A DNA stretch of 59,879 nt from a virus: the IMG/VR virus record IMGVR_UViG_3300031626_000002, positions 1 to 59,879 of that record. One strand, written 5' to 3'. Each line of letters starts with the position of its first letter. The first letter of the stretch is position 1. Positions 1 to 59,879 of the stretch are shown here, one piece after another. A program made the translations under genes and the position numbers. Below the pieces are notes generated by a model, which was not told where the DNA came from, made no database searches, and saw nothing but the letters and a program-made list of their open reading frames with translations.

Positions 1-823
1 AGGGTACACACTCTACGTTCTGTCGTTGAATGAATTGATCCCAGATAGGTTTACCTGTAACGATACCTGAGGGGTTCCAACTCTGTGCATTCCACACACA
101 CTCTAGCAAAGTCTTCCAACCATGCTTAAGTAATGTAGCATTAGCGTCATTCTCTGGTAGCTTTGCGACTTTAGCCTTACCTGGTTTAATCATCTTACCC
201 AGGAAGTCAGACATCTTCTTACCAGCTTCATCCTGATCCATCATAATTACGACAGTCTTAAAGGAGTTTATCCAATCCCTTTGAGCAAGAGCACAAGAGG
301 TAGAAGATGAAGAAGGTACAGCAACCACAGAATAGGTTCTTCCGTACTTTTCTTTGTATGCTTGGGCGACACTGAGTGCATCGACTTCACCTTCACAGAT
401 GACCAACGTAAATCCTGATGTTGATTGTTGTTGTCCGAATAGTTCGACATTCTTAAAGTCTCCATGAGTACGAAACTCTTTTGGGAGCTTACGCTCTTTG
501 TATGCAGACAACTCTCCATTGATAGTGTAAGGGTAGAAGTGTGATTGAGGTTTGCCATTAACATCTACGGACATTTTGACATTGTAATGATCAACCACAT
601 CCTGAGAGATCCCACGACTAGACATTGGATAGCTTCTGTATGTACTAATCTCATCGATTATGGATGAGTTCACAAGGAAGTCTGTGTCTTCTATAAGTTC
701 CATTGGTTCTCTTTCATTTATAAATATAGTTGTACCACATGAGAAGCAGTGGCTTCTTGGGTTGTCATCATTATATACGTGGTTAGCATCAGAGCTTCCA
801 CATTTTCCACAATTAGTTTTCAC
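1..823 (-). CDS. Primase-helicase, N-terminal part (cut by left edge)
   Basis: This is the first copy of the T7 gp4-like primase-helicase gene, truncated by the contig edge after about 274 codons. The start is GTG at 823, as in the full copy at 58550. The product opens with the Cys4 zinc-binding motif (CxxC...CxxC) of T7-type primases, and the TOPRIM primase region follows. It differs from the right-end copy by scattered substitutions. The most concentrated cluster is near 660-705, where several adjacent bases change around codons 40-54. The reading frame stays open throughout, so nothing suggests a pseudogene; the missing C-terminal helicase half is an edge effect. Confidence 0.85.
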   Translation of the reverse strand, partial: MKTNCGKCGSSDANHVYNDDNPRSHCFSCGTTIFINEREPMELIEDTDFLVNSSIIDEISTYRSYPMSSRGISQDVVDHYNVKMSVDVNGKPQSHFYPYTINGELSAYKERKLPKEFRTHGDFKNVELFGQQQSTSGFTLVICEGEVDALSVAQAYKEKYGRTYSVVAVPSSSSTSCALAQRDWINSFKTVVIMMDQDEAGKKMSDFLGKMIKPGKAKVAKLPENDANATLLKHGWKTLLECVWNAQSWNPSGIVTGKPIWDQFIQRQNVECVP

Positions 824-853
824 CAGTAATCCCTTTCGGTTTTCATGTCACGA

Positions 854-1252
854 TTAAGATTCTTTTTTATCCGAGTCTTTGAATGCTTCGAGTCCCACTT
901 CAAGTTCTTCTGCTTTTGTAACTCGAACCCAGAGGTACTCTCCTCCTCGTTTAACTCTGTCTCTTTGAAGGATAATTCCTTGTACGGTTTTATCATTGAA
1001 CTCCTCGAATATGTTTTGATAGGTATCAAGTAAAGGTTTAATTATATTATCTAAGTCAGAGGCTTTGTTAGAAAGACCAGCATACACAATGAAGTGGACG
1101 GGGCTATCTTTGAAAGCCCATGTCTCACCCATTAGCATCACTGCCATCTCATCTTGGAACCTCTTGTATTCAGCTGTCTTGTAGGTTGTCCTGCCCTTCC
1201 TGACAAACATCCTGTTCGCCGATAGTGGTTTCATCTGGAATAGATTTTCCAT
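854..1252 (-). CDS. RusA-like Holliday junction resolvase
   Basis: The protein is about 132 aa, close to the usual RusA length. The signature SDLDNIIKPLLD carries the acidic residues that bind metal in RusA-type endonucleases, and the N-terminal 'PLSANRMF' matches the P-x-s-x-N substrate loop of the family. RusA resolves four-way junctions and branches during phage replication and packaging, the role played by gp3 in T7. I chose ATG 1252, preceded by GAGGCG, rather than the upstream in-frame ATG at 1330, which lies well inside the HNH gene. The gene overlaps the 3' end of the HNH gene by 83 bp and leads into the primase-helicase gene. A diverged second copy lies at 58581-58979. Confidence 0.85.
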   Translation of the reverse strand: MENLFQMKPLSANRMFVRKGRTTYKTAEYKRFQDEMAVMLMGETWAFKDSPVHFIVYAGLSNKASDLDNIIKPLLDTYQNIFEEFNDKTVQGIILQRDRVKRGGEYLWVRVTKAEELEVGLEAFKDSDKKES

Positions 1253-1523
1253 TACGCCTCTCCGCTGTTCGGATAGCATGACAGTTATGACACACCACTT
1301 CTGTTTTAAATACCTCATTAAGTATATCACCGATATCTTTATCGCAAGAGATCATTCGAGATACGTTGTGAAGCTTTTCATATTTAGGTAGGTGGTCAAA
1401 GCCTAAGGCATCTGGGTGTTTATCATAACCACAATCAGTACACCCTATGTCAGTCTTCAGTATCCCTATGAACTGACGTTTGCTCTTTCGACTTATGCTC
1501 TTCAATTTGTTTCTTAATGTCAT
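1170..1523 (-). CDS. HNH endonuclease-like protein
   Basis: The protein is 117 aa and has a compact HNH zinc-finger nuclease layout: a CTDCGY knuckle near residue 30, the 'GFDHLP' motif with the first catalytic His, and a C-terminal CHNCHAIRT cluster. It starts inside the exonuclease gene (74 bp overlap) and ends inside the RusA gene (83 bp overlap). It is thus wedged between two recombination nucleases with no intergenic space. That could be a homing-type insertion that lost its flanks, or a domesticated nuclease that helps process DNA during replication or packaging. The same arrangement is kept in the right-end copy, with few amino-acid changes, so it is under coding constraint. Confidence 0.8.
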   Translation of the reverse strand: MTLRNKLKSISRKSKRQFIGILKTDIGCTDCGYDKHPDALGFDHLPKYEKLHNVSRMISCDKDIGDILNEVFKTEVVCHNCHAIRTAERRNGKSIPDETTIGEQDVCQEGQDNLQDS

Positions 1524-2199
1524 CTAGTTCTTCCCAAGATGTTAGCATTGTTAATAGACGCTTGGAAGTGTCCGGATTACCGGATCCATTTGTTCTCCAA
1601 GCAGCTCGCACCCTATTCCACCTGCGGTGCATAGGAACTCCGTGTAGTATCTTCTCTGCTTTCTTAGGTCCAATTCCCTTAATTCCAGGGATATTATCAG
1701 ACCTATCACCAGTAAGGCATTGAAGCATAAGCTTAAGATTAGCAGTGTCTTCATCAACCTCTGTAATTTCTTTCTTAACAAAGTTGTAATGTGTTCCAGG
1801 AATCTGGAGAAGATCTTTGTCAATCCCAACTACTGTATACTCCTGATCAACAGACCTACACTCAGCAGCCCATATGGCAACAAGGTCATCTGCTTCCATA
1901 TCATCTGCTTCAATAGCAGAATACTTCTCAACCATGTACTTATGTCCATAGTTCAACGCTTCTTTAACGTCAGGCTCTATCTCCTTTCGGGTTCCTTTGT
2001 AGGCAGGGTAGATCTCCTTTCGGAAATTACCCCTACCTTTAATTGCTACGAGAAAACTATCAGACCCACAGTTACGTTGGATCTCTCTCATAGTGTTGTC
2101 AATTCCCACACGTATCTCTTTCTGTTTGGTTGTTACACAAGCCATCCGAAAGTAGATTGAGTCTGAGTCTACCAGTATTACTGCATTATCAGTGAACAT
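1450..2199 (-). CDS. 5'-3' exonuclease (T7 gp6 / FEN-like)
   Basis: The protein is 249 aa. Metal-binding clusters of the 5' nuclease family are evident: VDSDS near residue 11, EADDMEADDLV near residue 100, and VVGIDKDLLQ near 125. The helix-hairpin-helix region follows, with GDRSDNIPGIKGIGP near 165. The enzyme would remove RNA primers and flaps and degrade host DNA for nucleotides. It overlaps the DNA polymerase stop by 11 bp, so the two are probably translationally coupled. T7 has the same pairing of gp5 and gp6. The right-end copy (59177 to the edge) lacks its first residues. Confidence 0.9.
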   Translation of the reverse strand: MFTDNAVILVDSDSIYFRMACVTTKQKEIRVGIDNTMREIQRNCGSDSFLVAIKGRGNFRKEIYPAYKGTRKEIEPDVKEALNYGHKYMVEKYSAIEADDMEADDLVAIWAAECRSVDQEYTVVGIDKDLLQIPGTHYNFVKKEITEVDEDTANLKLMLQCLTGDRSDNIPGIKGIGPKKAEKILHGVPMHRRWNRVRAAWRTNGSGNPDTSKRLLTMLTSWEELDDIKKQIEEHKSKEQTSVHRDTED

Positions 2200-4027
2200 C
2201 TGCGTAGCTTTCTCCTATTACATAATCACCACCATCCATACATGTTACACCGAACATCTCTGGGCCAGCAGCAAAGGACTCTGTTAGAATTTCCCCAACA
2301 CGTTTAGCATCGTCGGGGTGTGATTGGAATGCCATCTCATCATGGTAGAACAAACGAGGTTCAGCACGTAGCTTCTCTTCACGTATCTTCTCCCATGCCC
2401 ACATCAGTGAAGCCTTACAGGTCACACCTTCAGCAGCTTGGAGTAAGTAGTTAAGAGTTTGATGACCAGACGCACAGAACACAGGGCGTCCATCAAGAGC
2501 AGGGAACCATCCATCACCTTGTTGGTTAGATGTTTTGTTCCAGATGTTTAGAAGTTTCTTCTTAAGTTCTTCCAAACCTTTGATACCCTTAGAGAAATCA
2601 GCACGAGACTTACGTCCTACTTCACTGTTTGATTTGCCTGATAGAACTTGTCCCAGCTTAGCATCACCAGCACCAAAGAGATAAGCATATAGATACCCTT
2701 TGGCGACACCCCTTGAGCATCCAAGAGCATCAGCATTTCTTTGGTGTTGATCCCCATACCTGACTTCATTAGTGAAATCATCGTTCCCCACGTAATGACA
2801 AAGACCACGTAGCTGATTACCAGCACTATCGGCACCAACAATAACGTACCCTGGATCAGGTTTAAGCATCCCACGTATCTCTTTACCCCAAGGTGTTTCA
2901 ATACCTGGGAGGTTTGCGATAACTTCGTGACGTACTCTGAAGGTAGGAGTACCAATAGTCCACATGTTACCATGAAGTCGTTTATCATCTGAGCCCTCTA
3001 CCTTTTCTACCCAGCCCTCCATAAGAGAAGCCTTGTGACGCAATACATAGTACTCGTCTACCATCATACCAATTTCCCCAAGCTTAGCTAATGAGGATGT
3101 TGTGAGTTTAGGTCCAGTCGTTACCCATTCTCTTCCGATTTTCTTTCGGTTGTATTCATCTGGTTTCCATCCGATAGTGGCAAGCCAATCCTTAACCGCT
3201 TCTTGTGATCCCAGTTTAGCTTGTTCCTTAGTTGTTCGTTGGAATTTGAAATCTGGTCCGGCAAGGTGGGTGTCTGTGACCGAGACTTCCGTTCCAAAAT
3301 ATTCAGTAAGCAGCTTGGCAGTCGTCGCATTGTACTTCCCATTCTTATTGTACTTAGGTGACTTAGGTTCTTTGTCAATGTAGACAACCTTAGTACCCAT
3401 CTGAGGCTCAATGATGTCAGAGATCTCAGCCATACGTTGTTGCATTGTACCCACTAGGGTCTTAGCTTCTTCCATATCAAAGTACCAGCCCTTGCTCTTG
3501 CAGAACGCATTGAACTTAGCTGTCTCATGCTCTGCTTGCATACCCAATTTAATCTTAGGGTTATACGCAGCAACTTTCTTGTACTCTGAGAGTAACTCAT
3601 TGTACACATCGACATTCACACGAACATCTTGCACACAATAGCGTAGCATTTCACGTGAGTAAGCATCCCAACCGTCTTCGTATGTAATCTTGCTGTTGCC
3701 AAGGTGTTCCCCCCAACCTGCAAGGCCATGCTTATGTGGACGCTTGTAGCGTAGCACCTGAGACATAACCCACGTGTCATGTAAGCGTTTCTCATTGAGT
3801 GTAGTACCACATAGCTTATCCATGACCACATTATCAAAACCTATAATGTTATGGCCTACCAGTAGCTCTGCGTTCTGTAGTAGTGCAGCACCATCAGCGA
3901 TAGAACCATGCAGGTTATCGTGATCAGAGAACTTATAGATCTGATTGGTGTCTAAGTTCTGTGCAACAATCATCCAGATAGTATCCGGAGTAAGACCATT
4001 ACATTCTATATCATAACATAAACGCAT
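2189..4027 (-). CDS. DNA polymerase I family (family A), T7 gp5-like
   Basis: This 612-aa replicative polymerase has a proofreading domain: ExoI YDIECNG at residues 5-11, ExoII GHNIIGFDN near 58-66, and an ExoIII aspartate in YCVQDVRVN. The polymerase domain carries motif A GADSAGNQLR near residue 400, motif B RGVAKGYLYAYLFGAGD near 445, and motif C YHDE near 560. In motif B a Tyr lies four residues after the Lys, as in T7 gp5. The protein is shorter than T7 gp5 (704 aa). A glutaredoxin gene lies just upstream. T7 polymerase uses host thioredoxin as processivity factor, so the pairing is suggestive, but no clear thioredoxin-binding insertion is visible to me. Confidence 0.95.
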   Translation of the reverse strand: MRLCYDIECNGLTPDTIWMIVAQNLDTNQIYKFSDHDNLHGSIADGAALLQNAELLVGHNIIGFDNVVMDKLCGTTLNEKRLHDTWVMSQVLRYKRPHKHGLAGWGEHLGNSKITYEDGWDAYSREMLRYCVQDVRVNVDVYNELLSEYKKVAAYNPKIKLGMQAEHETAKFNAFCKSKGWYFDMEEAKTLVGTMQQRMAEISDIIEPQMGTKVVYIDKEPKSPKYNKNGKYNATTAKLLTEYFGTEVSVTDTHLAGPDFKFQRTTKEQAKLGSQEAVKDWLATIGWKPDEYNRKKIGREWVTTGPKLTTSSLAKLGEIGMMVDEYYVLRHKASLMEGWVEKVEGSDDKRLHGNMWTIGTPTFRVRHEVIANLPGIETPWGKEIRGMLKPDPGYVIVGADSAGNQLRGLCHYVGNDDFTNEVRYGDQHQRNADALGCSRGVAKGYLYAYLFGAGDAKLGQVLSGKSNSEVGRKSRADFSKGIKGLEELKKKLLNIWNKTSNQQGDGWFPALDGRPVFCASGHQTLNYLLQAAEGVTCKASLMWAWEKIREEKLRAEPRLFYHDEMAFQSHPDDAKRVGEILTESFAAGPEMFGVTCMDGGDYVIGESYADVH

Positions 4028-4041
4028 GTTGCGTCCTTTCT

Positions 4042-4263
4042 TTACTTGTTTAAGTACATCTTAAGATCATTATACCCACCAATGAATACATCATTGCGGT
4101 ATATAATTGGTACAGTGTTCATCATAGATCTCTCCATGATTGATTTACCTAGAGATCGTTGTATATCGATAGCATATTCAGTGAAACCTTCTCCGGTTTC
4201 TCGTAGTAATTCTTTAGCCTTATCACAGAATGGGCAGTTGGATATGCTATACACCTCATACAT
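4042..4263 (-). CDS. Glutaredoxin-like protein
   Basis: This 73-aa protein has the NCPFC dithiol active site at residues 9-13 after a short beta strand (YEVYSIS). The cis-Pro motif TVPIIY and the GGYNDL glutathione-binding region near the C-terminus complete the glutaredoxin fold. In phages such proteins typically supply electrons to ribonucleotide reductase, which fits the class II RNR at 34894-36648, although that gene lies far away in the late arm. It lies 14 bp upstream of the DNA polymerase gene in the same operon and overlaps the DUF1289 gene by 8 bp. Confidence 0.9.
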   Translation of the reverse strand: MYEVYSISNCPFCDKAKELLRETGEGFTEYAIDIQRSLGKSIMERSMMNTVPIIYRNDVFIGGYNDLKMYLNK

Positions 4264-4468
4264 GTTGGTTATCCTCCAAGGATTTCATAATATTCTTACG
4301 CTTATCTTCAGAGTAGTTACGCCAATCTTGAATGTCTTTGAGAGACCTACCACAAGTCATGCAATGATCTTCCCCCACTCTACATTTACTGATACAAGGT
4401 GAGCTTGCAGTTGTTATTAGGGCAGTGTCGCTGAAGTCTGCCTCTAAGGGCCACTCATCATCCGTCAT
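4256..4468 (-). CDS. DUF1289 family protein
   Basis: The protein is about 70 aa. The cysteine pattern CISKCRVGEDHCMTCGRS matches DUF1289, a small probable metal-binding family common in proteobacteria whose function is unknown. I chose ATG 4468, which sits behind the strong ribosome binding site AGGAGG, and not the upstream ATG at 4513. The start lies inside the 3' end of the small basic gene 4458-4616. An acidic N-terminus precedes the Cys region. Presence of this proteobacterial family in a phage replication operon hints at capture from the host. Confidence 0.75.
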   Translation of the reverse strand: MTDDEWPLEADFSDTALITTASSPCISKCRVGEDHCMTCGRSLKDIQDWRNYSEDKRKNIMKSLEDNQHV

Positions 4469-4616
4469 TGTCAACCTCCTTGTTATGTTTACGGAACCTT
4501 TTATTGTAAGCACGTTTGATCTTCTTTAACTGACCAGCTTTCCACAGGTAAAACTTACGTGCTTTAGTGAGGCCATCATACTCATCACCGCCCCTCATGG
4601 GGATACGCTTGGTCAT
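4458..4616 (-). CDS. Small basic protein
   Basis: This 52-aa reading frame starts at ATG 4616 behind GGAG and stops at 4458, overlapping the DUF1289 start. The product is strongly basic, with many Lys and Arg (e.g. KKIKRAYNKRFRKHNK near the C-terminus), suggesting nucleic-acid binding. It fills the gap between the DUF1289 gene and the gene at 4657-4914 in the same direction. I do not recognise a family. Confidence 0.6.
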   Translation of the reverse strand: MTKRIPMRGGDEYDGLTKARKFYLWKAGQLKKIKRAYNKRFRKHNKEVDNDG

Positions 4617-4656
4617 TCATTATCTCCTACTACTGGGGTATTAGTAATGGTCAGTA

Positions 4657-4914
4657 TTACCCATTAACTAACACTGGCATATCACTAGGTAACTTAGAGT
4701 CCTCACGTTGTGCCTCTAGTATATCCTCATACTTGTTGAACAGTTGCTCGAACTTCCATTGGTATAACTGTTGCATACCCATGATGGTATTCATAAGCTC
4801 ATCGGGTGTAGGATAACGATCACCATCACCGATTTGTCTGAACACTGACTCAAGGTCATTGCATACAGACCAACAGTCCATAATCTTTTCTTCTAGGTCA
4901 TGCATTTTACTCAT
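4657..4914 (-). CDS. Hypothetical protein
   Basis: An 85-aa protein in the replication operon. It is predicted mostly helical and has two Cys near residue 17. I prefer ATG 4914, with AAGGA upstream, over 4929, since 4929 leaves no room for a ribosome binding site. It overlaps the 3' end of thyX by 8 bp, so it is likely translationally coupled. No recognised domain; function unknown. Confidence 0.7.
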
Positions 4915-5557
4915 CACTACATCCTTCAAGTGCCTTCCATGATACAGGGAATAGCTTTAACATTTCCTTATCTATACCAAGGGCTACCTTCTTGCTTTCA
5001 TATTGGGTATCTGGTGTAATCCTTAGCCTACACATGTCAGCAAAGGCATCAAGACTGCCCGACCAGTACCATTCAGTCATAATGGACTGTGGGAGTACCA
5101 TACGGGATTGTTCAGGGGCTACCCCATGCCCTAGTAAATCATTGTAGGCAACAAGACATGCCCAGTTTGCATCCCCCCAGTTACCTACATCAACAACACC
5201 CTCAGACCCTTGCTTCTTGTCTGCCGATTTACCACGCCATACATCAGGTGTATAAAACTCAGGCTTACTGTCCACATACCTACGACTGATCTCATTCCAA
5301 CGTAGGAACTTATGCTTCACAAGCTGCCTTGCTACAAAGATTGGAGCCTTGACGTGGAAGGATGCAAAGGCATGACCGAAGGGTGACATGTGTTTGTGTT
5401 TAGCTAAGTAGTTGATAAGGTTAGTGTCTTTAGCTTTTAATGTTGGTGGCCCCCAAGTATTCTCCTCCATCTCAGATTTCTTACCAAAGCTAACACGTGC
5501 TGCATTAGCTACTGATAGGTCACTACCCATGTGGTCTACGTATGTTGCTTCAATCAT
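4907..5557 (-). CDS. thyX: Flavin-dependent thymidylate synthase ThyX
   Basis: A 216-aa protein that methylates dUMP to dTMP using FAD and methylenetetrahydrofolate. The ThyX signature (RHRxxSxNExSxR) is recognisable as [14 protein letters not shown] near residues 80-93, with Lys replacing the first two Arg. Other typical elements are the N-terminal '[10 protein letters not shown]' and '[17 protein letters not shown]'. The C-terminal half contains '[17 protein letters not shown]', matching the family's R-x-x-L-P block. It acts with RNR, glutaredoxin and MazG in supplying nucleotides. The start overlaps the stop of the preceding small gene (ATG within 5550-5557). Confidence 0.92.
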
Positions 5558-5723
5558 CTAATTTAATTCCAATACATTCTATTGTTTCTGTAGGATTATT
5601 CACCATGACAGCTGCTATTCTTAGTTCAGCTTTACATACTGTTTCGTTAGCAAAGTTACCTAAGTGGTGGTATTTGACACCAACTTCAGGCATCACAGTA
5701 AACCATATTAGTGCAAAGATCAT
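5550..5723 (-). CDS. Small protein with hydrophobic N-terminus
   Basis: This 57-aa frame starts at ATG 5723 with AAGGA upstream and ends overlapping thyX. The N-terminus (MIFALIWFTVMPEV) could be a short membrane anchor or signal peptide, and two Cys follow near residues 30 and 50. Tight overlap with its neighbour and a plausible ribosome binding site support it. No recognised family. Confidence 0.6.
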   Translation of the reverse strand: MIFALIWFTVMPEVGVKYHHLGNFANETVCKAELRIAAVMVNNPTETIECIGIKLDD

Positions 5724-5747
5724 AGGTCATTCCTTATTTCTTTAATC

Positions 5748-5936
5748 TTATAAAACATTTAGAGTTTCCTTTATCTTCCTATCAGTATAATACATGTACT
5801 TACTAGGTATACCATCTAAGTAACAACGTTTATACACCATCTCTGTGAATGTTTTCTCAGTAGAGAAATCACTGAACATGTAAACATTCCGTATGATTTC
5901 TTCAATGTCTGTTTCTATTTTCTTAAAGCCACCCAT
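5748..5936 (-). CDS. Hypothetical protein
   Basis: A 62-aa protein whose start overlaps the stop of the DUF3310 gene by one base, indicating coupled translation. It has mixed charge, is rich in Tyr, and contains a single Cys. No family is recognised. Confidence 0.65.
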   Translation of the reverse strand: MGGFKKIETDIEEIIRNVYMFSDFSTEKTFTEMVYKRCYLDGIPSKYMYYTDRKIKETLNVL

Positions 5937-6181
5937 CAGATGTAATCCCGCATACTTTTATCAAGCTGCTCTATACGCATCTCTGCGTACCTGATGACTT
6001 TACGTAGGTCTGTTATCTCTGACCCAATACCATCTTCACCCTCATACATCTTATGACCAGCTCTCATAGCATATTTAATAATGTTACCGATATGGAATGG
6101 TAAGTCATTTTCCATGATGAATGTAATAGGTTCTATTTTATAACGTGTGTAGTGTGAAGGTTTGTTAACAATATCTGACAT
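5936..6181 (-). CDS. DUF3310 family protein
   Basis: This 81-aa protein matches the DUF3310 pattern found in many phages: 'VNKPSHYTRYKIEPI' at the N-terminus, then 'LPFHIGNIIKYAMRAG', then a helical tail. The family is often annotated as a nucleotide-kinase-like phage protein, but its reaction is not established. It is the first gene of the replication operon, about 55 bp from the hairpin element at 6235-6257 and just past an oppositely oriented T7-like promoter. Confidence 0.85.
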   Translation of the reverse strand: MSDIVNKPSHYTRYKIEPITFIMENDLPFHIGNIIKYAMRAGHKMYEGEDGIGSEITDLRKVIRYAEMRIEQLDKSMRDYI

Positions 6182-6192
6182 TTTATGCCCTT

Positions 6193-6215
6193 TCTTTAAG
6201 TTCCTTATAGAGAAG
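6193..6215 (+). promoter_or_regulatory. T7-like phage promoter candidate (P-terS)
   Basis: Plus-strand core AAGTTCCTTATAGAGAAG is shared with the elements at 15381 and 34817. The -3 to +1 part (TATAG) matches the T7 promoter initiation region. It lies about 70 bp before the small-terminase gene and points toward it. Confidence 0.7.
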
Positions 6216-6234
6216 AGAGTTATTTCTCTTTTAA

Positions 6235-6257
6235 AATCCGACCCCCGTGGTCGGATT
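6235..6257 (-). promoter_or_regulatory. Conserved 9-bp hairpin, site 1
   Basis: A perfect 9-bp stem (AATCCGACC / GGTCGGATT) with a 5-nt loop. On the minus strand the loop is ACGGG and the stem is followed by TTAAAAGAG. Three relatives occur at 10424, 11323 and 12927. This one lies about 55 bp upstream of the replication operon and is not directly behind a minus-strand gene, so a terminator role is less natural here than a promoter or leader role. Confidence 0.7.
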
Positions 6258-6284
6258 CATAAAGTATTATAAGAGGTAATTACT

Positions 6285-6677
6285 ATGACTAGAGAGGTTC
6301 ATCCAAACAGCCTTAAGAATTTAGCACCTTCATTCACTAAAGACAATGCTCGTGAGATGCAATTGAAATCGGCAGCTTCCCGTAAGGCAGCTAGAGATGC
6401 TAGAGAAGCTTTGAAGATGAGTATGAAAGATTGGCGTCAGTACAAGGAAGATGTACTAGACCATATTGATATGAACTCTCTTGATGTCTTGAAGATCCTC
6501 ATGTTCAAAGCTTTGGACAAAGAAGATTTTGATACAGCTAGTGATCTCGCAGCAAAAGTTGCAGAGTATGAGCAACCCAAACTACAGCGCAGGGAACTCC
6601 AAATTGAGGAGATAGGTGCTGAGAGTTTGTCTGATGAAGAACTCGACAATAAGATACGAGCACTGCGGATAGTGTGA
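6285..6677 (+). CDS. Small terminase subunit (probable)
   Basis: This 130-aa, charged, helical protein has a layout seen in podophage small terminases: a basic N-terminal segment ('KSAASRKAARDAREALK') suited to DNA binding, a central helical region, and an acidic C-terminus (EEIGAESLSDEELDNK). It would recognise the phage packaging site and recruit the large subunit. It stands alone on the plus strand inside the minus arm, about 7 kb from the large terminase, with its own T7-like promoter upstream and terminator downstream. The assignment rests on composition, size and late-type regulation rather than a diagnostic motif. Confidence 0.6.
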   Translation: MTREVHPNSLKNLAPSFTKDNAREMQLKSAASRKAARDAREALKMSMKDWRQYKEDVLDHIDMNSLDVLKILMFKALDKEDFDTASDLAAKVAEYEQPKLQRRELQIEEIGAESLSDEELDNKIRALRIV

Positions 6678-6707
6678 GGTTCTGCGAGAACCTGAAAGAA
6701 AATGCCT

Positions 6708-6758
6708 GTGCGCTTTGTCGGTTACCGAAAAAAACAAGTAAGTGCGCTTTGTCGGTTA
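6708..6758 (+). repeat. 17-bp direct repeat pair
   Basis: GTGCGCTTTGTCGGTTA occurs at 6708-6724 and 6742-6758, spaced 34 bp, between the small-terminase stop and its terminator. Such a pair next to a terminase gene could be a terminase binding site or another protein-binding site; this is inference. Confidence 0.6.
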
Positions 6759-6770
6759 TCTAAAAATTAT

Positions 6771-6816
6771 AAGAACCCAAAGATTCTCTGTGAGAGTCTC
6801 TGGGTTCTTTTTTTAT
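6771..6816 (+). terminator. Intrinsic terminator after small terminase
   Basis: AAGAACCCA pairs with TGGGTTCTT across an inner AGA-TTCTC/GAGAG stem, followed by a run of seven or more T. The minus-strand gene 6813-7058 ends inside it, so it may act on both strands. Confidence 0.9.
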
Positions 6817-7058
6817 TTCCATAGGAGTCCGTGGAATCCCTCTGTAGAGTCAAAGGATTTTATAAGATCCTTAAACATCCTGGGTGACATAGTTACTACA
6901 TCATATCCCTCAATGTCTTGATTGAATTGTCTCATAGATACATAGCCTTCGTATTCTCCAGCGTTTTCTATGATTACCCCAAGGTCAAGATCATCTCCTG
7001 AATCATCCATAATAACTATCTCAGTCGTCCAGGGTTTTTCTTCGATTGTGAATGGCAT
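6813..7058 (-). CDS. Hypothetical acidic protein
   Basis: An 81-aa acidic protein, the last gene of a chain of small minus-strand genes. The start ATG overlaps the stop of the gene at 7058-7312, suggesting coupled translation. The sequence alternates predicted beta strands and acidic turns (VIMDDSGDDLDLG). No recognised family; possibly a host-takeover protein, judging only from its place. Confidence 0.65.
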   Translation of the reverse strand: MPFTIEEKPWTTEIVIMDDSGDDLDLGVIIENAGEYEGYVSMRQFNQDIEGYDVVTMSPRMFKDLIKSFDSTEGFHGLLWK

Positions 7059-7312
7059 TACATTTTACTTACGCCAAGGACACCACCGTTTTCCCACTCT
7101 GCAAAGAGACCATGATCACTTAGAATATCATTGATCTTATGGTTTACACCAAAGTCATCTAGTGCTACATCGTTTTCACGATAGTAGTCAGCCCATATAG
7201 TGTCATAGTTTTCTTCTGCGGAGATTATAAAGTCATCCCCACCATGATCATATACAGGTACCCCTATCTTACGAAGCTTGTTGAATGCTGTGCGATATTC
7301 CCTTTTCATCAC
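7058..7312 (-). CDS. Hypothetical protein
   Basis: An 84-aa protein with a basic N-terminus and an acidic middle. It overlaps its downstream neighbour by one base. A ribosome-binding-site-like AGGGATAG lies upstream. No domain recognised. Confidence 0.65.
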   Translation of the reverse strand: MMKREYRTAFNKLRKIGVPVYDHGGDDFIISAEENYDTIWADYYRENDVALDDFGVNHKINDILSDHGLFAEWENGGVLGVSKM

Positions 7313-7317
7313 TATCC

Positions 7318-7392
7318 CTATCTTTTATTGATTGCTATTAGTATTATTAATATGCAGCCAGCGAATGCAAGCAGTCCCACGTTATCGATCAT
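7318..7392 (-). CDS. Candidate 24-aa membrane peptide
   Basis: The frame starts at ATG 7392, overlapping the stop of the MazG gene, and encodes a short hydrophobic helix (LLAFAGCILIILIAI) with a basic tail (NKR). Overlapped starts and single-helix peptides recur in this genome. The frame is short enough to arise by chance. Confidence 0.4.
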   Translation of the reverse strand: MIDNVGLLAFAGCILIILIAINKR

Positions 7393-7735
7393 CACCAGAG
7401 CCACGGAGAGTACCCTTAGAGGCACGGTTGTGTAGTTTGAGTAGGTTACCTGCCGCCAGGGTGTTAAGGTCTTCTCCGAGGTAGTGTGCGAGTACTGCTA
7501 CATACCATAGAACATCCCCTAGCTCTGCTGCAATACCATCATAAGATGCACCATCACGTATACACTTCTTGATTTTATTTGCAACTTCCCCAGCTTCTCC
7601 GCATAGACCCAATGCTAAGTAGGGAATTGCTTCTGACTCTGGGAAGATTGCAGTTTCTCTAGCTTTAGTCTGATATTGATTCATATAGATTGTCATGTTA
7701 GGAAGCTCCTTTTCAGTAGGCCAGTAGGATGTCAT
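7382..7735 (-). CDS. MazG-like nucleotide pyrophosphohydrolase
   Basis: A 117-aa protein with the MazG metal-binding core: GLCGEAGEVANKIKK (ExxE type) near residues 46-60 and ELGDVLWYVA (ExxD) near 72-81. These enzymes hydrolyse dNTPs or (p)ppGpp-like nucleotides to monophosphates. Many marine phages carry one, thought to alter the host stringent or nucleotide state. A later ATG at residue 14 is possible; I kept the first because AAAAGGT precedes it. Confidence 0.88.
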   Translation of the reverse strand: MTSYWPTEKELPNMTIYMNQYQTKARETAIFPESEAIPYLALGLCGEAGEVANKIKKCIRDGASYDGIAAELGDVLWYVAVLAHYLGEDLNTLAAGNLLKLHNRASKGTLRGSGDDR

Positions 7736-7746
7736 TGGATTACCTT

Positions 7747-7989
7747 TTAATTAGTACGGAAAGCACTGTACAGTTGCCAACGTGCATTTTCAAGTTTTCT
7801 AATATCTGAGAGATACATGTCGTTGGTTTCTGTAATCATGTCAACTACACTTTCCAGTGTGTCCATTGTGGTTTTGATAGCTTTGTTTTGTGTTTCTGAG
7901 AGGAGAGCTAGAGCTTCTCTATTATCTACTAGCATTGCCTCATGTTTTACTTGCCATTCTGGTTTATTGTCTTTTGAATCTTTTGCCAT
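7747..7989 (-). CDS. Hypothetical helical protein
   Basis: An 80-aa protein, Met- and Thr-rich, with a heptad-like pattern in its centre (MDTLESVVDMITETNDMYLSD) that suggests a coiled coil. Start and stop abut its neighbours (one-base overlap with the gene upstream). Function unknown. Confidence 0.65.
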   Translation of the reverse strand: MAKDSKDNKPEWQVKHEAMLVDNREALALLSETQNKAIKTTMDTLESVVDMITETNDMYLSDIRKLENARWQLYSAFRTN

Positions 7990-8627
7990 TAGTATTTCTT
8001 AACCTTTTCTATAATTGTATCCACATCATTGACCTCATAGCATAACCGACAGTCTTGACACTTTTGACCAGTGCAGTTCTGCCGCTCTACAAACTCATGA
8101 GTTAATACGTTGTTGAATGTTTTATCAAAGTACCTAGGAGGCTTTGACATGATCATGCTTTTCTTTGGGTTGCTGTAGATAAGGTTTAGGTTCTTAGGTT
8201 TACCATACCTTTTCATCCAACGAAATACAAAGTCTGTGCGTTTAGTCCATAGAGCAAATCGACACCAAGGATTATCAATAACAATACGCATCAGATTATC
8301 GAGGTGTTGCATGTTTATTAATTCACCATGCGCATTAAATCTGAAGATGCTATCTATAATCCTTGGTATTTCGTATGGTTCTAGTGGTCGTGATGATAGT
8401 AAATCACTGTTACGTTGTAGTGCAGGCATCATGTTTTTGCGGAACCCATCCAGCATCTTGTGGCTGTAGCAGTCCCCGCATATAACATCTGTCTTATTAT
8501 CTATGGCTTTCTTGTGCTGATCTATGCAATACTTATTAGTCTTAGTGTTAGTGCTGATTGCTTTGAGACCTTGAAGTTTACCTGTCATGATAGATATGTG
8601 TACTGCGGGTTTTGTCATAGGTTCCAC
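7989..8627 (-). CDS. Cys-cluster phage protein (Gp88-like?)
   Basis: A 212-aa protein with two cysteine groups: C...ICGDCYSHKM in the N-terminal third and CTGQKCQDCRLCY near the C-terminus. The middle has aromatic and basic segments (WCRFALWTKRTDFVFRWMKRYG). This layout resembles the phage Gp88/Gp37-like families seen in many phages, which may hold an iron-sulphur or zinc centre; the resemblance is by eye only. Biochemical role unknown. The cysteines are spaced differently from a radical-SAM CxxxCxxC motif, so I do not call it a radical SAM enzyme. Confidence 0.6.
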   Translation of the reverse strand: MEPMTKPAVHISIMTGKLQGLKAISTNTKTNKYCIDQHKKAIDNKTDVICGDCYSHKMLDGFRKNMMPALQRNSDLLSSRPLEPYEIPRIIDSIFRFNAHGELINMQHLDNLMRIVIDNPWCRFALWTKRTDFVFRWMKRYGKPKNLNLIYSNPKKSMIMSKPPRYFDKTFNNVLTHEFVERQNCTGQKCQDCRLCYEVNDVDTIIEKVKKY

Positions 8628-8637
8628 TTTCTTTAGG

Positions 8638-8865
8638 TTAGTCTGCTTCTCTGTAGTCTGTGTCGCTCATACGTTTCCAATCAACGTCATAGATGTCACG
8701 GTCTACTATTTCTGCTTCTATTATTTCCCCAGAGTTTAATTCAACATACGCAGTTCCCCATTTATCCCATGAGTCTACAACATCATCTATTGATTTACCT
8801 TCTGGTAATTCTAGAGTCATTTCTGCGTAATAACTGTAGACCCCTGAGTATATAATGTTAGTCAT
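8638..8865 (-). CDS. Hypothetical acidic protein
   Basis: A 75-aa acidic protein rich in Tyr and Asp, separated from neighbours by only a few bases. No recognised domain. Its strongly negative charge would fit a DNA-mimic or host-inhibitor protein, but this is speculation. Confidence 0.6.
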   Translation of the reverse strand: MTNIIYSGVYSYYAEMTLELPEGKSIDDVVDSWDKWGTAYVELNSGEIIEAEIVDRDIYDVDWKRMSDTDYREAD

Positions 8866-8868
8866 TTA

Positions 8869-9111
8869 TTATTCCTCTTCGTCATCATCCAGAGATATGA
8901 ACTCGTTCTCTATACCATACGTTGCATAGAGAGCACCAATTGCTGTGAAGATTTCATGTTCTGTATAGTCTTCATGGCTTTGCATATCTATTTCATATTC
9001 ATCGTTTGTACCAATCCACATCGTCACATGGAATAGTTCATCGATTCTTCTGAATGTGTCTTCTTTAGGTTTAGGTTTGAACTGGATTATTTCAGACATT
9101 AGGTTGTTCAC
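8869..9111 (-). CDS. Hypothetical acidic protein
   Basis: An 80-aa protein ending in an acidic tail (SLDDDEEE). I kept GTG 9111 because GAGGA lies at proper spacing before it; an ATG at 9099 is the alternative. It overlaps the upstream gene's 3' end. Function unknown. Confidence 0.6.
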   Translation of the reverse strand: MNNLMSEIIQFKPKPKEDTFRRIDELFHVTMWIGTNDEYEIDMQSHEDYTEHEIFTAIGALYATYGIENEFISLDDDEEE

Positions 9112-9277
9112 CCATGTCCTCTGCGTAGTTATCTAGACAATCGTGCATGTCTCTCAAGGTATGTCCCAAGTCTGTGAAGAGTGTTTCTGCTTCTACACGA
9201 GATAGGATGAGTGCTCGTTCTGCAATTTCGATAACCACTTCTCCCTCTGCTGTCCAGAAGACATTTGATTTATCCAT
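9092..9277 (-). CDS. Hypothetical acidic protein
   Basis: A 61-aa acidic helical protein. It overlaps both neighbours by several bases, typical of the tightly packed minus arm. No family recognised. Confidence 0.6.
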   Translation of the reverse strand: MDKSNVFWTAEGEVVIEIAERALILSRVEAETLFTDLGHTLRDMHDCLDNYAEDMGEQPNV

Positions 9278-9446
9278 ATTCTCTTGACCCCTCCATTTGT
9301 GCTATGATGTTATCTATGTTACTTTTTGAACGTATATATTTATCTATTAGATCATCAATAACATATTCTTCTAGATCTTCAAGACTGTAATCTTCAACAA
9401 CATGTCGTCTGATTGCAGCTTGAAGCTCTTCCTCACGATAAGACAT
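9270..9446 (-). CDS. Small acidic protein
   Basis: A 58-aa frame starting at ATG 9446, directly after the stop of the gene at 9447-9659, and ending within the next gene. It is acidic and predicted helical ('EEELQAAIRR', 'YSLEDLEEYVIDDL'). Perfect packing between its neighbours supports it. Function unknown. Confidence 0.6.
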   Translation of the reverse strand: MSYREEELQAAIRRHVVEDYSLEDLEEYVIDDLIDKYIRSKSNIDNIIAQMEGSREYG

Positions 9447-9659
9447 TTAGTTGAAGTTACGTAGTTTGATCACATTACGGATACGATCTACAGTTGATGT
9501 TGAAAGTTTAGAACGAGATACAAACTGACCTGTCTCAACATCACGAGCTACAGATAGGTAACCTTGTTGACCTGAGAATGAACCTACTGGTTTACCGTAA
9601 CGTTTTGTTACACGACGAAATTGCAAGTTGTTACGACCGATTGGATTTACTGTTGTCAT
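9447..9659 (-). CDS. Small basic protein
   Basis: A 70-aa protein rich in Arg, Lys, Ser and Thr, suggestive of nucleic-acid binding. It is the first gene of its block, downstream (in minus-strand direction) of the 790-bp non-coding structured region and hairpin site 2. No family recognised. Confidence 0.65.
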   Translation of the reverse strand: MTTVNPIGRNNLQFRRVTKRYGKPVGSFSGQQGYLSVARDVETGQFVSRSKLSTSTVDRIRNVIKLRNFN

Positions 9660-9799
9660 AGTGTTAGCCTTTCATGACTAATTTAAGTTAAGATCTTTTT
9701 CTAGTAGTTGCAACCATAATGTAACCAACTACCCATACTCCAAATAAAATTGATATATTAAAATGCCTCTTGTTGGAATTGAGCCTTGTCGGACCCTCC

Positions 9800-10200
9800 A
9801 AAAATCAGAGTGACCCCTAAGGGTCACGAAGGATTCTGAAGGAATCCTATAGAGATCCAATAGATCTCTCTGAGGAATCTTGAAAACCTTTAGGTTTTTG
9901 AGACTCCGATTAAAAACAGTATCCCGTAAGGGATTCTATTTAAAATTATGAACCCTGACCGGAGAACACAACGTAGCATTACTACGGGATCTCAACAGTC
10001 AGGGGTACAGGGACCTCAACGAGAACTTCAGCAAGGAGTTCGGATCGGAGTCACCTGTATTGGTTGTCCCAACTGGAGTTTGAGCTTGAAAGGATTAAAG
10101 AACCCATACTCAACAGTTGGAACAGACAACACGGGAGGTGTGTTGTATTAGAATTATGTGAGCAGTTTTAAGTGTTACTCAGCACATCTTCTTGGCTGCA
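9800..10200 (+). ncRNA. Run of hairpins: candidate structured RNA or origin
   Basis: Consecutive inverted repeats include GTGACCC/GGGTCAC, GGATTC/GAATCC, GAGATC/GATCTC, AAAACC/GGTTTT and ATCCC/GGGAT between about 9812 and 9935. Next come nested CCCTGAC (9953) / GTCAGGG (9998) around GTAG/CTAC, GAACT/AGTTC, CCAACTG (10069) / CAGTTGG (10114), and ACAACAC/GTGTTGT. The last is TCAGCACA/TGTGCTGA near 10178-10210. This is far denser than elsewhere. The strand of any transcript is unproven; the plus strand is a guess. Confidence 0.5.
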
Positions 10201-10423
10201 TTGTGCTGATACCTTACGTATCTCACACTCCTAGCAGGAGGAATTTAATAAAGAGAGTAGACAAAGCATATCGTGTGGTACCCTTCGGTTTTTCAAACGA
10301 CTGGACGATAATACTAATCCTACCACGGAACTTTCCACAACATTCTTTTCAATGTATATGAATTGTCTACTCACTATATTAAATCAGCAGTTTATTGAGA
10401 TGCTGAGCTCATTACGCTTTTTA

Positions 10424-10446
10424 AATCCGGCCCCCGTGGTCGGATT
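10424..10446 (-). promoter_or_regulatory. Conserved 9-bp hairpin, site 2
   Basis: Stem AATCCGGCC / GGTCGGATT (one G-T wobble) with the same CCCGT loop as site 1. On the minus strand it is followed by TTAAAAAGCG. It begins three bases past the stop codon of 10449-10715, so a terminator role is possible at this site. Confidence 0.7.
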
Positions 10447-10448
10447 CC

Positions 10449-10715
10449 TTACAGTGCTCGAAGGCAGAATACACGTACACCGTTCTCGTTCTTGGATTGG
10501 CGAACAGAGAAGTTCCTTGCGTACTGACCACCACATGTGTATCCAGCCATAGCTGAGACACGCTGTAGGGTACGTATATAGGACAGAGGTGTTTGTGGTT
10601 CTACTTTAACCAAGAAGCTATCACCAACCACCATGTCCCTAAAAGGATACTTGTAGCCTTTAAGAGAATTTTTAGGAGCGACTGGTAGTTTTACATTTTT
10701 TTCAATAGTAAACAT
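10449..10715 (-). CDS. Conserved phage protein (DUF7303-like?)
   Basis: An 88-aa basic protein with the pattern 'YPFRDMVVGDSFLV' followed by an Arg-rich helix and 'GGQYARNFSVRQSKNENGVRVFCL'. This resembles small single-domain proteins common in phage replication regions (K-Y-P-f-x-d-M-x-V-G-D-S-F ... r-f-x-x-R). They are often assumed to bind nucleic acid, but no function is established. It sits just downstream of the SSB gene in the same direction, which fits a replication role. Confidence 0.7.
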   Translation of the reverse strand: MFTIEKNVKLPVAPKNSLKGYKYPFRDMVVGDSFLVKVEPQTPLSYIRTLQRVSAMAGYTCGGQYARNFSVRQSKNENGVRVFCLRAL

Positions 10716-10783
10716 AATAAACCCTTTCTAGGTTTTTGAGGTGAGCAGTTTTATGTGATGCTTAGCACAAGTGTTTGAGGTGT

Positions 10784-11278
10784 TTAGAACATTGCCTCTA
10801 GGTCTTCTTCTTTAACACCAGCAATAGTAGAAGTTGGAGCAACATCACCAACAACATCAAAGTCGATGGAGTTAGAACCATTGTATTCTACAAGCTCAGT
10901 CACTTGAATAGCAGTAAGTGAGCTCATGATACCTTGGCGTCCAGCTTTGTCATATGGGAACTGAAACAAGATGATGTTACCACGAGAGCCATTACCTAAT
11001 GTAGAGGCATCAATTGGTTGCTTTGTGTTATCGACAACACGAACCTTACCATTGTTCTCACCATTAGCTTTGAACTCTTTACGCTTAAGGGATGCTACCC
11101 ATTTACCATCTTTTTCTTTCATGGCAATGTGATTAGCAATGAGATCTTTAGCTACATCAGAATCATCTGTTGCAATTTGGATCTCATACTGTGAAGTACC
11201 GAAAGGTGATTGTGGTGTTACCAGACGAGCCCAATTAAGTTCAATGTCTGAGATCAGATAGTTACGTGGCTTTTCCAT
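10784..11278 (-). CDS. Single-stranded DNA-binding protein (T7 gp2.5-like)
   Basis: A 164-aa protein with an N-terminal OB-fold type layout ('IELNWARLVTPQSPFG', 'YEIQIATDDSDVAKDLI') like the DUF2815/gp2.5 group. It has an acidic C-terminal tail ending in Phe (KEEDLEAMF). In T7 gp2.5 that tail contacts polymerase and primase-helicase, which are both encoded in this arm. The protein would coat single-stranded DNA and help annealing. Hairpin site 3 lies 45-70 bp upstream of its start. Confidence 0.8.
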   Translation of the reverse strand: MEKPRNYLISDIELNWARLVTPQSPFGTSQYEIQIATDDSDVAKDLIANHIAMKEKDGKWVASLKRKEFKANGENNGKVRVVDNTKQPIDASTLGNGSRGNIILFQFPYDKAGRQGIMSSLTAIQVTELVEYNGSNSIDFDVVGDVAPTSTIAGVKEEDLEAMF

Positions 11279-11322
11279 AGGTTTTCCTTTACATGGATTG
11301 TGAGAGCATATCTCTCTTTTTA

Positions 11323-11346
11323 AATCGATCCCCCTGTGGGTCGATT
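11323..11346 (-). promoter_or_regulatory. Conserved hairpin, site 3
   Basis: Stem AATCGATCC / GGGTCGATT (one wobble) with loop CCCTGT. On the minus strand it is followed by TTAAAAAGAGAG, closely matching site 1. It lies just ahead of the SSB gene and directly after the stop of the 33-aa gene. Confidence 0.7.
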
Positions 11347-11350
11347 ACTA

Positions 11351-11452
11351 TTAGTTACTGTTAGAATCCTCTTTGAGAATCCTAATCCAGTCATAAGCAT
11401 ACCAGATACAGAAGATCAGATATGCTGCCATTAGACCTGAGAGTAATAACAT
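11351..11452 (-). CDS. Candidate 33-aa membrane peptide
   Basis: ATG 11452 overlaps the stop of the preceding gene (TAATG). The peptide has one hydrophobic helix (LLLSGLMAAYLIFCIWYA) followed by a charged tail. No family recognised. Packing between its neighbours supports translation. Confidence 0.45.
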   Translation of the reverse strand: MLLLSGLMAAYLIFCIWYAYDWIRILKEDSNSN

Positions 11453-11643
11453 TAGTTACTTCCTTTGTTTAGATCTTTGAGCCTAGCCTCAGCATGTCTC
11501 AATTTATCGTATAGGTTCTCAAGTTCATCGAGAACCCATGAGGGTCTGACACCATGACCATGCTTGTTGTGCAAGTCATCGATCTCATTTTTATATATTG
11601 AGATACTGGTTTGAGCCAGCTCTATTTCTCCAGACATACTCAT
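11452..11643 (-). CDS. Hypothetical helical protein
   Basis: A 63-aa charged protein with a likely coiled coil across its second half (LDELENLYDKLRHAEARLKDL). It overlaps the start of the 33-aa peptide and the end of the gene upstream. Function unknown. Confidence 0.6.
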   Translation of the reverse strand: MSMSGEIELAQTSISIYKNEIDDLHNKHGHGVRPSWVLDELENLYDKLRHAEARLKDLNKGSN

Positions 11644-11810
11644 TGGCTATCCCTGTAAGGTTGACATGATAGGTATCCGATTGATTCTTGTAGCACATAG
11701 AAGGCATCTATACGTTTAATACAATCCTCACCTGTTAAGTTGTAATCAAGGATGTGATCTACACCACACCCTTGGTACATTGTTAGAACTAGGATGAATA
11801 CCTTAGTCAT
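11640..11810 (-). CDS. Small Cys-containing protein
   Basis: A 56-aa frame with start ATG 11810 overlapping the upstream gene's stop. The N-terminus is short and hydrophobic (VFILVLTMYQGC) and could be a signal peptide or lipoprotein leader. Two more Cys lie downstream. No family recognised. Confidence 0.5.
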   Translation of the reverse strand: MTKVFILVLTMYQGCGVDHILDYNLTGEDCIKRIDAFYVLQESIGYLSCQPYRDSQ

Positions 11811-11920
11811 TAGGTATATCCTAAGATTTCTTCAACATAGTATTTAGCTTTCACTTCAGTCATAAGAGGATACTTCTCTATGGTTGCTTTGATAGCTTGT
11901 TCTTTTGTTAGCTTAGTCAT
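11810..11920 (-). CDS. Candidate 36-aa peptide
   Basis: ATG 11920 lies inside the 3' end of the gene at 11913-12287, and its stop overlaps the start of the next gene. The peptide is basic at the N-terminus and predicted helical (KEQAIKATIEKYP). It shares the opening 'MTK' and spacing with its neighbour. No family recognised. Confidence 0.45.
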   Translation of the reverse strand: MTKLTKEQAIKATIEKYPLMTEVKAKYYVEEILGYT

Positions 11921-12287
11921 TTGATACATCCTCATGTGTTAAAAGTGATAGTAGTTCTCCAACTGACCAACCAGACCTACGAGACAACTCCTGCAATGTA
12001 AGATCAGGAGATGAATCGTATGTGTCTATTATGTCATCGGCATCCCATACTTTAGGGACACCATATGCAAGGTCTTTTCGCTTTTCAATTAGAGTACGAG
12101 CATTCTGAAGAGTTTCTATGAGACTATCCAGAGTATCATCATACTTCATAATAACCCAATCATGATAGCCTGTTGGTAAGATGGCAACCTCTTGAACTGA
12201 GGTCACCTCACTTACACCACCTTCAAACTCTTGATGTTGAGCTATTGAGATATCTTCTGAAAGGTGTGTTACCTTTATGTTATTCAT
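11913..12287 (-). CDS. Hypothetical protein with HTH-like C-terminus
   Basis: A 124-aa protein. The C-terminal third (LTLQELSRRSGWSVGELLSLL) looks like a helix-turn-helix of the type found in small regulators. The N-terminal part is beta-rich. I chose ATG 12287, which overlaps the stop of the gene upstream, over 12299. It may bind DNA, but no family is recognised. Confidence 0.6.
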   Translation of the reverse strand: MNNIKVTHLSEDISIAQHQEFEGGVSEVTSVQEVAILPTGYHDWVIMKYDDTLDSLIETLQNARTLIEKRKDLAYGVPKVWDADDIIDTYDSSPDLTLQELSRRSGWSVGELLSLLTHEDVSND

Positions 12288-12475
12288 GTGACTGCGCATA
12301 GGCTGCCCCCTTCATAATACATTGGTGTTTCTATACGTACCACATAGCCAGCATCTTCCCAACCTGAGATGATGTCTGGGATTCTGTTTGATTCTATGTG
12401 GTACGATAACTCACAATCCACATCATCCTTGAAAGAGTAGGACTTGAAGATGTTTATTTTGAAGTTGAGTTTCAT
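12284..12475 (-). CDS. Hypothetical protein
   Basis: A 63-aa protein, beta-rich by appearance, with two Cys. It overlaps the next gene by four bases. No recognised domain. Confidence 0.6.
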   Translation of the reverse strand: MKLNFKINIFKSYSFKDDVDCELSYHIESNRIPDIISGWEDAGYVVRIETPMYYEGGSLCAVT

Positions 12476-12488
12476 TTGACTATCCTTT

Positions 12489-12635
12489 CTAGATAGGCGA
12501 TACTTCGATGAATTCTACATGATATCCACCGAAGTCTTTTACGAACACACCCATACCATTGGCATCGATGTAGAATACTTTGACTGCTACCCATGTTAGG
12601 ATAGCAGCACAGAGAAGCATAGAGAGTTTAGGCAT
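12489..12635 (-). CDS. Small membrane protein
   Basis: A 48-aa frame starting at ATG 12635 on the stop of the preceding gene. The N-terminal helix (LSMLLCAAILTWVAVKVFYI) could be a signal anchor; the rest would lie outside the cytoplasm. Function unknown. Confidence 0.55.
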   Translation of the reverse strand: MPKLSMLLCAAILTWVAVKVFYIDANGMGVFVKDFGGYHVEFIEVSPI

Positions 12636-12871
12636 TAGTAACTAAATCCTTCTACTTCACGATCATCAGCGAATATCATTAAGCAGTCTTCAGGTGTAAG
12701 ACCAAGTTTTATGAACTCACGTTGATCTGCATCAAGCATTGGGAAGGCATCTTGTATTAGAGTACCTTCTGACCATGCAACATAACAATCATCGAATACT
12801 TTTTGAGTCATGTCGAATTCCACTGTGTTGTTTTCCCCAGTGATGGGTGATCTCTTTGTGTAGTGTATCAT
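12635..12871 (-). CDS. Hypothetical protein, first gene of minus arm
   Basis: A 78-aa protein. I chose ATG 12871, preceded by AAGGA. A longer in-frame version from 12967 would read through hairpin site 4 and is unlikely. The protein is acidic in its second half. As the first gene after the control region it is a candidate for immediate early expression. No family recognised. Confidence 0.65.
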   Translation of the reverse strand: MIHYTKRSPITGENNTVEFDMTQKVFDDCYVAWSEGTLIQDAFPMLDADQREFIKLGLTPEDCLMIFADDREVEGFSY

Positions 12872-12926
12872 AGTATATCCTTTCAAGATATATTTAGCAC
12901 AGGGACAACCCCTATACTTCTTCTTA

Positions 12927-12949
12927 GATCTGGCCCCTGTGGACAGATC
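12927..12949 (-). promoter_or_regulatory. Conserved hairpin, site 4
   Basis: Stem GATCTGGCC / GGACAGATC with one mismatch and loop CCTGT; the most divergent of the four. It lies 55-80 bp before the first minus-arm gene, with no gene upstream on that strand to terminate. Confidence 0.6.
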
Positions 12950-12983
12950 ACATACTATCCGAACCAATCAGATAGAGTACCGA

Positions 12984-13006
12984 TAGACCTATAAGAACCT
13001 AAGAGA
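12984..13006 (-). promoter_or_regulatory. T7-like promoter candidate, minus strand (degenerate)
   Basis: The minus-strand core TTAGGTTCTTATAGG is close to the consensus AAGTTCCTTATAGGGAGA. It points into the minus arm and is the nearest of a tandem set. Confidence 0.5.
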
Positions 13007-13060
13007 TACACATAGCTTGGTCTTACCTGAGAGATGCTGAGAGATACTGAGAGAGACTAG

Positions 13061-13083
13061 GAGATCTATAAGAGACTGAGAGA
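13061..13083 (-). promoter_or_regulatory. T7-like promoter candidate, minus strand (degenerate)
   Basis: The minus-strand core CAGTCTCTTATAGATCTC keeps the TCTCT upstream part and CTTATAG of the consensus. It lies within purine-rich repeats, so chance similarity is possible. Confidence 0.4.
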
Positions 13084-13153
13084 TCTGAGAGAGACTAGGA
13101 GATCTTATAGTATAGGTATATATATAGTAACCTAAGGGAGGGACTGGATAGCT

Positions 13154-13176
13154 TCTCCCTATAAGGAACTTAGAGA
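13154..13176 (-). promoter_or_regulatory. T7-like promoter, minus strand (best match)
   Basis: The minus strand reads AAGTTCCTTATAGGGAGA; the last ten bases (TATAGGGAGA) are identical to the T7 promoter from -4 to +6. It points toward the minus arm. Confidence 0.75.
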
Positions 13177-13564
13177 ATGATATATGATTGATACACTATT
13201 GATACACCATCCCCCCACAGTCTCTCACAGAATCCCACACAATCCCACAGTCCCGCTAGAACCTACGCCATAGTAGACACTCTCAGAGAGCCTCACAGAA
13301 CCTATAGGGGTCTCAGAGTACCTCACAGTACCTAAGAGATAGACACCTACCTGAGAGAGCCCCTGAGGGATTGAGGGGGTACCCCAAGTTATATAAGGGT
13401 ACTATAATAAAAAACAATACTTACAGGCTCTCTCTCAAAGACTCTCTATGCACCTAAAGACCCCCTAACAAACCCAGGGGTACCCAAACCTGTACAGATA
13501 CACACAGAATCCTAAAATATACCACAAATATACATACAGATAATGATACATAGGGGGCTCCAAA

Positions 13565-13587
13565 CCTCTAAGTCCCTTATAGGGACA
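13565..13587 (+). promoter_or_regulatory. T7-like promoter for large terminase
   Basis: The plus-strand core AAGTCCCTTATAGGGACA differs from the consensus by one base in the recognition part. It ends 21 bp before the terminase start codon and would transcribe the late arm. Confidence 0.7.
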
Positions 13588-13608
13588 ATGTGATATAGAG
13601 GATACACC

Positions 13609-15261
13609 ATGAATAACAAAGAGGTTATGACTCTTCTTAAGGAAAAGGAGAAGAGAATTAAGCTGAAGGGGTATGAGAATAACTTTACTTCTTTTGCTGA
13701 AGAACAAATACAGATTATAACTAAGGATACATCCAAAGGTTTCATACCCTTTAAGTTCAATGAGTGTCAACAGCGTATAACAGATGCTCTCACAGAACAA
13801 CAAGAGAAGACTGGTATGGTTAGGGTTATTATTCTCAAGGCTAGACAACAAGGTATTAGTACATACTGTGCTGGTAGGGTATTCTGGAAGTCATACTTCT
13901 CCCCACACTCCAGATCAGTAGTTATGGCTCATGACTCTGCTACATCTGATGCACTGTTTAGTATGTCTAAGAACTTGATTAGGAATATGCAAGGTGATTT
14001 AGTACCTAAGGAGATTACATCTAATGCTAAAGAAATTAAGATACAGTCTCCTGCTTACAATGATAAGGATGCTATTGGCTCTTATCGTCTTTATACAGCG
14101 GGTTCTCCGGAGGCTGGTCGTGGTACTACACCAACGATTGCTCACCTATCAGAAGTAGCCTTCTGGACTCATGATGAGAAGATCTTGGCTGGTTTGTTCC
14201 AGGGTATATCCCAAGCACCAGGCACTGAGGTTATCTTAGAGTCTACAGCTAATGGTGCTCAAGGGGAGTTCTACAGGCTCTGGAAGGGTGCTGTTGCAGG
14301 GGAGAATGAGTATCTACCAATCTTCCTACCTTGGTTCATAACCCCTGAGTATAGGCGTACAGCCCCTGAGGGTATGGAGTTGTTGATTGAAGAGGAGACC
14401 CTCGTAGAAAACTATGGGTTAGATAATGATCAACTCTATTGGCGTAGGTTGAAAATAGCAGAAGGTGGTAAGTTAAAGTTTCAACAGGAGTACCCTGCTA
14501 CAGCGGATGAAGCATTCATTGTGTCTGGTGCTAATGTCTTTGACATTGAGAAACTAAACTCCCTTGTCCCTCGCCCAGAACAGAAGCGTAGTGATTGGGA
14601 TCCATCCAGTAAGATGTTTGATGATAATAGAGAAGGTAACTTGTCTATCTATGGTTATCCTAAGTGGGAGGAGCCCTATGTAATTGGGGCTGATGTCTCT
14701 TTGGGGGTAGGTCAAGATTACAGTGCTGCTGTCGTTATGAATAATAAATATGAAATTGTAGCTGTATATCGTAACAATCGTATTGATCCTAGCATGTGGG
14801 GTGAGTTGTTATTCTACTTAGGTAGATATTATAACAATGCTTTCTTAGCTGTTGAGTCCAACTCTATGGGTATCGCTACTCTGCAGAAGCTAGAACAGAT
14901 GGGTTATCTCAACCTGTACAAACAAACAAAGATGGCTAATGTGTCTAATGAGGAAGGTTTACGGTTAGGTTTCAGAACAACATCCGCATCTAAACCTGTA
15001 ATCATTGGGAACCTAAAGAACCTAATAGACAATGAGGATATAATGATACCCGCACCTATTGTCATTCGGGAACTCAAGGACTACATATCTACAGCTAGTG
15101 GTAAGACTGAGGCAGCTCCTGGCTGTTGTGATGATACTGTCATTGCTCTTGCCATCTGTGCTGAGGTATTACGTACACATTGGGATCGTCTAAACACAAG
15201 GAATGTCTCATGGAAAGAGAGGATCTCGGACTGGGAGCAGGACAACACTCAGTGGATTTAG
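13609..15261 (+). CDS. terL: Large terminase subunit (packaging ATPase/nuclease)
   Basis: This 550-aa motor protein pumps DNA into the procapsid and cuts concatemers. The ATPase has a deviant Walker A (LKARQQGIST, Lys77) and a Walker B ending in the catalytic Glu182 (AHLSEVAFW). The C-terminal RNase H-like nuclease starts with Asp362 in IGADVSLGVGQDYS, and further acidic residues lie at 508-509 (CCDDTVIALAI). The start ATG follows GAGG and a T7-like promoter. The small subunit is encoded 7 kb away on the same strand. The class of DNA ends it makes cannot be told from sequence alone; the end of the contig gives no identical direct repeat. Confidence 0.95.
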   Translation: MNNKEVMTLLKEKEKRIKLKGYENNFTSFAEEQIQIITKDTSKGFIPFKFNECQQRITDALTEQQEKTGMVRVIILKARQQGISTYCAGRVFWKSYFSPHSRSVVMAHDSATSDALFSMSKNLIRNMQGDLVPKEITSNAKEIKIQSPAYNDKDAIGSYRLYTAGSPEAGRGTTPTIAHLSEVAFWTHDEKILAGLFQGISQAPGTEVILESTANGAQGEFYRLWKGAVAGENEYLPIFLPWFITPEYRRTAPEGMELLIEEETLVENYGLDNDQLYWRRLKIAEGGKLKFQQEYPATADEAFIVSGANVFDIEKLNSLVPRPEQKRSDWDPSSKMFDDNREGNLSIYGYPKWEEPYVIGADVSLGVGQDYSAAVVMNNKYEIVAVYRNNRIDPSMWGELLFYLGRYYNNAFLAVESNSMGIATLQKLEQMGYLNLYKQTKMANVSNEEGLRLGFRTTSASKPVIIGNLKNLIDNEDIMIPAPIVIRELKDYISTASGKTEAAPGCCDDTVIALAICAEVLRTHWDRLNTRNVSWKERISDWEQDNTQWI

Positions 15262-15377
15262 AGGAAGAGTTTTACGATAAAGTACTAGAGTATTGGATAC
15301 AAGGTAAGATACCACACGATATGGTGTTGGTTAACCATGAGGATGAATGCCTTGAGGTGTACTATGGCTATGCGTAA
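15210..15377 (+). CDS. Small protein overlapping terL end
   Basis: A 55-aa acidic frame starting inside the terL 3' end (ATG 15210 with AAGGAATG upstream) and running 116 bp past it. The unique part (YWIQGKIPHDMVLVNHEDE) looks protein-like and covers the space up to the next promoter. Function unknown. Confidence 0.55.
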   Translation: MEREDLGLGAGQHSVDLEEEFYDKVLEYWIQGKIPHDMVLVNHEDECLEVYYGYA

Positions 15378-15380
15378 GAT

Positions 15381-15403
15381 TCTCTAAGTTCCTTATAGAG
15401 AAT
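15381..15403 (+). promoter_or_regulatory. T7-like promoter candidate
   Basis: Plus-strand core AAGTTCCTTATAGAGAAT, flanked so that TTCTCTA/TAGAGAA also forms a 7-bp inverted repeat. It precedes the 15482 gene and the portal block. A further inverted repeat (TGGTGG/CCACCA) lies at about 15433-15460. Confidence 0.7.
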
Positions 15404-15481
15404 AGAGATTCCTGCATTGTCCTCATAACGCGCTGGTGGTCGCGGCAGGTAAACCACCAACTAATTTTTGAGGAGTATAAA

Positions 15482-15745
15482 ATGAATATTGTTATTGCGT
15501 TGCTTGCGGCGCTTATAATCACTGGTGGTGTAGCACCCCAAACCAAATCGTTTGTAGACCCTATGATTGTTGGTCTCACGGTTGGAGCTGTAGTTGCACC
15601 CATAGCTGTATCTGCTGGGGTCACTGGTGGTGCTTCAATCCTAGGGACTACGTACACCAATGCTAATGTTATTGGTGCTGGGGTTGGTGCTGTTGCAAGT
15701 GCAACTCAATCTAATGCACAAGAAGAAAAAGAAATAACTGAATAG
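15482..15745 (+). CDS. Small Gly/Ala-rich membrane or secreted protein
   Basis: An 87-aa protein with a signal-like N-terminus (MNIVIALLAALIITGGVA) and a second long hydrophobic Gly/Ala/Val stretch (MIVGLTVGAVVAPIAVSAG). It ends in a charged tail. GAGGAG precedes the ATG. The glycine-zipper appearance fits a small membrane protein, perhaps concerned with lysis or entry, but no family is recognised. Confidence 0.65.
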   Translation: MNIVIALLAALIITGGVAPQTKSFVDPMIVGLTVGAVVAPIAVSAGVTGGASILGTTYTNANVIGAGVGAVASATQSNAQEEKEITE

Positions 15746-15764
15746 ATAAGTGAGGTAATTGATT

Positions 15765-15923
15765 ATGGCAGCAGGAGTTAAACACTACTTCAAGAATGGT
15801 AAAGAACATAAAGGTCCTACCCACAAAGATAAGAGTGGTAAGATGATGTCCGGAGCTAAACATACGGCAAGTAGTAAACATCTATTCCATAAGAAAGATT
15901 TATCCACCACTGTAAAAAAATAA
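15765..15923 (+). CDS. Small basic protein
   Basis: A 52-aa protein rich in Lys and His (e.g. KNGKEHKGPTHKDKSGK), with GAGG upstream. It is similar in style to the small basic proteins at 21171-22099. In marine phage late operons such proteins may be virion or DNA-binding proteins; function unknown. Confidence 0.6.
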   Translation: MAAGVKHYFKNGKEHKGPTHKDKSGKMMSGAKHTASSKHLFHKKDLSTTVKK

Positions 15924-16146
15924 TATAAAGTTCGTCTGGCACTAACGCAAAGTGCTACGCCACGAGGTTACACAACCTCACTCGTTACGTTGTTTTGCAG
16001 ATGGGATTCGCTACCGTATAGTTTGGGTATCAACCAACTATAGCTGAACACTGGGCAGGCGTCATCCTAGTCATGATATAAAACTGACCACATATAATTC
16101 ATAGGGCATAGCCCCAAGTTTGTTAGTTAGACCCACGGAGGGAGCT
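15924..16146 (+). other. Intergenic stretch with hairpins
   Basis: No gene seen. It contains GAGGTT/AACCTC (near 15973), a longer TATAGTT...AACTATA hairpin (near 16017-16043) and several smaller palindromes. No tRNA cloverleaf could be drawn. It may be an RNA-processing or regulatory leader of the portal block. Confidence 0.5.
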
Positions 16147-16293
16147 ATGCGATTTAATGAAACACAAGTTGAACCAAAGAAAGAACCTAAACCTAAGAAA
16201 GAAAAGGTTGTTGTTAAGGCTGGTAGTAAGGACTATGACTATGCAAACTTAGCCAAGACTAAAAAGATTCTTACAGGAAGGGGTTCATTCTAA
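16147..16293 (+). CDS. Small Lys-rich protein before portal
   Basis: A 48-aa basic protein with a KxEPKPKKE repeat-like middle. It ends in TAATG overlapping the portal start, so it is translationally coupled to it. GGAGG precedes the ATG at 16147. Function unknown. Confidence 0.65.
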   Translation: MRFNETQVEPKKEPKPKKEKVVVKAGSKDYDYANLAKTKKILTGRGSF

Positions 16294-18449
16294 TGGCTGG
16301 TAATAAATATAAAGAAAAGGTGTCTGATGATAGTCTAATCAATCTGATTGAGACTGGTATTCAGAACTCTACAGGGGAATGGTTAAACTCCTCTGATATG
16401 ACACGGGAACGTCAACGTTCTACATATGAGTTTGCAGGTATTGCTGCGGATCACTTAGCACCTCAAGGTGTATCTAGTATTGTTGACACATCTACTACAG
16501 AAACTGTAGAAGCATACACTGCAATCTTGTCTGATCTGTTCTTAAACAATGGAAGATTAGCTAGATTTGTACCATATGACAACTCTCCAGGCTCTTTTAA
16601 GAGTGCTAGGGATGCCTCTATGATTACTAATTATGCTATCTTTAAGCAGAATAATGGGTGGGAACTTATCCAAACCTGGATAAAAAGTGCCCTATTGTGG
16701 AAGAATGGTATCATTCGGTGGGACTATGTAGAGGGTTATGACTACGAGTTTGAAGAATACGAGAAGATTTCTCAAGGCCAGTTAGATGTCCTCCTTGCTG
16801 AAGAAGGAGTTGAGATCATTGGTGACCTAAATTATGAAAATGAATTAGGTGAGTTAAACATGGAGACCGGACAGCAAGATGCTGAGTTGGTTTATGTTGA
16901 TGTGCGTATTCGTCGTAAGAATGACAACTCTCGTGTTAAGATTGAGAACATCCCACCAGAATCTTTTAGAATCTCACGTGACTCTAAGTCTATTGATGAT
17001 GCTAGTTTTGTAGGTATCCAAACAATACTGACTCGTTCAGAGATCCGTAAGATGTGGCCTGAAGTTGCAGACAACATTGGTGAAGATGAATGGGATGATC
17101 TTGGTGATGATACAACTTGGGATGGTAATGGTAGCTATGCAGAAGACATTGCAGCACGTAAGCTAGTAACAGGTCAGAGTTACCTACAAGGTCGTATGAC
17201 TGATGACATTACAGCACTAGAGGCTAATCGGGAAGTGACTATCACAGAGTGTTGGATTAATGTTGACCGTGATGGTGATGGGGTTGCTGAACTTAAGCAC
17301 TTCATTATTGCAGGTGAGACAATCCTATACGAACAAGACATAGACATGATTCCAATTGCTTGTCTTTCACCTATCGATATTCCATATGAGTTTTATGGTT
17401 TGTCTATTGCTGATTTTACACGTTCATCCACACTAGCATCTACAGCAATCCTTCGTGGGTTTGTTGAGAATACATACCTTACAAACTATTCACCAAAGCT
17501 TGCTGATCCAAACGTTGTTGATTTCTCTGCTCTCCAGAATATGAGACCAAAACAAATCATTCCAACTAATGGTAATCCAAATGGTGCTGTAGCTTCAATG
17601 CCTCCAGAGGCAATTAGCTCGGGCACTGTACCACTGCTTTCGCACTTACAGACAATTAAAGAGCAAGCAACTGGCATGTCTAAAGCTGCACAGGGTCTTA
17701 ATGATTCTTTGTATGTGTCTGGTAATAGTGAGTCTAAGGTGGCTGCGGTTCAGTCTGCATCTCAAAAACGTATCCAGCACATTGCTCGTAGGTTTGCAGA
17801 GACAGGTATGAAGCGTCTGTGTACAGGTGTCTATAAGACAATGCGGAAATGCTTGAAGACTAAATCTAAGTTCAGTTACCAAGGTGTGTTCGCTGAGATA
17901 GATATCATGGCCCTACCATCACGTATGGATGTTGAAGTGTTTCTAGATATCGGTGAGAACTCAAATGCAAACATGATTAAGAAACTAGAGATGGTTGGTA
18001 GTCAAGTTCTCCCAGCTCTAAACAGTCAGGGTCAAGGCGTTGTAATTCGCCCATCAGCCCCTGCTATCTTAGCTACAAAGCTAATAGAGTCTATGGGTAT
18101 TGACAGTCATGATTTTCTTGAAGACTACACAACTGATGAGTTTAAGCAGAAGGCTATTGAAACTGTTCAACAGCAATCTGAGAAAGCCCAGAAGGATGGT
18201 GCTCTTGCACAACGTAAGTTGGAAGCAGATGCCTCACTAGCAGAAGCTAATGTTACATTTACCAACGCACAATCTAAGAACACTGTAGATGACAACACTA
18301 AACAGTTGGCTATATCTATTGATAAGCATTTCCAACAGTGGGCAGAGATTGACATCAAGGCGCGTAAGGAGGGTATCGAACCCCCACAGCGTCCTGACTT
18401 TAACCAAATAACAAACCTTGCACGATCAATGCTTGCAGGGGAAGCATAA
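16293..18449 (+). CDS. Portal protein
   Basis: A 718-aa protein of the large podovirus portal type, which forms the dodecameric ring at the capsid vertex through which DNA passes. The N-terminal half has the family-typical stretch of helices and an acidic insertion (residues 150-210). The region 'IPIACLSPIDIPYEFYGLSIAD' near 355 and the following helices correspond to the portal wing and stem. The C-terminus is long, helical and Gln/Lys-rich (TVQQQSEKAQKDGALAQRKLEADA), like a P22-type barrel. The position between terminase and scaffold/capsid supports the call. Confidence 0.85.
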   Translation: MAGNKYKEKVSDDSLINLIETGIQNSTGEWLNSSDMTRERQRSTYEFAGIAADHLAPQGVSSIVDTSTTETVEAYTAILSDLFLNNGRLARFVPYDNSPGSFKSARDASMITNYAIFKQNNGWELIQTWIKSALLWKNGIIRWDYVEGYDYEFEEYEKISQGQLDVLLAEEGVEIIGDLNYENELGELNMETGQQDAELVYVDVRIRRKNDNSRVKIENIPPESFRISRDSKSIDDASFVGIQTILTRSEIRKMWPEVADNIGEDEWDDLGDDTTWDGNGSYAEDIAARKLVTGQSYLQGRMTDDITALEANREVTITECWINVDRDGDGVAELKHFIIAGETILYEQDIDMIPIACLSPIDIPYEFYGLSIADFTRSSTLASTAILRGFVENTYLTNYSPKLADPNVVDFSALQNMRPKQIIPTNGNPNGAVASMPPEAISSGTVPLLSHLQTIKEQATGMSKAAQGLNDSLYVSGNSESKVAAVQSASQKRIQHIARRFAETGMKRLCTGVYKTMRKCLKTKSKFSYQGVFAEIDIMALPSRMDVEVFLDIGENSNANMIKKLEMVGSQVLPALNSQGQGVVIRPSAPAILATKLIESMGIDSHDFLEDYTTDEFKQKAIETVQQQSEKAQKDGALAQRKLEADASLAEANVTFTNAQSKNTVDDNTKQLAISIDKHFQQWAEIDIKARKEGIEPPQRPDFNQITNLARSMLAGEA

Positions 18450-18467
18450 CTACTAGGGAGGTGGGGA

Positions 18468-18890
18468 ATGTTTGGATTACCTTTAGAACTAATCACGATG
18501 CTTTTCTCCACCATCCTAGGTGGTGTTATGTCAATGTGGGGTCAGAATACAAAGAACAAAGCCGAACAGCAAAAGATGATGATCGGTGGTATGCAAGAAG
18601 CTAGGGAGCATGGTAAGACGGATGTACACTTTGCGTGGACACGTAGGATCATAGCACTATCAGCAGTGTTTGCCATTATCGTGTTACCTAAAATGGTAGC
18701 TGTATGGTACCCAGAGGTCAGTGTGATAGTGGGATACACCGAAGTACATGGTGGTTTATTTAATTGGTTATTTGGTGGTGATGGAACAGTTCAGTGGCAG
18801 TCTGCTACGGGATTTGTGATTACTCCGTTAGATACACATATAGTGTCAGCGATTGTTGGTCTATATTTCGGTGCGGGGTTTACTAAATGA
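18468..18890 (+). CDS. Holin-like membrane protein (three TM helices)
   Basis: A 140-aa protein with three hydrophobic segments: residues 6-23 (LELITMLFSTILGGVMSM), about 61-82 (IIALSAVFAIIVLPKMVAVW) and about 113-136. A basic/polar loop (HFAWTRRI) precedes the second. This resembles the three-TM holin families, including GTA-type holins. A holin would time lysis by opening the inner membrane. Two spanin-like genes follow with overlaps, forming a likely lysis cassette. GGAGG precedes the ATG. Confidence 0.6.
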   Translation: MFGLPLELITMLFSTILGGVMSMWGQNTKNKAEQQKMMIGGMQEAREHGKTDVHFAWTRRIIALSAVFAIIVLPKMVAVWYPEVSVIVGYTEVHGGLFNWLFGGDGTVQWQSATGFVITPLDTHIVSAIVGLYFGAGFTK

Positions 18891-19147
18891 TAAAAGATAT
18901 AAAAGATAAGAACATGTCTATCTCTTTCCTAGTGGGTATACTGTTTCAAACAGGTGCTTTAGTGTGGTATGTATCAAGTTTAGCAAGTGCTATAGAGCTT
19001 AATGCTCGTGATATTAGCAGGAACGAATCACAGCTTATGAGTTTAAATAGTATAATCCAAACTCAAGCCGTGACTCTTGGTCGTATGGATGAAAACATAA
19101 AGTCTATACGCGATATGATGGAAACAAACCGTGAAAATGGGAACTAA
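18887..19147 (+). CDS. Inner-membrane spanin-like protein
   Basis: An 86-aa protein with one N-terminal TM segment (ISFLVGILFQTGALVWYVSSLA) followed by a periplasmic-type coiled coil (LMSLNSIIQTQAVTLGRMDENIKSIRDMME). The start overlaps the holin-like stop by four bases. This topology matches i-spanins (Rz). The next gene is a lipoprotein, as expected for the Rz1 partner. Sequence similarity to known Rz proteins is not evident. Confidence 0.5.
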   Translation: MIKDIKDKNMSISFLVGILFQTGALVWYVSSLASAIELNARDISRNESQLMSLNSIIQTQAVTLGRMDENIKSIRDMMETNRENGN

Positions 19148-19352
19148 AACTATTGCCCTAGTCATTATTTTGTCCAGTTGTACAACAACAGTTGTAAACT
19201 ATCCTTCTGTTTGTCCTGGCAATGATTTAAAATGTCAGAGGAACTTAGATGCACAAACACTTTCAATTATTGGAGAAGATAAAGCAGCCATTAAACTTAT
19301 GTGCCTTGACCCTGATCTTAGTGATCTTCTGGGCAGCGATTGCTTACGCTAA
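19137..19352 (+). CDS. Small lipoprotein, candidate outer-membrane spanin
   Basis: A 71-aa protein with a signal peptide ending in the lipobox LSSC (Cys15), followed by a mature part with four Cys. ATG 19137 lies inside the previous gene; a GTG at 19131 is the alternative. Its place after a coiled-coil TM gene suggests an Rz1-like partner, though the mature part is not Pro-rich as in lambda Rz1. Its 3' third is overlapped by the next secreted-protein gene. Confidence 0.55.
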   Translation: MGTKTIALVIILSSCTTTVVNYPSVCPGNDLKCQRNLDAQTLSIIGEDKAAIKLMCLDPDLSDLLGSDCLR

Positions 19353-20016
19353 TGATGTTAACGGTGACTTCAGTAATAACTACCAAGACTCTACTCTGGA
19401 CAGTAATAATGAAAGTACCAGTGAGACGAACAACTACAATGCTACTGGGGCTGGAAGCCCAGCTCCTGTAATGTCTTCGATAGCTCCTACAGTTATGGGT
19501 GCTGGTGGGAATGACAGCTGCTTGATGCCAACCTCTGTAGGTATTCAGTTGAGCCTTATTGGTATTTCCGGTGGAACTATGGCACAAGACCCTAACTGCA
19601 ATAGGAGAAAAGATGCAAGGCTACTCGGAACACCTCAGCAAATAGGTGGGTTAGGCTTACAGGTCTCAGCAATTAGTGTTCTATGCGATAGCCCAGAGGT
19701 TTTTAAAGCTATGGTATTAGCCGCAACACCGTGCCCAATTGTTGATGTTTTAACATCTAAAATACTTATGGGTAAAAAAGCAATAAGTAAGTATAGAGAA
19801 GATCCAAATTCTTTTATTGTAGGTTATGTGGATAACAAAAGTTTTTGGGATAATCTATTAAGGATCGGGGAGGATCTAACAAATGAAATTGATGATGCAC
19901 AGGTTAATATTAATGTCGGGGACACTCGCTCTCTTAGTGAGCGGTTCCGGTCTACTCGCGCAGGATTACGATCTGACGGGGGCACAGAAGATAACGGAAC
20001 TCAAGGGGACGATTGA
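19249..20016 (+). CDS. Secreted protein of unknown function
   Basis: A 255-aa protein with a signal peptide (hydrophobic core ALTLILVIFWAAIAYA ending near residue 34) and an Asn/Ser/Thr-rich mature N-terminus. Four or five Cys in the centre may form disulphides in the periplasm. Both ends overlap other genes in different frames: the lipoprotein by 104 bp and the next secreted protein by 134 bp. Phage-encoded Sec-exported proteins of this size are uncommon; roles in lysis, superinfection exclusion or cell-envelope modification are possible. No family recognised. Confidence 0.6.
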   Translation: MHKHFQLLEKIKQPLNLCALTLILVIFWAAIAYANDVNGDFSNNYQDSTLDSNNESTSETNNYNATGAGSPAPVMSSIAPTVMGAGGNDSCLMPTSVGIQLSLIGISGGTMAQDPNCNRRKDARLLGTPQQIGGLGLQVSAISVLCDSPEVFKAMVLAATPCPIVDVLTSKILMGKKAISKYREDPNSFIVGYVDNKSFWDNLLRIGEDLTNEIDDAQVNINVGDTRSLSERFRSTRAGLRSDGGTEDNGTQGDD

Positions 20017-20710
20017 TATTATTAACAATAAGCTGCTTGCTTCTGGTCAGCTTTATAACGGTGCAGTTGGGTACGCTACGGTTGGTCGAGTCATCATAGA
20101 TGATTCCCTCAATGATGGATTGATCTCAGACGCACAGTATGTAGCATATAACATCGCCTTAGACAAGGTAGTAGGACATGACTACGCTACTGCAGCAGAC
20201 GCCAAACAGTTGTTCACACAAGAGCACACTGCTGCTATGAACCAGTTGACATTGGCTGTAGACTTTCTTATAGATGCCACTTCTGTTCTTGCTATGGCTA
20301 CTTCACTCTCTGATATTGCTGCAGATGCAGACACTAAACCAGAACAAGCTGCACTGCAGGGTATGCTTCTAACAGACGAGTACACAATCCAAGCCACAGA
20401 GGTCGCCGCTTACAACGATGCAGTAAACAATATTGAGAAGTACGCACAACAAGCTGGTGCTTTTATGGCAGCTGCTAATAACACAGAGCTTACCACCAGT
20501 ATTGATACCTACACAGCAGCTAATAATCTTGTAGCTGGTCAGTATACCGCTATCACCTACACACAGAGTGTTGATGAGTTTGTGATTACTTGGGATGCAA
20601 ATGGTACTGGCTGGTCTGGTTACTTGACTGCTGACATGAAGGATGCAACTGCTATATATGGTGCTAATACTTACATGCAACAAAATGGCTCACCAATAAA
20701 GGATATGTAA
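19883..20710 (+). CDS. Second secreted protein of unknown function
   Basis: A 275-aa protein that starts inside the preceding gene in another frame. Its N-terminus is a clear signal peptide (RLILMSGTLALLVSGSGLLAQ). The mature part is Ala/Thr-rich and mostly helical, with no Cys. Its signal peptide is thus encoded by the same bases as the acidic C-terminus of the upstream protein. A start further downstream would lose the signal peptide. Function unknown; same envelope-directed module as its neighbours. Confidence 0.6.
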   Translation: MKLMMHRLILMSGTLALLVSGSGLLAQDYDLTGAQKITELKGTIDIINNKLLASGQLYNGAVGYATVGRVIIDDSLNDGLISDAQYVAYNIALDKVVGHDYATAADAKQLFTQEHTAAMNQLTLAVDFLIDATSVLAMATSLSDIAADADTKPEQAALQGMLLTDEYTIQATEVAAYNDAVNNIEKYAQQAGAFMAAANNTELTTSIDTYTAANNLVAGQYTAITYTQSVDEFVITWDANGTGWSGYLTADMKDATAIYGANTYMQQNGSPIKDM

Positions 20711-20711
20711 T

Positions 20712-21161
20712 TTGGAAAACGCTGAATTAAAAGTAGGGGGGTTTACCTTTAAGGGTTGGTACGTAGCTGCTGCCCTCCCATTGCTGGGTTCTTTAAGTGG
20801 TGGTATATACTACGCTTATGATACCCTACAGAGATTCTACGCTGTTGAGTCAGGAATCTCTACTGTAGTTGAAGCATCAGGAGCGTTTGACTCTAAGGCT
20901 GGTGAGCTAAGCTCTAGGATACAAACTCTTGAACAAGCAGTCCTGGATAATGATGTTCGTGGGTTGAATACAAAACTTTCATCTATAAGTACTCAAATGC
21001 AAACTATCTTAGAGCAACAGAAAACACTACTAGATCTACGATCTCAAGTTGAAAAAAGTACTACAATAACAGATGGGTTAGATGACTCTATTGATACTTT
21101 AAAAACAGAGGTTGATGATATTTGGAAAGCCTACAACTCCCTAGTGGACAACCCATTGTGA
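20712..21161 (+). CDS. Membrane-anchored coiled-coil protein
   Basis: A 149-aa protein with TTG start (AAGGATATG upstream). One TM helix (WYVAAALPLLGSLSGGIYYAY) at about residues 16-36 is followed by a long coiled coil to the C-terminus (e.g. LSSISTQMQTILEQQKTLLDL). It directly follows two secreted proteins. It could be another spanin-like or envelope protein; no family recognised. Confidence 0.65.
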   Translation: MENAELKVGGFTFKGWYVAAALPLLGSLSGGIYYAYDTLQRFYAVESGISTVVEASGAFDSKAGELSSRIQTLEQAVLDNDVRGLNTKLSSISTQMQTILEQQKTLLDLRSQVEKSTTITDGLDDSIDTLKTEVDDIWKAYNSLVDNPL

Positions 21162-21170
21162 GAGGATAAT

Positions 21171-21461
21171 ATGCCAAAGAAAAAAGATTCTAGATTAGCT
21201 AATGCTGGGGTGTCAGGTTACAATAAACCTAAACGTACCCCATCACACCCAACCAAGTCACACGTTGTTGTCGCTAAAGAAGGAGAGACAATTAAGACTA
21301 TTCGGTTTGGGGAACAGGGTGCATCCACAGCGGGTGCTCCTAAATCAGGCGAGTCCGATAGGATGAAAGCTAAACGTGCAAGCTTCAAGGCCCGTCATGG
21401 GAAGAATATCTCAAAGGGTAAGATGTCTGCTGCATACTGGGCGGATAAAGAAAAATGGTAG
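21171..21461 (+). CDS. Small basic protein, MPKKK type 1
   Basis: A 96-aa basic protein opening MPKKKDSRLANAGVSGYNKP. The C-terminal half (KARHGKNISKGKMSAAYWADKEKW) resembles conserved small proteins of marine phages located between portal and capsid genes. It shares its N-terminal pattern (MPKKK..., AG-x-x-x-Y-x-KP) with the proteins at 21667 and 21842. Function unknown; perhaps DNA-condensing or virion-associated. Confidence 0.7.
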   Translation: MPKKKDSRLANAGVSGYNKPKRTPSHPTKSHVVVAKEGETIKTIRFGEQGASTAGAPKSGESDRMKAKRASFKARHGKNISKGKMSAAYWADKEKW

Positions 21462-21667
21462 TGGTTGGGTATTTAGGTGTAATACTAATCTGTATGAGTT
21501 CTCTAGCTGATCATTGTGACGTTATCACTAGCCCACACATATCCATCACGGAAGAAGGGTGTCAGGCAGACGTTCTAAATGAATCACTAAGGATTAAGAA
21601 TAAGTACAGCTATGCAAACATAAACCCTAGCTGTGTTGAGTTAAAGTATTATGGAGAACCTGCTTAA
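21455..21667 (+). CDS. Small secreted Cys protein
   Basis: A 70-aa protein with a signal peptide (VVVGYLGVILICMSSLA) and three Cys in the mature part. It overlaps genes on both sides by a few bases. It lies between two MPKKK-type basic proteins. Function unknown. Confidence 0.6.
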   Translation: MVVVGYLGVILICMSSLADHCDVITSPHISITEEGCQADVLNESLRIKNKYSYANINPSCVELKYYGEPA

Positions 21668-21849
21668 TGCCAAAGAAAAAATCAACTGTTAATGAAGCAG
21701 GTAACTACACTAAACCAACAATGCGTAAAAACTTATTCAACAGGATCAAGTCTGGATCTAAGGGTGGCAGTGCAGGTCAGTGGTCTGCACGTAAAGCACA
21801 ACTATTAGCTAGTGAGTATAAGAAAGCTGGGGGTGGTTATCGTGCCTAA
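21667..21849 (+). CDS. Small basic protein, MPKKK type 2
   Basis: A 60-aa basic protein. The C-terminal motif GQWSARKAQLLASEYKKAGGGY is conserved in many marine phage small proteins of unknown function. The start overlaps the previous stop by one base; the end overlaps the next start. Confidence 0.7.
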   Translation: MPKKKSTVNEAGNYTKPTMRKNLFNRIKSGSKGGSAGQWSARKAQLLASEYKKAGGGYRA

Positions 21850-22099
21850 GAAAAAATCTCAAACAAGCTTAGACAAGTGGACTGAAGAGAAATGGGGTAC
21901 CAAGAGTGGCAAGAACTCTACTCAGGGTAAGGGGGCTACAGGTGAAAGATATCTCCCTAAGAAAGCTAGAGAATCTTTAACCTCAAAGGAATACTCTGCG
22001 ACTAGTGCGGCTAAACGTAAGGGTGCTAAACAAGGTAAGCAATACGTTGCCCAACCTAAAAAGATAGCCGCTAAGACCTCTAAGTATAGGTCTAAATAA
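21842..22099 (+). CDS. Small basic protein (DUF5872-like), MPKKK type 3
   Basis: An 85-aa protein. I chose GTG 21842 because it gives the MPKKK opening shared with its neighbours and sits behind a purine-rich site; the ATG at 21812 lies well inside the previous gene. The pattern TSLDKWTEEKWGTKSGK, then GERYLPKKARESL and a Lys-rich tail fits DUF5872, a small family in marine phages and bacteria. Role unknown; nucleic-acid binding is plausible. Confidence 0.7.
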   Translation: MPKKKSQTSLDKWTEEKWGTKSGKNSTQGKGATGERYLPKKARESLTSKEYSATSAAKRKGAKQGKQYVAQPKKIAAKTSKYRSK

Positions 22100-22121
22100 T
22101 TATAACCAATAAGGAAACAGA

Positions 22122-22424
22122 ATGGAAAAGTATAAAGTTGCAGCAGAGAAGATGCTGAAAGGAAATACACATCCGGATCTGATAGCAAAGGAAGCACTTG
22201 TACGTGCGCAGTTCTCCTCCCAACAACGGGAAAGTTTCTTTAATGAAGCTTACGGGGAATTGCTGGTGCAATACTTTACTGCCTGGTTAGGCACAGATCC
22301 ACATGAAGTTAAGACACGAGAGTTTATTTATAACTCAGCACTATCGCTGGGGGATGTTAAACAAAAGTTGATTAACTTTGAAACATACGGAAAAAACGTA
22401 CCATACATTGAGGGCAACACATAA
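22122..22424 (+). CDS. Hypothetical protein
   Basis: A 100-aa helical protein upstream of the scaffold gene; the stop overlaps the next start (TAATG). No recognised domain. Perhaps a head-assembly factor by position. Confidence 0.65.
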   Translation: MEKYKVAAEKMLKGNTHPDLIAKEALVRAQFSSQQRESFFNEAYGELLVQYFTAWLGTDPHEVKTREFIYNSALSLGDVKQKLINFETYGKNVPYIEGNT

Positions 22425-22630
22425 TGAATAATATCGATTACGAACAGTTGATAGCTAATATTAAAAATATGATTAACCTGTTAGAGTACGACTCTATGCG
22501 ATCTCCAGGTAAAGCTAAACTGAATTGCAATCAACTTGGAGCTATGTACGGTCTACTAGATCGATATGCAGACAAGAAAGAAACATCCGTACCAAAGGCA
22601 ACTAAGCCTGCGGCTAAAAAAGAAGGATAA
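22424..22630 (+). CDS. Hypothetical protein
   Basis: A 68-aa protein with a basic, Ala/Lys-rich tail (PKATKPAAKKEG). It sits between a hypothetical gene and the scaffold gene. Function unknown. Confidence 0.65.
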   Translation: MNNIDYEQLIANIKNMINLLEYDSMRSPGKAKLNCNQLGAMYGLLDRYADKKETSVPKATKPAAKKEG

Positions 22631-22636
22631 TATAAC

Positions 22637-23728
22637 ATGTCAGAACAAAATGAATCTCTACCCGCAATGGATGATGTTCCCAGTTCTGCTGGTCCAAGCG
22701 AACAAGAACTCCTAGATGCCGTACTATCTAATACCGAATTTCTTCGGGATGATGATGTGCCGCTACCAGAAGAGGAGATCGAGTACGAGGATCCGGAAGC
22801 AACTGCTGAGGAAGACCCAGATGTAGCAGATGCCGCCGTTAGCGATGAAGAGTCTGAGGAAGATACAGAAGAGACAGAAGATGAGGATGGCGCGGAAGCC
22901 CCTACCCAAGAAGCTACTGTGTTTACTGTTGATGATCTAGACTTAGATGCCAAAGTCTCTGTCAAAATTGATGGGGAAGAAATGGAAGTCTCATTTGCTG
23001 ATCTGCTTAAAGGCTATCAGACAGATGCTTCACTCTCTAAAAAGGGTCGTGAACTCGGAGAGGCGCGTAAGGCCATTGATGAGGAGCGTGTTACTAAGTT
23101 ATCTGAAATCACAAAGATGTCAGATGCTACTAATGCAATGCTAACAATGGACGAACAAAAACTGGCTAAGGAATACCACGATATTGAAGCCAAGATCAAA
23201 GAAGCTAGGGATAGCGGAGACACTTATGAACTAAGTGATCTCAAGGATCAACGTGAACAGTCACAGCAGAAATACTGGGCTGCACGTAATACCCGTGAGA
23301 ATCTTTTGAAGACTGTTGAAGAACAGAAATTAAAACTTCAGGAAGAGCAGTTTACATCTCAGATGAAACACTTCCAAGAAGTGATTCCAAATATAATCCC
23401 CGACTTCAGTGAAAAGGTTGCAGTTGAAATTCGAGAGTTCGCTCTTGAGAATGGTATTGCAGATGAACTTTTAAATTCGGTTATAGATCCCAATGTTGTA
23501 AAATTTATTGATGACTATCGCCGCTTGAAGAATGGAATTACGAAAGGCGCTGCAAAGCGTAAGGATATTCCAACTAAGAAGGTTCCAACTAAAAAGCCAG
23601 CGGCTGCTAATAAAAAAGCAGCTGATAAAGAAAAGATGGTGAAGGCCCGTGCATTTAAAGAAGGTGCATCTAAAGATGACCAAATGGACTTCCTTCGTCA
23701 ATACGCCTCCAACTCTCTAACTAAATAA
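22637..23728 (+). CDS. Scaffolding protein
   Basis: A 363-aa protein with the usual scaffold profile. It has a very acidic N-terminal third (residues 40-95), a VKIDGEEMEVSFADLLKGYQ element near residue 110, a long coiled-coil middle (KEYHDIEAKIKEARDSGDTYELSDL), and a basic C-terminal tail rich in Lys and Pro that would bind the capsid. It is followed directly by the major capsid gene. It guides procapsid assembly and leaves before or during packaging. Confidence 0.8.
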   Translation: MSEQNESLPAMDDVPSSAGPSEQELLDAVLSNTEFLRDDDVPLPEEEIEYEDPEATAEEDPDVADAAVSDEESEEDTEETEDEDGAEAPTQEATVFTVDDLDLDAKVSVKIDGEEMEVSFADLLKGYQTDASLSKKGRELGEARKAIDEERVTKLSEITKMSDATNAMLTMDEQKLAKEYHDIEAKIKEARDSGDTYELSDLKDQREQSQQKYWAARNTRENLLKTVEEQKLKLQEEQFTSQMKHFQEVIPNIIPDFSEKVAVEIREFALENGIADELLNSVIDPNVVKFIDDYRRLKNGITKGAAKRKDIPTKKVPTKKPAAANKKAADKEKMVKARAFKEGASKDDQMDFLRQYASNSLTK

Positions 23729-23749
23729 TATCCTAGGAGGATTAATAAA

Positions 23750-24820
23750 ATGGCAACTACAGGTGGGCGTAATATCGTCACAGCTCGTGGAGCAACAGGC
23801 ACTGGTAAAGACGTTTCAAACCGTGAGGATCTAGCGAATTTCATTTCGATGATCACACGTGATGAGACTCCTTTCTTGTCCTCAATCGGAAAATCTAAAG
23901 CAACCAACATCTATCACGAATGGCAAACCGACGAGCTCACAGCTCCAGGTAACTCTCGTGTAGCTGAGGGCGCAGACTTCTTGGCAGCTGGTACTACACC
24001 TGCTTCCGGTGATGGTTCAGCTTCTACAGCAATTGGTCCAATGCGTACACGCTTGGGTAACTACACACAAATCAACAGCAAAACAATCTCTGTATCAGGT
24101 AGCCGCCGTGCAATCGATCAGGCTGGTGTTGCTGATGAGTATGCATATCAGCTAAAAAAGCGTGGCACAGAAATGCGCCGTGATATGGAGTTTGACCTTG
24201 TAAACACATACAACAAGCAGACTACTTCTGGCGCTCGTCAGACTGGTGGTTTTCAATCGTTTGTAAACAGTGGTGATACTTGTGTGTTTAAAGGTGCCTT
24301 CACTGCACCAGCTACACCCAATGCAGGTACATCAGTAATTACAGTTGCTGCAGGTGCTGCAACAGCCGCTTTGGCTCTCACAGACATTGATTCAGTTATG
24401 CAGAAGATCTATGAGAATGGTGGTTCCGCTACCCGTATCATGGTTTCTCCAAAACTTCGCCGTGACTTCTCTGACCTCATGGTCAGTGACACAGGCGTTC
24501 GTCGTAACATCGATGAAGATGGTAAGCTCCGCCAGTCGGTAGACGTTTACATGTCAGACTTTGGTGACTTGATGGTAGTTCCAAACTACATCATGGGTCT
24601 TGCCCACACAACTACTGATGCAACCACAACACAGTTTGACGCTGCAGACTCATGTGCGCTTGTATATGATCCACAGTGGTTTGCAATGGCGACATTGCGT
24701 CCAATGCAGGAAGTTGAAGTTGGTCAGAAAGGTGACTCAACTGTTGGCATGTTTGTCGAAGAATGGTCTTTGGAAGTTAAGAATCCAAAAGGCTGTGGCG
24801 CGATTTACGGCTTGGCATAA
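23750..24820 (+). CDS. Major capsid protein (DUF5309/SU10 type)
   Basis: A 356-aa HK97-fold capsid protein of the DUF5309 group. Typical blocks are 'EDLANFISMITRDETPFLSSIG' at the N-terminus, 'YHEWQTDEL', 'RTRLGNYTQINSKTISVSGS', and the C-terminal 'YDPQWFAMATLRPMQEVEVGQKGDS' with 'EEWSLEVKNPKGCGAIYGL'. AGGAGG precedes the ATG. No protease gene is seen and there is no obvious cleaved delta domain. This capsid type is not the T7 type, so the structural and replication modules have different affinities. Confidence 0.93.
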   Translation: MATTGGRNIVTARGATGTGKDVSNREDLANFISMITRDETPFLSSIGKSKATNIYHEWQTDELTAPGNSRVAEGADFLAAGTTPASGDGSASTAIGPMRTRLGNYTQINSKTISVSGSRRAIDQAGVADEYAYQLKKRGTEMRRDMEFDLVNTYNKQTTSGARQTGGFQSFVNSGDTCVFKGAFTAPATPNAGTSVITVAAGAATAALALTDIDSVMQKIYENGGSATRIMVSPKLRRDFSDLMVSDTGVRRNIDEDGKLRQSVDVYMSDFGDLMVVPNYIMGLAHTTTDATTTQFDAADSCALVYDPQWFAMATLRPMQEVEVGQKGDSTVGMFVEEWSLEVKNPKGCGAIYGLA

Positions 24821-24830
24821 ATACAATAAG

Positions 24831-24863
24831 GGGAGGGAGATTATTTCTCCTTCCCTATTTTAT
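24831..24863 (+). terminator. Intrinsic terminator after major capsid gene
   Basis: GGGAGGGAGA pairs with TCTCCTTCCC (one wobble), followed by ATTTTATT. It would reduce transcription into the tail genes, keeping capsid mRNA most abundant, as with Tphi after T7 gene 10. Confidence 0.8.
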
Positions 24864-24883
24864 TCTATTAGGAGGTATAGAAC

Positions 24884-25114
24884 ATGATGGTAATCAAAGG
24901 GACAATCCCAGCAAATACACTTGGAAATAACTTGGTCGGAGATGTACTCCATCTGCCAGCAGATCGATGCGCTTGGACAACATCAGCATCTTCAGCTAGT
25001 GGGTACCAAGTAGATAAAGCATTTTTAATCCACTCTACAGGCAACGTGACTATCACTGCCCCATCTTTGGGTTATATTGGTAAGTCTGGTCGATTCGTAG
25101 AGATGGCAACTTAA
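24884..25114 (+). CDS. Small protein after capsid (decoration/head protein?)
   Basis: A 76-aa protein, beta-rich and Ser/Thr/Ala-rich, with strong GGAGG upstream. The first of two consecutive ATGs has the better spacing. Its place directly after the major capsid gene and its composition fit a head decoration protein, but no motif confirms it. Confidence 0.6.
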   Translation: MMVIKGTIPANTLGNNLVGDVLHLPADRCAWTTSASSASGYQVDKAFLIHSTGNVTITAPSLGYIGKSGRFVEMAT

Positions 25115-25129
25115 TAAGAGGAAGAGGAC

Positions 25130-25465
25130 ATGGCACGTTGGGATGTAATACCTGGCACAGAGAACAGTACTATTAAAGGTACTATTCAATGCAATGAGGA
25201 TGGGTCTAGTCAGTGGAAGATGTACCAGGATGAGAAACCTTTCCTAGAGCAGGCTAAAAAGGATCGTGATCTTTTAAACAGTGGTTTTAATAAAAAGGAC
25301 CTAGGGTTTAAAAAGTTCGCTACAGTTCCTGATATCGTAGCCATTGAAATAAAAAACAAGTGGGGTATTGATTTGCATGATTCGGCAACGATGAAAGATA
25401 AAGACATGATGGCTAAATTCATGGTTATTTTTAAGCAAAACTACTCCCACCTCATGTCTTATTAA
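25130..25465 (+). CDS. Hypothetical head/tail-region protein
   Basis: A 111-aa Lys-rich protein. GAGGAAGAGG precedes the start. It lies between the capsid and adaptor genes. No recognised domain; possibly a head-completion factor by position. Confidence 0.65.
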   Translation: MARWDVIPGTENSTIKGTIQCNEDGSSQWKMYQDEKPFLEQAKKDRDLLNSGFNKKDLGFKKFATVPDIVAIEIKNKWGIDLHDSATMKDKDMMAKFMVIFKQNYSHLMSY

Positions 25466-25476
25466 GGAGATTTAAG

Positions 25477-26373
25477 ATGGCAACATACGTAGAATTTGTA
25501 GGATCTGGTGACTTCACTGGTGATAACGCAGGGTTAATTAGGTCCTGGGCAAACAGGGATGTTTCTGTTCTGTCTAACTCAGTGGTAGTACGGTGTTTTA
25601 ATTACGCAGCAGATAAAGCTTACAGAACTCTACGTGTGCCACCACTAGAAATCACTAGGCTTTATGATGTTAATGGTACTCAAGATGAGATAACTGCGGC
25701 GGGAGTGGCTGGTGTAACTCCAGACATTTCCCCCAGTTCTTTTTGGGGTGGTGGGCAAGTGTTGTCCATGACTGCACCTACTGACATGATTGAAATTATG
25801 TACATTAGGAATGCAGACACCACTACTAAAAACCCAGGTATTGTTTACAATGAAAAAGTAGATATACGAACATTTAACGATGGGCTTAGTAGCTCAAGGG
25901 ATTATCATTTCTATACTCGAATTGGAAATCAAATAAAACTACATGGTAATTTTAGTCGTGGAGATGTAGTAGAGTTACATTACTATCGCAGGTTAGCCGC
26001 ACTTGATGCAACTTACTCAGGTACCTATACCAACTGGAAGTCAGGGTTGGGGACTCTAGATATCGGAGGTGTGGCTACAACTTACTCAGCCGCTGTTGAT
26101 AAAACAGAAGCATCCTTTGATACAAGGCTTGCAGAAAATGCAGCCTATTGGGTAGGTGATTTGGCGGCTCATTGGTTACGGGATGAGAATGAAAGAATTG
26201 TTTTGTTCGGAGCACTCTTAGAGGTGTCTATTTATTTGAATGACAACGAAGAAATACAAAAGTATCAAATACTATTTGATCAAGAGATATTAGAATTAAA
26301 TAAAGAAGAAATAACACGAAGGAACAGGGGTGGTAACCTCTCAATGTCATTCGCATATAGTGATTTACTCTAG
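25477..26373 (+). CDS. Head-to-tail adaptor (tail tubular A-like)
   Basis: A 298-aa protein with helices first, then beta segments, then a helical C-terminus (DENERIVLFGALLEVSIYLND...). This is the pattern of the adaptor proteins that sit under the portal in podoviruses with SU10-type heads. The block 'DYHFYTRIGNQIKLHGNFSRGDVVELHYYRRL' is characteristic of this group of adaptors by my reading. It would connect portal and nozzle. The nozzle-like partner is displaced to 36675, after the fibres and RNR. Confidence 0.7.
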   Translation: MATYVEFVGSGDFTGDNAGLIRSWANRDVSVLSNSVVVRCFNYAADKAYRTLRVPPLEITRLYDVNGTQDEITAAGVAGVTPDISPSSFWGGGQVLSMTAPTDMIEIMYIRNADTTTKNPGIVYNEKVDIRTFNDGLSSSRDYHFYTRIGNQIKLHGNFSRGDVVELHYYRRLAALDATYSGTYTNWKSGLGTLDIGGVATTYSAAVDKTEASFDTRLAENAAYWVGDLAAHWLRDENERIVLFGALLEVSIYLNDNEEIQKYQILFDQEILELNKEEITRRNRGGNLSMSFAYSDLL

Positions 26374-26382
26374 GAGGATACT

Positions 26383-27873
26383 ATGGGATTTAGAGACTCA
26401 GATACCATAATTGCACCAATTGATGATGGTGGGAGCTTTGATACAGGAGAAGGCTCCACAAGCTCTACAAGTGAATCTGCTGCAAACGCATTAGCCGCTG
26501 CTAACTCTGCGGCAGCTGCTCTTGTTAGTGAGAATAATGCGGAAACATCAAAGACAAATGCAGCTGCCTCGGCATCAACTGCAACAACTAAGGCATCTGA
26601 GGCATCTACTTCTGCCACCAATGCAGCAACCTCAGCCACCACTGCAACCACAAAAGCTTCAGAGGCATCTACCTCTGCTAGTAATGCAGCGGCATCTAAG
26701 ACAGCTGCGGAGACTGCAGAAACAAATGCAGAAACTGCAGAAACAAACGCTGCAGCATCAGCATCAGCAGCTCAAACTGCAGAGACAAATGCGGAAACCG
26801 CTGAGACTAATGCGGGGACTTCGGAAACAAATGCAGCCGCCTCGGCATCCACCGCAACAACTAAAGCATCTGAAGCTTCTACTTCAGCTAGTAATGCGGC
26901 AACATCTGCAACATCTGCAAGCACTTCCGCCACCACTGCAACAACCAAAGCATCCGAAGCCTCTACCTCTGCCAGTACTGCAGCCACTTCCGAAACCAAT
27001 GCAGCGGCATCTAAGACAGGTGCGGAGACTGCGGAAACTAACGCAGAGACCGCTGAAACTAATGCAGCCGCTTCGGCATCAACTGCAACAACTAAAGCAT
27101 CTGAAGCATCTAATTCCGCAACATCTAGCGCAACATCCGCTACTACATCTGAAGCAGCTAGGGACGCTGCACTTGCCGCATTAGATTCATTTGATGATAG
27201 GTATTTAGGGGCTAAGGCATCTGATCCAACTTTAGATAATGATGGTAACGCACTAATCGCTGGTGCTTTATACTATAATACAACTGATAATGTTATGAAG
27301 GTATATACAGGATCTGTGTGGGTTGCTGCTTACGCTTCCCTAGAAGGTGCTCTACTTGTTGCCAACAACTTATCTGATCTTAATAATGCAGGGACAGCTA
27401 GGACAAACATCGGTTTGGGTATTGGTGTGGATGTTCAAGCATTCTCTTCAATTCTAGCAGCAACTACTGTATCTTACACAACAGCGTTAGATACGAAACT
27501 TTCAGGTATTGAGACTAATGCAACAGCAGATCAGACTGGTGCTCAAATTAAAACAGCCTATGAAGCAGAGGCAAACGCCTTTACCGATGCTCAGTTTACT
27601 AAGCTGGCTGGTATTGAAACTGGTGCAACTGCTGATCAGACTGGTGCACAGATTAAAGCAGCCTATGAAGGGGAGACAAGCGCCTTCACCGATGCTCAGT
27701 TTACTAAGCTGGCTGGTATCGCAACAGGAGCAGATGTTTCTTCAAGTACAGTAACACAAGCTTTTGTAAACAACTTAAACGTTGATGCTGAGACACTAGG
27801 TGGGGATACAAAAGCTACTATCCTCTCCACAGCAGAATCAAGCGCACTAGCTTTAGCAATAGCATTGGGATAA
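26383..27873 (+). CDS. Tail fibre with Ala/Ser/Thr repeat shaft
   Basis: A 496-aa protein. Residues about 25-265 are a low-complexity shaft of repeats such as ATTKASEASTSA and AETAETNAETAETNAAAS, like lambda Stf-type fibres that form coiled-coil trimers. A block near 275-310 (LGAKASDPTLDNDGNALIAGALYYNT) matches a common phage fibre module. Residues 365-455 hold repeats of about 44 residues (LSGIETNATADQTGAQIKTAYE). It would contact host receptors or carry further fibre proteins. The DNA is also repetitive, so strain-length variation is likely. Confidence 0.85.
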   Translation: MGFRDSDTIIAPIDDGGSFDTGEGSTSSTSESAANALAAANSAAAALVSENNAETSKTNAAASASTATTKASEASTSATNAATSATTATTKASEASTSASNAAASKTAAETAETNAETAETNAAASASAAQTAETNAETAETNAGTSETNAAASASTATTKASEASTSASNAATSATSASTSATTATTKASEASTSASTAATSETNAAASKTGAETAETNAETAETNAAASASTATTKASEASNSATSSATSATTSEAARDAALAALDSFDDRYLGAKASDPTLDNDGNALIAGALYYNTTDNVMKVYTGSVWVAAYASLEGALLVANNLSDLNNAGTARTNIGLGIGVDVQAFSSILAATTVSYTTALDTKLSGIETNATADQTGAQIKTAYEAEANAFTDAQFTKLAGIETGATADQTGAQIKAAYEGETSAFTDAQFTKLAGIATGADVSSSTVTQAFVNNLNVDAETLGGDTKATILSTAESSALALAIALG

Positions 27874-27879
27874 ATAAAA

Positions 27880-28188
27880 ATGGCAAACACATTCAAGAAT
27901 TACACGAGTGCATCTGTAGGTACAGGTGCCACTACAACTTACACCGTACCCTCTGCTACGACTTCTGTTATGATTGGTTGTAACCTGTCAAACAGGACTG
28001 CATCTCAGATTACTGTAGATGTTCAGGTAGCAGGGGTGTACTTAATCAAAGGAGCGCCTGTACCCTCAGGTTCCGCACTGTCTGTATTAGATGGTAAAAT
28101 TATCTTAGAGACCACAGATACTGTCGTTGTCACCTCTAACACAGCAACATCCTGTGATGTAATCGTAAGCGTACTGGAGCAAACATAA
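27880..28188 (+). CDS. Small tail-associated protein
   Basis: A 102-aa beta-rich protein ('MANTFKNYTSASVGTGATTTYTV' opening, then 'VMIGCNLSNRT'). Similar small proteins occur between fibre genes in many marine phages and are probably virion components. No catalytic motif. Confidence 0.65.
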   Translation: MANTFKNYTSASVGTGATTTYTVPSATTSVMIGCNLSNRTASQITVDVQVAGVYLIKGAPVPSGSALSVLDGKIILETTDTVVVTSNTATSCDVIVSVLEQT

Positions 28189-28189
28189 T

Positions 28190-29614
28190 ATGGCTGGTTA
28201 TATTGGTTCTAAGTCATCAGTCACCTTGGTTGATGGCTACACGGAAGCTGAGGCTGATGCTGAGTTTGTCAATGACCCTAACTCTGTAATTACTGTCAGT
28301 GGCTCTAATGTTGGGATTGGCACGGCAGCGCCTAGTTTCCCTCTCTCAGTTCAATCCAACTCAAGCGCAGAAGGTTTACTTATACTTGGAAGATCAAGCG
28401 ATGATATAGGTGAGATTGCGTTTCGTGAGAATGATAATTCTACGGCTTTAGGTGAACTGCAATATCGTCAAGATCATGCCATACTAAGGCATAGAGTAGG
28501 CGATCTGCGCTTTGCTACTGGTGGAACCACAGAACGTATGCGGATTTCAGCGTCAGGAAACGTGGGCATTGGGGCTACTTCTCCTACTGAGTTATTAACT
28601 GTAGGTAATACAAGTACACAGTACACACGGATGCAGTTTTATGCGGCAACTAATGGTGCTAGCACTATTCACTTTGGGGATGGTACATCTGGTGCAGATG
28701 ACTATCGAGGTTATCTAAACTATGCACACGATTCAAATAGTATGCAATTTGCTACCAATGGCACAGAACGTATGCGCATCGACTCGTCAGGCAATGTGCT
28801 TGTGGGTAAGACGAGTGCAGCGTATAATACGGATGGTTTCCAAATTCAGTCTAATGGCATTTCTGGAGCAACCACCTCTTCTGGCAGACCATTTTTTGCA
28901 AACAGGAAAGGTAGTGACGGCACAATTATTGACCTCTACAAAGACGGCTCCACGGTGGGGAGTATTGGTAATCTTGGAAACTATATTTATGTGGCGTCTC
29001 TTGGTCCAAGCGCACGGGGCATCAAGATTACAGACAATCTTATTGCTTCCACTACTACAGGCGCTAATAACGACAATGCTATGGACTTGGGTGGGTCTAG
29101 TGTTCGTTGGCAAGACGTATACGCCACCAACGGCACGATCCAAACATCTGACCGCAACGAGAAGCAAGACATTGAAGCACTCAACGAAGCTGAGACTGCT
29201 GTAGCTGTAGCCTGCAAGGGTCTACTTCGTAAGTTCCGCTGGATAGATGCTGTAGCTGAGAAGGGTGACGATGCCCGTATTCACTTTGGTATCATCGCAC
29301 AGGACTTGCAGGATGCTTTTGCAGCACAGGGTTTAGACGCTGGTCGTTACGCCATGTTCATCTCAGGTACTTGGTGGGAAGCTGACCGTGTAATCCCCGC
29401 TGTAGAGGCTGTAGCTGAAGTCACTGAGACAACTACAGATGAAGACGGTAACGATGTTGTAACAGTTATAACTGAGGCAGTAGAAGCCGTAGCTGAACAG
29501 ACAGTCACAGATACATTCGAGAAAATAGAAGAGGCCCCAGAGGGTGCCACAGAACGTACCCGTCTTGGTGTTCGTTACCCTGAGCTTCTCGCATTTATTA
29601 TAGGAGCCTTATAA
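28190..29614 (+). CDS. Tail fibre with C-terminal S74 chaperone domain
   Basis: A 474-aa fibre. Repeated 'GNVGIGATSPTELLTVGNTS' and 'ERMRIDSSGNVLVGKTS' segments form the shaft. From about residue 320 a peptidase S74 (intramolecular chaperone autoprocessing) domain begins with TSDRNEKQDIE, containing the Ser and Lys of the cleavage dyad. It continues 'RKFRWIDAVAEKGDDARIHFGIIAQDLQDAF'. The domain trimerises, folds the fibre and cuts itself off. The start abuts the preceding gene. Confidence 0.9.
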   Translation: MAGYIGSKSSVTLVDGYTEAEADAEFVNDPNSVITVSGSNVGIGTAAPSFPLSVQSNSSAEGLLILGRSSDDIGEIAFRENDNSTALGELQYRQDHAILRHRVGDLRFATGGTTERMRISASGNVGIGATSPTELLTVGNTSTQYTRMQFYAATNGASTIHFGDGTSGADDYRGYLNYAHDSNSMQFATNGTERMRIDSSGNVLVGKTSAAYNTDGFQIQSNGISGATTSSGRPFFANRKGSDGTIIDLYKDGSTVGSIGNLGNYIYVASLGPSARGIKITDNLIASTTTGANNDNAMDLGGSSVRWQDVYATNGTIQTSDRNEKQDIEALNEAETAVAVACKGLLRKFRWIDAVAEKGDDARIHFGIIAQDLQDAFAAQGLDAGRYAMFISGTWWEADRVIPAVEAVAEVTETTTDEDGNDVVTVITEAVEAVAEQTVTDTFEKIEEAPEGATERTRLGVRYPELLAFIIGAL

Positions 29615-30690
29615 TGTCAGGATATATCGGCACACAGCCTGTCCCTCAGGCTACCCAAACGAGGGATACTTTCACAGCAACCTCAGGTCAAACCTCATTT
29701 GCCACAAGTGGGTATACCCCAAACTACCTCGACGTGTTCCTCAATGGCGTTAAGCTGGCTGCTGCTGACTATACGGCAAGCAATGGTAGTGACGTTGTTC
29801 TGGCAGTGGGGGCAACTACAGGGGATATCCTTGAGGTTGTCGCTTATACTACCTTTGAAATCTCAGGTGTTACTGGGCTAACCCCAAGCATCACAGACAA
29901 TGGTAACGCCACGGCTATTACTATTGATAGCTCAGAACGTGTGCTAGTTGGAAAAACAACCACAGGTTTAGGAAATAAGGGTGCTGAGTTAGACCCAGAA
30001 GGCCAGTTAAAAGCAACATCGAATGGTGTTGTAACGATGTATTTAAATCGACAAACCTCAGATGGCACTATTGCAGAGTTCCGCAAAGACAACACCACGG
30101 TGGGGAGTATTGGGGTAAGTGGCAGCGAACTTTTTATTGGTTCTACGTCCGGCACTGATTCCTACTTAGGTTTTGGTAGTGATATACTAAAACCCGTGAC
30201 AAGCACAGGGGCGGCTAGATCTGGTGCTATTAATTTGGGTAATGCGAATGCCAAATGGAAAGACCTCTACCTCTCAGGCGGTGTTTACCTCGGCGGAACT
30301 GGGGCGGCTAATTATCTAAGTGACTATGAAACTGGGACTTGGACTCTCGGAGTAACAATCGGTGGGTCAGCCCAAACACTTTCAGGGCCAGTTGCCACTT
30401 ATACTAAAGTTGGAAACACAGTAAGTATTAGGATGCGGGTCGGTTTTAGCAAATCTGGGAGTGGTGTTGTCAATATCACTGGCTTGCCTTTTGCTTCTAG
30501 TTTCGGGTCAACTGTGTCTGTTCCGATTGGTTGTCAAGTGGGCAGCGTCACAAGTACGGCAGCGTTATTTGCTAATATAGATTCTGCAACAACTATTGTG
30601 CATTTAGCAGACCAAGCAGGTGATTTAACAGATGCTGATTTTGCCTCAACGGCTTATGTCTTTTCCTCATTCACATATCAAGCAGGGTAA
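29614..30690 (+). CDS. Tail fibre/tip protein
   Basis: A 358-aa beta-rich protein with the opening 'GYIGTQPVPQATQTRDTF' and the block 'DVFLNGVKLAAADYTASNGSDVVLA', both frequent in fibre proteins of marine phages. The C-terminal half has a 'YETGTWTLGVTIGGS' module seen in fibre receptor-binding domains. There is no S74 domain. It overlaps the previous stop (TAATG). Confidence 0.75.
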   Translation: MSGYIGTQPVPQATQTRDTFTATSGQTSFATSGYTPNYLDVFLNGVKLAAADYTASNGSDVVLAVGATTGDILEVVAYTTFEISGVTGLTPSITDNGNATAITIDSSERVLVGKTTTGLGNKGAELDPEGQLKATSNGVVTMYLNRQTSDGTIAEFRKDNTTVGSIGVSGSELFIGSTSGTDSYLGFGSDILKPVTSTGAARSGAINLGNANAKWKDLYLSGGVYLGGTGAANYLSDYETGTWTLGVTIGGSAQTLSGPVATYTKVGNTVSIRMRVGFSKSGSGVVNITGLPFASSFGSTVSVPIGCQVGSVTSTAALFANIDSATTIVHLADQAGDLTDADFASTAYVFSSFTYQAG

Positions 30691-30739
30691 CTCCACACCA
30701 TAGGGGTCGGACAGTCCAACCATCATAGGAGATAAACAG

Positions 30740-30991
30740 ATGGCACTAACAGAAGAAACAGTACAAGACAAAATCGAAATCGTAGGCGACTACAAGCACA
30801 TCCAAGTGCGAACAGCCACGGTCATCAAACGTGACGGAGATGAGATTAGCCGTGCGTTCAGCCGCCATGTCGTTGCACCTAACGATGACATCACAGGTGA
30901 GTCCACTGAGGTACAAGCCATTTGCGCTGCGGTACACACGGATGCTGTCAAGGAGGCATACGCTGCTCACCTAGCCGCACAGGAGGTTTAA
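30740..30991 (+). CDS. Conserved small protein among fibre genes
   Basis: An 83-aa protein with a pattern common in marine phages ('TVQDKIEIVGDYKHIQVRTATVIKRDG' type, N-terminal). It is a likely tail accessory protein, by position between two fibres. AGGAG precedes the start. Confidence 0.65.
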   Translation: MALTEETVQDKIEIVGDYKHIQVRTATVIKRDGDEISRAFSRHVVAPNDDITGESTEVQAICAAVHTDAVKEAYAAHLAAQEV

Positions 30992-30994
30992 GCT

Positions 30995-33900
30995 ATGAGT
31001 AAATCAAGAGACATAGCTGATAGCACCAAGACACTTGATGTCGATGGCGGCACAATCAAGCTGGACGGTAACTATCCTGTTGGTACGAACAACGTGGCGT
31101 TGGGTGATGCTGCGTTGGATAGTAATGTGTCTGGCGCACAGAACACAGCTATTGGTTCTGACGCATTAACTGCCAATACTGCGGATGATAATACGGCTGT
31201 CGGCTGGTCTGCTATGAGTGCGAATACTACGGGGTCTTTAAACGCCGCAGTAGGAAGAAGCGCATTATCTTTAAATACAACAGGCAGTTCTAATACTGCT
31301 TTGGGGTATGCTCCGCTATCTAACAACACTTCTGGTGGAAGCAATGTAGCCATTGGTCGTCAAGCACTCCTGAACAACACCACCGCATCCAACAACACGG
31401 CAGTGGGGTATCAGGCTGGGTATAGTAATACTACGGGTATTCGTTTGTCGGCCCTTGGGTATCAGGCATTATACACAAACACTACTGGCACAGACAACGA
31501 TGCCTTTGGACACCAAGCCCTCCGCACTAATAACGGAAACTATAATCAAGCGTTTGGTCGTTATGCTCTGTATAGTAATACTACTGGCACAAGTAATGTA
31601 GCTATGGGTTCTAACCCTTTGTATACAAATACTACAGGTAGCTATAACGTAGCCTTGGGCATGGAGTCACTATTCTCCAACACCACCGCAAGTTTCAACA
31701 CTGCAATGGGGTATCAGGCTGGGTATAGTAATACTACTGGCACTGCTATGACCGCAATTGGTTATAAAGCTGGGTATGCAAATACTACTGGGGCTGATTT
31801 AACTGCAATTGGTTGGCAAGCTGGGGTAGCATCTACTGGAGCAAACAATACTTTTGTTGGCTCTCAGGCGGGAATTGCAAACCTTGCGGGTTCTGAGAAT
31901 ACTTTTGTTGGTAGGATTTCTGGTGATGCTAATACAACTGGCTCTCAAAACGCTTCCTTTGGGTATTGGTCTTTGTCCGACAACACTACTGGCGCATACA
32001 ACGTAGCTTTAGGAAGCAGCGCACTCAAAGCAAACACCACCGCCTCTAACAACACGGCAGTTGGGTATCAGGCGGCATACTCTACAACGACAGGCAGCTA
32101 CAGCACCTCTGTTGGCTATCAAGCACACTATTCAAATACAACTGGTCGCAACTCTGCTTTGGGTTATGTTGCCCTGCGTTCAAATACAACTGGCACAAAC
32201 AACACAGCGGTTGGGGATAGCTCCCTCTACGCAAATACCACCGCCTCCTACAACACGGCAGTTGGGTATCAGTCTCTTACCTCAAACACCACTGGCACAC
32301 GTAATGTTGGCGTTGGTTATAACACTCTTAGCCTCAACACTACTGCAAATGACAATACATCTGTTGGGCATGATGCGCTTGATGTAAACACTACTGGTGT
32401 TTCTAACACGGCACTGGGTAGTTCTGCATTAGGCTCCAACACCACAGCAAGCTATAATACAGCAGTAGGACACCATTCGTTAAAACTTAACACTACAGGC
32501 TCAGAAAACGCAGGGTTTGGTTCTTTCTCTTTACAAGCTAATACTACAGGCGGTAGTAACACTGCCTTGGGGTATCAAGCATTAGATGGAAACACTACTG
32601 GTAGTAATAGTGTAGCAATAGGTAGAGATGCGTTAGTTGCAAACACCACCGCAGACAACAACACAGCAGTTGGGTATCAAGCTGGGTATGCTAATACTAC
32701 TGGGACGCAAAATACCGCTTTAGGCCGTGTGGCTATGCGAACAAACACGACAGGCAATTACAACGTGTCCGTGGGTTCGGTTGCCCTTTACTACAATACT
32801 ACTGGGTCTAATAATACTGCATTAGGCACACAAGCGTTAAACAACAACACCACCGCCTCCGACAGCACCGCAGTGGGGTATCAGGCGTTATATTCAAATA
32901 CTACTGGCTCTGTTAACACCGCCGTTGGATTTAAAGCGGGTTATGCCAACACGACAGGTATTGTTATTGATGCTTTTGGCTATCAAACTTTAGATGCCAA
33001 CACGACAGGCGAAAGAAACGCAGCGTTTGGTGCGGTAGCTTTAAGTAGCAATACAACAGGTTCTTACAACATTGCTGTTGGTAACAACGCCCTAGCCTCC
33101 AACACCACCGCCTCCAACAACACAGCAGTTGGGTATAATGCGGCTTACAGTAATACTACGGGTTCAGAAAATTCTGCGTTTGGTAAAGAAGCGTTAAAGT
33201 TCAATACTACAGGCTATTACAACGCTGCGTTTGGTCATAATGCTATGCGGGATAACACTGAGGGTTTTGAAAATTCTGCGTTTGGTATGGTGGCATTGCT
33301 TGAAAATACTACGGGTGATTACAATACGGCTTTAGGTACGAGAGCATTACAAAATGCTACAACGGCTGATGCAAATACTGCGGTTGGACGTTCGGCTCTT
33401 GTATCAAACACCACAGGCTCAGGCAATGTTGCGTCTGGTTATTTATCTATGGAAAATAACACAACAGGGTCCAATAACGTAGCACTTGGTAGGCAGTCTC
33501 TAGACCAAAACACCACCGCATCCAGCAACACAGCGGTTGGGTATCAGGCTGGGTATGCGGCTACTCAGGGGGCCAACACATTTGTAGGTCAGTGGGCGGG
33601 ATACAATGCGGCAACTGGAGAGTCTAACACTTATGTAGGGTATGCTTCTGGGACTAACAGCGGGACAGGAAGTGGTAGTAATAACTCTTTCTTTGGCAGA
33701 GATTCAGGATTATACGTTACATCAGGCTCAAAGAACACCATCCTTGGCAGCTACAACGGCAACCAAGGCGGCTTGGACATCCGCACCTCAAGCAACAACA
33801 TCGTGCTGTCTGATGGGGATGGTAATCCTAGGATGTGGGTTTCAGGTGGTGGAGATACTTTCTTTGGTAAATTTACTTCTGGTTTGACTAATACTCCTGG

Positions 33901-34366
33901 AGTTACCATATTTGACTACTCTAGGGCAGTATCTCTAACAACAAATAATAGTGTTTACCCATCTCTTACAACAAACCAAGTTGGTTTTGGTGGAACAACT
34001 ATAAGTTTTAGATACACCAATGCCCAGTCAGGGAATATAGCAACACTAAGCAATTCGGTGCAATTTAATACTTCATCAGACTACAGATTAAAAACTGATG
34101 TTCAGCCTATGGTAGGGGCATCAGAACGTCTTCTGAAACTTAAACCAGTAAACTTTGCTTGGGTTTCAACTGGTAATCGTGTTGATGGTTTTCTTGCACA
34201 TGAAGCACAGGCAGTTGTACCAGAAGCAGTACATGGCACACACAACGAAGTTGACGATGATGGCGTTGCTGTAATGCAAGGCATCGACCAATCCAAACTT
34301 GTCCCGCTTCTAGTTAAAACTATCCAAGAACTTGAAGCACGTATCACAGCCCTAGAAGGAGCATAA
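30995..34366 (+). CDS. Giant YadA-like repeat fibre with S74 domain
   Basis: An 1123-aa protein. Residues about 25-925 are dozens of repeats of roughly 17 residues of the form NTTGSxNTAxGxxALxx, the pattern of the left-handed trimeric beta-roll of YadA-type adhesin heads. A transition region follows. A C-terminal S74 autoprocessing domain starts at SSDYRLKTDVQ (Ser/Lys dyad) and ends in a coiled coil (LVKTIQELEARITALEG). Such a protein would form a long trimeric fibre whose chaperone domain is released by self-cleavage. Bacterial trimeric autotransporters use the same repeats for adhesion; here the fold probably serves host binding. Confidence 0.88.
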   Translation: MSKSRDIADSTKTLDVDGGTIKLDGNYPVGTNNVALGDAALDSNVSGAQNTAIGSDALTANTADDNTAVGWSAMSANTTGSLNAAVGRSALSLNTTGSSNTALGYAPLSNNTSGGSNVAIGRQALLNNTTASNNTAVGYQAGYSNTTGIRLSALGYQALYTNTTGTDNDAFGHQALRTNNGNYNQAFGRYALYSNTTGTSNVAMGSNPLYTNTTGSYNVALGMESLFSNTTASFNTAMGYQAGYSNTTGTAMTAIGYKAGYANTTGADLTAIGWQAGVASTGANNTFVGSQAGIANLAGSENTFVGRISGDANTTGSQNASFGYWSLSDNTTGAYNVALGSSALKANTTASNNTAVGYQAAYSTTTGSYSTSVGYQAHYSNTTGRNSALGYVALRSNTTGTNNTAVGDSSLYANTTASYNTAVGYQSLTSNTTGTRNVGVGYNTLSLNTTANDNTSVGHDALDVNTTGVSNTALGSSALGSNTTASYNTAVGHHSLKLNTTGSENAGFGSFSLQANTTGGSNTALGYQALDGNTTGSNSVAIGRDALVANTTADNNTAVGYQAGYANTTGTQNTALGRVAMRTNTTGNYNVSVGSVALYYNTTGSNNTALGTQALNNNTTASDSTAVGYQALYSNTTGSVNTAVGFKAGYANTTGIVIDAFGYQTLDANTTGERNAAFGAVALSSNTTGSYNIAVGNNALASNTTASNNTAVGYNAAYSNTTGSENSAFGKEALKFNTTGYYNAAFGHNAMRDNTEGFENSAFGMVALLENTTGDYNTALGTRALQNATTADANTAVGRSALVSNTTGSGNVASGYLSMENNTTGSNNVALGRQSLDQNTTASSNTAVGYQAGYAATQGANTFVGQWAGYNAATGESNTYVGYASGTNSGTGSGSNNSFFGRDSGLYVTSGSKNTILGSYNGNQGGLDIRTSSNNIVLSDGDGNPRMWVSGGGDTFFGKFTSGLTNTPGVTIFDYSRAVSLTTNNSVYPSLTTNQVGFGGTTISFRYTNAQSGNIATLSNSVQFNTSSDYRLKTDVQPMVGASERLLKLKPVNFAWVSTGNRVDGFLAHEAQAVVPEAVHGTHNEVDDDGVAVMQGIDQSKLVPLLVKTIQELEARITALEGA

Positions 34367-34368
34367 CT

Positions 34369-34584
34369 ATGACTGACGCACCAACCACAGAAGAAATCGC
34401 AGCACACTACACAGCAATGGGTCACTCAGTTGACTTGATTAACGCTGGTCAACCAGAGGATATGTCCGATGAAGATTGGGCAGACACAGTGTCTCGCAAT
34501 GTCGAGCATCTGGTACTGATGGTAGCTAAAGACTACTGGACTACAGAAGATATGACCGCTGCCAACGCTGCAATCGCAGCTTAA
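34369..34584 (+). CDS. Small acidic protein after fibre
   Basis: A 71-aa acidic helical protein ('EEIAAHYTAMGHSVDLINAG'). Proteins of this type commonly follow S74 fibre genes in marine phages. Function unknown; perhaps a fibre chaperone. Confidence 0.65.
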   Translation: MTDAPTTEEIAAHYTAMGHSVDLINAGQPEDMSDEDWADTVSRNVEHLVLMVAKDYWTTEDMTAANAAIAA

Positions 34585-34600
34585 CTTAAAGGAGACTGTC

Positions 34601-34813
34601 ATGGGTAAAAATGAAAAGAACCTCATCACTGTCAACGACATCGAATACAATGTAGATGACTTCACTGACGCACAGAAGACTATGCTTAATCATGTAAGCG
34701 ATTTAGATCGTAAGCTGGGTTCCGCACAGTTTAACTTAGATCAGCTTAACGTGGGCCGTGAGGCTTTTGTTGGGATGCTGGCTGGATCTCTCGAAGCACC
34801 AGCGGAAGATTAG
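34601..34813 (+). CDS. DUF6447-like small protein
   Basis: A 70-aa protein with 'ITVNDIEYNVDDFTDAQKTMLNHVSDLDRKL' and 'AQFNLDQLNVGREAFVGML', the DUF6447 layout widespread near tail-fibre genes of marine phages. Function unknown. GGAG lies upstream. Confidence 0.75.
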   Translation: MGKNEKNLITVNDIEYNVDDFTDAQKTMLNHVSDLDRKLGSAQFNLDQLNVGREAFVGMLAGSLEAPAED

Positions 34814-34816
34814 TAT

Positions 34817-34839
34817 TCTCTAAGTTCCTTATAGGGGGG
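34817..34839 (+). promoter_or_regulatory. T7-like promoter before RNR
   Basis: Plus-strand core AAGTTCCTTATAGGGGGG matches the consensus up to +3. It gives the RNR gene and the downstream tail and ejection genes their own late promoter. Confidence 0.72.
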
Positions 34840-34858
34840 TCTAAGGATCCCCCTTCGG
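34832..34858 (+). terminator. Hairpin overlapping the RNR promoter
   Basis: GGGGGGTC pairs with GATCCCCC around a short loop (34833-34854), followed by TTCGGATTAATTA. It could be a weak terminator of the fibre transcript or a 5' stabilising hairpin on the transcript from the promoter it overlaps. Confidence 0.45.
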
Positions 34859-34893
34859 ATTAATTAACATATAACAATATCACGAGGATATAC

Positions 34894-36648
34894 ATGCGCA
34901 ACATTACTTATGAGGGTCCATCTACTCCCTTGTCTCAAGAATTAGATGAAATGAAGTACAGACAAAAGGGAGAGACCTTTGATGGTAAGGTTAAGCGCAT
35001 TGCACGATCATTGTGTGATAGTGTGGAACACCAATGGATTCTAGAAGACATCATTGGTCTACAACGATTCCTCCCAGCTGGTAGGGTACAGTCTGCGATG
35101 GGAGCAGGTAAGCTTGTTACTGCTTACAACTGTTTTGTATCAGGTGATATTAAGGATAGTATGGATTCTATTATGGATCGTGCTAAAGAAGCAGCAGAAA
35201 CAATGCGAAGAGGAGGTGGTATAGGTTATGATTTCTCTAAAGTACGCCCTAGGGGTACTCAAATCAAGTCATTGGAGAGCCAAGCAAGTGGGCCTATCTC
35301 TTTTATGTCTATCTTTGATGCAGTATGTCAAACAATTAGTAGTTCCGGTCATCGACGCGGGGCACAAATGGGCGTACTCCGCATTGACCATCCGGATATC
35401 GTTGATTTCATTACTGCTAAACGTAATTCTGATAAGCTTACTGGTTTCAACATATCGCTAGGCATTACTGATAAGTTCATGGAGGCTCTCTCTAAGGAAG
35501 ATGATAGCTTTGATCTAGTCTTTGATGGTATTGTACATGAGACAGTCTCTGCAAATGAGATCTGGGAATTGGCAATGGAGTCTACATGGGATTGGGCTGA
35601 GCCTGGTGTCTTGTTTATTGATCGTATCCAAGAAATGAATAACCTATACTACTGTGAGACAATATCGGCTACCAATCCATGCGGTGAGCAGCCCTTACCA
35701 CCTTATGGTGCTTGTCTCCTAGGCTCTTTCAACTGCACTAAATATACAATTAAAAATAAAAATGGTAAATACACATTCGACTTTGCTCAATTTAAGGAAG
35801 ACATCCCCCACGTTGTTCGTGCTATGGATAACGTTGTTGATCGTACTATCTACCCCTTAAAGGAGCAAGAGGATGAGGCAAAGAATAAGCGGAGAATGGG
35901 ACTCGGCGTTACAGGTCTTGCTAATGCAGGCGAGATGCTTGGATTCGAGTATGGCTCTAAGCCGTTCCTGCGATGGATGGAAAAAGTCTTCGCATGTCTC
36001 AGAGACAACACCTACTACGCATCAGCAAAACTCGCAGAAGAGAAGGGAGCATTCCCCCTCTATCGTGAAGACTACCTAAAGGGTAACTTCATTCGTACAC
36101 TCCCAGCATTTGTCCAAAAGGAGATCCGAAAGTATGGTATTAGGAACAGCCACCTCACATCTATTGCGCCTACTGGGACAATCTCCCTCGTGGCAGATAA
36201 CATCAGTGGTGGAATCGAACCAGTCTTTTCACATTCATACGAGCGTACCATCCAGACTTTTGACGGACCACGTTATGATAACGTTAAGGACTATGCTTTC
36301 GCACGAGGAGTTGCAGGACGAAAGGCAGATGACATTTCAGTTCATGAACACTTAGCTGTTCTGACATTAGCCCAGCACTACATCGACAGTGCTTGTTCTA
36401 AAACCTGCAATGTGGGAGATGATGTTAGCTATGATGATTTCAAACGTGTTTACGAAACGGCATGGAAAGAGGGAGCCAAGGGCTGTACTACATTTAGGCT
36501 CTCTGGAAAACGCTACGGAATCTTCAATGAGACCGTGGAAGAAAAAGCGGAGACAGAGGGCCAGATTGAAATCCCTTCAGAGGCGGATGGAGAGAAAGCA
36601 GAGGCGTGTTTTTTTGATCCGACTACTGGGCAGCGAGAGTGCTCGTGA
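34894..36648 (+). CDS. nrdJ: Class II (adenosylcobalamin-dependent) ribonucleotide reductase
   Basis: A 584-aa enzyme that makes deoxynucleotides using coenzyme B12. Active-site features are Cys80 in AYNCFV (redox pair), Asn261-x-Cys263-x-Glu265 in ATNPCGEQPLPP (catalytic radical site), and 'RRGGGIGYDFSKVRPRGT', 'GHRRGAQMG' and 'APTGTISLVADNISGGIEP'. A C-terminal Cys pair lies in 'ACFFDPTTGQRECS'. No small (NrdB) subunit or NrdG activase is present, which supports class II. The host must make or import B12. It is placed among tail genes, unlike the other nucleotide enzymes, which lie in the minus arm. Confidence 0.9.
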   Translation: MRNITYEGPSTPLSQELDEMKYRQKGETFDGKVKRIARSLCDSVEHQWILEDIIGLQRFLPAGRVQSAMGAGKLVTAYNCFVSGDIKDSMDSIMDRAKEAAETMRRGGGIGYDFSKVRPRGTQIKSLESQASGPISFMSIFDAVCQTISSSGHRRGAQMGVLRIDHPDIVDFITAKRNSDKLTGFNISLGITDKFMEALSKEDDSFDLVFDGIVHETVSANEIWELAMESTWDWAEPGVLFIDRIQEMNNLYYCETISATNPCGEQPLPPYGACLLGSFNCTKYTIKNKNGKYTFDFAQFKEDIPHVVRAMDNVVDRTIYPLKEQEDEAKNKRRMGLGVTGLANAGEMLGFEYGSKPFLRWMEKVFACLRDNTYYASAKLAEEKGAFPLYREDYLKGNFIRTLPAFVQKEIRKYGIRNSHLTSIAPTGTISLVADNISGGIEPVFSHSYERTIQTFDGPRYDNVKDYAFARGVAGRKADDISVHEHLAVLTLAQHYIDSACSKTCNVGDDVSYDDFKRVYETAWKEGAKGCTTFRLSGKRYGIFNETVEEKAETEGQIEIPSEADGEKAEACFFDPTTGQRECS

Positions 36649-36674
36649 GTTATTAGATTAAATAGGAGGTAGCG

Positions 36675-38429
36675 ATGCCACAACAGATTATACCAATTAC
36701 AGATCTAGCATCAGCAGGTCTTGTGCAAGATACTCCAGCAGTGTCGCTACCACCTAATGTCTTTTCAGATGTTCACAATGTTCGCTTTAGGGATGGGGCT
36801 GTTAAGCGATTCCCATCTGATGTTGATAAACTAACGTCACTTACAAACGTTGTGTACGTTGCATACTGGCCTTCAACACTTGGGGATCGATATGTAGTTA
36901 TCACAGATGATAGTACGAATACAACCTTTACAGTATACAGCGATAGTTTCTCTGTTGTCTCAGCACAAGGTGGTGTTAATACTGGAGTTACTGGTGGTGA
37001 TTGGCAACACACATTGTTTAATGGTGGTTATCATATTATATTTAACAATGGTAACTCTAGGCCCGTATTCCTACAAGATGATATTGTCGGGGTTACTCCT
37101 TTGCCTGGGTGGGATTCATATGCTGTTGAAGAGGCGATTACTTCTTTTGAACATGATGGTTCTGCAGGTTCTATTACACTTAAGAATACTGTGTTTGTAG
37201 ATCCAGGTGCGGGTAACTCAATATCTATTAAGGTAACTGCACTACCTCGTAACACATCTTCACCAATACGAACTGAAACAGTTTCTATAAACTCTTCAGG
37301 AGTCGTATCCCCTGACGCAACACTAGCTAATATCGGTACGATTAATGGAGTTGATTATCCAAACAACTCTTTTGATTTTACACCGGATACATCTTCTGGT
37401 GGCACTGTTTATAAACTATCTGTAAACACCACACCTGTTACATCTGTTACAGCGGGTGTTGTAAGATCTTACGGAAACCTCTTAGTTGCAGGTAACCTAA
37501 AGGAAACAGGGGGACGTACTCTCACGGGTACTGTTAGAACCTCTGATGTTGCAGGTCCAGGGGTTATCCCTGAGAACTGGAATCCCTTTAAGAATGGTGC
37601 TAACACAGCAGACGAATTTATCCTAGCTTCTACAGGAACTATTAAAGACCTAGTGGAAATGCAGGGGGTTTTATATGCATATACAGACTCTTCTATCCAC
37701 TCTATACAACAGACTAGCTCCCCTGTTATACCTTTTCAGATTGCAACAGTGACTGATAACTACGGTGTTAACAATACAGATGGTGTTATTGAAGTAGATG
37801 GTAAGCATATTGTATATGGTAGTAATGATTGTTATGTATTTGCAGGTCACCCTGGATCTATCTCATCTATTTCTGATGGGCGTGTAAGGAACTTCTTTCG
37901 TAATAGCGCAACAATTAAAACTGTTCGGTTTAATAAGTATGATGAGATTTGGTTTTGGTCTAGCTCAACAGTATATGTTTGGAACTATCGGAACAACGTG
38001 TGGACTAAGAGGGATCTACCAGCTAGTACAAATTCTATAGCTTCTGTGAGAAGTGACTTGCTTCTTTCAGCACCTACAAAACTAGTTGGTGTAGATGGAA
38101 GCTCATTTCTATCGGGTGCTTTCCTAGAGCGTAAACGCATGGCAGTTACGCCTGAGTTTGACACTGAGAGTGTATCAGGTATGGCACTATTATTTGATGG
38201 TCCCTCTAAGGTTAACATTAAATACGATGGTATTGACAAGCTTGGTGAGGTAGTTAACTTCTCTGCTAATGCTGCAATACCTTTTGATACTGCTACTGAT
38301 TATAAAGCAGATGTTAGATTCAATGGTAGGTTCTTAAACTATAGGATTGAAAGCCAGTCTAATGAGATAAGTCTTGATTGGAATCTTACAGGTTATCAAA
38401 TTCAAATAAACAAAGGAGGTAGTCGATAA
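36675..38429 (+). CDS. Tail nozzle-like protein (tail tubular B / stabilisation type)
   Basis: A 584-aa beta-rich protein starting 'PQQIIPITDLASAGLVQDTPAVSLPPNVFSDVHNVRFRDG', the usual opening of podovirus nozzle or packaged-DNA stabilisation proteins (insertion of a bead-like domain before a propeller of repeats). Repeated 'YAYTDSSIHSIQQ', 'DCYVFAGHPGSISSISDGRV' and 'YVWNYRNNVWTKRDL' blades are consistent with a beta-propeller. It would form the tail tip ring beneath the adaptor. Confidence 0.75.
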   Translation: MPQQIIPITDLASAGLVQDTPAVSLPPNVFSDVHNVRFRDGAVKRFPSDVDKLTSLTNVVYVAYWPSTLGDRYVVITDDSTNTTFTVYSDSFSVVSAQGGVNTGVTGGDWQHTLFNGGYHIIFNNGNSRPVFLQDDIVGVTPLPGWDSYAVEEAITSFEHDGSAGSITLKNTVFVDPGAGNSISIKVTALPRNTSSPIRTETVSINSSGVVSPDATLANIGTINGVDYPNNSFDFTPDTSSGGTVYKLSVNTTPVTSVTAGVVRSYGNLLVAGNLKETGGRTLTGTVRTSDVAGPGVIPENWNPFKNGANTADEFILASTGTIKDLVEMQGVLYAYTDSSIHSIQQTSSPVIPFQIATVTDNYGVNNTDGVIEVDGKHIVYGSNDCYVFAGHPGSISSISDGRVRNFFRNSATIKTVRFNKYDEIWFWSSSTVYVWNYRNNVWTKRDLPASTNSIASVRSDLLLSAPTKLVGVDGSSFLSGAFLERKRMAVTPEFDTESVSGMALLFDGPSKVNIKYDGIDKLGEVVNFSANAAIPFDTATDYKADVRFNGRFLNYRIESQSNEISLDWNLTGYQIQINKGGSR

Positions 38430-39391
38430 TGGCTATTGTGAGACCTCCTTTTACAGGTGATGGTGCTCTAGATTCTTGGACAAACCAGATAACCCAATCT
38501 ATTAACATGGGATTATCTATAGGTCAATCTACTGGAGGAAGCTCAGCTGGTCCAACAGGCAACACTGCAATATATCTGTATCAAAGAACTTCAGTAAACA
38601 CTGCCCCTAATAGGCCGACTAGCGTTGAGTATGATTACACGGATATTGAGAATGTAACCATCACAGCTAACAATGGTTGGTTGGGATCAGTCCCAGCAAC
38701 TGGTGGTAAGTACCTTTGGATTACATTCAGATACATATCAAACCTTCAAGACACAATTACTGATGCTAACACTTGGGATACTGCAGTGTTACTATCTGAA
38801 GATGGAGATGATGGGACAGACGGGACAGACGGGACTAATGGTACTAATGGTACTAATGGTGCAACTGGTGCAACTGGTTCCCCAGCTCCTAGATTTGTTT
38901 CTCGTAGGGTATATATATCTTCTGCAGCAGGAACACCCAGTTCTCCATCAGCTACCCTAACATGGTCAACACTTGCACTATCTGGGATTACCACAGGTTG
39001 GTCGGAGACTGCCCCAACAGCTATTGCAACTTCAACTACTTTAGTTTACTTCTCTGACTTCTTATTTGTAGACACTACAGGTGCAGGTACAACTAGTGCA
39101 GTTACTGGTGGTACCCCTAAAGAGGGTATATCTTTTTCAGGTCTTGTGACATTCAACAGTGGTGACTTTGCACTTGATGGTAGTACTATAACATCTATAG
39201 ATGGTGGTAATATTGCTACTGACACCATAACAGCTGACAAAATGAACGTAACCAGCCTCGATGCTATATCAGCTACCCTTGGTACATTTAAGAGTGCGGC
39301 TACTGGTCAACGTATTGAGATTAAAGACGATGTAATTAAAGTCTATGACTCTAGTAACACAGTCAGAGTTAAGATAGGAAACCTAACATAA
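38429..39391 (+). CDS. Tail tip/fibre protein with collagen-like repeat
   Basis: A 320-aa protein. Residues about 128-150 are collagen-like triplets (DGTDGTDGTNGTNGTNG), which form rod-like trimers. The C-terminal 75 residues ('DSTITSIDGGNIATDTITADKMNV' type, then 'IEIKDDVIKVYDSSNTVRVKIG') match the C-terminal domain found in tail host-specificity proteins of the lambda J type. Start overlaps the nozzle stop. Confidence 0.75.
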   Translation: MAIVRPPFTGDGALDSWTNQITQSINMGLSIGQSTGGSSAGPTGNTAIYLYQRTSVNTAPNRPTSVEYDYTDIENVTITANNGWLGSVPATGGKYLWITFRYISNLQDTITDANTWDTAVLLSEDGDDGTDGTDGTNGTNGTNGATGATGSPAPRFVSRRVYISSAAGTPSSPSATLTWSTLALSGITTGWSETAPTAIATSTTLVYFSDFLFVDTTGAGTTSAVTGGTPKEGISFSGLVTFNSGDFALDGSTITSIDGGNIATDTITADKMNVTSLDAISATLGTFKSAATGQRIEIKDDVIKVYDSSNTVRVKIGNLT

Positions 39392-39675
39392 TGGCATACG
39401 GCGTATCAATAAACACATCAGATGGCTTCAAAGACATAGCAGATGCATCGTCTGGTAGGGTGCTTTATGTCTATCAGATAAGAGCGGTCAGTGGGTCTGT
39501 CACGGTAAGTAACTTTGACGACACCACTGGCTTCTTCTTTGTAATGAACAGGAGCGGTCAGTCTTGGAATCCTGAATTTTTTTGGGATAACTCAACCAAG
39601 ATCTTTAGCTGGGGTAACACCTCGGGCTATTATACGGGCAACCAATTCCTCGACATTTATTTCTTCGCTCTATAG
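39391..39675 (+). CDS. Tail-tip protein, MAYG type (short)
   Basis: A 94-aa beta-rich, aromatic protein opening MAYGVSINTSDG. The next gene opens MAYGAQFMNSSG, so the two are likely paralogues sharing the N-terminal attachment segment. They are candidates for receptor-binding tips. Base usage looks more GC-rich than neighbouring genes, suggesting recent acquisition. Confidence 0.65.
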   Translation: MAYGVSINTSDGFKDIADASSGRVLYVYQIRAVSGSVTVSNFDDTTGFFFVMNRSGQSWNPEFFWDNSTKIFSWGNTSGYYTGNQFLDIYFFAL

Positions 39676-39690
39676 TAATAAGGAAATCAT

Positions 39691-40413
39691 ATGGCATACG
39701 GTGCACAATTCATGAACTCAAGCGGGGGGGTTGTCTTTGACAGCTCTTACCCTGCTTTGGGTGTAATCAAGAAGCAAACTATTGCGTCTTACGCTTCGCA
39801 AAGTACAACTAGGTACTTATACACCTACCCCGGTAGTGCTAGCCCTATTGCTACAGGAGTTAGCTACCTCATCAACGTGCCCACAATACAAAATGGCATA
39901 AACTGTATGCCGTTATTCCAGCTACCTAGTAACGGTGACTATTGTGGTCCAGACTCTAGGTACGGCACTAATGACGGGCCTATCACCTACAGATCTAACC
40001 TAAGCTCTATTACTTTCATATGGGTCGCCCCTATGAACCTACTAGCCCCCGGTAGCTCAGCTTATGGTGTTGAGTGTTGGGATGAGAGCGGTGCCTTGAC
40101 CTACTCGTCAGACCAAGTGCTATTTTTCGTAAGAGGCTCTTTAGCCTCAGACAACCCTCCAGTGGGTCAGACAGGTTTAGCGCAGACCACTGTAGGTAGC
40201 TCAGATTGGTTTTGCATGGAAAACTGCCACCATCCGATGCACGCCACCGGAAACACTGGTATTAGAAACCTATTCCCCAGCGCCCTAAGAAGGCAGTCTT
40301 CAACTATAGTTGAAAAACGTAATAACTACTCTGGCTGGCCTAACACACCCAACATCCCTGCATCTCAATATAGGGACAACTGGGGCCTACACGGCCTAGC
40401 CTCGGCAGTATAA
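39691..40413 (+). CDS. Tail-tip protein, MAYG type (long)
   Basis: A 240-aa beta-rich protein that shares its start with the 94-aa neighbour. Several Cys and aromatic residues follow; there is no catalytic motif. It is probably a receptor-binding or tip protein and a likely site of host-range variation. Base usage again differs from surrounding genes. Confidence 0.65.
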   Translation: MAYGAQFMNSSGGVVFDSSYPALGVIKKQTIASYASQSTTRYLYTYPGSASPIATGVSYLINVPTIQNGINCMPLFQLPSNGDYCGPDSRYGTNDGPITYRSNLSSITFIWVAPMNLLAPGSSAYGVECWDESGALTYSSDQVLFFVRGSLASDNPPVGQTGLAQTTVGSSDWFCMENCHHPMHATGNTGIRNLFPSALRRQSSTIVEKRNNYSGWPNTPNIPASQYRDNWGLHGLASAV

Positions 40414-40543
40414 AGGAAAACACATGCTACAACTTATACCTCTCTTGACTCCTATCATTGAGGTAGTTGAGTAATGGGAGGTATTGTAATATGATGGAAC
40501 CAAAAGAAGTAAAACTATAAATGAAACCAAAAAGGAATCTTTA
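40414..40543 (+). other. Short intergenic stretch with a 16-aa hydrophobic frame
   Basis: ATG 40424 with AAGGA upstream opens a 16-codon frame (MLQLIPLLTPIIEVVE), ending at 40474. Its start resembles the first helix of small 3-TM holins, so it may be a decayed remnant or a true micropeptide. Nothing else is visible here. Confidence 0.3.
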
Positions 40544-40939
40544 ATGATAAGATTATTAAGTGGCCCTGAGTTGGCAGACAGGTGGCATAAGTTAAGTCCC
40601 TTAATCGATCAAGCGTTAGTACATGGGGGAGGAGTTGTGACATCTCACGGACTCTTCCTACAATGTTTAGGTGCTGTGGGCCAGTGTTGGGTAAGAGAAG
40701 AGGGTGAAGTTTGTATAACTCGCTTTGAAGAAATAGAAGGTAAGAAGCAGTTAGCTGTAGTTGCCTGCACATCTCCTGGTTGGTTTACTCATGGCCCTGA
40801 GATACTAAAAACACTTGAGGATTTCGCACGTTTTAATGGATGCAAAAGAACTGTAGTCTATGGGCGCAAAGGTTGGGCTCGTGCCCTCAAACAATATGGA
40901 TACAATGAGCCGTTTATAACGCTCACGAAGGAGGTTTAA
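40544..40939 (+). CDS. Conserved virion-region protein (GNAT-like fold?)
   Basis: A 131-aa protein. The C-terminal half ('EDFARFNGCKRTVVYGRKGWARALKQYGYNEPFITLTKEV') resembles the end of N-acetyltransferase folds, and small proteins of this kind occur before the ejection proteins in podoviruses, where T7 has gp13. No acetyl-CoA loop is clear, so enzymatic activity is doubtful. A role in assembling the internal core is inferred from position. Confidence 0.6.
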   Translation: MIRLLSGPELADRWHKLSPLIDQALVHGGGVVTSHGLFLQCLGAVGQCWVREEGEVCITRFEEIEGKKQLAVVACTSPGWFTHGPEILKTLEDFARFNGCKRTVVYGRKGWARALKQYGYNEPFITLTKEV

Positions 40940-40940
40940 T

Positions 40941-41627
40941 ATGTCAGGTGGTGGTGGAAGCACAACAAGTACAACAGGTTTACCGGATTGGGCTCGTCCC
41001 TATGTCGAAGATAGCCTAGGTAGCGCAGTAGATCTATATGGTTCAGGTGCCTATGAGAATGTTGCAGGTTTTACTCCTGAACAGATTACTGCTATGGAGA
41101 AACAAAAAGAATTAGGTGGTACAGGCGGTGTGTACGATAAGATTGCAGCAGATAGCTATGGAGCTACTCAAGCATATCGTGATGCAGCCAGTGGTACTGG
41201 TATGTTTGGGGCTGACGCCTTAGGTAAACAAACTACTGCTATGAAAGATAGTATTGGTACTGCAGTTAGTGATATCCTTGGTCAACAGAGGGGTCAGTTT
41301 AGCCAGTCAGGTAACCTTGGCAGTGCCAGGGCACAACAGTCTATGGATTCATCCGCTATGAAAGTAGGTGGTGAAATGGCTGCAGCTGAGCTTGCTAATC
41401 GCCGTAGTGCAGCTTTGTCTGGGGCTGGTGGTGTACTAGGTGCTGGTAGTGGTCTCCAAAATCAATTTGGTGCAGGTGCTGGTATGCTTGGTGGTGTTGG
41501 TTCAGCAATCCAACAACAACGTCAGAACGAAGGCGATGCAGCCTATCAAGGTATTCAACGATTGTTTGGTCTGTATGGATCTCCTGCTATTGGGAGCACA
41601 AGTACCCAATCAGGTGGAGGTAAGTAA
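40941..41627 (+). CDS. Internal virion (ejection) protein A
   Basis: A 228-aa protein, Gly/Ala/Ser/Gln-rich. It opens 'SGGGGSTTSTTGLPDWARPYVE' and continues with helical repeats such as 'DILGQQRGQFSQSGNLGSARAQQ'. Its composition and gene position match small ejection proteins (T7 gp14 counterpart). Such proteins form an outer-membrane pore during genome entry. Start and end overlap or abut neighbours. Confidence 0.7.
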   Translation: MSGGGGSTTSTTGLPDWARPYVEDSLGSAVDLYGSGAYENVAGFTPEQITAMEKQKELGGTGGVYDKIAADSYGATQAYRDAASGTGMFGADALGKQTTAMKDSIGTAVSDILGQQRGQFSQSGNLGSARAQQSMDSSAMKVGGEMAAAELANRRSAALSGAGGVLGAGSGLQNQFGAGAGMLGGVGSAIQQQRQNEGDAAYQGIQRLFGLYGSPAIGSTSTQSGGGK

Positions 41628-42970
41628 TGAGACGTATAATCCAAAAGTACCAAGAGGGTGGTGTGGTTCAACCTGCAGTTAACACTGGGGTACCTCAGGG
41701 TGGTAATGCAGCTTCAGCTATTAAGAGTTACCTAAGTGGTAATGTCTCTGGTCCATTGTCTTATACAGCTAGTGGATCAAACACACCTGACTATAGGGCA
41801 ATGGCTGCAGATAGGGCTAGGTTACGTGCACAGTTAGCAGCAACTGGTGCCTCTATAGGGGATCAAGTTAGAGCTATAAATGATGCAGATGCTATTGTAG
41901 CAACCGAACGTACTAACACAAAAAGCACTGGGAGTGATGGGACAACATCTTCCTGGGGTAGTGATCAAGATACGTATGGTGCTCCTGGTGGGTTTTGGGG
42001 TGGAAACAGTGACTCTGAGGGTAACTTAATTCGTAACGATAGTGTTTCCGACGATGACTTCTGGGACACTTTTGAGTCAGGTGAATCCTCCGGTGGTTTA
42101 TTCACTGGTGGTGGTTCTGATGGGGCTGGTAAGTATGGTGTTGTTGGAGATATTGGTGGTGGTGTCAGGAACGTAGCGTCTACAATCTTAGATAACTCAC
42201 TTATTGGTAGGGGGTACTCTGCCCTAACGGGTAAGGACTTGATTGGAAAGTACGTACAACCGGAAGTTTCAGTTAACAATGCAACAGTAGCTGGTGGTGT
42301 TTCAAATACTGGCAGTACATCTAATGGGTCGTCTAATAGTGATTCTTACATAACACCCACTGGTATTGTATCAGGTGGTGGTTCCGATGGTGTAGGGAAC
42401 TTTGGAGCTGTTGGTGATTTCTTTGGTAGTATTGGTGACGCTTTAAATGTTACTAATTACGATGGATCTCAAGAAGACAAGCCAAGTGGGAGTAGTGGTG
42501 GCTGGTCTTGGTTCAAGAACAACGGTGGCCCTATTGGTCTCAACGCAGGTGGACCATCAGGTGGTATATCTGTAGCTAACACTGGTCTACGTGAAGATGA
42601 AATACGTCAGCGTCAAATGATGCAGTCTCAGATTCAACCTGAACAAAAAAGTCCTCTCTCAGGTATTGGGGAGAGCCTAATGATGGGTGCTGTTGATAAT
42701 GGTATTAACACTGGACTTGCTACCTTAGCGAGTAAAGAGGGACTGGCTGGAACTCTTGGAACCATGATGGGAAGTGGTGGAGTAGGTGCCACAGCTGCTA
42801 CTGGGGGACTTGGTGCAGGTATGATGGCAGCACTTGGACCTGTTGGCATTGGTCTTGGCCTAGGTAAACTCTTTGGAGTGTTTAACGATGGGGGTAAGGT
42901 CCCTTGCTCTTGTGGCAAAACACCTTGCAAATGTGCAAAAGGAAAGAAGTCACCACTATCAGGAGAATGA
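41627..42970 (+). CDS. Internal virion protein with Cys-rich tail
   Basis: A 447-aa Gly/Ser-rich protein with little order in the first 300 residues. A hydrophobic Gly/Ala segment (LGTMMGSGGVGATAATGGLGAGMMAALGPVGIGL) follows, then a short Cys cluster (CSCGKTPCKCAKGKK). Repeated 'GGGSDGxGxxGxVGD' units recur here and in the next protein, pointing to a shared assembly interface. It probably belongs to the ejected complex. No enzymatic motif. Confidence 0.6.
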   Translation: MRRIIQKYQEGGVVQPAVNTGVPQGGNAASAIKSYLSGNVSGPLSYTASGSNTPDYRAMAADRARLRAQLAATGASIGDQVRAINDADAIVATERTNTKSTGSDGTTSSWGSDQDTYGAPGGFWGGNSDSEGNLIRNDSVSDDDFWDTFESGESSGGLFTGGGSDGAGKYGVVGDIGGGVRNVASTILDNSLIGRGYSALTGKDLIGKYVQPEVSVNNATVAGGVSNTGSTSNGSSNSDSYITPTGIVSGGGSDGVGNFGAVGDFFGSIGDALNVTNYDGSQEDKPSGSSGGWSWFKNNGGPIGLNAGGPSGGISVANTGLREDEIRQRQMMQSQIQPEQKSPLSGIGESLMMGAVDNGINTGLATLASKEGLAGTLGTMMGSGGVGATAATGGLGAGMMAALGPVGIGLGLGKLFGVFNDGGKVPCSCGKTPCKCAKGKKSPLSGE

Positions 42971-42971
42971 T

Positions 42972-45900
42972 ATGATCGATAAAACAGATCCAACTAATAG
43001 GGATACTGTACCTGCGATGCTAACACCTGGGGAATTTGTCCTCAACAAGGAAGCATCAACTATGTTTGCTCCTGTGATAGAGCAAATGAATAGCGCAGGT
43101 TTACAGCATCGTGCAATGAAAAACATGGGTGGTGGTATTCCAACTTATAACACAGGCGGTCTTGTTCCCTTCCTGAAAGAAGTGGAGGGCTATGGTCAAC
43201 CCCCAAATCATGACAAGTCATACCAAGACCAAGCTGGTGTGTGGACAATAGGGTATGGGCGAACTCGCAATGCTGATGGTAGTCTTATTAAACCGAATCA
43301 GACAAGTGATAAAAAGTCTGAAGAATCTTGGCTTAAAGTTAGGGCTCAAAAAGACCGTGACGCTACTGTAGAGTATGGTAAAAAACATGGCTATGATTGG
43401 AACGATAACCAGATTGATGCATTAGCATCTTTTCGTTTTAACATTGGAAACTTAGACCAACTAACTGATTTTGGTAAAAGGGACATGGCTACCATTACTG
43501 CAAAGATACCAGAGTACAATCAAGCTGGTGGAAAAGTAAGTGATGGTCTTATTAATAGGCGGCAAGCTGAGCTTAATCTTTTTTCAGGTGGTAGTGAACC
43601 TTCACAAGAAACCCCACAACCCACAACTCAAACAGCATCTGCAGAACCTGTACCAAGATTTTTTAGTGGTGGTGGTGCTGATGGTGAAGGCAGTTTTGGT
43701 AAGGTTGGTGATTTCTTTAGTGGGGTAACAACACCATCTGTAGCACCTATGGCTTCTGTACCTCCTCAAATGAGACCTAAAGATCTAGCTCCTCAAATGG
43801 CTGCTGGTTCTATAGATACTATGGCATCTTCACGCCCTCAAATGAGACCCAACACTCAAGCAGATCCTGTCGCTGTTGAACAAGCAATTATGCAAGCTAG
43901 TGTACCACAGGTACAAGCAGCACCCCCAGAACCAACAGACTTTGGTGAAGCCTTCAAAGACGCACGAGCTGACATGGGAGCGGGAGGTATCTTTAACTTT
44001 CGTGGTCGTGATTATAATACTAATTATGCTGAAGAGAAGGATATGGTAACTGCTAACATGGGTGGTTCTATTTATCTAAATACAGGTGGATTATCTATAG
44101 ATCAAATGGCTCGACGTAAGCTTCAGGAAGACGTTGACAACGCTTGGTTCAAACGTAATGAGCGTGATGCTCTTACTAAATTTGATCAAGCCAACCTCGC
44201 ACTTCAAGCTATGCCTCAAAGTTTTGCTGCTCCATCTCCAATGCAAACAGAGGGGGATCAACTACCTAGGGTACTTCCAGGCAGTGGCCCTCAACAGGAG
44301 CCTAGTATGGCTGATCAAGGTGGTCCTAATAGGGTTCCACCCATGAGTCCCCCAATGCCAGATGTTAATAGTGATGAATCATTACTGCAAGGTTCTTCTG
44401 GCAATGTTGATCAAGCATTTAAATTCAAACAACTACAATACAGTGTCCCAAAACCAGGACAAGGCTTAGGTCTTGAGACATTTGGTCCAGGTAATATCTT
44501 TAACAATGGTCAAACTATACCAGAGATCCGTGATCCAAGGGAACTTGGGGGTACTGAGGGGTATGGTCAGACTGGTGATGCTACTTCTCGTAGGGCTGCG
44601 GCTCAACAGAGGTTAATTGCTCTTCGTGAAAACCTAGTTACAGGGTCACCTGAACACATCAAGGTGTCTAACCTTATCACAGGGGCATTCACCCCATCTA
44701 TGACAAGCCTAGATGAATTGGTTGATTACAACATACCAGCTTCAATTATGGACTCTGATAGGATGATGGTTGGTAATGTACCTATGGGAGATGGTGTTCC
44801 CAATATGGTTGAAGATATAATAAAAAGTAGGATACCAAACCCCGCTGCTAACCTTGATGTTGGTCACCCAGATCGTGTGGCTGCTATTGAGGCTGGTACT
44901 CTTGAGCCAACTGATGCTGATTATGCATTTGATGAAGAGCAATATAGACTTTCTGAGGCTCTTAGGCAAAACAGAATAGATCAAGCAGTCGCTATTGAGA
45001 GTAGTAAAACAGATCGTCAAGGTACGGAAGATGGTTCTTTAAAGGACGAGGAACAAAGGCTTGCTAATGAGATAGCAGCTATGACTGGTCGTGTTCCACC
45101 CCTAAATTCTCCACCTGTCCAACAAACCGATATTGCAATGCCTATATCTGCAGACACAATGGCTGCTGCTGCTCTTGCAAGTGGGATACCATCTGCTAAG
45201 ACTAATCCTGAAGTTATTCTTCAAGTGGCTAATCAAAGACAGACTGCAGAAGATGCTATCGAACAAGCAAAAAGGGATCTTGCTACTGCTGAAGCTGGTA
45301 TTAGGAATGCTGCAACAGCTGAGCAAGTTTTGAAGTACGAGGAGATGGGTAGGCAAGCTAAGACAAATCTCACAACCTCTTCAGCTGACTTAGTAGAAGC
45401 GCAGGAACAACAAATCCAGATAGATGAAGTTGATGCTGCTGCAGAAGCTGACAAGTCAACCCTCATTAGGACAAGCCAAGCACAGGCTGATGCTGCACGG
45501 GAAGCAGCCTTGAGTTCTCTAGGGTTCTCCAAGATCCCTGAGAAGAAGGGACCTGGATCAACCAAGGGACCTATGATTAAGACGGGACCTAATGGTACTA
45601 TCTTAGATGCTAATGGTAAAGCCATTGTTAATCTTACACCACAGGAAGCAATCACCTCCGATGTAGCAGCGAAAGCTAAAGCAAAGGCTGATATAATAGC
45701 GGCTGAGGGTGGTGGTAAGAAGACACCTGAAGTATCCGGTGCTATGTCTATGCTTAAGGGTGTCTTCGGGGATCTCTTTGACAGTAAGGAACTAATCAGA
45801 GCTGCTGTTATGTATCTTGGTGGTCGTGCCACTGGTATGTCTGGTAATCAAGCTCTTGCCTTTGCTGGTAAGAACTACATTGCTAGGACTGATGCTAAGG

Positions 45901-46769
45901 AAGGTGCATATCAGAAGGTTGCTCTTGAAGGTAAGCATACTAAATCAAGCCTTGCAATCTTTAAGAAATCTATGGACTTTGGTGATCTTGTAACTAAGGG
46001 TCTTCCTGCAGTGCCTACTGGTGATTTTAAAACCATGTATGATAGAAAAACAGGTAGGGAAATTACTCTAACTGAAAAGAAAGTAGGTGATGGTAGTTAT
46101 TGGTTTGATGGTAATGAGCAAGTTGATGTGAGGGCACTTACAAATGATGGTAGGTTTGCCCCTAAGACAGCAGCTAATGTTGCCTACAAGAACACAATAA
46201 GGGGTAATGTAGAGTCTCTTGTTACATCACTAGATTCTTTAAATCCAAGTAAGATCCCCGATGCGAAGGCTGGTATTTCAGAACTGGGTATTGCAAAGGA
46301 AACAATTGGAAGGGAAGCTGTTACGTTCGCTATTGAGAATGGGATGGAACTAGAGCAGATGGAAGAGCTTGTAGAGAAAGCTTATAAAGAAGCACTAGTT
46401 GATGCTCGGTCTGGTAAGAAACCAACTAGGTTGAGTGATTATTTCTCAAGGGCTTGGGTAGAATCTAACACTACCGATGCACAAAACTTCTTCTTACCTG
46501 GTGAAACTAAGGATGGTAAACCGATCCCAGTTCCTGTAGCCAATGTTACAACTTTCTTACAGACTATTAAGAATGCTGCGGCTGCTAGTGGTAAGGAAGG
46601 GTTGGCTAATATGAGCGACACTCAAGTCTCATCTTGGCTAATGAGCACAGACTCTTACAAAGCTTGGCAAACAATGGACCCCGATCTGAAGAAAGAGTAC
46701 ATTAAAAATGGTGCAGCTAGTGGTCGAAGCGGGATGATGGAATACATTATATCCGGTATGGTATCTTAG
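42972..46769 (+). CDS. Ejection protein with GH24 lysozyme domain
   Basis: A 1265-aa virion protein. The start is ATG 42972 with AGGAG upstream. Residues about 10-30 (DTVPAMLTPGEFVLNKEA) are a motif common at the start of phage tail and ejection proteins. Residues 65-200 are a T4-type (GH24) lysozyme domain: catalytic Glu72 (EVEG), Asp86 and Thr92 in YQDQAGVWTIGYGRT, and NQIDALASFRFNIGN. The remainder is Pro/Gln-rich then helical. It would open peptidoglycan during DNA entry. As no separate endolysin was found, it might also serve lysis. Confidence 0.85.
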   Translation: MIDKTDPTNRDTVPAMLTPGEFVLNKEASTMFAPVIEQMNSAGLQHRAMKNMGGGIPTYNTGGLVPFLKEVEGYGQPPNHDKSYQDQAGVWTIGYGRTRNADGSLIKPNQTSDKKSEESWLKVRAQKDRDATVEYGKKHGYDWNDNQIDALASFRFNIGNLDQLTDFGKRDMATITAKIPEYNQAGGKVSDGLINRRQAELNLFSGGSEPSQETPQPTTQTASAEPVPRFFSGGGADGEGSFGKVGDFFSGVTTPSVAPMASVPPQMRPKDLAPQMAAGSIDTMASSRPQMRPNTQADPVAVEQAIMQASVPQVQAAPPEPTDFGEAFKDARADMGAGGIFNFRGRDYNTNYAEEKDMVTANMGGSIYLNTGGLSIDQMARRKLQEDVDNAWFKRNERDALTKFDQANLALQAMPQSFAAPSPMQTEGDQLPRVLPGSGPQQEPSMADQGGPNRVPPMSPPMPDVNSDESLLQGSSGNVDQAFKFKQLQYSVPKPGQGLGLETFGPGNIFNNGQTIPEIRDPRELGGTEGYGQTGDATSRRAAAQQRLIALRENLVTGSPEHIKVSNLITGAFTPSMTSLDELVDYNIPASIMDSDRMMVGNVPMGDGVPNMVEDIIKSRIPNPAANLDVGHPDRVAAIEAGTLEPTDADYAFDEEQYRLSEALRQNRIDQAVAIESSKTDRQGTEDGSLKDEEQRLANEIAAMTGRVPPLNSPPVQQTDIAMPISADTMAAAALASGIPSAKTNPEVILQVANQRQTAEDAIEQAKRDLATAEAGIRNAATAEQVLKYEEMGRQAKTNLTTSSADLVEAQEQQIQIDEVDAAAEADKSTLIRTSQAQADAAREAALSSLGFSKIPEKKGPGSTKGPMIKTGPNGTILDANGKAIVNLTPQEAITSDVAAKAKAKADIIAAEGGGKKTPEVSGAMSMLKGVFGDLFDSKELIRAAVMYLGGRATGMSGNQALAFAGKNYIARTDAKEGAYQKVALEGKHTKSSLAIFKKSMDFGDLVTKGLPAVPTGDFKTMYDRKTGREITLTEKKVGDGSYWFDGNEQVDVRALTNDGRFAPKTAANVAYKNTIRGNVESLVTSLDSLNPSKIPDAKAGISELGIAKETIGREAVTFAIENGMELEQMEELVEKAYKEALVDARSGKKPTRLSDYFSRAWVESNTTDAQNFFLPGETKDGKPIPVPVANVTTFLQTIKNAAAASGKEGLANMSDTQVSSWLMSTDSYKAWQTMDPDLKKEYIKNGAASGRSGMMEYIISGMVS

Positions 46770-46798
46770 CAGTATAATTTAACACAAGGAGATATGTA

Positions 46799-49700
46799 AT
46801 GGGAATACTAGATGATATTAGTAACTTTCAGCCTAACACTTTAGCAGGTACTAATACTCACTTTATCGATGGTGATACATTAGATAACCCAGATGGCCCC
46901 AACTATCGTCTTCGTGGTTATGATGCTGCTGAGGTATCTAAGATTATAGGTGGTCAAGTTAAGGAAGGTACTGCTGGTGGTGGTGACACCACTGGCATTA
47001 TCTCCCGACTAGCTAATGAACAGGGGTTTACTAACATTAGACCTGTGTTCAACGCAGATGGTACCCCTATGATGGACACTGGCGGTAGTCGTCAGATGGT
47101 TGATCTTGTCAATGAGAATGGGGAAACCTTCTCAGGTAGGCTTATGAGTTCAGGTGCTATGGATTTAACAGAGTACTCAACAGACTCTGATAGAATCCAA
47201 AGGACAGCTGAGACATCTGCTAGGGAAAGGGCTATGTTCGAGGGTACTTACAAACCCTCTGCATTTGACAAGGCTGCACTGGACATTGAGTTGGCTGAGA
47301 GATCTGAAGGTGCTAAGTCTATGGGCTTTAAGCAAACCCTTGTAGATGAAAGAGAAAGAGCTTCTTACATTAGCTACTTCATGACTCAAGGTATGTCTAG
47401 GGATCAAGCTACAAACGAGATGAACAAGTATTTCAATCGTGATGTGGGCATCCGGAGATCAGGTGTCTCACTTGACAACAAATCTCTTAACCCTGTCAGC
47501 GACTCTTGGGAACAAGGGTGGATCAGTGTGGGTGAAAGTGCCTACGGTGTTGCTAACCTAGTGGGTTCCTCTACTGGTGCTGAGGGTCTCGAGAGATGGG
47601 GTGAGGATGGTGTACGTAGGCAGCAAGGTAAGCTGGCTGAGTATGGATACACAATTAACAACTATAAAGATGTTGATAGTATTGGGTCTGCCCTTGAGTA
47701 CCTTGGGAGTACAATGGCTCTGTCCCTACCTTACATGGCAATCACTGCTGGTTCTGCTATCGCTGGGACTGTAGCTGCTCCTGTCATAGGAGCTACTGCT
47801 GCTATCGCAGGTGCTGTAGCTATCCCCTCATTCATGTATGCAGGTCAAACCTGGAACGACATGGAAGGTGATAACGATAGTAAGTCTGCTACCATTGCTA
47901 TTGGTTCTGGTGTTGCTCAAGCTGTACTTGATCGCTTAGGTCTCAAAGGTATCGGTGGTATCGCTAAGAATCCAATACAAACTATTAGAGATGATATTCC
48001 AAAAGCACTTGCCAAGGCTCGTAACATAAGCCTGTCAGAAGCTAAGTTGATTGTTAAGCAGGAAGCAGACTTTGCCATTGGGCAGTTTGCAAATGAAGCA
48101 CAGAAGATTGCTAAGGCTCAACTCACAGCCAAACAGACTTCTATGAGAGCCTTGGGAAGTGTGGGTGTTGGCTCAGTATCTGAGGGACTAACTGAGGTTG
48201 GTCAGGAAGCTATTGGCTATCTTGCTGCTGTTCAAGGTTCGGATAAAGTATTTGACTACGAAGAGTTTCAAGAACGTTTAGCTAATGCTGCTGTTGCTGG
48301 CACTGCCTTGGGTGGTGCCTTTTCTATTCCTGGTACAGTTAAAGATCAGATAACTTGGATGGATGCAGCTGCTCGTTTCGGAGAACCCATACCTCAAGCA
48401 GACATTGAAAGATATGTAGAGGAAGAGAAGGCGGCTCACGGTGGTATTGTAAGAACTACACCCCAACTTTTAACAGATGTTCAGAAAGAGGTAGATGCCT
48501 CTGATGATCTTGGTTTCAACATCAATGAGAGAGAGGCTGAGCACAAGCAAACAACTGGTCAGAAAACATTTATGGAACGTGCATCTACGTCTGTAATGAA
48601 TGTGTCTAACCTTTGGCAAGCTGCCGTTACAAATGCAATTCCAAAAGCTACACTAGATAAGTCTAAGTCTGCTCGTGCATTGGCATCTATCTTAGGTGGT
48701 ACACTAACCCCTTTACATGGGGGTTCTGGTATCGAAGCTGCACAACACCACCTTGTCACTTACTACAAGAACCAAGTGCATGACCCAAAAGTTTTCTATA
48801 AGAACATGGGGCTGAGATCTTTAGCTGGTGTGTTTAAGGCTTCTGATAGGGCAAGGATAAGTGACTTAACTTACAAAGCCCTTAGGGCTGCTGTTGATAA
48901 GCGTGGTAACTTCAATAAGAATCTCGTACCAAAAGACACTCCTAACAGGCAGATGATTGTTGATTTAGGCAATCAGCTTATGGGTCTTGGTCAGGAGCTT
49001 CGTCAAAACCAACTAGATGCTGGTGCTGATTTGGGAGATATTAAAGCTTACCTTCTTAAGTACAAGTCAATTGATAAGACTGCTGTATCTAAGAACCCAG
49101 AGATGTTTACAAACCTATTGGTGTCTGAGTATAAGATCAGTCCTGCAGAAGCTTTGAGGATTACAGATGAGATCAGGGACAACCCAAACGTTTACGATCT
49201 AGACTCTGCAGATGCTATCATAAGTAATGTAGGATCTCTCAACCCACCATCGCACAAGAGTAGAAAGTTTGGTCTATCTCAGAATGAAAAGTTTGATCAG
49301 TTCTATGAAAAAGATATCTTCGCTAACGTTGCTAATGCAAGTAAGACTGCAGCTCGTTATGTAACTCAGATGAAGTATGTTGGTAAGGATGGGGAGATTG
49401 TATCTAAACTCTTGAACAACATGCAGGCTGAGGGTGTGTCCAATGAAGAGGTTAATCGTGTAGCTTCTGAGGTTAAGAATATCTTAGAGGCTGTGTCAGG
49501 TAACTACAACAGGCCGACTACTCAAGCTGGTAAGAAGCTTATGCGGTTCCAGAAGAATGTAATGTTCTGGATGACCCTCTCTGCACTACCACTTGCAACA
49601 TTCTCCTCATTACCTGAGATGGCTATGACACAGGGTGCTCTTACTCGTGATCAAATCTTTGGTAAGAATGGTAGTATTAAAAACATTGCACAAGAAGCAG

Positions 49701-50812
49701 TGTCTGGTTTACTACCCCAGCTTAGGAAGGTTGAGGCAAGCACTGAAGATGGCATACTCCGACAGAACACTGGGAGTGAAGGTCAGAAGTTGCTTAGGGA
49801 AACTGGTTTCTATGCTTGGGAAGTAGGTGCTGCAACAACCACAGGTGTCAGTGAGGTTTCAGACAGTCGTAAGAATGTTATGGAAGCTTTCTTTAGGGCT
49901 ATTGGTTTGACCCAATGGACTGACTATACTCGTGCTGTTCGTGCAAGTATGGCCTATGACTTCATATCTATTAACGCTAAGATAGTATTTCAAAGAGACT
50001 CAGGGTTAACACCTGATACTCGTGAGGCTCAAGAGGCAGAGCAAAAGCTGAGGAGCTTAGGGATACCTGTAGAACAATTCGTACCTCTCAATAGTATAAT
50101 TGAAAGGACTGGTCCTGAGGGTCTTAGAGATCCTAGGTCTATGGATCTCTGGAATCAAACAATGAAGGAAGCCACCTACAACTTTATCAACCAAGCAGTA
50201 GCCCTTCCAAGTGCAGCCAATCGTCCTTTGCTCTATCAGGATCCTAGGTTCGCTTTGTTCACACAGTTCCAAGGTTTTATCTCTACCTTTACAGCAAACC
50301 ATATACCTCGGATGTGGAATGATTACATTAAACGTGGTACTCCAGCAATGAAGTACAACACCTTTGTGCTCATGTCTACTATGATTGCCCTAGGGTTCTT
50401 CTCACAGGCAATGAAAGACGAGATCAAGTTTGATGATGATGATGATGAAGGTACACTGGGTAATCCATATCTGGATACACCTGAGTATGTTCGTCGTGGT
50501 GTCATGGCTTCTGGTTTGTTTGGTACAGGTGAGCGAGTTATTGATATGTTTGCACCTATCTATGGTCAACGCACTGATGGTCTTGGTGGTTGGTTATACA
50601 ATCAAGCCACAGGTGAAAGCCCCACAGTTGGTTACGTTGGTCGTCTTGGAGATGCAGCTTTGAATGTAGCTAAGGGTGACTTTGAACGTGCTGCGTATCA
50701 GGGTTTGAAATCAGCCCCTGGGATTGGTCCCTTTACAGACACAAACAAAAGCCTAGCTAGTCTTCTAACTGGTGGTGGTTGGAACTATAAAGACAACAAG
50801 GAGAATCAGTAA
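46799..50812 (+). CDS. Large ejection protein with SNase-like N-terminus
   Basis: A 1337-aa protein. Residues 20-115 resemble a staphylococcal-nuclease-like (thermonuclease) domain: HFIDGDTLDNPDGPNYRLRGYDAAEV, then GGSRQMVDLVNENGE and an ending beta-helix. A Gly/Ala/Ile-rich hydrophobic region at about residues 305-350 could cross the inner membrane. The rest is helical, with a further segment near 920-945 (FWMTLSALPLATFSSLPEMAM). It is comparable in size to T7 gp16 (1318 aa), the inner-membrane part of the ejectosome. Its stop overlaps the start of the RNAP-like gene. Confidence 0.75.
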   Translation: MGILDDISNFQPNTLAGTNTHFIDGDTLDNPDGPNYRLRGYDAAEVSKIIGGQVKEGTAGGGDTTGIISRLANEQGFTNIRPVFNADGTPMMDTGGSRQMVDLVNENGETFSGRLMSSGAMDLTEYSTDSDRIQRTAETSARERAMFEGTYKPSAFDKAALDIELAERSEGAKSMGFKQTLVDERERASYISYFMTQGMSRDQATNEMNKYFNRDVGIRRSGVSLDNKSLNPVSDSWEQGWISVGESAYGVANLVGSSTGAEGLERWGEDGVRRQQGKLAEYGYTINNYKDVDSIGSALEYLGSTMALSLPYMAITAGSAIAGTVAAPVIGATAAIAGAVAIPSFMYAGQTWNDMEGDNDSKSATIAIGSGVAQAVLDRLGLKGIGGIAKNPIQTIRDDIPKALAKARNISLSEAKLIVKQEADFAIGQFANEAQKIAKAQLTAKQTSMRALGSVGVGSVSEGLTEVGQEAIGYLAAVQGSDKVFDYEEFQERLANAAVAGTALGGAFSIPGTVKDQITWMDAAARFGEPIPQADIERYVEEEKAAHGGIVRTTPQLLTDVQKEVDASDDLGFNINEREAEHKQTTGQKTFMERASTSVMNVSNLWQAAVTNAIPKATLDKSKSARALASILGGTLTPLHGGSGIEAAQHHLVTYYKNQVHDPKVFYKNMGLRSLAGVFKASDRARISDLTYKALRAAVDKRGNFNKNLVPKDTPNRQMIVDLGNQLMGLGQELRQNQLDAGADLGDIKAYLLKYKSIDKTAVSKNPEMFTNLLVSEYKISPAEALRITDEIRDNPNVYDLDSADAIISNVGSLNPPSHKSRKFGLSQNEKFDQFYEKDIFANVANASKTAARYVTQMKYVGKDGEIVSKLLNNMQAEGVSNEEVNRVASEVKNILEAVSGNYNRPTTQAGKKLMRFQKNVMFWMTLSALPLATFSSLPEMAMTQGALTRDQIFGKNGSIKNIAQEAVSGLLPQLRKVEASTEDGILRQNTGSEGQKLLRETGFYAWEVGAATTTGVSEVSDSRKNVMEAFFRAIGLTQWTDYTRAVRASMAYDFISINAKIVFQRDSGLTPDTREAQEAEQKLRSLGIPVEQFVPLNSIIERTGPEGLRDPRSMDLWNQTMKEATYNFINQAVALPSAANRPLLYQDPRFALFTQFQGFISTFTANHIPRMWNDYIKRGTPAMKYNTFVLMSTMIALGFFSQAMKDEIKFDDDDDEGTLGNPYLDTPEYVRRGVMASGLFGTGERVIDMFAPIYGQRTDGLGGWLYNQATGESPTVGYVGRLGDAALNVAKGDFERAAYQGLKSAPGIGPFTDTNKSLASLLTGGGWNYKDNKENQ

Positions 50813-53800
50813 TGGCTATACCAGTGATTAAAGGGGGGAGTGCTGAGCTCCCCTCTCAGACTTTAGAAGATCGATTTGTTACAACTGAGCAGGTATCTCC
50901 ACAACAGGAAGCACCTGCACCACAATCAACAGGTATCCTACAGGACATTGCTAACACCACTCCGGAGCAGGTTGCAGCAATCACACAGGTGGATGCATCT
51001 GAGTTAACACCTGATTTAATCCTCCCAGAACAACAGGGAAATGATAACAGGTTCTTGGTACCTGACATGGCTACTCGTGCTCAGACAGACAACCAAAGGT
51101 ACAGTAGGGTCACACCTATTCAACTCCCAAGGGTAACTGTTGCAGCACAAACTGAGGCTGGTGGTAATCTTAGGTCTCGTGCAAAGACTCTTGTTCAGAA
51201 TGTAAACTCTGGTAATCTTGGGTTAAACCTTACAGCTCTTGGTACCCCAGCCTACGCATTAACCAAAGGTGAATCACCTGTCTCAGGTCCAGCACTTGCG
51301 GATGCTATCGCTGAATCTTCTGAAGGTAACATTGTAGCTGCCATTAGTAGGGCTAATGCAATTGTAGAATCTGAGGGTGGTATGAAGATACCTAACCCAA
51401 TGTACACACAGATTGCCTCTGCTATTATTGAAGATACTTTTGGTGGTAACTTGGACAACACCCTTGACCCTCTAGCGGAGGCAATGGGAGATCCATCTGT
51501 CCCTGTGGAAAGCCCAAACAAAACACTCACACACGCTGAGGGTAACGCACAGATAGGTAACAGGATACATCTTGAGTACCAGCGTAGGAATAGGCAGGCC
51601 ATGATAAGTCAGGGTGCTCCTGAGGCTGACCCTCAAGTTCAAGCATTGGCATCTCCAGATAAACTACCACGTAAGGAAGCGGAGACACTGGGGGCTGCGT
51701 TTAAGCAGTTGTGGGCAGACTCTAACCCAACACTGGTTACACGAGCCGTTGATCCAAAGACCCGTCAGATAGTTTATGGTCTAACTGCAGAAGGCGAAGC
51801 CGCTATTAAAGAGGGTGAGCTTGATCGTAAACAGATCTTCCCCCGTCAGATAGTACGCCCTCAGAAAGTACCTAACCAAATGGCTGGTACTGATGTTGGT
51901 AAGAACGTAGTTCGAGCAGTATCTGGTGGTAAGCCTGGTCAGAAGATGGGTCGGATAATCAACCAAGCTATCGATAACTTAGGTCAGGTTGGACATGTGG
52001 TTGATAAACAACGCATGAAGATACTGTACTCTACAGTCTTAGCTACATTAGTAACTGGTGATTATTCTACTTGGCAGGCTGAGATCAACAATGTTGGTCA
52101 AACTAGGATGGATAAATTCAATGCGGCTGCTAAGATGCAAGAACGTAAGCTTGCAAACAATCCAGAGATGCGTGAAGAAATCTACAATCCAGGTGAAAAT
52201 ATCAACAACTTGTTTGATAAACTAGCACAGGAAGTACAGTCACTAGCACAGGAACGCAATGGTATCAACTACCTTACCTATAATGTTCAGGGTTTCCAAG
52301 GGAGGTTGACACCTCAGCAATCCTACTTTAACCCAGTTACATCTAAGGCTGTTCGGTTTGCCACAAGATCACCTAACCCATCTATCATTAGACCTGGGAA
52401 CAGGCAAGAGAAGAACCTGCGTCAGATGTATGCCATGATCCTATTGTCTAAAGTCAAAGACTCGCAGGGTAATACAATTACAGATGCTGGTGATACCTTC
52501 TTACCTACCCAAAGAGAAGTGATGCTTAAGGCTAGGGAGTCTGAGCTATATGGTTATGGTAAGCGGCTTGCACAAGCACTAGAGATGACTGATGCGCAGT
52601 ATGAAGCTGTGTCTGAGGCGATTGCTAATGGTGTTCCCTTAGACTCTCCACAGTTCCCAAAGTTTAATCAACTCAGCCTTGATCCAAATAGTGATTATGA
52701 TAGCATGATTATTAAAATGATTAAGGACAAAAAGGAAGACGGTCCATTGCTAATGGATACGTTGATAGACTTTTCTAAGTACGTTGACTTCAAAAGGAAC
52801 TACCCAAATGACAAGCAGTTTATCAGTTATGTGAATGCTTACATGGATGGTAAAACTAATGGACCTGCAAGTCAGGGTATGCAGATGGGTGAGATACCAA
52901 CAGCTTTCTTAACTGGTGTTCTTAGAGCAAGAGGTAACAGGTCAACACTCTTAGATGATGGTGACATACGCGATAAGCTTATGGGATTAGCTAATCAGAG
53001 TATAGAAAGTGGGTGGGAGAACATCAGTGAGGATCTATTCCCACAACTGAACGATGTTGCTCGTGCTGTATTTAGTGACAGGGATCTAGCTAAGCTGACT
53101 ATCATGACCTATGGTTATGGTAAGGAGGTGGAAAGTTTTGTGGCTGATATTGAAGAAGTGTTGGAAGTTTTAAATGAAAAACTAATACAGGACTCTGAAA
53201 GTTCTTATGGCCCCAGTCTTTCTATCATAGACTCCACTATGTCACGTAGGGATTTAGCTAAGGTTCTCTTAGAGAAATACAAAGGATCTCTTGAAGGTGT
53301 GATGACTGCTGAATCAATAGAGGCTAGGTCTATTATGAGGGCTGCTGCTGCACTTCACGCTGCTATGAATGAGCCTTTCATCATCAAAGGTCCAACGGGC
53401 ATGGACATTCATATTGGTGGTGAATCCTCTACAGGTTATGATGCAGCATCTAGAAGTACCTATAAGAGTAGATCTCCTGAGACTGGTGAGATGGTTAAGA
53501 CAACTGTTGCGCACTATGAGACTGAGACTACGGCTGCTGCTACTCGTAATAGGACAAACCCAGATGGTACCATTGAAGGTACTCCTGGTGAGTTTGCTTA
53601 TGGTGGATCTGTTGTTGCCCCCATCCAAGCTGTTGATGCTGCCACTGTAGCAATGACTGCCTCTGGTAAGTCTTGGGACAGGGCAGGTAAGGCATCCAAT
53701 GGGAACCCATTCCTTTTAACTATCTACGATGCTTTTAAAGTAGATGCTAATGGTTATGATGTATTCCTAGAAGAAATTAACCTCAACTGGATGGATGCAA

Positions 53801-54312
53801 CCCTTGATTGGAGCTACCTAGAACAGGCACGTAACTCCCTGACTGAGGCTACTAAACGTTTTGAAGAGAAGATGAAAGGTAGGAAGCCTGATGACAAGCT
53901 CACAGATAATGAGAAGGTCTATATGGATTGGATGCTTAAGGTATCCCCTGCTGCCAGTGGTAATATGTACATGGCTAATCTCTGGGGACGCATGAGTAAA
54001 CTAACAGGTACTGCTGGGAAGGTCAGGACAGAAGAGCAACTTCAGGAAGATCGTGTTCGCATGTCTAGGGTAATGGCTGCGGAGATGAAGAAGGTGGGGT
54101 ATGATCCATACAACCCACCATCTGAGCCCACTGTCAATCAGCTCAAGACCTTCAAGGGTCTTCTTCGGAATGAGTTGAACCTACATTCTAGGTTGCCAGA
54201 TGTTATTAAAAGAACTAATAGCAACAAGGTAGCCCTTAGAAAAGAGCTGCTTATGAATGGTTACAAAACCGAAAGCGGTAGACGTATTCCACTGCAATAC
54301 TACGCACACTAA
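50812..54312 (+). CDS. Divergent single-subunit RNA polymerase, putative virion RNAP
   Basis: A 1166-aa protein, last gene of the ejection module. Its second half carries the T7-RNAP core motifs in order. A TxxGR-like GFQGR (Arg498) lies within YNVQGFQGRL...YFNP. Motif A is YMDGKTNGPA (Asp679). Motif B is DRDLAKLTIMTYGYG, with Arg757, Lys761 and Tyr769 at exactly the T7 spacing (627/631/639). A PIQAVDAATV block (Gln939, Asp942) is followed by motif C LTIYDAFKVD (Asp973; Tyr-Asp instead of His-Asp). The first 450 residues are Pro/Gln/Ala-rich, like its ejection-protein neighbours. N4 vRNAP is the known precedent for packaging but is about 3500 aa. Packaging here is inferred from position. Confidence 0.75.
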   Translation: MAIPVIKGGSAELPSQTLEDRFVTTEQVSPQQEAPAPQSTGILQDIANTTPEQVAAITQVDASELTPDLILPEQQGNDNRFLVPDMATRAQTDNQRYSRVTPIQLPRVTVAAQTEAGGNLRSRAKTLVQNVNSGNLGLNLTALGTPAYALTKGESPVSGPALADAIAESSEGNIVAAISRANAIVESEGGMKIPNPMYTQIASAIIEDTFGGNLDNTLDPLAEAMGDPSVPVESPNKTLTHAEGNAQIGNRIHLEYQRRNRQAMISQGAPEADPQVQALASPDKLPRKEAETLGAAFKQLWADSNPTLVTRAVDPKTRQIVYGLTAEGEAAIKEGELDRKQIFPRQIVRPQKVPNQMAGTDVGKNVVRAVSGGKPGQKMGRIINQAIDNLGQVGHVVDKQRMKILYSTVLATLVTGDYSTWQAEINNVGQTRMDKFNAAAKMQERKLANNPEMREEIYNPGENINNLFDKLAQEVQSLAQERNGINYLTYNVQGFQGRLTPQQSYFNPVTSKAVRFATRSPNPSIIRPGNRQEKNLRQMYAMILLSKVKDSQGNTITDAGDTFLPTQREVMLKARESELYGYGKRLAQALEMTDAQYEAVSEAIANGVPLDSPQFPKFNQLSLDPNSDYDSMIIKMIKDKKEDGPLLMDTLIDFSKYVDFKRNYPNDKQFISYVNAYMDGKTNGPASQGMQMGEIPTAFLTGVLRARGNRSTLLDDGDIRDKLMGLANQSIESGWENISEDLFPQLNDVARAVFSDRDLAKLTIMTYGYGKEVESFVADIEEVLEVLNEKLIQDSESSYGPSLSIIDSTMSRRDLAKVLLEKYKGSLEGVMTAESIEARSIMRAAAALHAAMNEPFIIKGPTGMDIHIGGESSTGYDAASRSTYKSRSPETGEMVKTTVAHYETETTAAATRNRTNPDGTIEGTPGEFAYGGSVVAPIQAVDAATVAMTASGKSWDRAGKASNGNPFLLTIYDAFKVDANGYDVFLEEINLNWMDATLDWSYLEQARNSLTEATKRFEEKMKGRKPDDKLTDNEKVYMDWMLKVSPAASGNMYMANLWGRMSKLTGTAGKVRTEEQLQEDRVRMSRVMAAEMKKVGYDPYNPPSEPTVNQLKTFKGLLRNELNLHSRLPDVIKRTNSNKVALRKELLMNGYKTESGRRIPLQYYAH

Positions 54313-54317
54313 AAAAA

Positions 54318-54364
54318 TAAGGCCCCCAAGAGAACCATTACGGTTTTCCTGGGGGCCTTTTAAT
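54318..54364. terminator. Bidirectional intrinsic terminator between convergent arms
   Basis: AAGGCCCCCA pairs with TGGGGGCCTT around an inner AACC/GGTT stem, with A-run before and T-run after, so it works on both strands. It ends the late plus arm and the minus replication arm. Confidence 0.93.
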
Positions 54365-54365
54365 T

Positions 54366-54656
54366 TTATTTAAGCATACCTTTCTTTGCAAGGAGCTCTC
54401 GGTACTCCTTCATCTGGTCTTGCTTACGCTGTCGTGCTTCTTTATCATTGATCACACCACCCTCTAGGTCTTCTGCAATACCAATGTCCATGACACGTGG
54501 CATAAGATCCCTTGTGTAAGCCAGCTCCAAGTCTAGAGATGTCTTTGTTAGTGGGTTGGTATTCCAATCAGAGATGAACTCATCGTCATCTACTTGAACA
54601 CCCCGTAGTGCTAAATGATTATATGATTTACGCGAAGAAGTAGTCACTGTTTTCAA
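54366..54656 (-). CDS. Hypothetical protein, last gene of minus arm
   Basis: A 96-aa acidic N-terminal/basic C-terminal helical protein. It starts within the 3' end of the T7-type RNA polymerase gene (29 bp overlap) and ends at the terminator. The tail is Lys/Arg-rich (KEARQRKQDQMKEYRELLAKK). No family recognised; being coupled to the RNAP it might modulate transcription. Confidence 0.65.
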   Translation of the reverse strand: MKTVTTSSRKSYNHLALRGVQVDDDEFISDWNTNPLTKTSLDLELAYTRDLMPRVMDIGIAEDLEGGVINDKEARQRKQDQMKEYRELLAKKGMLK

Positions 54657-56922
54657 TCTCCTTTATATCTAAGCTGCCTAATGTAGGTTGTTCCACATCA
54701 TCCTCAGCATCTGTTATGAAGTTACGTATAACCTCAAAGTAATTATCGTAGTCGTACATGCGTATGAATATTTGTTTGGTTAAGTCGAGTAGTTTATCTA
54801 CATCACAGGCATGAGTACTGAAGCTATCATGCACAGCTGCAAAGGAACCATCCCACTCAGAGATAACCAAAGCCATGTGACTAGCATCCATAGAGTGTAT
54901 GTAGTTAGGTGACATGCCACATATGAAACCTCTCCTGTCTGGCATACGTGTAGGTACAAGTGCTACGTGTGTAACTTGACCTGTCTTATTACCATACCCT
55001 TTGATGCGTCCTCTAGCTTTTCTATCTTGCATGATCCATTTCTCATAGATCACATGGAACCCTGATGGTGTACTCCACTCAATCCTATCCTCACCTTTAC
55101 CATGTTTAAGACTTGTCGTGAACTCTTTAAGTTTAATCACAACATCGTTAAGCTCATAGAGATCTTCATCAGTCTTGAAGTTCTTCTTCATCAGAGTGTC
55201 ACGTATCTTAGACAGGTTACGATACTCAGTGTTAGCTTCGTACCCTTCTGAGTCTACTTTTACATGTGTACCTAATTGATACATCGCTAGGTTCTGTAGG
55301 TAACTCATAGTAGATAGTGGGCCTGGACATACCTTATCAATTGCTTTGATCAGCAGTTTAGACAATTTAGTACAGTCATCCTGTGTGATGTCATACTCTG
55401 TGTGGTAGTCCTCTGACTTACAATCAAAGAACATGTTCTCAGCAATCTTCTTAGAGCCTGCTGAGTATGCCCTAGTCATAGAGCCACGCTTGGATATCCC
55501 TTTACGTATACTCTTCATAGGCATACTAGACAATATACCATTAAGCCTATCATCTTTACACAGATCAATCATCTCCTTAGCTGTCTGCACATAGAAGTCT
55601 TTCTGTATCTCTGAGGGTATTAGACCAACCAACTCACCAGTTTGTTCGTCCTTAGAGATTGCTCCTAGGTGTTGCCAACCATTGTTACTCCCATCAATAG
55701 GGATTGGTAGGCTAGTCATGTGGATACGATTGTCCCTGTAAGCACAGTCAAATTCATACCACTCAACACAGGCAGCAAGGAAGGATACTTTCTTCTCAGC
55801 TTGACCAGAGAATTGTGAGTTCTTACCAGCCTGTATGATCTCATTCATGTACTCATTGGTCCAGATGATACGATCCTCTAGGGTCATCTTGTCAACAGAG
55901 ATGTTGTCTAACCCTTCACCCTCAAGGTGTCCTTTGTAATCAGATGTACACCAATCAGGTATCTCATCGATGTTGTAAGACATGTTGAAGACAGACGCTG
56001 TGTGTATAGCTAACCACTGTAACCCACTCTCAGTCATAGGCTTTGAGTGTTGAAACTTAAACAAGCCCCTAGCTAGATCAGATCCCTGGAAGTTCATGAA
56101 GCTCTCACAGTAGTAGAACCTACCACGATAGTCTACATCCAGGTACTGATAGAAAGCCTCTAGCTCTGATAGCTTACGTGCTTTCTCTGATATGAATGCC
56201 CACTCAACCATCTTACTTCTACGCTTGAGTTCTTTAGCATCATTGTCCTTAATAGGATCAGTAGATAGGAACAACTCTTTGTTCTCAATCATTGCATTGT
56301 AGACTGGTTTGTTTATCTTCCAAGCAGTCTGCTGCAGTTTGTTAAGGGCTTGTACCCAAGGTGCATAGGGGTCTATTGGATCACCCTCTACCCTACCTTT
56401 GATCACTGGCCTGTGTACCCCATTGATCTTCTGTATCATACCAGATATATCTTTGGGTCGTATGATACTGGTAGAGGCTAAGGGGAAACTCCCACCTCTC
56501 TCAGGTATCACACCTAACTCATACCATCTATGTGATGCAGACACCACATGACAGCTGTTACGGGTCTTAGCATAGGACAAGTCGATAAACCCTAGGTTGT
56601 ATAGGGCTTCTACGAACAGGTCTCCTATGGACACTACAGAGCCCCAGGGAAGGGGCTCTCTATCTAGTTCTTTACCTACACTCTGACCTATCTTACTAGA
56701 TGCATTGGTGAGTGTGGTTGTACCAGCTGGGCTTGAGCTGGTATCCTTAGTGAATTGCATTTGAAGTATAGAGATACTCTTAACAACGTACCCTTCCATA
56801 CGTTCACTATAGTTTCCAGACAATCTCATCAAGAGCCCAGCAAGGTGGGGTCTTCGACGTGCAGGACTTACACCATCTACCCTCTTGACAAGGTAATCAA
56901 CTATCTCTTGGAGTGCTGACAT
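54628..56922 (-). CDS. T7-type single-subunit RNA polymerase
   Basis: A 764-aa DNA-dependent RNA polymerase that would transcribe late genes from the T7-like promoters. Motifs are DYRGRFYYCESFMNFQG near residue 262, motif A PIDGSNNGWQHLG (Asp410), motif B RKGISKRGSMTRAYSAG (Lys478, Tyr486), and motif C AAVHDSFSTHA (His698, Asp699). 'NYIHSMDASHMAL' lies before motif C. It is shorter than T7 RNAP (883 aa), mostly at the N-terminus, where T7 binds promoters and lysozyme. It lies 8 bp after the primase-helicase gene, at the end of the replication operon, so it is made only after that operon is transcribed. Confidence 0.95.
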   Translation of the reverse strand: MSALQEIVDYLVKRVDGVSPARRRPHLAGLLMRLSGNYSERMEGYVVKSISILQMQFTKDTSSSPAGTTTLTNASSKIGQSVGKELDREPLPWGSVVSIGDLFVEALYNLGFIDLSYAKTRNSCHVVSASHRWYELGVIPERGGSFPLASTSIIRPKDISGMIQKINGVHRPVIKGRVEGDPIDPYAPWVQALNKLQQTAWKINKPVYNAMIENKELFLSTDPIKDNDAKELKRRSKMVEWAFISEKARKLSELEAFYQYLDVDYRGRFYYCESFMNFQGSDLARGLFKFQHSKPMTESGLQWLAIHTASVFNMSYNIDEIPDWCTSDYKGHLEGEGLDNISVDKMTLEDRIIWTNEYMNEIIQAGKNSQFSGQAEKKVSFLAACVEWYEFDCAYRDNRIHMTSLPIPIDGSNNGWQHLGAISKDEQTGELVGLIPSEIQKDFYVQTAKEMIDLCKDDRLNGILSSMPMKSIRKGISKRGSMTRAYSAGSKKIAENMFFDCKSEDYHTEYDITQDDCTKLSKLLIKAIDKVCPGPLSTMSYLQNLAMYQLGTHVKVDSEGYEANTEYRNLSKIRDTLMKKNFKTDEDLYELNDVVIKLKEFTTSLKHGKGEDRIEWSTPSGFHVIYEKWIMQDRKARGRIKGYGNKTGQVTHVALVPTRMPDRRGFICGMSPNYIHSMDASHMALVISEWDGSFAAVHDSFSTHACDVDKLLDLTKQIFIRMYDYDNYFEVIRNFITDAEDDVEQPTLGSLDIKEIENSDYFFA

Positions 56923-56930
56923 GTATTCTC

Positions 56931-58550
56931 CTATGTAGCTATGTAATCAAAACCAACCTCTTTATTCTGAAGTCGGGTAGTCTGTGCATCATATGTTGCA
57001 GCACCAGCATCACCTGTCTTACCTGTGAACCTAGACTTAAGCACCCTGAATTGAACAGTGTTACGTTCGTATTCATCGGCTGCTGTTAGGTTCCTAGAGA
57101 ATGCAACGATGTCAAAGGAGATCTGTTTGATAGAACCAGAACCCTTGATGTCATCGATGGATGCAATGTTACCATCCTCGAATGCTTTACCACCTTGTGC
57201 TTTACGAAGGTGAGAGATCAAGCCTAGCCAGATGTTGTGTCGCTTGACGATTTTGAGGAGGTCGGACATGAACTTGTCGATGGCTTCGTTACCTGATAGA
57301 CCGTCACTTCCTTCTGATACAGCGATTGTGATGTGGTCGAGGACCAGATATTTACAACCCATGAGGGCCATGTATTCGATCTTATCAATGAGGCTGTCAT
57401 CTCCAACTGATCCTTGGTGGTCGAGGAGGACGAGTCTTTCATCTCCAAACACTTGTTCAAAGCCCTGTCTAAGTTCATCTTCAGCCGGAGGTGTGTCTTC
57501 ATTAAGCGACTTCTTGAGTACCATGCCAATGAACTTCTCTGCCGTGTCTCCAACGCTTTCTTCCAGACTGATAAGCCCCACCCGATCTTCTGTTTTGTGG
57601 AGAAGATCCAGGATAATCTCTTTGATAATAGTAGACTTACCACTGCCAGTTCCAGAAGTGAATAGAGTAATCTCACCATGCCTAATCCCCTTTAATTTAC
57701 TATTTAAACCACTCAAACAATCAGGGTAGGGTACACACTCTACGTTCTGTCGTTGAATGAATTGATCCCAGATAGGTTTACCTGTAACGATACCTGAGGG
57801 GTTCCAACTCTGTGCATTCCACACACACTCTAGCAAAGTCTTCCAACCATGCTTGAGTAATGTAGCATTAGCGTCATTCTCTGGTAGCTTTGCGACTTTA
57901 GCCTTACCTGGTTTAATCATTTTACCAAGGAAGTCAGACATCTTCTTACCAGCTTCATCCTGATCCATCATAATTACGACAGTCTTGAAGGAGTTTATCC
58001 AATCCCTTTGAGCAAGAGCACAAGAGGTAGCAGATGAAGAAGGTACAGCAACCACAGAATAGGTTCTTCCGTACTTTTCTTTGTACGCTTGCGCGACACT
58101 GAGGGCATCGACTTCACCTTCACAGATGACCAACGTAAATCCAGATGTTGATTGTTGTTGTCCGAATAGTTCGACATTTTTAAAGTCTCCATGAGTACGA
58201 AACTCTTTTGGGAGCTTACGCTCTTTGTATGCAGATAGTTCTCCATTGATAGTGTAAGGGTAGAAGTGTGATTGAGGTTTACCATTAATATCTACAGACA
58301 TTTTGACATTGTAATGATCAATCACATCCTGAGAGATCCCACGACTAGACATTGGATAGCTTCTGTATGTACTAATCTCATCGATAATAGACGAGTTCAC
58401 AAGGAAGTCGTCTTGTTCTATCAGTTCCATTGGTTCTCTTTCATTTATAAATATGGTTGTGCCACATGAAAAGCAGTGGCTTCTTGGGTTGTCATCGTTA
58501 TACACATGGTTAGCATCAGAGCTTCCACATTTTTCACAATTAGTTTTCAC
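56931..58550 (-). CDS. Bifunctional primase-helicase (T7 gp4-like), full copy
   Basis: A 539-aa protein from GTG 58550. Zinc-binding Cys5, Cys8, Cys26 and Cys29 are followed by the TOPRIM primase core (LVICEGEVDALS near 140, VVIMMDQDEAG near 195). The RecA-type helicase carries Walker A GTGSGKST near residue 300, Walker B 'YLVLDHITIAV' near 400 and a following 'GLISHLRK' motif. It makes primers and unwinds DNA ahead of the polymerase as a hexamer. The first half is duplicated, with substitutions, at 1-823. Confidence 0.95.
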   Translation of the reverse strand: MKTNCEKCGSSDANHVYNDDNPRSHCFSCGTTIFINEREPMELIEQDDFLVNSSIIDEISTYRSYPMSSRGISQDVIDHYNVKMSVDINGKPQSHFYPYTINGELSAYKERKLPKEFRTHGDFKNVELFGQQQSTSGFTLVICEGEVDALSVAQAYKEKYGRTYSVVAVPSSSATSCALAQRDWINSFKTVVIMMDQDEAGKKMSDFLGKMIKPGKAKVAKLPENDANATLLKHGWKTLLECVWNAQSWNPSGIVTGKPIWDQFIQRQNVECVPYPDCLSGLNSKLKGIRHGEITLFTSGTGSGKSTIIKEIILDLLHKTEDRVGLISLEESVGDTAEKFIGMVLKKSLNEDTPPAEDELRQGFEQVFGDERLVLLDHQGSVGDDSLIDKIEYMALMGCKYLVLDHITIAVSEGSDGLSGNEAIDKFMSDLLKIVKRHNIWLGLISHLRKAQGGKAFEDGNIASIDDIKGSGSIKQISFDIVAFSRNLTAADEYERNTVQFRVLKSRFTGKTGDAGAATYDAQTTRLQNKEVGFDYIAT

Positions 58551-58580
58551 CAGAAATCCCTTTCGGTTTTTATATCACGA

Positions 58581-58979
58581 TTACGATTCTTTTTCTGTCG
58601 AGTCTTTGAATGCTTCGAATCCCACTTCAAGTTCTTTTGCTTTTGCAACTCGAACCCAGAGGTATTCTCTTCCTCGTTTAACTCTGTCTCTTTGAAGGAT
58701 GATTCCTTGTACCGTTTTATCATTGAACTCCTCGAATATACTTTGATAGGTATCAAGTAAAGGTTTGATTATGTTATCTAAATCAGAGGCTTTATTAGAG
58801 AGACCAGCATATACAATGAAGTGGACAGGGCTATCTTTAAAAGCCCATGTCTCACCCATTAGCATAACTGCCATCTCCTCTTGGAACCTCTTGTAATCAG
58901 CTGTCTTGTAGGTTGTCCTGCCTTTCCGAACAAACATCCTGTTTGCTGATAGTGGTTTCATCTGGAATAGGTTTTCCAT
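58581..58979 (-). CDS. RusA-like resolvase, right copy
   Basis: Counterpart of 854-1252, about 132 aa, same start context (ATG 58979). The active-site signature SDLDNIIKPLLD is unchanged; differences are mostly near the C-terminus (…AFKDSTEKES against …AFKDSDKKES). Substitution without disruption indicates a functional allele from a sister strain. Confidence 0.82.
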   Translation of the reverse strand: MENLFQMKPLSANRMFVRKGRTTYKTADYKRFQEEMAVMLMGETWAFKDSPVHFIVYAGLSNKASDLDNIIKPLLDTYQSIFEEFNDKTVQGIILQRDRVKRGREYLWVRVAKAKELEVGFEAFKDSTEKES

Positions 58980-59250
58980 TGCGCCTCTCTGCTGTTCTAA
59001 TAGCATGACAGTTATGGCACACCACTTCTGTTTTAAATACCTCATTAAGTATATCACCGATATCTTTATCACAAGAGATCATTCGAGATACGTTGTGAAG
59101 TTTCTCATACTTAGGTAGATGGTCGAACCCTAGAGCATCTGGGTGTTTATCATAACCACAATCAGTACACCCTATATCAGTCTTCAGTATCCCTATGAAC
59201 TGACGCTTGCTTTTTCGACTTATACTCTTCAATTTGTTTCTTAATATCAT
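58897..59250 (-). CDS. HNH endonuclease-like protein, right copy
   Basis: Counterpart of 1170-1523, 117 aa. The zinc knuckle CTDCGY and CHNCH cluster are identical; changes cluster in the last 20 residues, which overlap the RusA gene start. Same nested overlaps with both neighbours. Confidence 0.78.
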   Translation of the reverse strand: MILRNKLKSISRKSKRQFIGILKTDIGCTDCGYDKHPDALGFDHLPKYEKLHNVSRMISCDKDIGDILNEVFKTEVVCHNCHAIRTAERRNGKPIPDETTISKQDVCSERQDNLQDS

Positions 59251-59879
59251 CTAGCTCTTCCCAAGATGTTAACATTGTTAATAGACGCTTGGAAGTGTCC
59301 GGATTACCGGACCTGTTTGTTCTCCAAGCAGCTCGCACCCTATTCCACCTGCGGTGCATAGGAACTCCATGTAGTATCTTCTCTGCTTTCTTAGGTCCAA
59401 CTCCTTTAATTCCAGGGATATTATCAGACCTATCCCCAGTAAGGCATTGAAGCATAAGCTTAAGATTAGCAGTGTCTTCATCAACCTCTGTGATTTCTTT
59501 CTTAACAAAGTTGTAATGTGTTCCAGGAATCTGGAGAAGATCTTTGTCAATTCCAACTACTGTATACTCCTGATCAGCAGATCTACACTCAGCAGCCCAG
59601 ATGGCAACAAGATCATCTGCTTCCATATCATCTGCCTCAACAGCAGAATACTTCTCAACCATGTACTTATGCCCATAGTTTAAGGCTTCTTTAACACTAG
59701 GCTCTATCTCCTTTCGGGTTCCTTTGTAGGGAGGGTAGATATCCTTTCGGAAATTACCCCTCCCCTTAATTGCTACGAGGAAACTATCAGACCCACAGTT
59801 ACGTTGGATCTCTCTCATAGTGTTGTCAATTCCCACACGTATCTCTTTCTGTTTGGTTGTTACACAAGCCATCCGAAAG
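59177..59879 (-). CDS. 5'-3' exonuclease, right copy (5' end cut by edge)
   Basis: Counterpart of 1450-2152. The first 15 or so residues, with the VDSDS metal site, lie beyond the contig edge. An in-frame Met at 59872 is internal (residue 19 of the full protein). The EADDMEADDLV and GDRSDNIPGIKGVGP motifs are present. Truncation is due to the contig end. Confidence 0.88.
   Translation of the reverse strand, partial: FRMACVTTKQKEIRVGIDNTMREIQRNCGSDSFLVAIKGRGNFRKDIYPPYKGTRKEIEPSVKEALNYGHKYMVEKYSAVEADDMEADDLVAIWAAECRSADQEYTVVGIDKDLLQIPGTHYNFVKKEITEVDEDTANLKLMLQCLTGDRSDNIPGIKGVGPKKAEKILHGVPMHRRWNRVRAAWRTNRSGNPDTSKRLLTMLTSWEELDDIKKQIEEYKSKKQASVHRDTED

Follow-up and report, generated by a model that had tools for sequence, protein, structure and literature searches.

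Genome and fibre locus

On the plus strand of the window, by which we mean the whole stretch of DNA analysed (59,879 bases, IMG/VR record IMGVR_UViG_3300031626_000002), lies a gene for a phage fibre of 1123 amino acids, set within a cassette that also holds other tail genes. The features discussed below are as follows.

28190..34814, plus strand: fibre cassette, absent from related genomes (edges from blastn)
28190..29614, plus strand: a second S74 fibre, shorter at 474 aa, whose domain starts with S-D-R-N-E-K
29614..30690, plus strand: 358-aa tail protein (phrog_22560, E 4.4e-6)
30995..34366, plus strand: fibre gene, 1123 aa, ATG start, with matches to PHROG 23837, 6002 and 4636
30995..31090, plus strand: short N-terminal part, residues 1-32 (MSKSRDIADS...GGTIKLDGNYP)
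31091..33733, plus strand: array of 52 x 17-aa units, consensus NTAVGYQALYSNTTGSN, residues 33-913
31404..31434, plus strand: 31-nt exact repeat, copy 1, which holds the 21-mer quoted in the first-pass annotation
31707..31737, plus strand: 31-nt exact repeat, copy 2
33734..33829, plus strand: collar, residues 914-945 (NTILG...NNIVLSDGDGNP), pairwise identity 0.82
33830..34030, plus strand: hypervariable segment, residues 946-1012, pairwise identity 0.19
34076..34363, plus strand: Peptidase_S74 chaperone and C-terminal helix, residues 1028-1123
34076-34078 and 34091-34093, plus strand: codons of Ser1028 and Lys1033

Peptidase_S74 is the sole Pfam family above cut-off in the fibre protein, and NCBIfam gave no match to it at E<=1. 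PHROG 23837 (E 4.5e-158), 6002 and 4636, which are labelled virion structural or tail spike, each match the array in 9 or 10 stretches, with E values from 4.5e-158 to 6e-133. No close relative of the window fibre was found, the best segments of large matches reaching ~52%. The first-pass annotation had read the gene as a 1123-aa phage fibre with an S74 intramolecular chaperone, and on this Pfam, the PHROG tail and virion families and the Ser/Lys dyad agree; the fibre is of a known design and ordinary in kind, a long S74-capped fibre that is represented in PHROG. Residues 1-32 would probably serve as the attachment end and as a cap to the array, and the cap motif GGTI[KR]L[DN]GN[YF]P recurs in 18 of the 43 related arrays, a set that includes arrays without their 5' end.

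The window also encodes a T7-type RNA polymerase, a family A DNA polymerase, Thy1, a toprim/DnaB protein and a terminase, and a ribonucleotide reductase (RNR) gene, whose matches include phage nrdJ, adjoins the fibre gene. The nearest capsid of a cultured phage, among 50,697 phage records, is that of Roseobacter phage CRP-7 (54.8%); capsid relatives with up to 99% identity also exist. PMC6918029 presents CRP-7 as a short-tailed phage that infects marine Roseobacter of the RCA lineage and stands for a new group. Judged by its sequence, the window virus is a T7-like marine podovirus and kin of CRP-7, and the CRP-7-like capsid, taken together with the host of that phage, suggests a Roseobacter-like host. 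Positions 1-2152 and 57728-59879 of the window carry the same 2.15 kb in direct orientation (94.8% identical); the contig probably goes once around a genome of ~57.7 kb, two strain versions meeting where it overlaps, the alternative being diverged terminal repeats.

C-terminal chaperone and proposed fibre tip

The S74 model PF13884 matches residues 1028-1080 (E 7.1e-9, 36.3 bits against a cut-off of 22) and scores 42.3 bits in the genome search. We aligned the last 210 residues of 33 proteins, namely the window fibre and those of 32 of the 43 arrays, the arrays left out being near-duplicates, truncated or without S74. Ser1028 and Lys1033, five residues apart, are invariant in all 33 domains, and their spacing equals that of the known cleavage dyads S911/K916 in endoNF and S587/K592 in MyRF (excerpts of PMC8326128). 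A profile of the S74 alignment, run against PDB sequences, matched MyRF (7dc3, E 1.2e-12) and the L-shaped tail fibre 8hqz, as well as tail fibres 8jov and 6f45. S74 is present (E<=0.01) in 38 of the 44 repeat proteins scanned; the L022, L038 and L039 proteins are cut at a contig end, and L025 is half of a split frame. Two other repeat fibres, L015 and L020, end in a shared ...GQVPVNVTGATVGDF...AKIIVKVA instead of S74, which is possibly another chaperone type. A helix is predicted at residues 1099-1122 of the window fibre with a pLDDT of only ~46-67 there, and the 432-residue C-terminal model as a whole is poor (mean pLDDT 57.6); a fold search with this model gave no useful match, the best being a K5A lyase at E 0.027 and TM 0.20.

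Mean pairwise identity among 25 C-terminal parts is 0.82 in the collar (residues 914-945), 0.19 in segment 946-1012, whose length varies from 46 to 126, 0.52 in the pre-cleavage stretch, 0.75 in S74 and 0.83 in the final helix. We propose that the hypervariable segment would be the tip of the mature fibre. In the relatives compared, S74 DNA that is almost unchanged comes after tips unrelated to one another, and the switch lies near the codon of the putative cleavage serine. Of 2479 pairs drawn from 71 S74 sites in the fibre loci, 90 have at least 85% identity in the 90 nt that follow the Ser codon; 28 of these 90 share no 16-mer 60-500 nt before it, and the codon profile of these 28 drops at the Ser codon. 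When same-tip sites are joined, this leaves 17 distinct pairs, which involve 20 tip clusters. At equal residues, codons agree at 0.75 after the joint and at 0.39 before it, against 0.48 in background pairs. Because the loci were partly chosen by S74 peptide patterns, likeness after the joint is favoured, and the unlike tips are therefore the informative side. The S74 site of the window has no partner above 0.70. That S74 occurs on unrelated fibres is already known, four protein families being given in excerpts of PMC8326128; what is new here is the position of the DNA joint.

The array might instead be a structural spacer only, with host binding carried out by the S74 fibre encoded at 28190-29614 or by the product of 29614-30690. 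The cassette does hold several tail proteins, a second S74 fibre among them, and the spacer reading implies that the hypervariable segment varies for other reasons. We regard it as somewhat unlikely, since no other part of the fibre varies nearly as much as the segment immediately ahead of the predicted cleavage site, and this segment changes where the S74 DNA does not. Genes 28190, 29614 and 30995 could also encode several parallel fibres, only one of them binding the host. Our preferred reading is that the hypervariable segment of the repeat fibre would be exposed as its tip.

The repeat array and its predicted fold

Units were located with an iterated 17-column profile, the threshold of which was taken from 200 shuffles of the fibre protein. 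The large repeat number claimed at first pass was borne out by the profile, which counts 52 contiguous 17-aa units over residues 33-913, or 881 of the 1123 residues. Spacing is exactly 17 in 45 of the 51 unit gaps, and glycine stands at unit position 5 in all 52 units. Within the array, residue self-identity peaks at lags 17 (0.448) and 34 (0.387), with 0.05-0.16 at the other lags from 5 to 35. A higher-order repeat was rejected, lags 1 to 20 being flat except for weak values at 13 and 17 (z 2.1 each, uncorrected). A limited literature search found no published description of the 17-residue unit. A bacterial origin was also considered and rejected; a scan of genome contigs, with one genome per species over 84,980 species, gave three related loci, all in metagenome-assembled genomes.

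The AlphaFold2 model of ten units (single chain, 45 aligned rows; pLDDT 78.9, pTM 0.72) is a regular coil with three short strands per 17 residues, and five repeat models ranged in pLDDT from 57.5 to 78.9. Foldseek found no match of the repeat model in the PDB at E<=0.001. The best PDB alignments given by VIA-align are to beta-helices such as the Dettilon tailspike (Z 12.8, 162 residues, 2.4 A), which we take to be right-handed, at a Z (~13) that by the tool's own warning can be reached by repeats without kinship. A search of the predicted viral structures of BFVD gave 18 matches at the E 0.001 level, the best ones with 42-49% identity to the array; at the top stand a 938-residue protein without a name and the FhaB-like adhesin from Bodo saltans virus (TM 0.95 by query, 49% identity). 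From these models we can say with fair confidence that the array is predicted to be a beta-solenoid, tentatively a right-handed one. The same solenoid repeat is seen in the predicted structures A0A2H4UUJ5 and A0A481YXX9, which belong to Bodo saltans virus and a Marseillevirus.

At first pass the array had been described as a YadA-like beta-roll built of head repeats of trimeric autotransporter adhesins (TAAs), and a true YadA-type head, a left-handed parallel beta-roll that a phage fibre had acquired from bacterial adhesins, has several points in its favour. Half of the unit (GxxNTAxG) resembles part (GxNSVAIG) of the YadA head motif, which excerpts of PMC9543794 give as 14 residues, GxNSVAIGAxSxAx, or 15 in UspA1; short Gly-containing beta coils are common to both, and Gly5 of each following unit lies seven residues after Gly15, as in YadA. 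All five sub-threshold matches of YadA_head (PF05658) in the window lie in the array. Excerpts of PMC3909814 describe in a pelagiphage a fibre that combines S74 with a 3S6L_A 'YadA-like' region, where metagenomic coverage is low, and a YadA-like region joined to S74 in marine phages is therefore not new. However, the unit is of 17 residues in 750 of 914 spacings over 43 arrays rather than 14 (15 in UspA1), its return stretch has ten residues against seven in YadA, and three strands are predicted per coil. The best YadA_head match scores 13.4 bits against a cut-off of 25 and covers half of the model, while Pfam hmmscan of the fibre protein gave no YadA hit at E<=10. A 45-sequence profile found no TAA in PDB sequences at E<=10, the only match being a weak one to carbonic anhydrase, and no TAA membrane anchor was found by Pfam, which gave S74 only at E<=0.001 and one unrelated sub-threshold match at E<=10. 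No YadA-type adhesin is among the 50 best VIA-align matches listed, which excludes nothing. With its unit of 17 rather than 14 residues, PF05658 below cut-off and a three-strand coil, the array does not sustain the YadA description, and we hold a true YadA head to be improbable and the predicted beta-solenoid to be the better reading. Kinship with gamma-carbonic anhydrase was rejected as unstable (E 0.01 with 9 sequences, 0.33 with 45).

The repeats had further been called nearly exact in places at the DNA level, and this is true of one pair only. The quoted 21-mer, TCAGGCTGGGTATAGTAATAC, occurs exactly twice, at 31411 and 31714. The 31-nt pair exceeds all of 300 codon simulations (maximum 29 nt), its copies stand 303 nt (six units) apart, and it looks like a recent local copy. 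Elsewhere the claim fails, mean DNA identity between window units being ~0.52. The only arrays that Tandem Repeats Finder reports within the fibre gene are one of 51 bp in 2.4 copies (31703-31825) and a short one of 15 bp, and synonymous codon agreement between units is at the codon-shuffle level at 19 of 20 lags (lag 17: p 0.02, uncorrected). Taken as a whole, the array is old. Codon diversification against recombination was tried as an explanation and rejected. Window units share codons at 0.357 against 0.393 predicted from the usage of other genes (z -2.6), but the sign varies among the 43 arrays (negative in 19, mean z +0.4); with this and the flatter usage of neighbouring genes, the window signal is therefore read as the cassette's own composition.

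Unit number and block exchange in related phages

Related arrays, 43 in number from at least 41 loci, hold 8-77 units, some of them being cut by contig ends. The suggestion of the first-pass annotation that copy number may vary between strains is thus upheld in relatives, where near-identical contigs carry exchanged blocks; no sister of the window fibre was found among the relatives compared, and variation of unit number within the species of the window virus is a prediction. The genes of L010 and L013 differ at a single place, at which three units face two of different sequence (net 51 nt), and are otherwise identical. The middle of the L013 block is new, with no match at that place in L010 and with in-gene flanks that are 100% identical, and exchange with another fibre is therefore likelier than simple deletion. 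L032 carries 20 units and L041 15, their flanks being almost identical and the block between them replaced; in L022 and L038, each truncated at its 3' end, a diverged block contains a difference of 102 nt. The difference between L011 and L019 is 318 nt, which is not a multiple of 51 and could reflect collapse or deletion between repeats. Equal arrays also occur, with 15 units each in L041 and L042 and 19 each in L038 and L039.

All IMG/VR contigs compared are metagenome-derived, so that assembly error in single cases is possible, and repeats are a usual source of misassembly. That the differences in unit number between near-identical contigs are artefacts of this kind is decidedly unlikely all the same, as the DNA of the units has diverged considerably (~0.52 identity in the window) and collapse alone cannot give the three-for-two swap of L010 and L013 between 100% identical flanks. 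In another pair, L006 and L025, the flanks are 97% (left) and 92% (right) identical and most of the fibre between them is unalike, which by its sequence appears to be a further example of exchange ending near the S74 site.

The exchanged fibre cassette

The edges of the cassette were located by blastn of the window against 65 related loci (L083-L147). On the right, similarity starts at 34812-34815 in all 27 loci that cross the edge (26 contigs, L129 and L100 lying on the same one), just past the stop codon of the small gene 34601-34813. The left-hand similarity breaks off at 28189, immediately ahead of the first codon of gene 28190, in 7 loci from 5 contigs, and in most other loci it ends near 26.5 kb or earlier. 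Left of the right-hand joint, the 20 loci inspected have other fibres, small tail genes and some S74-like motifs. None of the 117 loci L083-L199, many of which are fragments that do not cover the place, has at least eight 17-aa units. From the edges and the lack of repeats in these loci, we therefore infer that the repeat fibre arrived with an exchanged module. Codon usage in genes 28190, 29614 and 30995 is flatter than in most core genes, which may point, if weakly, to the same module.

The small gene 34601-34813, of 70 aa and directly left of the joint, has counterparts (ITINDKEYT...HLSDLDRKI) in several relatives; these are recognisable left of the joint, with their DNA unaligned in blastn. 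Positions 26383-27873 encode a 496-aa Ala/Ser/Thr/Asn-rich repeat protein with DNA repeats of 63 bp, 21 bp and 105 bp. It is similar to tail fibre PHROGs and is likely a proximal fibre part.

Proposed mechanism and comparison with known systems

We consider it probable that the gene encodes a trimeric fibre that is folded by, and then cut from, its S74 chaperone, exposing a hypervariable tip, and that this fibre is remodelled by recombination. By analogy with the family, three chains would associate through the C-terminal S74 domain and its helix, and the 52 units would fold into the predicted beta-solenoid shaft. A solenoid coil takes up ~0.48 nm, at which the shaft would be ~25 nm long. Once the trimer had folded, the conserved dyad Ser1028/Lys1033 would cut the chain just before Ser1028 and the chaperone would leave, making segment 946-1027 the new end and the likely receptor-binding tip. 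Sequence comparison of relatives indicates that fibre length and surface change through in-register recombination between units and that tips are replaced with a boundary near the cleavage codon; the cassette edges indicate that the whole fibre cassette is swapped between phages.

Beyond this one fibre, we offer the tentative suggestion, one we would not yet back on balance, that a widespread beta-solenoid repeat family serves marine phages as a recombination-driven diversification system without reverse transcriptase, with S74 as its constant 3' anchor. Pfam found no reverse transcriptase (DGR) among the 16 window proteins scanned. If the suggestion is right, in-register exchange of unit blocks would set the length and surface of the shaft, and new tips could be attached at the cleavage codon itself without losing their folding and release. 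The host range of abundant ocean phages is set by such fibres, many of which are annotated 'hypothetical' or 'tail structural'. No Pfam or NCBIfam model fires on the repeat family, and a curated model of the 17-aa unit would aid the re-annotation of many phage and some giant-virus proteins. The dissection given here locates the likely tip and yields a simple rule, that the cleavage codon is the joint, while unit number is a countable trait that could be tracked over time in long-read viromes. What we add is a corrected view of the repeat, natural copy-number variation and block exchange in relatives, the edges of the cassette and the joint of the tip.

Among known systems, the endosialidase, the K5 lyase, the T5 L-shaped fibre and MyRF likewise have S74 at the fibre end and the same Ser/Lys spacing, and their C-terminal helix has a candidate counterpart in the helix predicted at residues 1099-1122; unlike these, the window S74 is carried on a 52-unit repeat shaft. 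The FhaB-like adhesin of Bodo saltans virus has the predicted repeat fold in common with the window fibre, but belongs to what we take to be a giant virus. PHROG 23837, 6002 and 4636 share the array match, and their entries carry no described mechanism. Gp48 of Roseobacter phage CRP-7 and gp37 of CRP-1, each a 'putative tail structural protein', have the same 17-aa units (20 and 21, respectively) and an S74-type end in which the Ser and Lys are aligned, and the CRP-7 gp48 gene adjoins RNR genes as the window fibre gene does; in comparison with the window fibre, however, both have under half the units and a different tip, and they are about half identical to it.
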